Source: Bacteroidota bacterium
Lineage (GTDB): Bacteria; Bacteroidota; Bacteroidia; Chitinophagales; UBA10324
Assembly: GCA_014190575.1 (NCBI GenBank)
Contig: BJGQ01000033.1
Span: 2,427-36,458, forward strand
Length of the DNA: 34,032 nt
Direction: 5' to 3'
A program made the position numbers and the translations under genes. Shown here piece after piece: positions 1 through 34,032 of this stretch (position 1 is its first letter; the number at the start of each line of letters is the position of its first letter). Below the pieces are notes generated by a model that was given only the letters and a program-made list of their open reading frames with translations, searched no databases and was not told the origin of the DNA.

Positions 1-237
1 GATATGGTTTGCGTGGAATCACCTCGAGGTAAAGTGGATATCAAAGCAAGAATAACTGATGAAGTAAAACCCGGAATTCTCAGCACCACTTTCCATTTTC
101 CTGAAGTGATGTTAAATATTATTACCAGCGACGAACACGATAGTGAAGCCATGTGCCCCGAGTATAAAGTTGTTGCTGTAAACATCCGCAAGAGCAAGGG
201 AGGTTTTAAAAATAAAAATGTGCCGTTGAAGATTTAA
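1..237 (+). CDS. Formate dehydrogenase-like molybdopterin oxidoreductase, C-terminal fragment
   Basis: This is the last 78 codons of a gene that begins upstream of the window; the frame is open from the first base, so the ATG at base 4 is not a real start. The residues VKPGILSTTFHFPEV, then NIITSDEHD and CPEYKVVAV, match the end of the molybdopterin-dinucleotide-binding domain of formate dehydrogenase alpha subunits, where the usual pattern is pGxxfxtFHFpE, a tsd segment and then PEYKvxaV. The family oxidises formate using a bis-MGD cofactor. Only the cofactor-cap domain is visible, so the substrate cannot be confirmed; a related bis-MGD oxidoreductase is the alternative. A strong hairpin terminator follows 18 bases after the stop. 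A degenerate second copy of this 3' end lies at 1304-1489. Confidence 0.8.
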   Translation, partial: DMVCVESPRGKVDIKARITDEVKPGILSTTFHFPEVMLNIITSDEHDSEAMCPEYKVVAVNIRKSKGGFKNKNVPLKI

Positions 238-255
238 TTCAATACTTTAAAAATG

Positions 256-288
256 AAAAGTCCTCTGATAAACTATCAGAGGACTTTT
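256..288. terminator. Bidirectional hairpin terminator
   Basis: A perfect 15-bp inverted repeat (arms 256-270 and 274-288, loop AAC) starts with AAAA and ends with TTTT, so it can terminate from both sides. It lies between two convergent genes, the oxidoreductase ending at 237 and the minus-strand gene ending at 309. Confidence 0.85.
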
Positions 289-308
289 ATATTGAAAATT
301 ATTTTAAA

Positions 309-1037
309 CTATAAATAATCACCTACTCCCGCATTAGTTGGAGCTGGCTTGTTTATAACAACATCAGCCGGAGCACTGACTTTTGTTAACCCTGTAATTT
401 TATACCCTGGAGGCTGACCTGTTTTACAATCACGATACCACGCAGACTCAGGTTTACTGCCATCAACAATTAAATGTTGGTAGGCAATTACTCTTGATCC
501 AAGTCCTTGTATTCCACAATCAAAAGTCAGGAATCGCTCCTTGTGATCATCAGGTGTTTTTGGTCTTAAGATAGCTGGTGTGTCCTTTATTGTAAATTCT
601 AAAATTCCACCATTCCTTTTCAGGTAGTCGCGAACAATGTTTGCAGCTTCGCCATTTTCCTTTCCTTTTGGAAATGTATCTGTTGGAATCTTAGTTCCGT
701 TTTTGCTTTTTAATTTTGTAATTCCTGGTGTGCTAATATCGCCTCCCATTACACAGTAGTATGTTTGTTTATATCTGTAACGGCAATTGTTATAAGTTTT
801 TGAAGCTGGATTACGCTCATATTGATCAAATTCAACTGTCCACCATTGCTTTTTATTCTTTTCAAGCATAGTAATAGTTTCTTTCCATTCGAGCCGTGGC
901 ATTTCAACAAATTGCCCCACTCCCAATGGATTATTGTGGTACTTTAAAGTGAAAGTGATTTCAAAATAATTTCCATATTCATCGGGTCTGTTTGAAATTT
1001 TAGCCGTTGAAATATTTTCGAGACTCCAGTGTGCCAT
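309..1037 (-). CDS. Hypothetical protein, 242 aa, unknown function
   Basis: I do not recognise the family. The predicted protein starts MAHWSLENI. It has no signal peptide and no membrane segment, is rich in aromatic residues and lysine, and contains paired cysteines around residue 80-95 (NNCRYRYKQTYYCVMGG) and further cysteines near 175 and 205. This suggests a soluble cytosolic protein, or one exported by a route without a classical signal. It stands alone, convergent with the oxidoreductase gene and facing away from the relic at 1304-1489. The gene lies exactly between the intact 3' end of the oxidoreductase gene and its degenerate copy, so it may have arrived with the rearrangement that created the duplication. 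That is inference from position. No flanking integrase or transposase is visible. Confidence 0.7.
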   Translation of the reverse strand: MAHWSLENISTAKISNRPDEYGNYFEITFTLKYHNNPLGVGQFVEMPRLEWKETITMLEKNKKQWWTVEFDQYERNPASKTYNNCRYRYKQTYYCVMGGDISTPGITKLKSKNGTKIPTDTFPKGKENGEAANIVRDYLKRNGGILEFTIKDTPAILRPKTPDDHKERFLTFDCGIQGLGSRVIAYQHLIVDGSKPESAWYRDCKTGQPPGYKITGLTKVSAPADVVINKPAPTNAGVGDYL

Positions 1038-1303
1038 ATTTAATATTTTTGTAGGCCTTAAATATAATTGTCTAGTTTAATTATGAATATCTTTCTTCGC
1101 ATAAGTATAAGTTAATTCAACAAATCATTTTATACGCATGATTGACATCACGAACTAAATATTCACTCACCGGCCAACAATATCTTAACAAATTGTTAAA
1201 ATAAGCAAGAAGAAAATTATTGATACTCATATCAATATAAAAGTTCCGAAAGTCGATGTATTCAAAGAATTAATTCAGTTAATTATTATAATATAAATTC
1301 AAT
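1038..1303. other. AT-rich intergenic stretch without a gene
   Basis: No plausible coding frame is visible between the unknown gene and the oxidoreductase relic. A short inverted repeat TTAACAA-A-TTGTTAA lies at about 1192-1206. I found no convincing promoter for the minus-strand gene. Similarity to the oxidoreductase gene begins only at about 1304. Confidence 0.5.
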
Positions 1304-1489
1304 AATAACTGATGAAGTAAAACCCGGAATTCTAAGTACCACTTTCCATTTTCCAGAAGTGCTGTTAAACATTATAACCAGCGACGAACATGATACGAAG
1401 CCATGTGCCCCGAGTATAAAGTGGTTGCGGTAAACATCCGCAAGAGAAAGGCAAGTTTTAAAAATAAAAATGTACCGCTGAAGGTTTAA
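1304..1489 (+). pseudogene. Truncated, frameshifted second copy of the oxidoreductase 3' end
   Basis: These 186 bases align with 51-237 (187 bases) over their full length up to and including the stop codon, with 16 substitutions and one deleted base (near 1395, where codon AGT has become AC). The deletion shifts the frame and brings in a stop at 1431. Ten of the 15 substitutions in intact codons are synonymous (for example CTC/CTA, CCT/CCA, GTT/GTG), so the copy diverged while still under protein-level selection and decayed later. There is no start and no upstream part of the gene. It is therefore a remnant of a paralogue or of a displaced allele, not a fresh tandem duplication. Confidence 0.9.
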
Positions 1490-1555
1490 CGCAAACTTTT
1501 CTGTGAGCCAATAAAATAATTCGAAATCTTCTTAAGGTTTTTAGGATAAAACAAA

Positions 1556-1600
1556 AAAATCATTCATAAATTTTTTAATAAAAAATTTATGAATGATTTT
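1556..1600. terminator. Strong AT-rich hairpin terminator
   Basis: A perfect 21-bp inverted repeat (arms 1556-1576 and 1580-1600, loop AAT) is flanked by A-rich and T-rich ends. It lies 32 bases past the stop of the minus-strand PorE-like gene and also downstream of the plus-strand relic, so it can stop transcription from either side. Confidence 0.85.
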
Positions 1601-1632
1601 AGGAGAAGAAAATAATTACTTATAAATCAGTA

Positions 1633-3738
1633 TTATTTGTCTTCTTCTTTTTCTAATTGTTTTTCTTCCTCAATAGTATCAACTGCATCTGGATCAAAAC
1701 CAGAATCACCTTGTTTGTAAATCACATCTTTACCAGGGATAACACCGATAATTTTAAAATCAGTACGACGATTTAACTGACGGCAAGGTTCACAATCTTT
1801 TCCATCATCAGTTGTTTCTTTTACAAGTAATTCTCGCTTACCCATACCCTTTGCAACCAATCTTTCTTTTGAAATACCCTTGTTCAACAAATAATTGACA
1901 ACGCTTTCTGCTCTTTTTTGAGAAAGAGGATCGTTGTATTTATCAGTTCCTTTTCCATCAGTATGAGATCTGATTTCTATTTGAATTGTTGGATTTGCAA
2001 CTAACAAGTTATACAACGAATCTAAGCCCTTAAATGATTCAGGTCGAAGACCAGCTCCATTAAAATCATAAAAAATATTTTCAATAACAATTGGCTCTTT
2101 GGGTGGTATAGGAGTTAAATAAATATCCACCCTCATTGTATCATTATCATCATATTTTCTAACAACATTAAAACTTGCATCATTACTGAAATAGCCTTCT
2201 TTATCGGCTGCCAATTTATAAGTCATTAAGGGTTGAGTATCCCAGAAATACATAGTGTCTCTTTTTGAAAGCTGATCTTTCCCCCATTTAACAGTATCAT
2301 TTGAAACCATTATTACTTTTGCATCAGGCAATTTCTGTTTGGTTTTTGCATCAAAAACATATCCACGAACTGCATAATAAATAACTCTTGGATAACGGAT
2401 TTCCCAAATATCATCGCAACATGTTTCGCTCTTCACTGAAATAGTTCCGGGACGATTTGAAACTACATAACCAATATATTTCTTATCAGATAAAGTATAG
2501 TACATATCATCAACACTACTGTTAATCGGATATCCCATATTTTTTGCAGACTCCCATTTTTTCAAAACACCTTTTGATTTAAAAACATCATAGCCCCCCA
2601 TTCCAGCCCATCCATTTGAACTGAAATAAAGCATATAGTTTTTCGAATCATAGTATGGAGTTATATCATCCCCTAATGTATTTATTTTCTTACCGAGATT
2701 CATAGCAGGAGTCCAGGCATCACCCTTCTTTATACTATACCAGATATCCATTCCACCTGTTCCTTGAGCGCGATTACTGCTGAAATATAAAACTTCTCCT
2801 TCTTTTGAATTTCCAATCGCCGGATGTGTTTGAGTAGAATCTGAATTTACTTCCGCTGGTAATTTTATCGGGTTACTCCACTTGCCATTGCTCTTTACTT
2901 CAGTCATATAAATATCGCAATGCATTTTCATTGATGTTTCATCTAGTTTACATCGAGTAAAATAAAATCTTTTTTTATCGGCTGAAAAAGCTCCATTACC
3001 GTTATGTGAATCTTTATCGTTTACAGGCATATCGGTATAAATAGAACTTTCTCCAAAAGTTGAATCAGTTAATTTAGGTACAGAATAAAATTGAGCAAAT
3101 GATTGATTCCTTTTTTTATCATCTAAAATAATAATAGTATCTGATTTCAATGAAGAATACAATAGCAAATCATTACCATAAGGAACAGGTCCAAATTCGG
3201 TATAAGGAGCATTCACATTTGCGCCTAAATGTTCAACCTTTACCGTATCAGGATTTGCAATAAATTTTATAGCCAAGTCACAACCTTCCGCTTGCATTTT
3301 TGCCTTCTTTTTCATGGCAGATGCATTTAATCCCTTATAAGTTTTTTCGAACTTATTAAAAGCTGCTTTAGCTTCAGAATATTTTGCGTTATACTTCAGA
3401 CACAAAGCATAATAAAATCCTGCATCAGGGTATGTATCAACATTAAGGTCCTGCAATACTTTAAACCATTTCTCTGCCTCTTTATAATCACGAAGCAACA
3501 TTTGAGCCTGAGCAATCTGATTTACAGCATATGCATTATTGCTTTGCTTTTCATACACCTTTTCATAATAAGAAATTGCATTGAAGTAACTACCCATATT
3601 AAAGAGATAGTCAGCCATTTTAAGACTTTGCTTCGCATTCAGGTTTTGTACAGTCTGTGCCTTTGAAAAGACAGGTGCCAAAAGAAATACTATCAGGATG
3701 CTCTTGCTCAAAAGTTTCATGGTATTGCTGAGATTCAT
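1633..3738 (-). CDS. PorE-like OmpA-family protein (TPR, PD40 propeller, CRD, OmpA)
   Basis: The 701-residue protein has a signal peptide (about 1-28, ending SKAQ), TPR-like helices at about 36-150, a PD40/WD40-like beta-propeller at about 175-445 with blades such as LLLYSSLKSD and VLYFSSNRA, a carboxypeptidase-regulatory-like domain at 449-545, and an OmpA-type peptidoglycan-binding domain at 549-667. In the OmpA domain D594 (SHTDGKG) and R609 (LSQKRAES) are the expected diaminopimelate-contacting pair. This domain order is that of PorE, the protein tethering the type IX secretion machinery to peptidoglycan. The gene follows a PorP/SprF gene by 38 bases on the same strand, a common pairing in Bacteroidota. 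Many such pairs exist per genome, so it may be an accessory paralogue and not the core PorE. An internal ATG at codon 7 (MKLLSKS) is an equally good start. Confidence 0.88.
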   Translation of the reverse strand: MNLSNTMKLLSKSILIVFLLAPVFSKAQTVQNLNAKQSLKMADYLFNMGSYFNAISYYEKVYEKQSNNAYAVNQIAQAQMLLRDYKEAEKWFKVLQDLNVDTYPDAGFYYALCLKYNAKYSEAKAAFNKFEKTYKGLNASAMKKKAKMQAEGCDLAIKFIANPDTVKVEHLGANVNAPYTEFGPVPYGNDLLLYSSLKSDTIIILDDKKRNQSFAQFYSVPKLTDSTFGESSIYTDMPVNDKDSHNGNGAFSADKKRFYFTRCKLDETSMKMHCDIYMTEVKSNGKWSNPIKLPAEVNSDSTQTHPAIGNSKEGEVLYFSSNRAQGTGGMDIWYSIKKGDAWTPAMNLGKKINTLGDDITPYYDSKNYMLYFSSNGWAGMGGYDVFKSKGVLKKWESAKNMGYPINSSVDDMYYTLSDKKYIGYVVSNRPGTISVKSETCCDDIWEIRYPRVIYYAVRGYVFDAKTKQKLPDAKVIMVSNDTVKWGKDQLSKRDTMYFWDTQPLMTYKLAADKEGYFSNDASFNVVRKYDDNDTMRVDIYLTPIPPKEPIVIENIFYDFNGAGLRPESFKGLDSLYNLLVANPTIQIEIRSHTDGKGTDKYNDPLSQKRAESVVNYLLNKGISKERLVAKGMGKRELLVKETTDDGKDCEPCRQLNRRTDFKIIGVIPGKDVIYKQGDSGFDPDAVDTIEEEKQLEKEEDK

Positions 3739-3776
3739 CTTATGTTAAAAATGTTGTTGTTATTAAAATTATTTTG

Positions 3777-4802
3777 TTAAAAACGAGGACACCAAAGAAT
3801 TGGTTTATCAAGAATTAAACCTCCAATACATCCGGTATAAGAAAGCGACAATTCAAACCCTCCTTTATTGCTTGTTGCAGTGTTAAGAGTTGAAACATTC
3901 ACATCATAACTTAGACCTAAACGAACTTTTTTATACTCGCCACCAATAAGAATATTGGCCGCATCGCCTAGACGATAGTAACCGCCAAAATAAATATCAG
4001 CTTCCATGTTTGCATTAGAAACATGATACCCCAAATTAGTTCCGAAATTAATTTCTTTGGCTTTTGATTGCCCCATATATAATACTGATGGAATAACACT
4101 CCATTTTTCATTAAATTTTATTTTAGCTCCTGCATGAAGTACCGAGCGCATATTTAATTTAGAAAGTTTATTTCCGTAAAATGTTTCCTTAGGCTGAGTA
4201 ATATGAAAAGCTGCAGCTCCTGCATACAAATCAATTTTGGGATTTACATGAGCGAGAAAAACTAAACCTGAATTCATATCAAGGTACCCAAATTTTGAAT
4301 TAACACTTGTATAGTCAGTAGTTAAAATACTATGATCGAATGTTGTTCCATTAAATTGTTCTTCAAAATTCAGCAAAGAAGCATCTACTCTTTTTTGGAC
4401 ATAACCGGTTTGCAATCCAACAGACACGCCATACTTATGCTCTGAATCAAAATAATATAAATAACCTGCTGAGCCAAGAATAGAAAGGTTTGATAAATTA
4501 CCATCACCAGCCTGATCGTTTAATATTAGTAACCCAGCTGAAAGCACTCCTGTTTTAATGTATCGCGCGGCAAGATTATTTATATCGAACGATAATGATG
4601 GAGTAGTATAGGCAGTTGTTGGAGTTATGCTATGCCATTGGTTTCTATACATTATTCCAGCCCTGTAATTACAATCATTTATTCCGGTAAGTGCGGGATT
4701 AAGGGTAAGAGGCGAAGCGTAAAATTGCGAATAGTGAATATCCTGTGCTTTTAAATTAAAAGTGAGAATAATTACAACTAAAAAAAGTGCGAGTTTTTTC
4801 AT
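3777..4802 (-). CDS. PorP/SprF family type IX secretion outer-membrane protein
   Basis: The 341-residue protein has a signal peptide (MKKLALFLVVIILTFNLKAQ) followed by the family signature: DIHYSQFYASPLTLNPALTG, then RAGIMYRNQW. The rest shows alternating hydrophobic, glycine-rich strands and ends in a short aromatic C-terminus (CPRF), as expected for an outer-membrane beta-barrel. PorP and SprF belong to the type IX secretion and gliding apparatus; family members are usually encoded beside a large OmpA or cargo protein, which here is the PorE-like gene 38 bases downstream. It is first in the two-gene operon. I could not identify a consensus promoter in the 227 bases upstream. Confidence 0.9.
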   Translation of the reverse strand: MKKLALFLVVIILTFNLKAQDIHYSQFYASPLTLNPALTGINDCNYRAGIMYRNQWHSITPTTAYTTPSLSFDINNLAARYIKTGVLSAGLLILNDQAGDGNLSNLSILGSAGYLYYFDSEHKYGVSVGLQTGYVQKRVDASLLNFEEQFNGTTFDHSILTTDYTSVNSKFGYLDMNSGLVFLAHVNPKIDLYAGAAAFHITQPKETFYGNKLSKLNMRSVLHAGAKIKFNEKWSVIPSVLYMGQSKAKEINFGTNLGYHVSNANMEADIYFGGYYRLGDAANILIGGEYKKVRLGLSYDVNVSTLNTATSNKGGFELSLSYTGCIGGLILDKPILWCPRF

Positions 4803-5029
4803 ATTAGCTAACTATGTTTTTCTACAAAAAAAGATTGAATGAGGTATTATCATCAAAAGTTGAAGCGCAATATATGTAAAAATCCAATTGACACAATTAT
4901 TTATGTAAAAACATAATATCAAAAGTTTAGATAAAACTTACGCTCCTAGCAAAAGCAATGCAATCGGTTGGTAATTTTTCTATTCAGTAAACGGTCATTC
5001 CCTCTATACTTGCATCGCAATTCCATTGA

Positions 5030-6478
5030 ATGATTTCCAGACATTTTTTAAAATCATCACTCATATATTCCATTTTCGGAGCATTACCACTAGCCTCCAG
5101 TATTATTTTATTACCGTTTTATACTAATCTTTTAAGCACGACTGATTTCGGATTGTTGGCCATTTTTATCAGTTTCACCTTGCTCATGCAGATTTTTGTA
5201 AACCTCAGTTTCGATGCATTGGTTGGAATTCACTATTTTGAACTAAAAGATAATTCAGAAAAGCTGAACGCTTATATTTCTACTGTTTTTATTTCTTTAA
5301 TTATTATAGGAGCAATTTTTATTTCCATTTCCTTCATTTTGGGTCCGCCAATTTTCAAATGGGTTTTCAGTGGTAAAATTGATTTTTTTCCATATGGTTT
5401 TATGTCAATTGCTACGGCTGTCTTTAATAGTTTTTTTAAGACTTATACTTTTTTGTTAATTAATCAGCAACGGCCAATCCGGTTTTTGTGGATGAATCTT
5501 TTCAATTTTATTCTCACTATAGCCATTTCAATTTTTGGTTTATACCTGTATCCTCAAACATTGATTGGGCCAATGAATGGGAGATTACTTTCAGGCGTTG
5601 GAATTTTTTTACTGACATTTTTATATGTCATTTCTGAAACCGGAATAGTTTATAAACCCCGACTATTAAAAGGTGCAATAGCCTTTTGTGCCCCAATAGT
5701 TATTTATTTCAGTATGAGTTGGCTAATTAGTTATGCCGACCGTTTTATAATTAATTATTTTGACAACCCTGCTGATGTTGGTGTTTTTGATTTTAGTGTG
5801 AAGTGTACTTTGTTGATTGATTTTGCACTTGGCGGATTAATCAGCGCCATTTATCCAAAGGTTTATTCCATCTGGAAGGAACAAAAAATAAATTACAGCT
5901 CTCCTGAAGTGAACAAATATTTTCACAGCCTGAGCGCATTAAATCTGCTGATGATTGCTTTGACAATTTTATTTATTCCCTTGATTATTCCTATGGTTGT
6001 AACCAATAAAAATTATTATCTCTCCTTTCAGTTTCTACCGATACTTTCCATTTCATTTATCACCCGAGCATTGTTGAATATGTATATCGCTCCGGTTTAT
6101 TTTTTTAAGAAGACCATTATTCTTCCGAAAGTTTTTTTCATAACTGCCGTTTTTCAATTCACCATCAGTTTTTTTATGGTGAAATATTTTGGATTATGGG
6201 GAGCAGTGTGGGCTATTGCATTAATAAAACCAATTCAATTGGTTATGATGTGGTACGAAAGCAATAAGATTTTTAAATTCAGTTTTAATTCAATGAAATT
6301 AATTTTTCTACCTCTTGCTTATTGTATTTTGGTAATTGCCACCAATTATTTTTTATCAGGATATAACTATTATATCATTAACTCCTTTGGACTTTTTATC
6401 GTTTGCGTTTTAATATTTCTTGTCTACAGAAATGAAATATTTGATTCGTTTAGTTTTATTAAGAAAAAATATTTATAG
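5030..6478 (+). CDS. Polysaccharide/O-antigen flippase (Wzx-like, MATE/MVF superfamily)
   Basis: The 482-residue protein is highly hydrophobic, with about 12-14 membrane segments spread evenly from residue 10 to the C-terminus. The N-terminal portion (SLIYSIFGALPLASSIILLP, then FYTNLLSTTDFGLLA) is typical of the polysaccharide_synt family, in which a first-helix segment is followed by the YTxxLsxxdFG motif. Wzx-type proteins flip undecaprenyl-linked oligosaccharides across the inner membrane. The neighbours are glycosyltransferases and methyltransferases, which supports a surface-glycan role. It converges with the glycosyltransferase gene ending at 6487, with only eight bases between the stops. 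Confidence 0.87.
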   Translation: MISRHFLKSSLIYSIFGALPLASSIILLPFYTNLLSTTDFGLLAIFISFTLLMQIFVNLSFDALVGIHYFELKDNSEKLNAYISTVFISLIIIGAIFISISFILGPPIFKWVFSGKIDFFPYGFMSIATAVFNSFFKTYTFLLINQQRPIRFLWMNLFNFILTIAISIFGLYLYPQTLIGPMNGRLLSGVGIFLLTFLYVISETGIVYKPRLLKGAIAFCAPIVIYFSMSWLISYADRFIINYFDNPADVGVFDFSVKCTLLIDFALGGLISAIYPKVYSIWKEQKINYSSPEVNKYFHSLSALNLLMIALTILFIPLIIPMVVTNKNYYLSFQFLPILSISFITRALLNMYIAPVYFFKKTIILPKVFFITAVFQFTISFFMVKYFGLWGAVWAIALIKPIQLVMMWYESNKIFKFSFNSMKLIFLPLAYCILVIATNYFLSGYNYYIINSFGLFIVCVLIFLVYRNEIFDSFSFIKKKYL

Positions 6479-6488
6479 AAAATATTTT
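6466..6488. terminator. Candidate AT-only hairpin between convergent genes
   Basis: AAAATATTT (6466-6474) and AAATATTTT (6480-6488) form a 9-bp stem with a 5-base loop. The hairpin overlaps the last codons of the flippase gene and reaches the stop of the opposing glycosyltransferase gene. It contains only A-T pairs, so it is weak, but its position fits a shared terminator. Confidence 0.35.
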
Positions 6489-7620
6489 AGCCCAAATTAA
6501 TTAATGATGCATAGGAATAAAGTGTCGTAAATTTTTTTCCAATTTCAATTTCATTTACAGTCGCGGAAAAGTCTGATGCGATTTTTTCGTTGTTAAATTC
6601 TCTTTCTCGGGCATTATTAATTCCGGTAATCCATTCAGCATTCCCATTTTGACAAATCAATCCATTTTCTTCATTAATCAATTCCGGTATTGCTCCTGCA
6701 TTTGATGCAATAACAGGAGTGCCGGTACAAAGTGCTTCAGCAATCACAACTGAAAATGTTTCGATACTTGATGCATGTATAAAAAAATCGGATTGATGCA
6801 GCATTGTTGCAATTTCCGGCTTCGATTTTCTACCGTAGTAGTTTATCTGAATTAAATTCTGATTCTGTTTTATTTCATTCAACTGGCTTCCATCACCTAT
6901 CAAATTGAGAACAATTTTTTTTAAGTTTGTTTTTTGAATTTCATTTAACGCATTCACAAAAAGCATTGGTAGCTTTGGTGGCTCCCAGGTTGCAACAGCA
7001 GTAAAAATTAATTCGTTGTGCTTTTGTTTTGGTTGGTAACAGAAAATTTCACTATCCACCATATTCGGAATTACCTTTATTTTCTCTTTACCAATTACAA
7101 ATTCCGAAATATTATTTTTGAGAAACTCAGAAACAGTTGTGACAAATTTTGCATGCCGAAAAGCACTTTGTGCAACGGATGAAAAAATATTTTTCTTCAT
7201 AAACTTTCCAACCTTACTCCAATGTTCGGTTATTATCAGTGGTATGCCTGTGGCTTTCGATAACCAATAACCCATTAATCCGCAAGGTGCAATGATGTTT
7301 GCATGAATAACATCAAACTTATTTTTCGGTTTAAATTTTCTGAATTCAATTTTTAAATGATAATAAAGGAATAGCGGGTTAGCATAAATTAATTTATTAA
7401 ATCTCGATCGCAACTCAATTGAAATTGTTTCCACTCCATTTTCATCTGTAAAATAATTGACTGTTTTTTTATATAGTGCTGAATCTTTAATAGAACTTAT
7501 TGCAATTACTACAATCTCATTGCCAACGCTTTTAATAGCATTTGCATGTTCCTTTATAAAAATACCCTTGCCCGGATTTTCTTTATGTGGATACCAACAG
7601 GTGAGAAAAAGGATTTTCAT
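6487..7620 (-). CDS. Glycosyltransferase family 4 (GT-B fold)
   Basis: The 377-residue protein opens with MKILFLTCWYPHKENPGKG and IFIKEHANAI, the usual start of GT4 enzymes. The N-terminal acceptor domain includes FDVIHANIIAPCGLMG, and ITEHWSKVGK follows. The C-terminal nucleotide-sugar domain contains the E-x7-E motif (ETFSVVIAE), followed by ALCTGTPVIASNAGAIPELI. No signal peptide is present, so it acts at the cytoplasmic face of the inner membrane. Sugar donor and acceptor cannot be read from the sequence. It is encoded divergently from the FkbM methyltransferase gene at 7700, with about 80 bases between the starts, and likely takes part in the same glycan pathway. Confidence 0.88.
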   Translation of the reverse strand: MKILFLTCWYPHKENPGKGIFIKEHANAIKSVGNEIVVIAISSIKDSALYKKTVNYFTDENGVETISIELRSRFNKLIYANPLFLYYHLKIEFRKFKPKNKFDVIHANIIAPCGLMGYWLSKATGIPLIITEHWSKVGKFMKKNIFSSVAQSAFRHAKFVTTVSEFLKNNISEFVIGKEKIKVIPNMVDSEIFCYQPKQKHNELIFTAVATWEPPKLPMLFVNALNEIQKTNLKKIVLNLIGDGSQLNEIKQNQNLIQINYYGRKSKPEIATMLHQSDFFIHASSIETFSVVIAEALCTGTPVIASNAGAIPELINEENGLICQNGNAEWITGINNAREREFNNEKIASDFSATVNEIEIGKKFTTLYSYASLINLG

Positions 7621-7699
7621 TTGCGCAAATTAAAAATGAATTTTTAATCCGGCTTTCGGCCACTTCATTTTAATTATTTTCGCCATCAAATAAAAGTTG

Positions 7700-8599
7700 A
7701 TGCTATTTATTTACAAACCATTTGCAAATTCTGTTTATAGAAATATTCTAAGACCATTTTCTGCAATACTTCCTTCGAAGTTTAAAATTCCTATTAATGG
7801 ATCTTTCAATATTAATCTGGGCCAAGGACAGAAAATTAAATTCATTACGAACCCAACAAGTTTTCTTTCGCGCCTTTTATTTTGGGATGGAGTAACAGGA
7901 TTTGAATATGAGTGTGTTCGGATTTTTATTGAGTTGTCAAAAGAATCAAAAATCTTTTTCGACATTGGTGCTAACATGGGCTACTATTCCTTAGTTGCTT
8001 CAGCTTTTAATCCCGGAATAAAAATATTTGGATTTGAACCCCTACCTTCAGCAAACAAATATTTTAAATTGAATGCTCAACTTAATAATTTTAAAAATAT
8101 TAATGTTAAGGAACTTGCACTTTCAAATCAATCTGGGAAAGCAACTTTTTATGCAATAAGAAATCCGAAGTTTAAAGAAATTGAAGACCAATTAGCAGGT
8201 GATGGTGGTCTTAATGCTAAACAATCAGGAGAAAGATCAGGGTATAATTTTGATGTTACGATTGATACGCTCGATAATTTTGTGTCAGCTAATCTAAACG
8301 CAACAGAAAAAATTGATTTAATTAAATTGGATACCGAAGCAAGTGAGCACCTGGTGCTTGCAGGAGCAAAAAATGTTTTAAGTGAGCACCGCCCCATAAT
8401 TCAGTGCGAAATATTAAAAGGAAATATTGAAAGTGAGCTGAATGAAATATTCACCGCAAACAATTATTTATTCTTTAAAATTAAAAAGGAAGGTGTGACT
8501 CAAAGAGAGAGTTTGCTAAATGATGAAGATTCTAAAACAGATTATTTTATGGTTCCTATTGAGAAAAAAAATAAAATTGAAAAATTTCTACTTCACTAA
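7700..8599 (+). CDS. FkbM-family SAM-dependent methyltransferase
   Basis: The protein is about 299 residues. Motif I is FFDIGANMGYYSLVA, followed by IFGFEPLPSANKYFKLN, the classic FkbM arrangement, and later by IDLIKLDTEASEHLVLAGA, which corresponds to the conserved D-x-E-G-x-E-xx-vL-xGa region. FkbM enzymes typically O-methylate sugars or polyketides and are frequent in O-antigen and exopolysaccharide clusters. I prefer the ATG at 7700 to an in-frame TTG immediately before it. The gene leads a tight three-gene run on the plus strand (7700-10779), with 23 and then 3 bases between genes, so the three are probably co-transcribed. Confidence 0.87.
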   Translation: MLFIYKPFANSVYRNILRPFSAILPSKFKIPINGSFNINLGQGQKIKFITNPTSFLSRLLFWDGVTGFEYECVRIFIELSKESKIFFDIGANMGYYSLVASAFNPGIKIFGFEPLPSANKYFKLNAQLNNFKNINVKELALSNQSGKATFYAIRNPKFKEIEDQLAGDGGLNAKQSGERSGYNFDVTIDTLDNFVSANLNATEKIDLIKLDTEASEHLVLAGAKNVLSEHRPIIQCEILKGNIESELNEIFTANNYLFFKIKKEGVTQRESLLNDEDSKTDYFMVPIEKKNKIEKFLLH

Positions 8600-8622
8600 T
8601 TTTTAATAACAAAACCGAAATT

Positions 8623-10080
8623 ATGATTATGAAAAGAACAGGAATTAAAATGTATTTAACCTTTTTGGTTTTATTAATTTCATATAAAAGTGAGTCACAA
8701 ACTTTAACTGATAGTTTAATTTCATATTATCCTTTCAATGGAAATGCGAATGATATAACAGGAAATGGAAACAACGGAATTGTAAGCGGTGCAGTTCTAA
8801 CAGCAGATAGATTTGGAAACCCTTCATCGGCTTACAGTTTCAATGGAACATCTGATTATATTTCTTATGCAGTTGGAACAGGATTTAAACCTGAATCATT
8901 TCCAATAAGTTTTTCTGCGTGGATAAAATCAAACTGCTCTGTTGCTGATGATCGAAATATTTTCAGGAATGACAATTCAATTGATACATATAGCGGTGTT
9001 ATGCTATTGATTGGAACAGGATTAGGCGGCGTTCCAATACTTAGTTATGGCAATTGCGGATCTACAAGTTCTTGTTGCCGAAGATCTAAAGCAGGACAAA
9101 CAAATGTGAATGATAATCAATGGCATTTTATTGCAGGAGTTTTCAGAGGTCCAACTGATATGGATATATGGGTTGATTGCAATTATGATGGAGGGACTTA
9201 TAGCGGCAATGGGGGAAGTCTTTGCTACACAAATTCAAATGGAGGATCAAGTTTATACGATGTAGTATCTGGTACTTCTTATTACAAAGGCGCAATTGAT
9301 GACATCCGATTCTACCACCGCGAGTTAACGCAAACTGATTTGCAAGCGCTGTATTACTATCCAACTCCTTATGGAAATTCTCCGGCTACTGTTGACCTTG
9401 GAAATGATTCTACCTTTTGCAACGGCGCTACGATCACTTTAAATCCTGCAACAACCGGAACTGTTCAAAGTTATTTGTGGTCGACCGGTGCAACTACTTC
9501 AACAATCAATGTGAATCAATCTGGAAATTACTGGCTGCAATTATTTGATGGATGCGGTTTAACTTCCGACACTGTTGAAGTTCAACTTCAAACTATTCAA
9601 CCAATTGATTTAGGGAACGATACTGTTTTGTGCAAAGACCAGTATTTAATTTTAGATGATGGAAGTGCGTACGATTCTTATTTGTGGTCGAATGGTGCAA
9701 CCACTCAAAACATAATTGTCAACGCAACAGGATTTTATAGCTCAACAGTAACGGCTAACGGATGCATTTCTTCAGATACTATTCATGCTTCATTTGTTGT
9801 GTGTGAAGGAATTTATTCAATCACAAATAAAACAGTTCATGCAAATTTTGATGAGAATAGCAATTGTATAAATATCTGGTGCGATGAAATTTTTTCATCA
9901 GAAAATAATCAACTAATACTTTTTGATGCTGTTGGAAAAAAAATTATTGAATCAGATTTTATGATAGAAAAAAACAGAGCAAAAATTTATTTAGAGAAGA
10001 GATTAATATCAGGATTTTATATTGCATCCATTAAAACACAAAGTTCAATTTTAAATTTACCAATAGTTATTTCACACTAA
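8623..10080 (+). CDS. Secreted LamG-domain protein with T9SS C-terminal sorting domain
   Basis: The 485-residue protein has a signal peptide (hydrophobic MYLTFLVLLISYK, cleavage near ESQT), a LamG/concanavalin-like domain at about 28-245 (SYYPFNGNANDITGNGNNG, later GAIDDIRFYHRELT), two similar Ig-like repeats at about 258-322 and 327-389 (LGNDSTFC and LGNDTVLC; SYLWSTGATT and SYLWSNGATT), and a C-terminal type A sorting domain from about 400 (LILFDAVGKKIIE, later LISGFYIASIK). It should be exported by Sec, carried across the outer membrane by the type IX system and anchored or released. LamG domains commonly bind carbohydrate. It lies between two methyltransferase genes inside a glycan locus, which is an unusual place for a cargo gene. 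A second ATG six bases downstream (8629) is an equally possible start. Confidence 0.87.
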   Translation: MIMKRTGIKMYLTFLVLLISYKSESQTLTDSLISYYPFNGNANDITGNGNNGIVSGAVLTADRFGNPSSAYSFNGTSDYISYAVGTGFKPESFPISFSAWIKSNCSVADDRNIFRNDNSIDTYSGVMLLIGTGLGGVPILSYGNCGSTSSCCRRSKAGQTNVNDNQWHFIAGVFRGPTDMDIWVDCNYDGGTYSGNGGSLCYTNSNGGSSLYDVVSGTSYYKGAIDDIRFYHRELTQTDLQALYYYPTPYGNSPATVDLGNDSTFCNGATITLNPATTGTVQSYLWSTGATTSTINVNQSGNYWLQLFDGCGLTSDTVEVQLQTIQPIDLGNDTVLCKDQYLILDDGSAYDSYLWSNGATTQNIIVNATGFYSSTVTANGCISSDTIHASFVVCEGIYSITNKTVHANFDENSNCINIWCDEIFSSENNQLILFDAVGKKIIESDFMIEKNRAKIYLEKRLISGFYIASIKTQSSILNLPIVISH

Positions 10081-10083
10081 TTC

Positions 10084-10779
10084 ATGAGTGCTCTAAAAAG
10101 AATTGTAAAAAAAATCCCCATTCTCGGTTCTGTGACTGTTTCTGCAATTGATTTTTTGAAAGGAAGAAAATTCAAAGGATCTGCGCAATACTGGGAGGAG
10201 CGATATGCAGCCGGTGGGAATTCAGGCTCCGGTTCATACAATAAGTTAGCTGAATACAAAGCTGAAGTGTTAAATCGGTTTGTGAAAGAAAATAATATTC
10301 AAAAGGTAATGGAGTTTGGTTGTGGCGATGGCAATCAACTTTCGTTAGCGCAGTATCCGCAATACATTGGTTTAGATGTTTCGCCAACTGCTATTCAGTT
10401 GTGTATGAATAAATTTCAGTCTGATAAAACAAAAAGTTTCTATTTGTATCAATCACTCGCATTTAACGACAATCAAAAAATATTTCAAGCCGATTTAACT
10501 TTATCGCTCGATGTGCTTTATCATTTAATTGAAGAGGAAATTTTTAATGCTTACCTGACTCATCTCTTTTCTGCTTCAACAAAATATGTAATTATTTATG
10601 CCGGCGATTTTGAAAAGGGGCAGAATTTTCATGAGAAGGATCGCAAGTTCACCACCCGCGTTGAAAGGAATTTTCCCCAATGGAAACTGATCAATAAAAT
10701 TGAAAATCCATTTCGAAATGCAGCTAACCTGGAAGATAAATCAAAGGCTGATTTTTATTTTTATCAGAAACAGGGATAA
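10084..10779 (+). CDS. Class I SAM-dependent methyltransferase
   Basis: The 231-residue protein has the Rossmann methyltransferase motifs: motif I VMEFGCGDGNQLSLA (about 77-91), motif II YIGLDVSPTAIQLC, and LTLSLDVLYHLIEE near 140. The N-terminal 60 residues (SAQYWEERYAAGGNSGSGSY) are typical of small methyltransferases in LPS or exopolysaccharide clusters, in which YWexRYxxGGnSGxGSYg precedes the motif I domain. The substrate is not visible. The start lies only 3 bases after the stop of the LamG cargo gene, indicating translational coupling or at least co-transcription with it and with the FkbM gene. Confidence 0.87.
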   Translation: MSALKRIVKKIPILGSVTVSAIDFLKGRKFKGSAQYWEERYAAGGNSGSGSYNKLAEYKAEVLNRFVKENNIQKVMEFGCGDGNQLSLAQYPQYIGLDVSPTAIQLCMNKFQSDKTKSFYLYQSLAFNDNQKIFQADLTLSLDVLYHLIEEEIFNAYLTHLFSASTKYVIIYAGDFEKGQNFHEKDRKFTTRVERNFPQWKLINKIENPFRNAANLEDKSKADFYFYQKQG

Positions 10780-10784
10780 TTAAG

Positions 10785-10824
10785 ATTTGCAATTATTAAA
10801 AAGTTGTCAAATCTGATTGCAAAT
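10785..10824. terminator. Weak convergent terminator candidate
   Basis: ATTTGCAAT (10785-10793) and ATTGCAAAT (10816-10824) form a 9-bp perfect stem with a 22-base loop in the 45-base gap between two convergent genes. The long loop makes it a weak candidate. Confidence 0.3.
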
Positions 10825-12138
10825 TCATTTTACAATTCTATCCAGCACTTCTGCCAATTGTTTTGTTAAACTTTTACGGGAGAACAAATCAATATTTCCA
10901 ATTGAGGCTTTCAATGTTCCTAGTTTGTATTGGTTATATAAATCTTGAATAACTGTTTTCATTTTTTCAGTTTCATCAAAGCCCACCATGTAACCTGTTT
11001 GTGCTTCATTTAACACACGCGCTGCATCACCATCGTAAGGTCCGATGCAAACAATGGGGCGACCACTCGCGAGGTATTCAAAAACTTTTCCGGTAATAAT
11101 TCCTTTGGCTGTTGGAGTTCGGTTTACCATAAGCAATAACACTTGTGATGAAGCTTGTGTTTTTATTACATCATTGTGTTGCAGGTAACTCACGAAATTG
11201 GTATAGGGTATTAAGCCCCTTTCGTCCAATGAATTTTTCACATTCAAATCAACTTTACCAACGAGTTTTATTTCCAAATCATTTTTCAGTTCCGGAATTT
11301 CAATCAGTAAATCTTTCAGCGCACTCCATAACTCCGGAGCGTTGCGCGCACGAACCATTGTGCCAATGTGAGCGATGGAAAATTTTTTATCAAGTTTTAC
11401 AGACCCTGGTTCAATTGAATCCTCACCATCAAATCCATTGGTTATTACATCGTAATTTCTGTTTACCAATTTTTTCATCTCCTCTCCCATCGTATATCCT
11501 ATAACGGTAACTGCATTTGCTTCTCGCAACACTTCGGCTTCCATCTGATGGTGTTTTGCATCAGCTCGTTTGGTCAATTTAAGTTCATGATAAAAATCTA
11601 TGCTCGTCCACGGGTCGCGGAAATCTGCAAGCCATGGAATATTTAATTTGCGATGCAACTGTAATGCAATGCGATGCACTGAATGTGGTGGCCCGGTAGA
11701 AATAATAGCATCCACTTTATTTTCTTTCAAATATTTCTCCAAATAACTGACAGAAGGTTTTATCCAGAACATTCGCGCATCCGGAATAAAAAAGTTCCCG
11801 CGAATCCATACCGAAATATTTTCGGCCCATGTGTTTTTCTTTTTCTCGGTGAAGAATGCGGGGTTCATTTTTTCACTCTGCTTTTGCCCTACAAAAAATT
11901 TATAAAATGAATAAGGCTCTCGAATTTTTGTTCTGATGACTTCTAATTTTTCAGGAACATCTTTTTCCATTGATGCATCTAACACCGGATATTCCGCATC
12001 TTTCGCAGTGTAAATAATAGGTTCCCACCCGAAGGCGCGCAAATATTTTACGAACTTCATAAACCGTTGCACACCGCTTCCACCCGCAGGAAACCAGTAG
12101 TAAGTAATGATGAGAACTTTTTTACGCGCAGTATTCAT
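10825..12138 (-). CDS. Glycosyltransferase (GT-B, GT4-like)
   Basis: The 437-residue protein starts KKVLIITYYWFPAGGSGVQR and FMKFVKYL, the typical N-terminus of GT4-like enzymes in Bacteroidota. It also contains DAIISTGPPHSVH and LADFRDPWTS in the acceptor domain and ends with GKVFEYLASGRPIVCIGP, the donor-binding helix region containing the catalytic-domain glutamate. There is no signal peptide. Donor and acceptor are unknown. It follows the YfhO-like gene on the same strand with about 10 bases between them, so the two form an operon that probably works on one surface glycan or glycolipid. Confidence 0.87.
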   Translation of the reverse strand: MNTARKKVLIITYYWFPAGGSGVQRFMKFVKYLRAFGWEPIIYTAKDAEYPVLDASMEKDVPEKLEVIRTKIREPYSFYKFFVGQKQSEKMNPAFFTEKKKNTWAENISVWIRGNFFIPDARMFWIKPSVSYLEKYLKENKVDAIISTGPPHSVHRIALQLHRKLNIPWLADFRDPWTSIDFYHELKLTKRADAKHHQMEAEVLREANAVTVIGYTMGEEMKKLVNRNYDVITNGFDGEDSIEPGSVKLDKKFSIAHIGTMVRARNAPELWSALKDLLIEIPELKNDLEIKLVGKVDLNVKNSLDERGLIPYTNFVSYLQHNDVIKTQASSQVLLLMVNRTPTAKGIITGKVFEYLASGRPIVCIGPYDGDAARVLNEAQTGYMVGFDETEKMKTVIQDLYNQYKLGTLKASIGNIDLFSRKSLTKQLAEVLDRIVK

Positions 12139-12147
12139 GTATCAGTT

Positions 12148-14886
12148 TCATGAACGCTCCTTTCTCCACTTCATTATTTCCATTCCGGTAACTCCGAAAA
12201 ATAAAATCAGGATCAATACACTGCTTGCCATTGCAACTTTTTCCCCTGTGAAATAACTCACAGGTTCAAATTTGAATTCTATTTTATGGTCGCCGGCCGG
12301 AAGTTTCATTCCGCGCAAAACATAATTGCAACGGAAGTAATCAGCAGGTTTTCCATCCACAAAAGCATCCCATCCTTCAGCATAATAAATTTCAGAGAAA
12401 ACAACCAATCCTTCTGCCGATGAATGTGATTGATACATCAAATCATTTGGTTGATACGAAGTGAGTTTTATGTTTCTGGTGGAATCAATTGATGGATCAA
12501 ATCCTTTCAGTTGTTCTTCAAATCGTTTGTCAACTATTGCATTTGCACGGGGAGAAAATGAATAAACGAATTGCGTAGTAAAAACCGATGCGGTTTTAGA
12601 AACCGCGTCGGTTTGCGTTACATATTTTTCCTGCTCATTGGTTTCTTTGTTAATGCGCGAACCGATTCCGAAAGTGTCAACGATTCCACTACTGAACGCA
12701 AATGATGATGGGTCAAACTTCGCATCACCAATTACAATGTTATCGTGATTGCCAACTAAAACTTTACTGGTTGGTTTTCCATTTACTGTGAAACTGCTTC
12801 CATCTAATATTTGCATTTCATACATTTTACCAATACGATTCAATTCTTCATCTGCATTCGCAACTACCATTGCTGAATCAACAAACCATGCATTGCCCAA
12901 TGCCTCGGGATTGTATTGTGCTTTTTCTGTTTTGTCTTTTCCCTGAGCGAAAATAAAATATCGGGTGTTCAACATATCGAGCACTGCTGTGTTTTGTTTG
13001 CTGATGTGATTTTCAATTAACTCCTGATAACGACGAAGTTTCGCCGCGTGATAACCACCAACTGATTTATGAAAATACGATGTACGCGATTCATTAAAAG
13101 TATTACTCGCTGTGTTCAGCACACGATAATCAAGTGACTGGTCTTGCAAAATCTGAAGGTCGGCTTGCGATGGTTGATAATAATTATCGTAATCACTCTT
13201 CGAAACAAAGTTGTCATCTTTCAAATATCTTTTTCCAACTGTGAACATATCAACGAAAACAAAAAGCGCCAATGCAGAAACAGTTAATGTGTTGCTCAAT
13301 CTGTTTTTTAAGTACAACCAAATTGCCCCACCTGATAATAAAATAAAAATTAAAGAGCGAATAGAATCCATGCGCATTAGTGAACCGCGGTCTTCCGTTA
13401 TTGCCTTCACTAACCAATCAGGATAACGGGAATCCTCACCCCCTTTAAAATCAAAAAACGATGGCCCCACCAATGCAAAGAGTAAACAAATTCCTCCAAC
13501 CAAATAAAATGTCAACATTAATTTTTTGATAACAACTTCTGTTTCATACTTGCGACGAAGAATTGCATCAAGTGTAACAAATGCAAGCAGCGGAATACAA
13601 AATTGCGGTATCACTGCAATCATTGTTACCGTTCTGAATTTATTATATACCGGAAAATACTGAAAGAACAAATGGGAAATGAACATGAAGTTGTGCCCCC
13701 ACGAAAGCATAACGCCCAGTGCACTTATACTAAACAACCACCACTTCATTCTATCCTGCAACAAAAACATTCCGAGAACAAAAAGAAAAATACAGATTGC
13801 TCCGATGTAAACCGGACCTGATGTGAATGGTTGGTCGCCCCAATACAAAGGCATTTGTTTTAAATAATCTTTTAATTGCTCGCTACCCACGCCTTGCGCC
13901 TGCATTGCTTTTGCTGTGGCGCTGGTTTCGCTTAACGGAGCACCTGAAGAACCTCCGTAAAAATTCGGAATCAACATGGTGAGCGATTCCATTTTTCCAA
14001 AACTCCATTGAAAAGCATAGTCTTCATCCAATCCACCTTTTGATTGTGTGTTGCTCGATAGTTCTGATTTTCCTCGAATGGTTTCATTTCCATATTCCTG
14101 AGTACTCCATAACATCGATAGATTTGAAAGCACACCAAACACCGCCGCAATCACTAAAACTCCAACTGCTTTTAAAAAATGATTCCAATCTTTTTTCAAT
14201 ACAGTATTTACAAATTCAGTAATACCCAAAGCAAGAAGAATAAAAAATAAATAGTAAGCGATTTGCAAGTGATTCGATTTTACTTCTAATGAAACAGCAA
14301 GCGCAGTGATTACACCTCCGAGTAAATATTTTTTCTTTCTGAAAACAAAAAGCACTCCTGCAATTACCAACGGCATGTAACCGATTGCACCTAATTCAGA
14401 ATTGTGACCAGCATCAATTAAAATTAAATTGAAAGTGGAAAGACCAAATGCAATGGCTCCTGCTATACTCAGCCACGGAGAAATATCTAATGTGAGCAGC
14501 AACAAAAAGAATCCGACAAAGGCAATGAAAATTAATTGTGACGGATGCGGAAATCCCAATGTTAAAATTTTATCAATGTATCGTGCAAGGTTGCCATTAT
14601 ACACTGTCGAAATCTGAAAGGCAGGCATGCCACCAAACATACTGTTGGTCCAGAGCGCTTCCTTGCCATTTGCCTTTCGGTAATCAGATAATTCCTTGCT
14701 CGCTCCTTTTCCCTGAACAATATCACCTTGTTGAATTGCTTTTCCATCAATCAGCATTGGGCTGAAATAAAGAAAAGTGATGACCGCAAAAATTACAATG
14801 GCAGTTACAATCGGAAGCCAGTTAATTTTTGCTGATGCGGTTTCTGCGCTTGCGACAGAATTGGTTTTTTGATTTTTCATTTGCAT
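12148..14886 (-). CDS. YfhO-family multi-spanning membrane protein
   Basis: The protein has about 912 residues from the ATG chosen here. A first membrane helix (WLPIVTAIVIFAVITFLYF) is followed by an extracytoplasmic loop with QQGDIVQGKGASKELSDYR, about 10-12 further helices, a periplasmic soluble domain in the last 350 residues and a final helix (VLILILFFGVTGMEIM). This is the layout of the YfhO family, GT-C-like proteins linked to polymer glycosylation. Downstream on the same strand is the GT4-like gene. The frame is also open from an ATG at 14931, but the candidate promoter at 14906-14935 lies inside that extension, so I prefer the start MQMKNQ at 14886. A palindromic repeat is embedded in the frame at 12584-12612, encoding residues around TDAVSKTAS in the periplasmic domain. 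Confidence 0.85.
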   Translation of the reverse strand: MQMKNQKTNSVASAETASAKINWLPIVTAIVIFAVITFLYFSPMLIDGKAIQQGDIVQGKGASKELSDYRKANGKEALWTNSMFGGMPAFQISTVYNGNLARYIDKILTLGFPHPSQLIFIAFVGFFLLLLTLDISPWLSIAGAIAFGLSTFNLILIDAGHNSELGAIGYMPLVIAGVLFVFRKKKYLLGGVITALAVSLEVKSNHLQIAYYLFFILLALGITEFVNTVLKKDWNHFLKAVGVLVIAAVFGVLSNLSMLWSTQEYGNETIRGKSELSSNTQSKGGLDEDYAFQWSFGKMESLTMLIPNFYGGSSGAPLSETSATAKAMQAQGVGSEQLKDYLKQMPLYWGDQPFTSGPVYIGAICIFLFVLGMFLLQDRMKWWLFSISALGVMLSWGHNFMFISHLFFQYFPVYNKFRTVTMIAVIPQFCIPLLAFVTLDAILRRKYETEVVIKKLMLTFYLVGGICLLFALVGPSFFDFKGGEDSRYPDWLVKAITEDRGSLMRMDSIRSLIFILLSGGAIWLYLKNRLSNTLTVSALALFVFVDMFTVGKRYLKDDNFVSKSDYDNYYQPSQADLQILQDQSLDYRVLNTASNTFNESRTSYFHKSVGGYHAAKLRRYQELIENHISKQNTAVLDMLNTRYFIFAQGKDKTEKAQYNPEALGNAWFVDSAMVVANADEELNRIGKMYEMQILDGSSFTVNGKPTSKVLVGNHDNIVIGDAKFDPSSFAFSSGIVDTFGIGSRINKETNEQEKYVTQTDAVSKTASVFTTQFVYSFSPRANAIVDKRFEEQLKGFDPSIDSTRNIKLTSYQPNDLMYQSHSSAEGLVVFSEIYYAEGWDAFVDGKPADYFRCNYVLRGMKLPAGDHKIEFKFEPVSYFTGEKVAMASSVLILILFFGVTGMEIMKWRKERS
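12584..12612. repeat. Palindromic repeat inside the YfhO frame
   Basis: ACCGATGCGGTTT (12584-12596) and AAACCGCGTCGGT (12600-12612) form a 13-bp stem with one mismatch. The core matches the intergenic palindrome at 32484-32510 at all but about four of 27 positions. In the minus-strand frame it encodes part of the soluble domain, without a stop. Confidence 0.75.
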
Positions 14887-14905
14887 GGAATAAAAACTCC
14901 GCGTG

Positions 14906-14935
14906 CAAAATAGATAGATGAAATGAATCACACAA
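14906..14935 (-). promoter_or_regulatory. Candidate promoter of the YfhO operon
   Basis: On the minus strand a TTG (complement of 14933-14935) is followed after 19 bases by CTATTTTG (complement of 14906-14913), a partial match to the Bacteroidota -33/-7 consensus that keeps the TTTG half. Initiation would fall about ten bases before the ATG at 14886, which supports that start. Confidence 0.4.
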
Positions 14936-14948
14936 TTGTATTTGTATG

Positions 14949-14977
14949 TTGGTATTTGTTTAGAATGAATATTTTTG
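14949..14977 (+). promoter_or_regulatory. Promoter of the threonine dehydrogenase gene
   Basis: TTG (14949-14951), an 18-base spacer and TATTTTTG (14970-14977) match TTG-N(17-23)-TAnnTTTG exactly. Initiation near 14984 would give a leader of about 16 bases before the ATG at 15000. It is arranged back to back with the candidate promoter of the YfhO operon. Confidence 0.6.
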
Positions 14978-14999
14978 TTTCACCAACCCAAAACCAAAA

Positions 15000-15956
15000 A
15001 TGAATTCAAGCGACACGGTACTCGTAATAGGTGCATGCGGACAAATAGGTTCTGAACTCACACTCGCACTTCGTCAGATATATAAAAATGTTATTGCTAC
15101 TGATTTAAAAGAACCGGAAGGGGAATTAAAAGAGAGCGGACAATTTGAGCGGCTCGATGTGCTGAACAGAAATCAGTTAGCTGAGGTGATTCAGAAAAAT
15201 AATGTTACACAGGTGTATCACCTTGCTGCAATTCTTTCTGCCACTGGCGAAAAAAATCCTGAGCTTGCATGGAGAGTAAATATGAAAGGACTCCGCAATG
15301 TATTGGATGTTGCTTCCGAAGTTGGAATTAAAAAATTATTCTGGCCAAGTACGATAGCGGTTTTCGGTCCTACTACGCCAATGAAAAACACTCCACAGTG
15401 GACGGTGATGGAACCGAATACCATTTACGGAATCAGTAAACAGGCTGGTGAGCGCTGGTGCGATTATTACTGGCAGAAAAAAAATCTGGATGTGCGCAGT
15501 GTTCGTTATCCGGGTTTAATCAGTTACAAAACTCCGGGTGGCGGCGGCACGACTGATTATGCGATTGATATTTATTTCGAAGCGAAGAAGAAAGGAAAGT
15601 ACACTAGTTTTCTTGCTGCTGAAACCCGATTGCCAATGATGTACATGCCGGATGCAATTCGAGGAACCATCGAGTTGATGGAGGCACCGATTGAAAAAAT
15701 AAAAGTGCGCAGTTCCTATAATATTTCTTCGATGAGTTTTAATCCGAAAGAAGTTGCTGAGAGTATTATAAAAGTGATTCCTGAGTTTGAAATTTCTTAT
15801 GCGCCTGATTTCCGTCAGAAAATTGCTGAGAGCTGGCCTGAAAGTATTGATGACTCAGTCGCAAGAAAAGATTGGGGATGGAAACACAATTTCGATTTGG
15901 ATGCAATGACCAAGGATATGCTGGAGCATGTGCCCGGTGGCATTGCTGTTCTTTAG
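15000..15956 (+). CDS. L-threonine 3-dehydrogenase, SDR (GalE-like) type
   Basis: The 318-residue protein is an extended short-chain dehydrogenase: NAD-binding GACGQIG at 11-17, VYHLAAILSA, and a catalytic set S117, Y143 and K147 (YGISK). The segments YPGLISYKTPGGGGTTDYA and RLPMMYMPDAIRGTIELMEA are diagnostic of the GalE-like threonine dehydrogenases, which oxidise L-threonine with NAD+ to 2-amino-3-ketobutyrate and are unrelated to the zinc-dependent Tdh of E. coli. The product is normally cleaved to glycine and acetyl-CoA by 2-amino-3-ketobutyrate CoA ligase, whose gene is not in the window. The gene is cytosolic and monocistronic, with its own consensus promoter. UDP-sugar epimerase is the less likely alternative despite the neighbouring glycan locus. 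Confidence 0.9.
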   Translation: MNSSDTVLVIGACGQIGSELTLALRQIYKNVIATDLKEPEGELKESGQFERLDVLNRNQLAEVIQKNNVTQVYHLAAILSATGEKNPELAWRVNMKGLRNVLDVASEVGIKKLFWPSTIAVFGPTTPMKNTPQWTVMEPNTIYGISKQAGERWCDYYWQKKNLDVRSVRYPGLISYKTPGGGGTTDYAIDIYFEAKKKGKYTSFLAAETRLPMMYMPDAIRGTIELMEAPIEKIKVRSSYNISSMSFNPKEVAESIIKVIPEFEISYAPDFRQKIAESWPESIDDSVARKDWGWKHNFDLDAMTKDMLEHVPGGIAVL

Positions 15957-16039
15957 TGGAATCATTCATATGTTCATTCGGATTTATGAATTTACGATAC
16001 ATAATTCACTAATGATTTAAATAAACCGTAACATATTGT

Positions 16040-16894
16040 ATGGAAGAAAAAAACACATCAGAAAATGATATCAATATTTCAACTTCTGAAAAAAATGCAG
16101 AAATAATTGAACCCAATTCTTCAAATCCCAAGGAAACTATTATTCAAAATCTAGAAACTGAAAACATGGAAGTGCATCATCATCCTGACCTTCATCATAA
16201 ACCAAAAAAATGGAAAGAATATATTCTTGAGTTCTTAATGATTTTCTTGGCTGTAACAATGGGATTTATTGCCGAAAACATAAGAGAACACATAACAGAA
16301 CAAAAAAATGCGAAAATACTTGCGCAGTCATTACTTGATGATATTAAGCAGGATACTTTATCTCTTCATTCACTCATTGATTTCAGTCAAAAAAAATTAA
16401 GTGCTGCCGATAGCATTCTTTCAATAGTGCATACTCCACGCACAATCTGGAATGCCAAAAGTTTTTATACCTATATAACTCCAATGGTCACATCTATTCC
16501 ATTCAAATCAACTGATGGCACTTATTCCCAAATGAAAACTTCAGGCACATTGCGTTATTTCAAACAATCACTCGTGAATATAATAAATGCTTATGCTGTA
16601 CAATTAAAAAAGACGGAATACAGAGATGAAGTTGAAGATAAAGGAACATGGCTTCTTGGAAATTTGCTTTTCGATTTTATAAATCTGGAAGTCATTACTG
16701 ATATGCGCTTAAATAAACCGGTGACGCATAATATGTTCATCAGAATTAATGATGAAGCATCAACAGATAAATTTATTAACTTAATAGCACTGAACAAAGG
16801 CTTTCGTAATCGTTCATTTCAAGAATACAAAGTGCAGTTGAAATTTGCCGACCAATTAATTGAATCATTAAAAAAGGAATTTAACTTGGATTAG
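16040..16894 (+). CDS. Conserved single-span membrane protein, unknown function
   Basis: The 284-residue protein has an acidic, serine- and asparagine-rich N-terminus (1-45), a histidine-rich patch (EVHHHPDLHHKPKKWKEY, about 44-61) and one membrane helix (ILEFLMIFLAVTMGFIAENI, about 62-81), followed by a helical, charged domain that is probably outside the cytoplasm or forms a coiled coil. The combination of His-rich patch, KxWKEY and LEFLMIFLAVTxGF recurs in uncharacterised Bacteroidota proteins as I remember them, so I regard it as a real conserved family, but I know no function. It follows the threonine dehydrogenase by 83 bases and ends about 150 bases before the FISUMP gene on the other strand. 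Confidence 0.75.
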   Translation: MEEKNTSENDINISTSEKNAEIIEPNSSNPKETIIQNLETENMEVHHHPDLHHKPKKWKEYILEFLMIFLAVTMGFIAENIREHITEQKNAKILAQSLLDDIKQDTLSLHSLIDFSQKKLSAADSILSIVHTPRTIWNAKSFYTYITPMVTSIPFKSTDGTYSQMKTSGTLRYFKQSLVNIINAYAVQLKKTEYRDEVEDKGTWLLGNLLFDFINLEVITDMRLNKPVTHNMFIRINDEASTDKFINLIALNKGFRNRSFQEYKVQLKFADQLIESLKKEFNLD

Positions 16895-16958
16895 TTTAAA
16901 GAAGAACTCACCCTTTTTATTCAGTTGATCGACAAACACAAAATATTAATATCACTGG

Positions 16959-17018
16959 CACATTAAAAATAAATCCAACACCAAAAACATTTTCAATTAT
17001 TAAACTGGAATCTTCTTT
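16959..17018 (-). pseudogene. 60-bp relic of a second OmpR-type regulator gene 3' end
   Basis: Read on the minus strand, these 20 codons encode KEDSSLIIENV followed by FGVGFIFNV. They match the end of the intact response regulator at 18016-18075 (KEDSDLTIENV, same continuation) at 52 of 60 bases, without gaps. Three of the base changes are synonymous; the other five fall in two codons. Similarity stops two to three codons before the intact gene's stop. The relic lies 33 bases beyond the stop of the FISUMP cargo gene, so one whole gene separates it from the intact copy. It has no start and is not expected to be expressed as a protein. Confidence 0.85.
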
Positions 17019-17051
17019 TGGTGTTTTCTGAACTTACTGTACAAATATTTT

Positions 17052-17981
17052 TTAATGTAAAATGATAAATTTTCCGAACTGAAGATTTTTGACAGCTGAT
17101 TGAGTATTGCTTAACCGGATAAAATAAATTCCATCTGGAAAATCACTGACATCAATTTGTCTTTCGTTTATGTTCTTTTGAACTTCATTCACCAAACTCA
17201 TTTCTTCTCCCAAGACATTGAAGATATCTAACAAACGAGTGCTGGTAGCAGAAATGGTTAAAATATTAGTTGCCGGACTTGGAAAGAAGGATACAACATT
17301 GGTTGCTGATATATTATTAATTCCCTGTGCCGGATAATCCTGAATACATCTCACAGAAAATCCATTTGTCTTGTCGAAATTGTAATGCCTGAAGACTTCA
17401 TTTGACATGTTATTCATACACCAGTTTTGAGCATTAGAGGCATCAATTTCTGAAGAAGTCCAGAATTGAGCATATCCACCTATCAATTCAGACCAGTTAC
17501 AACTATAAACATCGCCGGCTGGCAATGCAGTGAATCCACTTGAATCGGTGCCGGTATTTGGGTTGGTCCAGTGTAATGTTCCGCTTTCTTTTAATTTATA
17601 TCCTGCTACCGAAGTTCCTCCCAAATAATTAATCAGAATTCCCCAATCATAATCGCTTGGTACATGCCAGTTAATTGGACAAGCACCTTGTGCTGTTTCA
17701 TTATGTGCATTGTTCATGGCAGCATCCCAAAGCATCATCATACCATAAATATCTTTCAGACTATCGTTATTGCCGTAATAACAATCATAAGGAATAGGAG
17801 TGCCATCAGAATAATGAGTTGATTTTAAATTTTGTTTGAGCCATACTTGCGAGCTAATATGAATTGTATCATAAACATTGCCGTCATAATCTGTTACAGT
17901 TGCCTGCGAAAAAGAATTAATAGAGAAAGCTAACAGCATCAATGATAAGAGCATTGTTTTCATAAATAGAATTTTTCTCAA
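17052..17981 (-). CDS. Secreted FISUMP-domain protein with T9SS sorting domain
   Basis: The 309-residue protein has a signal peptide ending SINSFSQA. A FISUMP domain at about 28-215 begins VTDYDGNVYDTIHISSQVWL, continues QNLKSTHYSDGTPIP, then GACPINWHVPSDYDW, and closes with FSVRCIQD. A type A T9SS C-terminal domain follows at about 222-309 (VVSFFPSPATNILTIS, later FPDGIYFIRLS). The FISUMP domain is a lectin-like fold common in secreted Bacteroidota and Fibrobacter proteins; its ligand is unknown. An in-frame ATG at 17963 (MKTMLLSL) gives a more compact signal peptide and may be the true start. The gene follows the response regulator by 22 bases on the same strand, so it may be co-transcribed with the kinase pair. 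It is flanked by the intact and relic copies of the regulator 3' end. Confidence 0.87.
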   Translation of the reverse strand: MRKILFMKTMLLSLMLLAFSINSFSQATVTDYDGNVYDTIHISSQVWLKQNLKSTHYSDGTPIPYDCYYGNNDSLKDIYGMMMLWDAAMNNAHNETAQGACPINWHVPSDYDWGILINYLGGTSVAGYKLKESGTLHWTNPNTGTDSSGFTALPAGDVYSCNWSELIGGYAQFWTSSEIDASNAQNWCMNNMSNEVFRHYNFDKTNGFSVRCIQDYPAQGINNISATNVVSFFPSPATNILTISATSTRLLDIFNVLGEEMSLVNEVQKNINERQIDVSDFPDGIYFIRLSNTQSAVKNLQFGKFIILH

Positions 17982-18003
17982 ACCTAAAGAATATATCCAG
18001 AAT

Positions 18004-18705
18004 TTATTTCCCCCTCACATTAAAAATAAATCCTACTCCAAAAACATTTTCAATCGTTAAGTCGGAATCTTCCTTCAGGTACTTGCGAATCTTGGTGATG
18101 AATACATCTAAACTTCTACCGAGAAAATAATCATTCTCCCCCCATAGTTCTTTCAGCATTTGTTCTCTTTTGATAATTGTATTTCGATGATTTGATAAGT
18201 AGTTTAGAATATCACTTTCTCTTTCTGTTATCCGTTTTGTATTACCATTAATCGTTAACGATTGTTTGATGTAATCGAAAATATATTTCCCGATAGAAAC
18301 AATTTCAATTTTGGTTATAGCTTTATTTTCAGGAATGCGGCGAATCACGGCTTTTATTTTCCAGAGTAATTCTTCTTCATCAAACGGCTTCGTGATATAA
18401 TCATCAGCGCCCAAATCATATCCTTTCAGTTTGTCTTCCCGTAAGCTTTTTGCTGTTATAAAAATGACAGGAATCTTTTTGTCTTTCTTCTTTATCTCTT
18501 TTGCGAGTGAAAAACCATCGAGCTTCGGCAACATCACATCCAATAAACACAAATCATATTCATTACTTTGAAATGCTTTCAATGCCACCTCTCCGTCCTT
18601 GCAAAGTTTCAGGGAAAAATTTTCACTCTCTAAATAATCAACTAACAACATTCCCAAATTGAGGTCATCTTCTGCTAATAATATTTTCAGTTTTTGTTCA
18701 GGCAT
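18004..18705 (-). CDS. OmpR/PhoB-family response regulator
   Basis: The 233-residue protein has a receiver domain with acidic residues E12, D13 and D14, phospho-acceptor D56 (CLLDVMLPKLDG), T84 and K106 (ITKPFDEEEL), and a winged-helix DNA-binding domain at about 130-232 (ITERESDILNYLSNH, later REQMLKELWGENDYFLGRSL). All phosphorelay residues are present. It overlaps the histidine kinase gene by eight bases (18698-18705), so the two are translationally coupled. Possible targets are the FISUMP gene just downstream and the FKBP operon divergent from the kinase. A 60-bp relic of a second, closely related regulator lies at 16959-17018. Confidence 0.93.
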   Translation of the reverse strand: MPEQKLKILLAEDDLNLGMLLVDYLESENFSLKLCKDGEVALKAFQSNEYDLCLLDVMLPKLDGFSLAKEIKKKDKKIPVIFITAKSLREDKLKGYDLGADDYITKPFDEEELLWKIKAVIRRIPENKAITKIEIVSIGKYIFDYIKQSLTINGNTKRITERESDILNYLSNHRNTIIKREQMLKELWGENDYFLGRSLDVFITKIRKYLKEDSDLTIENVFGVGFIFNVRGK

Positions 18706-19933
18706 TGGGAAGTGTTACAGTAAATGTGGTTCCGATATTTTTTTCGCTTCGCAATGCAATAGTTCCACCGTGCAGTTCAATAATCTTTTTGATGTAAGCC
18801 AACCCAAGTCCAAAACCTTTCACATCATGCACATCACCGGTCGGCACTCTGAAAAATTTTTCGAACACTTTCTTCTGAAATTCTTTTTGAATCCCAATTC
18901 CTTTATCACTAACAACTACAATTAAATTTTTGCTGTCGTTAGATGTTTGAATAATTATTTCAGGTTTGTTATTCGAATATTTTATTGCGTTATCAATCAG
19001 GTTGCAAAGTGCATTTGTGAGATGCGATTTATCGCCCATCACCACAAATCGCTCAGCTTCGAGTTTTAATTTTAAATCTCCTTCATTGTTTTCAATCTGA
19101 ATGCTCATACATTTCACTGCATCATGAATCAGTTGATGAAAATCGAGTTCAGTTTTCTGCAATGGAATTTCTCCACGCTCCAATGCGGTCATACTTAACA
19201 CTTGCTCTACCTGCAATCTTAATTTTTCATTTTCTTCGAGTATGATTCCTGAATAGTGTTTTATTTTTTCTGCTTCATGAATGCTTGAATCTTTAATCAT
19301 CATCTTACCTGCTAAGGCAATATTTGTCAGTGGAGTTTTGAATTCATGGGTCATGTTATTTAAAAATTCTGTTGTGTGCTCTGCTATTTTTTTCTCTTTC
19401 ATCAAAGAAAAAATGGTGCGCCACGATAACACCAATACAACGATGATTAAAATAACGGAAGTTATAAACGGAATACTCATTTCCGCTAAAATGAATTGTT
19501 TCATTTCCGGAAAAACCAATTTCAACTCTGAGATATTATTTTTCGAATCATCTACCACACATGCCTGATAACTTCCTGACTGATTGGTCGGAAAGTTTTT
19601 TGAAAAGTCAACCACATCCACGGTTGTAACAGTTGCGGGCTTCACTTCAAAATAGTAATCAATGTGAATGTTATAAAGATTCATGAAGTGATTGAACAAT
19701 GAATCAATTTTATGTTGCGCATTATTACTCTCACCCCTTTTGAGACTTCCGCAGGTTTGTTTATCGGCGCTGATGGCTTCTGCAGTTTTTGTGAGCACCG
19801 TGTTCGCCTTTTCATCAAACATTTCCTTCTTCATTTTTGCAGTTTCCAAAATCCAGTTTACCTGAATGATGAGCACAACGATTAATGCAATGGATGATGC
19901 AGCTATGAAAAAATAAGTCCGGTTGAGTTTCAT
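18698..19933 (-). CDS. Membrane sensor histidine kinase (HisKA type)
   Basis: The 411-residue protein has a first membrane helix at about 8-28, a periplasmic sensor region at about 30-153 without a recognised domain, and a second helix at about 156-178. HisKA follows with phospho-acceptor H196 (NNMTHEFKTPLTNIA), then a HATPase domain with the N box around N311-N315 (LCNLIDNAIKYSNN), G1 DKGIGI (343-348) and G2 GFGLGLA (373-379). It is complete and should autophosphorylate and signal to the overlapping OmpR-type regulator. No HAMP or PAS domain is apparent. It is divergent from the FKBP gene; the two promoters share the octamer TACTTTTG. Confidence 0.93.
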   Translation of the reverse strand: MKLNRTYFFIAASSIALIVVLIIQVNWILETAKMKKEMFDEKANTVLTKTAEAISADKQTCGSLKRGESNNAQHKIDSLFNHFMNLYNIHIDYYFEVKPATVTTVDVVDFSKNFPTNQSGSYQACVVDDSKNNISELKLVFPEMKQFILAEMSIPFITSVILIIVVLVLSWRTIFSLMKEKKIAEHTTEFLNNMTHEFKTPLTNIALAGKMMIKDSSIHEAEKIKHYSGIILEENEKLRLQVEQVLSMTALERGEIPLQKTELDFHQLIHDAVKCMSIQIENNEGDLKLKLEAERFVVMGDKSHLTNALCNLIDNAIKYSNNKPEIIIQTSNDSKNLIVVVSDKGIGIQKEFQKKVFEKFFRVPTGDVHDVKGFGLGLAYIKKIIELHGGTIALRSEKNIGTTFTVTLPNA

Positions 19934-19943
19934 TTATGAATTC

Positions 19944-19951
19944 CAAAAGTA
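19944..19951 (-). promoter_or_regulatory. -7 element TACTTTTG of the kinase operon
   Basis: The minus strand reads TACTTTTG, an exact TAnnTTTG match, ending ten bases before the kinase ATG at 19933. No TTG lies at the expected 17-23 base distance. Initiation here would leave only a few leader bases, so the transcript would be nearly leaderless. Confidence 0.4.
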
Positions 19952-20038
19952 GCCATTCACTTTATTATGTAATTTCCTTTAACAAGTCATTAACAACTCA
20001 ATAACTTCTCAATAACAAAATCCGTTTTGAGTCGCCTC

Positions 20039-20046
20039 TACTTTTG
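20039..20046 (+). promoter_or_regulatory. -7 element TACTTTTG of the FKBP operon
   Basis: An exact TAnnTTTG match lies 21 bases before the ATG at 20068, compatible with a leader of about 15 bases. The -33 TTG at the usual distance is unclear. The same octamer occurs on the opposite strand for the divergent kinase gene. Confidence 0.45.
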
Positions 20047-20067
20047 TAAAACAAAAATTAAAAACTC

Positions 20068-20559
20068 ATGACTAAAAAATTAAAAACATTTCTGTTCATC
20101 GCTTTTGTGTTTAGTTCCATTACTGGAAGCTGCGCTGCTCCTGTAGTAAATACTGATTCATTGATTCAACAGTATTGCAAAGCGCATAAATTGATTCCGC
20201 AAAAATCTGAATCAGGATTGTATTATGTAATTAAAGAAAAAGGAAATGGTGCTGCTGTAACAGACAGCGGAATGGTTAGCTTGAATTACAACCTGAATCT
20301 TGTTGACGGAATTATTATTGATGGCACAACGAAAAAAAAGTACGGACACAAAACTCCATTTGAATACAAAGTCGGAAGGTTGGTTCCAAAACCCGGCGGC
20401 GTGTTGCCCGGATTTAATGAAGGTATGAAACAATTGAATGTGGGTGGTGATGCCATTTTTATTATACCACCAACTCTTGGTTATGGCGATTTGGATTTGA
20501 AAGTAGTTCCACCTAATTCTGTTCTTATTTTTGAGGTGCAGGTACTTGGAATAAAATAG
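20068..20559 (+). CDS. FKBP-type peptidyl-prolyl isomerase, exported
   Basis: The 163-residue protein has a signal sequence with a possible lipobox (SITGSC) and one FKBP domain at about 63-163: VSLNYNLNLVDGIIIDGT, LPGFNEGMKQLNVGGDA, then IIPPTLGYGD and VPPNSVLIFEVQVL. The conserved YG and VPPNS..F.V elements of FKBP are present. It should assist folding of proteins in the periplasm or at the outer membrane, and type IX cargo is a natural client group in Bacteroidota. It is first in a plus-strand run that continues with an unknown secreted protein (45 bases on) and a propeller lipoprotein. The divergent kinase/regulator pair may control it. Confidence 0.88.
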   Translation: MTKKLKTFLFIAFVFSSITGSCAAPVVNTDSLIQQYCKAHKLIPQKSESGLYYVIKEKGNGAAVTDSGMVSLNYNLNLVDGIIIDGTTKKKYGHKTPFEYKVGRLVPKPGGVLPGFNEGMKQLNVGGDAIFIIPPTLGYGDLDLKVVPPNSVLIFEVQVLGIK

Positions 20560-20604
20560 TGAACAGTTAACATCCTGATTTTTCTGATTAAAAAACAAAT
20601 CATT

Positions 20605-21177
20605 ATGACCAAAAAAACAAGTTCAAGCAGGGTTACTGTAATCAGAACCCTGCGTAATAAAACGCAGGGTTCACTGGGTGTAACCCTGCTGCGACTACTT
20701 CTGACCTCGACACTGATTTTATTCCTTGCCATTACTGCATTCGCGCAAAGCGGAACAGTAATTACAGACACACACAACAAAGGATATTGGGAAGATGGAA
20801 AAATTATCTCACACTGGAATTGCCCCGATGATTTGAGTTATCCCGCAGTTAATTTGAAATCATGGAACAAAGTTCCTTGTGTGAATGGTCGGCTTCCAAC
20901 CTATGCTGAAACACAAAACGGAACTTCCATTCATCATTATGGCGGCAGTTCGAATCCTGATGTAAAACCTTATAATGAAATCACTTTACCAAAACTTGCT
21001 TACATCAAAAGCCCAATGACCGGATTGAATGAATTGGTAATTGTGATTCAGATGGTGCAGAATAACAATGATATTATTGCAGGCTACAGATATGTTACAG
21101 GTGGATGTGGCGGTTCATTACTTCAGGATTTTCATTTTTTAACTGACGATGAAATAAAAAAAGAGGTTGACAATTAA
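20605..21177 (+). CDS. Secreted protein of unknown function with repeat-encoded N-terminus
   Basis: The 190-residue protein has a long basic leader (residues 1-28) and a hydrophobic core (LLRLLLTSTLILFLAITAFA), with cleavage expected before QSGTV. The mature part is about 142 residues with four cysteines (HWNCPDD, VPCVNG, GGCGG region) and ends in a lysine-rich tail. I do not recognise the domain. The first 28 codons are encoded by a palindromic repeat (20627-20689), which lengthens the basic n-region well beyond the normal size; no alternative ATG, GTG or TTG lies between the repeat and the hydrophobic core. It sits between the FKBP and propeller lipoprotein genes. Confidence 0.72.
   Translation: MTKKTSSSRVTVIRTLRNKTQGSLGVTLLRLLLTSTLILFLAITAFAQSGTVITDTHNKGYWEDGKIISHWNCPDDLSYPAVNLKSWNKVPCVNGRLPTYAETQNGTSIHHYGGSSNPDVKPYNEITLPKLAYIKSPMTGLNELVIVIQMVQNNNDIIAGYRYVTGGCGGSLLQDFHFLTDDEIKKEVDN
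20627..20689. repeat. 63-bp palindromic repeat inside a signal-peptide region
   Basis: Four copies of a GCAGGGTT-type core alternate in orientation: GCAGGGTTAC (20627-20636), AACCCTGCGT (20646-20655), ACGCAGGGTT (20662-20671) and GTAACCCTGC (20680-20689). The outer pair and the inner pair are each perfect 10-bp inverted repeats nested around one centre near 20658. This is the form of a REP-like or miniature mobile palindromic unit. It is read through in frame by the gene starting at 20605. Confidence 0.85.
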
Positions 21178-21186
21178 TTTTAAATC

Positions 21187-21220
21187 AGTTCAAGCCATGC
21201 TACTGTTATTACAACCCTGC
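21187..21220 (+). repeat. Degenerate partial copy of the 20620-20653 repeat
   Basis: These 34 bases match 20620-20653 at 27 positions without gaps, beginning with the shared AGTTCAAGC and ending with the shared AACCCTGC. The copy lies ten bases after the stop of the gene that carries the full repeat, so that gene is flanked by direct copies of part of the unit. Confidence 0.7.
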
Positions 21221-21305
21221 TAAAACAAAAAAGAATAATTACTAAAAAGAAAATTCATGCGATAAAAATGCTGATTCCATTTTATACCAATCTAAATTTA
21301 ATCCA

Positions 21306-22697
21306 ATGAAAATATACGCACTTCCGCTTCTCTTGATACTTGCTGTTTCCTGTAACGGTCAGAATATTTCAAACACAAATGGTGTAACAGTTCACCAAAC
21401 CACAACTGAAAACTATAGCGGACTAAAAGTTATGGTGTCGAATGTTCAGAATAAATATGGTTATCAAAATCAGGTTTTAAGTTCCTTAAAAGACAAGAAC
21501 GGAAATATCTGGTTTGCAACAACACAAGGAGTATGGGAGTTTAACGGAAATCTTTTCCTGAATTACAAAACAATGGATGGATTGAGTGTTGAAAATATTG
21601 CGTGCATGACAACTGATAACAACGGAAACATCTGGTTCGGAACTGAAGGCGGTGCAATTAAATACGATGGAAAAACTTTTTCGAGTTTGCGAATAAATGA
21701 ACCTTTTACCGGGAGTTCACTTTCTTATGATGTCATCACCGCTTCGCTCAATTACTCTAGGAAAAAACCTGTTACACAAATTACTCAGGATAAGAATGGA
21801 ATTTATTGGCTTGTTACAAATGGTCCCGGAGTTTATCGGTATGACGGAAAAAATCTCAGCAATTTAGTTTTTGATAAATGTATTTCAGGTGGAGGAACAG
21901 AACCGGATGGCAATGGAGTGTTTCGTGTTTTCGCAGATTCGAAAGGGAATTGTTGGTTTTATAAAGGTGGTTGCGGCAACTGTCATTATCTGTATCGGTT
22001 AGATGCAGCGAAGGCAATTTATCCGTGCATCAATGGAACCTGCAAGCACGATTTAACAAACGAGCAACAACTAACAGCGCATAAAAAAGAAATTGCTTCG
22101 TGCTTTACTGAAGTTACAACTCGGACAACACAGAGTATTGATTTCGCTTCTGATGTGTTTGAAGATAAAACCGGAAATGTCTGGTTCGGTACCTGGGACA
22201 GTGGAGTGTATAAATATGATGGTACGAAATTCACCCACTTGTCAGGCAAGGATGGATTTAAAACCAGTGCCATTTCTAAAATTTATCAGGATAAAAGTGG
22301 CAACATCTGGTTTGGCACGAGTTACAAATCTGAAAATGATTTTAAAGGAGAAGGGGTTTTTCGATACAACACTGTTACAGGAGCATTGACACATTTTACT
22401 TCGAAAGACGGATTGAATAACAAAGGAGTTTTTTCAAGCAACAGTGCCTCAGATATGGTGGAAGATAACAATGGAAAAATGTGGTTCATCAGCGATGGCG
22501 GAGGAGTGAGTTATTACGATGGAAAAGTTTTTAAAAGTTTTTCAGTAGCGGATGGATTGATTTCTGATAATGTGAAATGCATCTCAAAAGACAACAACGG
22601 AAACATTTGGTTCGGAACCTGGGGAATAGGTATTTGCCGTTACGATGAGTCATCAAAGAAAATTATCAGCTACACTGATAGCTTGCAGAAAAAATAA
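21306..22697 (+). CDS. Stand-alone regulator-propeller lipoprotein
   Basis: The 463-residue protein has a lipoprotein signal (LLLILAVSCNGQ; Cys about 16) and then eight recognisable two-component-regulator propeller repeats of the form GNIWFGT...GVYKYDG (for example GNIWFATTQGVWEF, GNVWFGTWDSGVYKYDG, GNIWFGTWGIGICRYDE). Such repeats normally form the periplasmic sensor of large hybrid kinases, as in the gene at 28492. Here the protein ends after the propeller, with no Y_Y_Y domain, membrane helix or kinase. It is probably an outer-membrane or periplasmic lipoprotein that binds a ligand or partner. A cysteine-rich insertion (CWFYKGGCGNCHYLY, then CINGTCKHD) interrupts the middle blades. It ends about 45 bases before the phosphopantetheinyl transferase gene. 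Confidence 0.85.
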   Translation: MKIYALPLLLILAVSCNGQNISNTNGVTVHQTTTENYSGLKVMVSNVQNKYGYQNQVLSSLKDKNGNIWFATTQGVWEFNGNLFLNYKTMDGLSVENIACMTTDNNGNIWFGTEGGAIKYDGKTFSSLRINEPFTGSSLSYDVITASLNYSRKKPVTQITQDKNGIYWLVTNGPGVYRYDGKNLSNLVFDKCISGGGTEPDGNGVFRVFADSKGNCWFYKGGCGNCHYLYRLDAAKAIYPCINGTCKHDLTNEQQLTAHKKEIASCFTEVTTRTTQSIDFASDVFEDKTGNVWFGTWDSGVYKYDGTKFTHLSGKDGFKTSAISKIYQDKSGNIWFGTSYKSENDFKGEGVFRYNTVTGALTHFTSKDGLNNKGVFSSNSASDMVEDNNGKMWFISDGGGVSYYDGKVFKSFSVADGLISDNVKCISKDNNGNIWFGTWGIGICRYDESSKKIISYTDSLQKK

Positions 22698-22710
22698 TTT
22701 CGTTGCTTCG

Positions 22711-22740
22711 CATTCACAATTCACAATTGACCATTCACAA
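22711..22740 (+). repeat. Short degenerate tandem repeat before a start codon
   Basis: The stretch repeats ATTCACAA (cATTCACAAttcacaattgaccATTCACAA) and ends two bases before the ATG at 22743, filling most of the 45-base gap between the propeller lipoprotein and the phosphopantetheinyl transferase genes. There is no Shine-Dalgarno sequence. Confidence 0.5.
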
Positions 22741-22742
22741 AC

Positions 22743-23375
22743 ATGCCGCTCATTTTTCATTTACAGAAAGAAGAATATGAATTAGCCGCGTGGAAGATTG
22801 ATGAAGACCATTCCTTTTTCGAATCGCGATTGCAGTTGAGTGAAGAGGAAAAAAAATTTCTGCAAAACATAAAAGCGCTGAATAAAAGATTACAGTGGTT
22901 GGCATCTCGCCACCTGATTCGCGTGTTGCTGAAAACAGATTTATTTATTGACAGCAATTACAAGCAACGAGGAAAACCGGAATTGCTCAGTCACAAAAAG
23001 GAAATTTCTATTTCGCACACTGATGATGTGTGTGCAGTTATCATGAGCGAAAACAAAAAAGTAGGAATTGATATTGAACCGGAATATCGTGATGTAACAG
23101 TTATCGCACACAAGTATATTTCAGAAGCCGAAAAACTGAATCGCGAATTCACCAACGAACAAAATCTTTTTATCTGGTGTGCGAAGGAGGCACTCTTTAA
23201 ATTATATGCGAAAGGGGAAGTATCGTTTCAGAATGATTTGTTCGTACAGTTACCCGAATTAAAAACTGAAGGAACTGCGCAAACTGAAATCAGAAAACCG
23301 GATATGAATTGCACTGTTACACTTCAATATAATTATCTGGAAGATGGATACTTGTTGTGTTGGTGTTGTCTGTAG
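22743..23375 (+). CDS. 4'-phosphopantetheinyl transferase (Sfp type)
   Basis: The 210-residue protein carries the superfamily motifs: an N-terminal RLQWLASRHLIRVLL region, ISISHTDDVCAVIMS around 88-102, VGIDIEPEYRDV with the magnesium ligands D110 and E112, and FIWCAKEALFKLYAKG with E149 (WxxKEA motif). The length fits the Sfp/HetI group, which attaches the phosphopantetheine arm of CoA to carrier proteins of fatty-acid, polyketide or peptide synthesis. No synthase gene is in the window, so in Bacteroidota it may serve the general carrier protein. It is cytosolic. It may be read through from the upstream propeller gene or have its own start within the short gap. Confidence 0.9.
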   Translation: MPLIFHLQKEEYELAAWKIDEDHSFFESRLQLSEEEKKFLQNIKALNKRLQWLASRHLIRVLLKTDLFIDSNYKQRGKPELLSHKKEISISHTDDVCAVIMSENKKVGIDIEPEYRDVTVIAHKYISEAEKLNREFTNEQNLFIWCAKEALFKLYAKGEVSFQNDLFVQLPELKTEGTAQTEIRKPDMNCTVTLQYNYLEDGYLLCWCCL

Positions 23376-23472
23376 TTATTAGTTTAATGTTATCAGTTAT
23401 TTGTAATACAGAAATTTTCAATAATTATAAGTGAACTACTAATAACGAATCATTGGATAACAAATAACTTCT

Positions 23473-25389
23473 TTATTTCACTATCACCGTATTCGTTTCC
23501 GCAGCCAATTGCTTTCTTAAATCATTCAGCGATTTTCGAATCTGAAGTTGCTTCATCAACTCTTCTTCGTTGCCTGATTTTTCTGCTTCACGCATTTCTT
23601 TTGAGTTGTCGGCAATCATGCGGTCAATGATGCGGAGATTGTAACGGCGCAGTGCGCTGTCGGCATCTTTTATATAATTCGTTTCTTTTTCGGTCACGAA
23701 TATTTCGTGCATCTTCTCCCAGTTCTCACTCAACTCATAACTCTGCGTGAGCAACCCAATCACAGTCCTTTTCAATTCTTCATTCGGATGCTGCATGAAA
23801 TAATTTTCAGGCGGAAAAGAATTTTCGCTGTTCATGTGATTGATAATTTCATTCATCAGCATACGATAATTCGGATGCTCGAATGGATGTTCGGCAATAC
23901 TGCTAATGATGTAATGTGCAATACTTGAATCGTCGTTGTATTTTTTATTTCCCGATTCCAATAAAATCCGCATCAGGTCACGCTCGGCTATAAAAACTTC
24001 CTTCGTAAACTGCATTTGTTCTTCTGCAGCTTCGTTCAACATTTTTTGTTCGGGAAGTGATGGCTTTTGTTGTTGTTCCTTACTGAAAGATTTTCTTCTG
24101 AGTTTATTTACTTCAGCAATTAATATTCTTTCATCCACCAGCATTTTGGTTGAACATTCACGCAACAGCAATTGTCGTTTTATCGGGTCGCTCACATGGG
24201 CAAGTGTGCCGACAATTTCTCTTATCGCTTCTGCTTTCCGTATCGGGTCGTTGCCGGTTTCCTTGTTTAATAAATCTGCCTGGAACAAAACAACATTGGT
24301 CGCATTCTTCTGCACAAATTCCCGGAACGGAGTAGTGCCGTGTTTCTGCACAAATGAATCCGGGTCTTCGCCTTCGGGCAACAACACCAAGCGCACATTC
24401 AAATCTTCATCAAGCAGAATATTCATTCCACGCACTGCCGCTTTCATTCCCGCAGCATCACCATCATACAGAATTGTAATGTTCGAAGTGAATCGTTTCA
24501 TCAACCGCGATTGCTCAATGGTGAGCGAGGTTCCGCTCGATGCAACCACATTCTCAATTCCTGCCTGATGCATCGAAATCACATCGGTATATCCTTCCAC
24601 TAAAAAACATTCTTCGTGCTGACGAATAGCATTGCGCGCCTGAAACAAACCGAACAGCGTGCGGCTCTTGTCGTAAATAGAAGTCTGCGGCGAGTTGATG
24701 TACTTCGGCGAATTCTCTTCCTTTTTTAAATATCTTCCGGCAAACGCAATCACTTTTCCAGAAAGATTATGAATCGGAAAAATCACGCGTCCTCTGAAAA
24801 AGTCAATGAAGTTTTCTTTGCGCTCCGAAATCAATCCTACCTCATGTAACAGTTTTTCGCTGTATCCTTTTTCCTTCGCTGTTTTATAAAATGCATCCCA
24901 CGAATTCACTGCATAACCAAGTTGAAATTTTTCAATCAGGTTGTCGCGATAACCTCGCTCATGGAAATATGAAAGCCCCACACTTTTTCCTTCATCACTG
25001 TCAAACAATAATTTCGAAAAATATTGCTGCGCGAAACCTGTTACCACATACAACCCTTCCTCCATTTGCTTTTTCGCAATGGCTTCGGAGTCTTCTACTG
25101 TTTCTTCAATCTTGATATTGTAACGACGCGCTAAAAATTCCAGCGATTCGCGATACGAAAGTTGTTCATGCTCTTTTAAAAAAGTAATGGCATCGCCCGC
25201 TTTGCCGCAACCAAAACATTTATAAATATTTTTTGCAGGCGACACATTGAACGATGGTGTGCGCTCGTTGTGAAACGGACACAAGCCAATATAATTCTGT
25301 CCGCGTTTTTTGAGTGTGACGAAATCGCCCACCACATCTTCCACGCGTGTGACATCCATTATTTCCCGTATCGTTCTGTCGCTTATCAT
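23473..25389 (-). CDS. dnaG: DNA primase DnaG
   Basis: The 638-residue protein is a complete bacterial primase. The CHC2 zinc ribbon has C37, H40, C58 and C61 (LCPFHNERTPSF, YKCFGCGKAG). The catalytic core has RGRVIFPIHNLSGKVIAFAG and the Toprim motifs E265 (FLVEGYTDV), DGD 309-311 (ILYDGDAAG) and D343 (EGEDPDSF). The C-terminal 200 residues form the helicase-interaction region. It makes RNA primers at replication forks in partnership with DnaB. It is a single gene here, not linked to rpsU or rpoD as in the classical macromolecular-synthesis operon. It is divergent from the DUF4476 gene, with a GC-rich palindromic repeat between them. Confidence 0.97.
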   Translation of the reverse strand: MISDRTIREIMDVTRVEDVVGDFVTLKKRGQNYIGLCPFHNERTPSFNVSPAKNIYKCFGCGKAGDAITFLKEHEQLSYRESLEFLARRYNIKIEETVEDSEAIAKKQMEEGLYVVTGFAQQYFSKLLFDSDEGKSVGLSYFHERGYRDNLIEKFQLGYAVNSWDAFYKTAKEKGYSEKLLHEVGLISERKENFIDFFRGRVIFPIHNLSGKVIAFAGRYLKKEENSPKYINSPQTSIYDKSRTLFGLFQARNAIRQHEECFLVEGYTDVISMHQAGIENVVASSGTSLTIEQSRLMKRFTSNITILYDGDAAGMKAAVRGMNILLDEDLNVRLVLLPEGEDPDSFVQKHGTTPFREFVQKNATNVVLFQADLLNKETGNDPIRKAEAIREIVGTLAHVSDPIKRQLLLRECSTKMLVDERILIAEVNKLRRKSFSKEQQQKPSLPEQKMLNEAAEEQMQFTKEVFIAERDLMRILLESGNKKYNDDSSIAHYIISSIAEHPFEHPNYRMLMNEIINHMNSENSFPPENYFMQHPNEELKRTVIGLLTQSYELSENWEKMHEIFVTEKETNYIKDADSALRRYNLRIIDRMIADNSKEMREAEKSGNEEELMKQLQIRKSLNDLRKQLAAETNTVIVK

Positions 25390-25458
25390 TTTTTTAGGGA
25401 CAGCAAATTAAATGGATTGATTCAAATTGTGATGAACAAAATAAATATTTACCTCAGA

Positions 25459-25502
25459 GGCGCAGAGACCCAAAGTTTTTTTCAGTTTAATTTCTCTGCG
25501 CC
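25459..25502. repeat. GC-rich intergenic hairpin repeat (CAGAG type)
   Basis: GGCGCAGAGA (25459-25468) pairs perfectly with TCTCTGCGCC (25493-25502), with a 24-base AT-rich loop; further CAGAGG and CCTCTGCGG blocks extend both arms outward (about 25452-25518). It is much more GC-rich than its surroundings. Its left arm ACCTCAGAGGCGCAGAGA matches the AT-rich element at 26422 (ACCTCATAGAATCATAGA) at 13 of 18 positions. Confidence 0.7.
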
Positions 25503-25586
25503 TTCGCGCCTCTGCGGCTATGTATTCTGGAATTTGGCACAGCACTTGGCTTATGGGAGGTATTGTTAATCGCTAAATCCAATTTT

Positions 25587-26327
25587 ATGAAAAAGAAAAT
25601 TTTACAAATCGTTTTGTTGGTTGCACTGAGTGTGAGTGCAAAAGCGGATTACTACACTTCCGCCATTAACATCTGCAACCACGACAATGACCTCATCACT
25701 GTGATGCTCGATGGCATTCAGTATCCGAATGCAGTGAATGAATTTCATCTTTCAGGAATCACACCCGGTCGTCATCAGGTAAAAGTTTTCACCCGCGAAA
25801 ATTATGGATACAATTATTCACGCTTCGCGCACCTTGCTTACAGTGGTTTTGTGAATCTGAAACCAAGCGAAGAAATTTTTGCAGTGATTGATGAGTTTAA
25901 TCAACTGAGAATAAAAAGAGTGGTGAATATTTATGCAAGACCCATTGCAGTAGTTAAACCAGCACCAAGCTGTAACACTTCATACAATACAAATTATTAT
26001 CAGGACGACCACTGTAACACTCCTGCATACAACTACGGACCTTATGCGATGGATGAATCTTCGTACTGCACTTTGAAACAATGCATAGCAGATAAGTGGT
26101 TCGACAGTTCAAAATCGGAAGTGGCTCAAATGGCAATGCGCAATAATTACTTCACCACTCAGCAGGTTGCCGGCATCATGAACCTGTTCGATTTCGAGTC
26201 AACAAAATTAGAGTTCGCAAAAATGGCTTACAGTCATGTGGTGGACCAGCAGAATTACTGGATGGTGAATGATGCCTTCAGTTTCAGTTCAAGCATCAGC
26301 AGCTTACAAGAATTTATTGGTTACTAA
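25587..26327 (+). CDS. Exported DUF4476-domain protein
   Basis: From the ATG at 25587 the protein is 246 residues; an upstream in-frame start at 25563 is possible but adds residues before a standard signal peptide (MKKKILQIVLLVALSVSAKA). The mature N-terminal half (ICNHDNDLITVMLDGIQYP, later GITPGRHQVKVF) resembles a PEGA-like beta domain. The C-terminal 90 residues (LKQCIADKWFDSSKSEVAQ, NNYFTTQQVAGIMNLFDFES, KLEFAKMAYSHVVD) are a DUF4476 domain, an all-helical Bacteroidota domain without known function. It is expected in the periplasm or at the cell surface. A good terminator follows at 26354. Confidence 0.88.
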   Translation: MKKKILQIVLLVALSVSAKADYYTSAINICNHDNDLITVMLDGIQYPNAVNEFHLSGITPGRHQVKVFTRENYGYNYSRFAHLAYSGFVNLKPSEEIFAVIDEFNQLRIKRVVNIYARPIAVVKPAPSCNTSYNTNYYQDDHCNTPAYNYGPYAMDESSYCTLKQCIADKWFDSSKSEVAQMAMRNNYFTTQQVAGIMNLFDFESTKLEFAKMAYSHVVDQQNYWMVNDAFSFSSSISSLQEFIGY

Positions 26328-26353
26328 GGTTGGTTATTTAATGGGTGATTGTC

Positions 26354-26388
26354 GGGCTGTTCTTGAGGGAGGACAGCCCTTCTTTTTT
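26354..26388 (+). terminator. Rho-independent terminator of the DUF4476 gene
   Basis: GGGCTGTTC (26354-26362) pairs with GGACAGCCC (26371-26379) with one wobble and an 8-base loop, followed by TTCTTTTTT. It lies 26 bases after the stop. Confidence 0.85.
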
Positions 26389-26417
26389 AGTGAAAAGTGA
26401 ATAGTGAAAAGTGAAAA
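26389..26417 (+). repeat. Short tandem AGTGAAA(A) repeat
   Basis: The unit AGTGAAAAGTGAAT is repeated with small changes directly after the terminator, in the gene-free stretch 26328-26640. That stretch otherwise holds only the terminator and two copies of the CATAG-type hairpin repeat. Confidence 0.45.
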
Positions 26418-26421
26418 AATT

Positions 26422-26464
26422 AAACCTCATAGAATCATAGAAAAACTATGTCTCTATGTGGTTT
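26422..26464. repeat. AT-rich hairpin repeat (CATAG type), copy 1
   Basis: AAACCTCATAGAATCATAG (26422-26440) is complementary to the segment 26446-26464 at 16 of 19 positions, with a 5-base loop. The 21 bases at 26444-26464 are repeated exactly at 26590-26610, so this is a dispersed repeat and not only a terminator. Confidence 0.75.
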
Positions 26465-26568
26465 TATAAATCAAGAGAAAGAACATAGAAACTGAAACAA
26501 GTTTCAGAAAAAGTTTGACCAAAATGAACTTGTTCATTTTCTATTTTGAATCTTTGAATTTTAAATTG

Positions 26569-26610
26569 AACCACATGGCGACATATAACAACTATGTCTC
26601 TATGTGGTTT
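26569..26610. repeat. AT-rich hairpin repeat (CATAG type), copy 2
   Basis: AACCACATGGCGACATA (26569-26585) is complementary to 26593-26609 at 15 of 17 positions, with a 7-base loop. The right arm and one flanking base on each side repeat 26444-26464 exactly. It lies 30 bases upstream of the small lipoprotein gene. Confidence 0.75.
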
Positions 26611-26636
26611 AATCAATAACAACAACACTACATTTG
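26608..26636 (+). promoter_or_regulatory. Candidate promoter of the small lipoprotein gene
   Basis: TACATTTG (26629-26636) is an exact TAnnTTTG match, with TTT (26608-26610) 18 bases upstream in place of TTG. The TTT is the last part of repeat copy 2. The ATG at 26641 is four bases beyond the element, so a transcript from here would be leaderless. Confidence 0.35.
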
Positions 26637-26640
26637 TTTT

Positions 26641-26997
26641 ATGAAATACATTTTCGTTTCGCTGCTGGTGATTTTTTGCGCTTGTAAAACCACTCAAAAA
26701 AGTTCATCAACTGAATTGCCTGCTTTTATAAAAGATAAGATTGCAACATTTATACAGAACCCTGTTACTGACCCGCCGCGCAGTATTTTTTCTTATTCCT
26801 ACAATGGAAAAACAGTTTACTACCTCATTGCTCCTTGCTGTGATATTCCAAGTCAATTATTTGACGAAACAGGAGTTTTAATATGTCAACCAGATGGAGG
26901 CATAACTGGAAATGGAGATGGAAAGTGCTCCGATTTTTTTCAGATGGGAACAGATGAAAAATTAATCTGGAAAGATTCGAGAAATACACTGAAATAA
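26641..26997 (+). CDS. Small DUF6970-like lipoprotein
   Basis: The 118-residue protein has a lipoprotein signal (SLLVIFCACKTTQ) and a short domain with IKDKIATFIQNP, FSYSYNGKTVYYLIAPCCDI and LICQPDGGITGNGDGKCSDFF. The order YNGKTVYY..CCD...L.dE.G.liC.PDGG.tG.GDGkC.dF is that of the DUF6970 group, small Bacteroidota lipoproteins of unknown function with conserved cysteine pairs. It is expected at the outer or inner membrane, facing the periplasm or exterior. It is followed after 105 bases by the thiolase gene, which has its own candidate promoter, so it is probably transcribed alone. Confidence 0.8.
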   Translation: MKYIFVSLLVIFCACKTTQKSSSTELPAFIKDKIATFIQNPVTDPPRSIFSYSYNGKTVYYLIAPCCDIPSQLFDETGVLICQPDGGITGNGDGKCSDFFQMGTDEKLIWKDSRNTLK

Positions 26998-27046
26998 TAC
27001 TGGTGGAATCTTTTGCAAAGATTATTGTTCTGGTTAACACACAATT

Positions 27047-27075
27047 TTGAGTTCTGTTCAGTCAGTTTAAATTTA
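27047..27075 (+). promoter_or_regulatory. Candidate promoter of the thiolase gene
   Basis: TTG (27047-27049), an 18-base spacer and TAAATTTA (27068-27075) match the Bacteroidota consensus with one mismatch in the last base. Initiation would fall about 20 bases before the ATG at 27103, which supports that start. Confidence 0.4.
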
Positions 27076-27102
27076 CCCTCTACAAAACAACAAATCATAA
27101 TA

Positions 27103-28281
27103 ATGCAAGAAATTTATATTATGTCAATTGCCCGCACACCGATTGGTAGTTTAAGTGGCGCACTCAGTTCAATTACTGCACCAAACCTTGGCGCCGCAGC
27201 AATAAAAGCCGCGATGGAACGGGCGAAAATTTCTCCCGACCAGGTGCAGGAAGTTTACATGGGCAATGTGCTGGGCGCGAACATCGGTCAGGCACCTGCG
27301 CAACAGGCGAGTATTTATGCAGGCATTCCGACTAATGTTCCATGCACAACTGTCAATAAAGTTTGTGCTTCGGGCATGAAGGCGATTATGCTCGGTGCGC
27401 AAAGCATTATGATGGGCATTAATGATATTGTGGTTGCAGGCGGAATGGAAAGCATGAGCAATGTGCCGTACTATTTAGATAAAGCGCGTGGTGGTTATCG
27501 CCTCGGTCATGGTTCGGTGATTGATGGAATTATCCGCGATGGTTTGTGGGACCCGTATTCTGATTTTCACATGGGAAATGCCGGTGAAATTTGCGCGAAA
27601 GAATATAATATCACCCGCGAAGACCAGGACAATTACGCCATCGAATCATACAAGCGCGCGCAAAAAGCATACGCTGAAAAATCTTTTGCCGATGAAATTA
27701 TTCCGGTGGAAGTGATGAGCGGAAAAGAAAAAATAATGGTGAGTGAAGATGAAGAATATAAAAAAGTGAAGTTCGATAAAATGCCAACTCTTCGTTCTGC
27801 ATTTATAAAGGACGGAACAATCACCGCTGCAAACGCCAGTAAATTAAATGACGGAGCCGCAGCAGTTATTTTAATGAGCGCGGAGAAAGCAAAAGAATTA
27901 GGATTGAAGCCACTGATGAAAATTTCCGGTTTCGCTGATGCGTCTCAGGCACCGACCTGGTTCACCACAACTCCGGCAATCGCAATTCCAAAAGCATTGA
28001 AGATGGCAGGAAAAAATATTTCGGATGTTGACTTCGCTGAAATTAACGAAGCATTTTCTGTTGTGTCCATCATCAATAACCGGATGCTGAAACTGGATAA
28101 TTCTATTGTGAATATTAATGGCGGTGCTGTTTCGCTCGGTCATCCTATTGGTTCTTCAGGTGCGCGCATCACTGTTACACTTGCCAATATTCTGAAAAAT
28201 AAAAATGCGAAGATTGGTGTAGCCGGAATTTGCAATGGTGGTGGCGGTGCTTCAGCTATTGTGCTGGAGAATATGAACTAA
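27103..28281 (+). CDS. Acetyl-CoA C-acetyltransferase (thiolase)
   Basis: From the ATG at 27103 the protein is 392 residues, the normal length for thiolases; the frame is open further upstream, but that extension is not family sequence. The start QEIYIMSIARTPIGSLSGAL is typical. The nucleophile is C88 (NKVCASGMKAI), with H347 (GGAVSLGHPIGSSGAR) and C377 (GICNGGGGASA) as the other catalytic residues. The enzyme condenses or cleaves acetoacetyl-CoA. The residues fit a biosynthetic or acetoacetyl-CoA thiolase better than a long-chain beta-oxidation enzyme, but this is not certain. It is cytosolic and appears monocistronic, without a beta-oxidation partner nearby. Confidence 0.92.
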   Translation: MQEIYIMSIARTPIGSLSGALSSITAPNLGAAAIKAAMERAKISPDQVQEVYMGNVLGANIGQAPAQQASIYAGIPTNVPCTTVNKVCASGMKAIMLGAQSIMMGINDIVVAGGMESMSNVPYYLDKARGGYRLGHGSVIDGIIRDGLWDPYSDFHMGNAGEICAKEYNITREDQDNYAIESYKRAQKAYAEKSFADEIIPVEVMSGKEKIMVSEDEEYKKVKFDKMPTLRSAFIKDGTITAANASKLNDGAAAVILMSAEKAKELGLKPLMKISGFADASQAPTWFTTTPAIAIPKALKMAGKNISDVDFAEINEAFSVVSIINNRMLKLDNSIVNINGGAVSLGHPIGSSGARITVTLANILKNKNAKIGVAGICNGGGGASAIVLENMN

Positions 28282-28418
28282 TAAGGATTTTTGAATTTTT
28301 ATTTTTGAATTGAGAATATTTTTTCATTGATTGGTTTTGGGATTGATGAAGAAAACATTAAATCCAAATTCACAATTAATCTTCAATCTTAATTCCGAAA
28401 TCTAAAATAAGTATTTCA

Positions 28419-28448
28419 ACCGAATACTCAACAGAATTACCGAATACT
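28419..28448. promoter_or_regulatory. Direct repeat, candidate LytTR binding site
   Basis: ACCGAATACT occurs twice exactly, at 28419-28428 and 28439-28448, start-to-start distance 20 bases, which places both on one face of the helix. It lies 44 bases before the kinase gene whose partner is a LytTR regulator; this class binds two direct repeats about two helical turns apart. The rest of 28282-28491 is AT-rich with no gene. Confidence 0.45.
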
Positions 28449-28491
28449 ATTTTCTTCCCACCAGTAAATAGAAATTGCGTTTTTTAGGCGG

Positions 28492-31400
28492 ATGAAATTT
28501 TTGTGGCAGCGAAACTTATTCTCCTTTTTTATTGCTGTATTGTGTTTATTTTTTTTTGAAAAAATAGTTGCTCAGGATATCAATTCACAATTTCTGTTTC
28601 ACCATTATCAGGAAGAGGATGGATTGCTGAATCAGAATATTAATTGCCTACTTCAGGACAGCCGCGGATTTATATGGGTAGGAACCACCGACGGATTATT
28701 TCGCTTCGATGGATACAAGTTCACTGCTTATCGCTATAATTCAAGAGATACTAATTCAATTTCTGGCAATCAGATTAATTCAATTGCTGAAGACAGTAAA
28801 GGCAGAATCTGGATAGGCACCAACACTGCCGGTATCAATCTTCTTAATGGCTATTCAAATAAATTTATTCACTACCAGTTAAGCGGAAATGCCAATGAAC
28901 ACAGCGGCAGAATTAATTCCATCGTTTGTTCTCCGGATGGAAAAGTTTTTGCTTCGTGCGATTTGTTCGTGGGGTTTTATCAGTTCGATGAAAAGAAAAA
29001 TTCATTCACTCATTTTTTGTTGAGTGATTTTCATTCCGAGCAAACAAACAAAAATTACGGATCCGGTTATACTTATTCGCTACTGTTAAAGGGAAACGAT
29101 TCGCTATTTATCGGCACTCGATACGGCCTTTACTGTTTGAATCTGAAAAATAAATCAATTTCAGAATTTATACTTCCCAATTATGATTTCAAAGATGAGG
29201 CTAATATGCTTTGCCGGATAATAAAAAATAACCCATTCAATCAGCACCTGATAATTGGCACCTGGGGAAATGGCCTAAAAGAATTAAACACTTCAACCCG
29301 TGAAGCGAAAAGTTTTTGGTATCACCCGGTTAAGCCTGAGGGGATGGGATTGTTTAATATCATTCAGGATGTCGGTTTTCTCTCAACTGATAAAATTTTT
29401 ATAGCGAGCATGGATGAAAATCTGTGCATACTGAATACCGAAAAAAATACTTTCTCATTTTTTACTCACGATGATTCAAATGCGGGCTCAATACCCAATG
29501 GAAAATGTCATTGCATCCTGCAGGACAGAGATGGAATTTTCTGGTTCGGATTTGAAAATGGTTTATGCACATACAATCCGCGCACGAGCCGGTTTCACAA
29601 CCAGTTTTTCACCAATACATTTCCATACATCAATGCCGGAAACATTACTGAATCAGTTTCGGGCGACACCATTTTTGTTCCCACAGCTTTAGGAGATGGA
29701 ATTCACCTTTATGATAAAGAAGGAAACTTTCTTGCGAACATGCAAACAGAACTGAATGCAAACGGCGACCAGTTTATTTACGGCTCCACATTAGATGATG
29801 AAGGCAACAGCTGGTTCATATCAGGAATAGCCTGGTTTAAATTTTTAGCGCACGAAAAAAAATTCGGAGAAACTGCACATGATTTAAGATTACGCGAACT
29901 CACCAACCGACGAATGGTGGTGAAGGGTGCAGCGCATCAAATGATATTGCAATTCGGTAACAAGCAGGTAGAAGTAAGAAACACAATTACAAACGAAATT
30001 ATTTTTCGAAAAAAATTAATCTATCCGTTTGCCGACAGCAATCAGGTAAACATCAATGACATTGAACGGGCTCCTGATGGACACTACTGGGTTGCGTATT
30101 TATACGCAGTAATTGAATACGACGAAAACTTTAATCTGCTCAAAGCATATCCCGAAAAAATAAATGACACCACCTACATCGGGCAAGGGCACATTTTCGA
30201 TCTTGCTGTTGGCAGCAATGGAAAAGTATTTATTGTTTCATCTGATGGTGGATTGTGTTCGATTGATCCGAAAAAAAACAATTTCAAAAATTATGCTGAT
30301 GGAAATCCACTCGCTCCCGGAAGGTGTAACGGTATTACAATTGACGCGAATGAAGTAGTATGGCTTGCAACAGAAAATGGAATTTACCGATTCAATTCTT
30401 CAACAGAAATTTTTACACTTTTTGATAAGCAGGATGGATTACCCAATAACAACATAGCGTATATTCTAACACAACCAAGCGGCAGAATTTACTACTGGTT
30501 CGAAAGGGGTTGGGACTGGTTTTATCCGAATGAATTTTCAGTACTGAAAAATTTATCGCCCATTGTTTTTCTTTCAGTGAAAGTGAATGAAAAAGAAATT
30601 TCGACTGCAGATTTTGAAAAAGAAATTTTACTCGATTACACAAAAAATAATTTGTCGTTTGATTTTTCACTGCTCAATTATGCCAACCCGAAAAAAAATT
30701 CTTATGCTTATCAGTTAGAAGGAGGAGAGGTTGTTTGGCACAATAGCGGAACACAACATCAACTCAATTATTCATCGCTCGCTCCGGGTAATTACACCCT
30801 GAAAATAAAAGCTGCAAACAGCGAAGGTGTGTGGAGTGAATATAGTTGCGCAATTAAATTTTCCATTGCTCCACCTTACTGGCAAACCTTGTGGTTCAGA
30901 GTTTTGATTATTCTGCTGATAGCGCTTTGTGTGTATCTCATTTTCAAATTGCGTGTCCGAATTGTAAAACGGGAAGAAAAATTAAAATCAAATTATCAGA
31001 AGAAAATTTCGGAACTGGAAACAAAGGCACTGCGCGCACAAATGAATCCGCATTTTATTTTCAATTGCCTGAACTCCATTAACAGTTTTATTCTTCGTAA
31101 CGATACCGATGTTGCTTCGGAATATCTCACCAAATTTTCGCGACTCATTCGACTGGTGCTTGATAATTCGCGCACCTCTATCATTTCATTGAGCAGTGAA
31201 TTGGAATGCCTTAAACTTTTTATTGAGATGGAAGAAATGCGCTTTGCCGATAAGTTTGAATATTCCATTCATGTAGATGAAAAAATAAATGCCGAGACCA
31301 TAAAAGTTCCGCCCCTGATTCTGCAACCGTATGTAGAAAATTCCATCTGGCACGGACTGTTACACAAGAACGAAAAAGGAAAACTGAAAATTGAAATCAG

Positions 31401-31638
31401 CGAGCAAAAAGGTTATATCATTTGTGTGATTGAAGACAATGGAATAGGAAGAGAAGCCGCGCGCGAAGCAAAAAGCAAATCGAGTGGTCACCGCAAATCG
31501 CACGGCATGGGAATTACCTCGCAGCGGGTGATAGAATGGAATCTGGATAATGAAGCGGCAGTAAACATTTCTGATTTGTATGATGAAGAAAAGAAAGCAG
31601 CCGGAACCCGAGTTGAAATAAAATTGAAAATTGTTTAA
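28492..31638 (+). CDS. Regulator-propeller / Y_Y_Y / LytS-type histidine kinase
   Basis: The 1048-residue protein has an N-terminal signal (IAVLCLFFFEKIVAQ), then a double regulator propeller at about 35-690 (RGFIWVGTTDGLFRFDG, GRIWIGTNTAGINLL and further blades), a Y_Y_Y domain at about 718-783, one membrane helix at about 800-820 (LWFRVLIILLIALCVYLIF), a short coiled coil, and a LytS/YehU-type kinase with H854 (RAQMNPHFIFNCLNSINSF) and a HATPase domain (YVENSIWHGLLHK, then EDNGIGREAA). Propeller kinases in Bacteroidota sense periplasmic ligands, often glycans, through the propeller. The partner is the LytTR regulator 80 bases downstream. Unlike hybrid systems of polysaccharide utilisation loci, there is no fused receiver or AraC domain and no SusC/SusD genes are nearby. 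Confidence 0.92.
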   Translation: MKFLWQRNLFSFFIAVLCLFFFEKIVAQDINSQFLFHHYQEEDGLLNQNINCLLQDSRGFIWVGTTDGLFRFDGYKFTAYRYNSRDTNSISGNQINSIAEDSKGRIWIGTNTAGINLLNGYSNKFIHYQLSGNANEHSGRINSIVCSPDGKVFASCDLFVGFYQFDEKKNSFTHFLLSDFHSEQTNKNYGSGYTYSLLLKGNDSLFIGTRYGLYCLNLKNKSISEFILPNYDFKDEANMLCRIIKNNPFNQHLIIGTWGNGLKELNTSTREAKSFWYHPVKPEGMGLFNIIQDVGFLSTDKIFIASMDENLCILNTEKNTFSFFTHDDSNAGSIPNGKCHCILQDRDGIFWFGFENGLCTYNPRTSRFHNQFFTNTFPYINAGNITESVSGDTIFVPTALGDGIHLYDKEGNFLANMQTELNANGDQFIYGSTLDDEGNSWFISGIAWFKFLAHEKKFGETAHDLRLRELTNRRMVVKGAAHQMILQFGNKQVEVRNTITNEIIFRKKLIYPFADSNQVNINDIERAPDGHYWVAYLYAVIEYDENFNLLKAYPEKINDTTYIGQGHIFDLAVGSNGKVFIVSSDGGLCSIDPKKNNFKNYADGNPLAPGRCNGITIDANEVVWLATENGIYRFNSSTEIFTLFDKQDGLPNNNIAYILTQPSGRIYYWFERGWDWFYPNEFSVLKNLSPIVFLSVKVNEKEISTADFEKEILLDYTKNNLSFDFSLLNYANPKKNSYAYQLEGGEVVWHNSGTQHQLNYSSLAPGNYTLKIKAANSEGVWSEYSCAIKFSIAPPYWQTLWFRVLIILLIALCVYLIFKLRVRIVKREEKLKSNYQKKISELETKALRAQMNPHFIFNCLNSINSFILRNDTDVASEYLTKFSRLIRLVLDNSRTSIISLSSELECLKLFIEMEEMRFADKFEYSIHVDEKINAETIKVPPLILQPYVENSIWHGLLHKNEKGKLKIEISEQKGYIICVIEDNGIGREAAREAKSKSSGHRKSHGMGITSQRVIEWNLDNEAAVNISDLYDEEKKAAGTRVEIKLKIV

Positions 31639-31646
31639 GTGAGCAA

Positions 31647-31679
31647 AACTTTTCCAAAGTTTCAAACTTTGGAAAAGTT
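31647..31679. repeat. Perfect 33-bp palindrome between kinase and regulator
   Basis: Arms 31647-31662 and 31664-31679 are perfectly complementary over 16 bases, centred on a single C. It lies nine bases after the kinase stop and 40 before the regulator start. It could be an intra-operon attenuator or terminator, a dyad operator, or a dispersed palindromic repeat; the poor T-run after it (GTTTTC) makes a plain terminator less certain. Confidence 0.7.
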
Positions 31680-31699
31680 GTTTTCACAAATTGAATTTA

Positions 31700-31723
31700 C
31701 CAATGAACCAATAAACCAATGAA
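31700..31723 (+). repeat. Octamer tandem repeat containing the regulator start codon
   Basis: Three units CCAATGAA, CCAATAAA, CCAATGAA run into the regulator gene. The ATG of the third unit (31719) is its start. The ATG of the first unit (31703) opens a three-codon frame ending at TAA 31712-31714 in the second unit, five bases before the true start. Confidence 0.6.
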
Positions 31724-32471
31724 CAACATCAAAGCAATTCTTATTGACGACGAAGTAAACTGCACAGATATTCTTTCCATTCAATTGAAGAAACACTGCT
31801 CGAATGTAGAAGTGATTGCCGTTTGCAATTCGGCAAAAGATGGAATCGAAAAAATAAATGAGCTCAACCCCGATGTAATTTTTCTCGACATTGAAATGCC
31901 GCATATGAATGGATTTCGTTTGCTCGAACAATTAACCCCCTTCAATTTCGAAGTGGTTTTCACTACTGCCTATGATGAGTTTGCCATTAAAGCATTTAAG
32001 GTTTGCGCAACCGACTATCTGCTCAAACCGATAGATAAAACAGAATTGATTGAAGCAGTACGAAAAGTGGCAACGAAAAAAAACGGCAACAACAATTCAA
32101 GCACACAGATGACTGAACTATTGAAAATGATTTCATCACAATCGCAGGAGAAAAAAATTGCACTGCCTACAAATGATGGAATGTTATTTCTGAAGCCTTC
32201 AGATATCATTCGTTGCGAAAGCGACAGCAACTACACTTATGTGTTCCTTGCCAACGGAGAAAAAATTTGTGTGACAAAAACTTTAAAACAGGTAGAAGAA
32301 TCACTGCACGGATTTTCTTTTTTCAGAGTACATCAATCGCACCTGGTCAATCTCAATCATGTAATAAAATATAACCGCGACGATTCCGGCATTATTACAT
32401 CAGATGGAACTACAATCACCATCGCACGCCAGCGCAAGGAAGGATTTTTAGAAATGTTTTCGAAAATATAA
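31719..32471 (+). CDS. LytTR-family response regulator
   Basis: The 250-residue protein has a receiver domain (ILIDDEVN with D10 and D11; phospho-acceptor D57 in VIFLDIEMPHMNG; TTAYDEFAIKAF; lysine in YLLKPIDKTEL) and a LytTR DNA-binding domain at about 150-248 (DIIRCESDSNYTYVFLANG, later FFRVHQSHLVNLNHV). LytTR regulators bind tandem direct repeats about two turns apart. Its partner is the propeller/LytS kinase upstream. The exact repeat at 28419-28448 is a candidate autoregulatory site and the dyad at 32547-32559 a possible site before the next gene. Translation starts inside an octamer repeat. Confidence 0.94.
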   Translation: MNNIKAILIDDEVNCTDILSIQLKKHCSNVEVIAVCNSAKDGIEKINELNPDVIFLDIEMPHMNGFRLLEQLTPFNFEVVFTTAYDEFAIKAFKVCATDYLLKPIDKTELIEAVRKVATKKNGNNNSSTQMTELLKMISSQSQEKKIALPTNDGMLFLKPSDIIRCESDSNYTYVFLANGEKICVTKTLKQVEESLHGFSFFRVHQSHLVNLNHVIKYNRDDSGIITSDGTTITIARQRKEGFLEMFSKI

Positions 32472-32483
32472 TTCACTTATCAG

Positions 32484-32510
32484 CCGACGCGGTTTCAGAA
32501 ACCGCGTTGG
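32484..32510. terminator. GC-rich palindrome after the regulator gene, also a dispersed repeat
   Basis: CCGACGCGGTTTC (32484-32496) and GAAACCGCGTTGG (32498-32510) form a 13-bp stem with one wobble, 12 bases after the regulator stop. It can end the operon transcript, though the following bases (TCTTGCACTC) are a poor T-run. The sequence is nearly identical to the palindrome inside the YfhO gene at 12584-12612. Confidence 0.6.
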
Positions 32511-32546
32511 TCTTGCACTCTTCCCGAATTCTCTGTTGTATTTCCA

Positions 32547-32559
32547 AATACTAAGTATT
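32547..32559. promoter_or_regulatory. Dyad AATACT-A-AGTATT, possible operator
   Basis: A perfect 13-base dyad lies 73 bases before the start of the secreted repeat protein gene. Its half-site AATACT is also the end of the direct repeat upstream of the LytS gene at 28419-28448. The half-site is short, so chance is possible. Confidence 0.25.
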
Positions 32560-32578
32560 GCTGCTGCATTCTCAAATC

Positions 32579-32611
32579 TTTAAAACACTCATTTTAATTT
32601 TAACACTTTTG
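32579..32611 (+). promoter_or_regulatory. Candidate promoter of the secreted repeat protein gene
   Basis: TTT (32579-32581), 22 bases, then CACTTTTG (32604-32611) is a one-mismatch -7 element. It shares ACTTTTGTAAAA with the FKBP promoter at 20040. The ATG is 21 bases beyond. Confidence 0.4.
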
Positions 32612-32632
32612 TAAAATCAAAAAAATAAAGCC

Positions 32633-34032
32633 ATGAAAAAATTAATCTTTCTTATTGCAATTGCTTTTGCAATTGACAATGCACTTTTCACCAGTTCCGT
32701 TTCGGCACAATGGAGTTTAACCGGAAATGCAGGTACAACTGCAGGAACTAATTTTATCGGCACTACTGATGCAAAAGATTTTGTTTTCAAAACAAACAGC
32801 ACTGAAAAAGGAAGAGTGAAATCAAACGGCCTGTGGCAATTCGGTGCCACCACTAATCTTGCAAAAATTGATTCGGGTGGAAATCTTTCATTCGCAGGAA
32901 ATGCGGCTTATAAAGTTGCCGGAAATAAATATGCATTTCAGTATGCAGGCAATCCAAATTATGGGTTGTTCTTCAACGCACAATCATTGTTGTATGAATT
33001 CAGAACAAGCACTGCTGCTTCCGTATTTTCTATTGGAGCAAACACAGGAAATGGAATTTTTACAGGCAATTTAAAAGTTGGCGCTTATACTTTTCCCTCA
33101 ACTGACGGAACAAGCGGACAAGTACTGAAAACAAATGGTGCAGGTGTGCTGACCTGGAGCGCTGATAATTCCGGAACCGGAACTTCGCAATGGACAACCA
33201 GCGGCTCAAACATTTATTACAACACCGGTAATGTTGGAATCGGAACAACAACTCCAGCTTCATTGCTTGAAATTTCTTCTGCTCAGCCAGACGCTAAAAT
33301 CGGAATAACAAACAGCGCAAACTTTGGTCGCCTGTTGTTTGCCCAGTCCGGAACAAATTTTAGTTCGGTTCAACAAATAGGCAGCACCTACGGTACAGCA
33401 AACAGACAAAATGCTTTTGAGTTTATGAATCTAACAGCATCGGGTCCCATTTCCTACTGGACCGGTGGCAGCGAGCGCATGCGAATTATCAGCACAGGAA
33501 ATGTTGGAATCGGAACTGTTACACCAAACGCAAAGTTGAATGTGGTTTCTACCGGGTCAAATGTGATGAACATTGATGGAGGCGCTAACATGTATGTAGG
33601 CTTGTATGAAGGCGGAATTTATAAAGGATATTTCGGATCATACTCTGGTGGAGCAGATGATATTGATTTTGGAACAGGAGGGAGTAATCTTTCAGGCAAA
33701 TTGAATTTTGTTATTCAGTCGAATCCTAAAATGACGATTGATGCTGCCGGTAATGTTGGTATAGGAACTACTTCACCAGTTGCTAAATTGCATGTATCAC
33801 TTGCCGATATAAATGTTCCAACAGCTGAATTTGTGAATACAGCAATGGGACCAAATATCAGTTGGGTAAATTTTGGCTCAACAGGTGATTGGTATATCCG
33901 CTCTTCATCCAATTCAGGAAAAGTAATTCTGCAGGATCAAAGTACTTCTACCGGTCCGGTTTGTATCGGAACCACACAATCAGCAAGCGGATACAAGTTG
34001 TGTGTGGACGGAAAAATAATTTGCGAAGAAGT
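32633..34032 (+). CDS. Secreted repeat protein, tail-fibre/S74-type, C-terminus cut off
   Basis: The frame is open from the ATG at 32633 to the window end (466 codons, no stop), so the gene continues beyond. A signal peptide (MKKLIFLIAIAFAIDNALF, cleavage near VSAQW) leads into low-complexity beta-rich sequence in which GNVGIGTTTP-like motifs recur (33231, 33500 and 33753 regions), preceded by DGTSGQVLKTNGAGVLTW, a sequence common in large secreted Bacteroidota proteins. The visible end SGYKLCVDGKIICEE is the usual lead-in to a C-terminal chaperone-of-endosialidase or coiled-coil tail domain, which would trimerise the fibre; that part is outside the window. It follows the LytS/LytTR pair and is a plausible target of it. 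Confidence 0.85.
   Translation, partial: MKKLIFLIAIAFAIDNALFTSSVSAQWSLTGNAGTTAGTNFIGTTDAKDFVFKTNSTEKGRVKSNGLWQFGATTNLAKIDSGGNLSFAGNAAYKVAGNKYAFQYAGNPNYGLFFNAQSLLYEFRTSTAASVFSIGANTGNGIFTGNLKVGAYTFPSTDGTSGQVLKTNGAGVLTWSADNSGTGTSQWTTSGSNIYYNTGNVGIGTTTPASLLEISSAQPDAKIGITNSANFGRLLFAQSGTNFSSVQQIGSTYGTANRQNAFEFMNLTASGPISYWTGGSERMRIISTGNVGIGTVTPNAKLNVVSTGSNVMNIDGGANMYVGLYEGGIYKGYFGSYSGGADDIDFGTGGSNLSGKLNFVIQSNPKMTIDAAGNVGIGTTSPVAKLHVSLADINVPTAEFVNTAMGPNISWVNFGSTGDWYIRSSSNSGKVILQDQSTSTGPVCIGTTQSASGYKLCVDGKIICEE

Follow-up and report, generated by a model that had tools for sequence, protein, structure and literature searches.

How a short palindrome comes to be translated inside one gene and to lie, nearly unchanged, just past the stop codon of another is the question raised by this locus. 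The window analyzed here, that is, the whole stretch of 34,032 nucleotides, holds both copies, as the preliminary description had proposed on the basis of a palindrome at 12584-12612 and a near-identical second copy. The extents given there were right as to the sites, but the unit is slightly longer, 33 bp at 12582-12614 and 32481-32513. The description's figure of about four differences in 27 bases is close to our hand comparison, which gives 3/27, and 6/33 over the full unit. The relevant features are:

12148..14931, minus strand: yfhO, carrier of the first copy (ORF call; Pfam PF09586, E 3.5e-15)
12582..12614, no strand: family 1 palindrome inside yfhO (covariance model E ~7e-12; the site is a training member)
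31647..31679, no strand: third palindrome, family 3 (AACTT-TTCCA-AAGTT-NNN-AACTT-TGGAA-AAGTT), with the 15-3-15 layout and another sequence
31719..32471, plus strand: LytTR-type response regulator gene, upstream of the second copy (ORF call; name from the earlier reading)
32481..32513, no strand: family 1 palindrome, 9 bp past the LytTR-gene stop (covariance model E ~6e-10; training member)

The 33-bp family 1 consensus is AGACC-GACGC-GGTTT-NNN-AAACC-GCGTC-GGTCT, in a 15-3-15 layout. A 17-base core pattern, allowed up to 3 mismatches, gave 4 hits across the window (two sites, each hit on both strands) where 0.10 would be expected; none of 100 shuffled windows reached 4 matches; on the observed and expected numbers, a chance match was dropped as the origin of the pair. 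Plus-strand folds gave z-scores of -6.4 (yfhO copy) and -4.5 (LytTR copy). Minus-strand folds were weaker (-4.9 and -1.7), and on that strand 11 of 200 shuffles of the LytTR copy folded equally well. No Rfam family matched the window above its gathering score, and the identity of the palindrome with an Rfam RNA was dropped.

The two window copies are ordinary members of a repeat family. A covariance model built from five copies from the source genome, both window sites among them, identified 7 clear family 1 copies in that genome. The genus, which belongs to a Chitinophagaceae lineage, holds 35; these come from 5 of 6 genomes (7, 0, 12, 1, 10 and 5 copies in G000 to G005), and none was found in 10 other genomes of the same family that were searched. 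Twenty-seven of the 35 are intergenic, 19 of these within 40 bp of a stop codon, and the remaining 8 lie in frame in genes: yfhO, lipoyl-E2, polA (in two species), ispG, mnmG, ligA and an HlyD-type lipoprotein gene. Genic and intergenic calls rest on an ORF caller (at least 100 aa) that stands in for true gene calls. Between species of the genus, intergenic palindromes differ in presence or absence at orthologous sites. In these comparisons G003 and G004 were left out at the saccharopine-type place (wrong anchor), where G002 ended at a contig edge, and G001 and G004 at the SCP2-type place (no anchor). The proposal that this is a mobile palindromic repeat whose insertions can leave a reading frame intact holds for the family, given its 35 copies, site polymorphism and 8 in-frame members. 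No exact empty site or target-site duplication was identified for family 1.

Some of the genic copies are seen as extra codons. The palindrome-bearing MnmG has 20 extra codons relative to 5 of 5 orthologues (G002 and G005 gave no match), and LigA has 19 relative to 6 of 6; these orthologues have nothing similar at the palindrome position. HlyD-type orthologues lacking the palindrome are about 20 aa shorter in the two that were read (G002 and G005, from five matches besides G004). MnmG, LigA and the HlyD-type protein carry additional half units. In lipoyl-E2 the net gain is 7 codons. G007 was left out of the PolA and LigA comparisons, and G008 of that for PolA. Intact domains suggest that the carrier proteins of the in-frame copies are functional. 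In sister species, one and the same position in a loop of IspG is taken by two palindrome families. Another palindrome, found in the linker of PolA in G000 and G004, was considered as a further repeat family and rejected: G000, G003 and G004 have a single match apiece, and the 8 remaining genomes searched have none.

In-frame palindromic insertions are best known from Rickettsia. The Rickettsia palindromic elements lie in frame in genes of likely functional proteins (PMC3733652), a property shared by family 1. Compared by description, the two differ in that the Rickettsia elements occur in Rickettsia and the RPE-1 type is longer. The same source (Di Nocera et al. 2013) describes GTAG- and CGTC-tagged REPs as palindromes of 20-40 bp, mostly near gene ends, some of them in frame, with many in genes of DNA synthesis and repair, including DNA polymerase I and DNA ligase; the CGTC types, which occur in Bacteroidetes too, have an unpaired CGTC tag, an 8-9 bp stem and a loop of 4-5 bases. 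Whereas these REPs carry an unpaired tag at one end, family 1 is symmetric and tagless, and its identity with a CGTC-tagged REP was dropped on its symmetric 15-bp stem, 3-base loop and absence of an unpaired tag. Family 1 does share with REPs in general the character of a short palindrome repeated genome-wide and mostly intergenic.

The closest published case is that of TnpAREP/RAYT subclass 2.4 (Bertels group 4), found in Bacteroidetes and several other phyla, in which palindromes flank the transposase gene and insert in frame inside it (Quentin et al. 2018, PMC6006769). Its REPs are described there as being of two sorts, canonical long ones whose stem base has three G-C pairs and double-foot ones that end in GT[AG]G and C[TC]AC. 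Set against that description, family 1 differs in its AGACC..GGTCT ends, its 15-3-15 layout and its variable, mostly self-complementary N5 block. A GT[AG]G no more than 6 bases from an end was seen in one of the 35 genus copies and in two of the 52 sites with the exact core, and no genus copy has it at both ends; the canonical hairpin foot is absent. Since in-frame REPs in RAYT and other genes have already been published, we regard the palindrome as a variant of the known REP class that lacks the GT[AG]G foot. The published double-foot REP type was itself seen at one locus, L116.

In other genomes, palindromes with the layout of family 1 but another N5 lie on both sides of a RAYT gene (L035, L171 and L183). 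Among the six RAYT genes examined, a palindrome also lies in frame inside the RAYT frame at L158, L171, L179 and the incomplete L183; since the loci had been selected by their palindromes, the share of such cases cannot be read as a frequency. The L035 gene has no internal palindrome, and that of L266 has one only near its 5' end, of another palindrome family. All six RAYTs match NF047646 with E values of 3e-10 to 1.3e-19, yet their scores, 40-70.5 bits, fall short of the cut-off of 80; PF01797 is matched below cut-off in four and not matched in those of L035 and L183. The RAYTs of L158, L179 and L266 have SS after the core, which is tabulated for subclasses other than 2.4 (PMC6006769) and makes their subclass tentative. 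In the sister genome G002, a RAYT gene has a family 3 palindrome at either end, and L266 is the family 3 flanking case in the genus; because of these flanks, family 1 was dropped as partner of the G002 RAYT at C82. No RAYT could be tied to the GACGC palindrome. A clear family 1 copy was found at none of 20 Y1-transposase loci examined (of 42; in the genus, 10 of 18), and copy number does not follow the Y1 genes: there is 1 copy in G003 against 5 Y1 matches, and in G007, G008 and G011 Y1 genes occur without any copy. A plasmid homology search returned 1 record for the L035 RAYT and 7 for that of L179, one of the latter with at least 80% query coverage. The best plasmid match, an Aureibacter RAYT relative, has no such palindrome within 1.5 kb, and viral contigs searched with RAYTs of this type yielded no relative.

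We conclude, with a probability of about 0.72, that we are dealing with a REP-like mobile element, non-autonomous and built from two inverted half units of 15 bp (RACC-N5-GGTY) around a 3-base loop, and we infer that it is mobilized by a RAYT. Such an enzyme, an HUH/Y1 single-strand DNA transposase, would recognize the hairpin on single-stranded DNA, probably on the lagging strand, and would then move or copy it into new sites, with selection sparing only intergenic insertions or in-frame ones in tolerant loops. In-frame survival would be helped by a length of 33 bp (11 codons), by a consensus that, the loop aside, is free of stop codons in every frame, and by the shortness of the peptides.

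The yfhO copy itself does not fit a clean insertion. Its minus-strand translation, within a 927-aa ORF, is QTDAVSKTASVF, in accordance with the earlier claim that one copy is coding. The further claim, that it adds residues to YfhO, stands only weakly, the net gain over five genus orthologues being 1-2 codons and not 11. At the palindrome position these orthologues read KSDA, KADA or QSDA, and in 4 of the 5 (one a 250-aa fragment) the first half unit finds its best or joint-best match at the orthologous site, with 10-11 of 15 bases. Taken with the 7 codons in E2, this small gain among the YfhO proteins of the genus means that insertion was not simply of 33 bp. As judged by the sequences, the yfhO copy is one that replaced or grew out of native codons instead of adding 11 residues; it would have been acquired by native-codon replacement or atop an eroded half unit.

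The small net gain in YfhO and the half-unit matches favor a process in which palindromes grow in place, imperfect inverted sequences being perfected by template switching during replication with neither transposase nor insertion. Also in its favor are compensated double changes in single copies (L043, L058, L059, L060 and L063), a single half unit after LytTR in G002 (the place was compared in G002 and G004, the latter having none), and the extra half units in MnmG, LigA and the HlyD-type protein. Template switching cannot, however, yield the same 33-mer at 35 places in the genus and in further phyla, and the MnmG and LigA orthologues have nothing similar at the site; we consider growth in place unlikely. 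Paired changes among copies could also stem from template-switch repair or from selection on RNA.

Similarly improbable is a selected RNA or DNA site at gene ends, whether bidirectional terminator, mRNA stabilizer or protein-binding operator. The position within 40 bp of a stop codon in 19 of 27 intergenic copies, plus-strand hairpins that beat shuffles, and the retained complementarity of the arms would suit such a site, but 8 of 35 copies are intragenic, sister species differ in presence or absence at the same gene, and G001 has none. Nor was any terminator-like site (a GC-rich hairpin followed by a T run) found in 31600-32700; an intrinsic terminator after LytTR was accordingly dropped, and the suggestion that the second copy sits where a terminator is expected is supported by nothing beyond the placement after a stop. 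A secondary role may have been acquired after insertion.

That the yfhO stretch is native coding sequence matched elsewhere by chance is extremely improbable: a partly similar peptide does occur at the site in genus orthologues, but the window holds 4 matches against 0.10 expected, E2, PolA, IspG and MnmG all read the same peptide, and the YfhO proteins of 8 more distant genomes, where the same peptide would have marked it as native, lack the entire segment of about 90 aa around the palindrome.

Two palindrome families occur as in-frame insertions in replication, tRNA-modification and isoprenoid genes of a Chitinophagaceae genus, offering a comparative system in which to ask how a short selfish repeat gets into essential proteins and persists there. 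Across the phylum, the pattern GACC-N5-GGTTT-N3-AAACC-N5-GGTC was found in 33 of the 395 genomes, with 0 for the reversed control in all. N5 varies by lineage and is mostly self-complementary, its arms pairing perfectly in 35/47 and 73/86 cases without the pattern demanding it. The exact GACGC core occurs also in Chloroflexi and Syntrophobacteraceae MAGs, which suggests that a very small element has spread horizontally. In the limited set of papers searched, literal matches to short palindrome strings came from two unrelated papers.

The covarying N5 block could make transposase-repeat specificity readable from sequence. L171 and L183, the two loci that allow the comparison, have the same N5 inside the RAYT gene as outside it. 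It is a doubtful but conceivable extension that N5 serves as a code for specificity, with every lineage of RAYTs carrying in its own frame the palindrome that it mobilizes. Were this true, the master copy would have to be translated, constraining the element to a stop-free unit of 11 codons; that constraint would let its offspring enter loops of the essential PolA, LigA, MnmG and IspG in frame, and whole RAYT-plus-N5 types would be able to cross phyla. Among the palindromes seen beyond the genus, that at L185 reads in frame within a Cas3 gene, at a point separating the HD domain from the helicase domain.

Two copies of a 33-bp palindrome, family 1, lie in the window. Each consists of two inverted 15-bp half units with a 3-base loop between them, and alignment of five copies from this genome (G000) gave the consensus AGACCGACGCGGTTT NNN AAACCGCGTCGGTCT. 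A different palindrome, family 3, has the same dimensions.

Palindromes in the window
12582-12614: family 1, inside yfhO (gene on the minus strand)
32481-32513: family 1, 9 bp past the stop codon of the LytTR gene
31647-31679: family 3, 33 bp (15-3-15), also at the orthologous place in the related genome G002

The pair had been recognized in the preliminary description, whose coordinates covered the core and not the full 33-bp unit. By hand count on the five-copy alignment, the two copies are unlike at 6 of 33 positions. A chance match is ruled out, since the core pattern has 4 matches in the window against 0.10 expected, a count that 0 of 100 shuffles reached. Two more long hairpins, of unrelated sequence, are found at 255-289 and 1555-1601.

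A covariance model trained on five of the copies and run over the 3.19-Mb genome gave 7 clear matches (E no higher than 8e-9 for the better strand), including two outside the training set (C68 and C37); two further matches are marginal (E 0.01-0.05) and two are at chance level (E 6-8). Among 60 related genomes, searched with filters able to lose weak matches, 7 including G000 had matches at E up to 0.01. The six genomes of the genus carry 7, 0, 12, 1, 10 and 5 copies (G000 to G005), a total of 35, and the model found none in 10 other genomes of the same family. Related palindromes occur in two genomes from other families of bacteria, with the central five bases TGACA (6 copies, G016) or TATAA (1 copy, G037) instead of GACGC.

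Using a simple ORF caller, we placed 27 of the 35 genus copies outside genes. Of these, 19 have a stop codon and 11 a start codon no more than 40 bp away; 3 are near neither. The other 8 are genic and in frame, as the preliminary description had proposed for yfhO; six read KTDAVxKTASV and two (LigA and the HlyD-type protein) DRxGFxNRxGL. Pfam searches covered seven of the eight carrier proteins, all but the G005 PolA.

Genic copies of the family 1 palindrome
G000: yfhO; lipoyl-E2 acyltransferase gene
G002: polA
G004: ispG/gcpE; mnmG/gidA; ligA; HlyD-type lipoprotein gene
G005: polA (decayed copy)

Orthologue lengths show that several of these genes have gained codons, with no fixed insert length. 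In G004, MnmG exceeds all 5 orthologues compared by 20 codons between conserved flanks, LigA exceeds all 6 by 19 codons, and the HlyD-type protein has about 20 amino acids more than either of two orthologues examined; in all three the extra stretch contains the palindrome plus an additional half unit. The G004 IspG has 10 residues more than those of G001 and G003, 3 more than those of G000 and G005, and 1 more than that of G002. In G000, G002 and G005 this loop holds an unrelated palindrome of a second family, GTTGTTGGT-N6-ACCAACAAC, in frame. Compared as DNA with four orthologues from the genus, the lipoyl-E2 gene of G000 has 7 additional codons; that of G001 is more diverged at the site. The PolA linker of G002 holds KTDAVSKTASVS; similar peptides in G001, G003 and G005 may be read as decayed copies, and G000 and G004 have a different palindrome there. 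Throughout the genus the linker ahead of QKDLFG is highly variable, with assorted palindromes or palindrome-like peptides (L127, L143, L145, L146, L151, L153).

Contrary to the prediction of added residues, the yfhO copy itself does not bring a gain of 11 codons. The orthologue alignment gives 1-3: two relative to G002 and G005, one relative to G001, G003 and G004, and three relative to G007. The genus orthologues read KSDATSGKK, KSDAASGKK, KADAALVKPK, KADAALVKPR and QSDAVSTNKK at the site. In a scan of each gene, for which G004 supplied a 250-aa fragment, 4 of 5 orthologues had their best or joint-best match to the first half unit here (10-11 of 15 bases); in G002 the site scores 9, the third best. 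These results leave two histories: erosion, in the relatives, of an older copy, or entry of the element into a partly similar stretch whose place it took. The segment of about 90 amino acids around the site is missing altogether from eight genomes outside the genus and is kept in G007.

Orthologous intergenic sites are filled in some sister species and empty in others, as a mobile repeat would predict, and in this respect the proposed mobility holds. After the LytTR gene, compared in three genomes, the palindrome is complete in G000, represented by a single half unit, AAACCGCATCGGTTT, in G002 and missing from G004. The copies next to putative saccharopine-, HPPD- and SCP2-type genes, so named from their sequence, vary likewise. 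The one after the saccharopine-type gene is absent from both readable relatives (G001, G005) and the one before the HPPD-type gene from 3 of 3 (G002, G003, G005); that before the SCP2-type gene is common to G000 and G003 and absent from G002 and G005. Divergence of the spacers prevented the reconstruction of an exact empty site in these comparisons.

We searched 395 genomes of the phylum for the pattern GACC-N5-GGTTT-N3-AAACC-N5-GGTC, in which both N5 blocks are free and not forced to pair. It was present in 33 genomes and 20 of 171 genera, a single genome having as many as 18 exact sites; a reversed control pattern had no match in the 395. Among 47 fetched sites from 10 genomes, the N5 blocks pair perfectly in 35, with one mismatch in 8 and with two or three in 4; of the 86 distinct sites in viral-contig collections, 73 pair perfectly, 11 have a single mismatch and 2 have more than one. 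Such pattern scans are the less biased evidence for pairing, since the genus copies were found by a structure model and are a sample biased toward it. Paired changes seen in individual copies (L043, L058, L059, L060, L063) could reflect template-switch correction or selection. N5 varies by genome (TGACA, TAACA, TTTCA, GACGC and others), several types occurring together in some.

Outside the genus most sites are intergenic, 2 of the 47 falling in frames of at least 150 aa, both near the 5' edge. A second set of 33 sites in 30 loci, nine of which repeat places among the 47, includes five in such frames: the transposase frames of L158, L179 and L183 described below, a second L183 frame, and a Cas3 gene (L185, 2-2221, minus strand). 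In the last, a GACCTGTCA-type palindrome at 1501 reads DLSGLENLTGL between the HD and helicase domains.

The exact GACGC core occurs in 51 stretches in a named-genome collection of 84,980 species.

Stretches with the exact GACGC core
Syntrophobacteraceae MAG: 16
Chloroflexi MAGs: 16
Anaerolineales record: 9
Deltaproteobacteria MAG: 1
Chitinophagaceae genus: 9

The outer AG and CT, left unspecified in the scan, are both there in 49 of 52 GACGC-core sites. Binning error could explain single sites, hardly 16 copies on 16 contigs of one MAG. In the Syntrophobacteraceae MAG (L230, L235, L238, L239 and others) the 33-mer is embedded in a longer repeat, whose flanks, aatatttgtccgtgacatcc ... cccaatcttggacgattact, are similar and look like imperfect terminal inverted repeats. 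Some copies in G251 (L189, L190) recur at 354-365 bp spacing with common flanks, much as copies within a longer duplication would.

The layout is associated with genes for REP-associated tyrosine transposases (RAYTs). In G037 the TATAA palindrome lies on either side of a 214-aa HUH transposase gene. In L158, L179 and L171, from other genomes, homologous genes carry an in-frame palindrome at one place, between the PNH[FL]H motif and the QFS.[LF]FN segment after it; as these loci were fetched for their palindrome, the share of RAYTs with one is not a frequency.

In-frame peptides in RAYT genes
L158: DQTGFENLSGL
L179: DLTGFQNLSGL
L171: LQGFKNLECL

The incomplete RAYT frame of L183 is arranged in the same way and reads NLQGFENLGGL. 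In L171 and L183 flanking copies on both sides share the N5 of the internal copy. Of five RAYT proteins compared, the four besides L179 are 36-48% identical to it; with L183 as the sixth, all six match the NCBI REP-associated tyrosine transposase model with scores below its cut-off.

Within the genus, a RAYT-type gene of G002 is bounded on each side by the family 3 palindrome, AACTTTTCCAAAGTT-NNN-AACTTTGGAAAAGTT (15-3-15). The copy on the upstream side falls inside the open frame, which has a putative start codon, ahead of the conserved domain. Family 2 comes close to Y1-transposase genes in G005, at a distance of about 10 bp, and in G002, at about 400 bp; it numbers 7, 0, 16, 2, 9 and 4 copies in G000 to G005 (at most 1 mismatch), and several of these are translated in frame within long ORFs, giving VVGENTNNG or VVGQATNNG (examples in L135 at 1888-1911, L280, L289, L292, L301, L304, L305 and L307). 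Near 20 Y1-transposase loci we found no clear family 1 copy, the one short match having E 0.18, and therefore assign no enzyme to the GACGC type.

The palindrome is thus repeated, polymorphic between species and carried in frame within genes. In the mechanism that we propose, a RAYT would act on the single-stranded hairpin DNA and so mobilize it, and selection would then retain those copies that lie near gene ends or in loops able to tolerate them. The family 1 palindrome is REP-like in its working but lacks the GT[AG]G foot. REPs inside many genes, DNA polymerase I and DNA ligase among them, are reported by Di Nocera et al. 2013 (PMC3733652), who also refer to in-frame Rickettsia RPEs. Full-text searches of a largely open-access library yielded no description of this palindrome or of in-frame repeats in Chitinophagaceae. 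We therefore regard it as a variant of the known REP-type repeats. In G034, three adjacent RAYT-type frames (L116, 329-1493) include two with a double-foot palindrome, GTAGGGGCAATTCATGAATTGCCCCTAC, inside, the same arrangement as that published by Quentin et al. 2018 (PMC6006769) for RAYT subclass 2.4.
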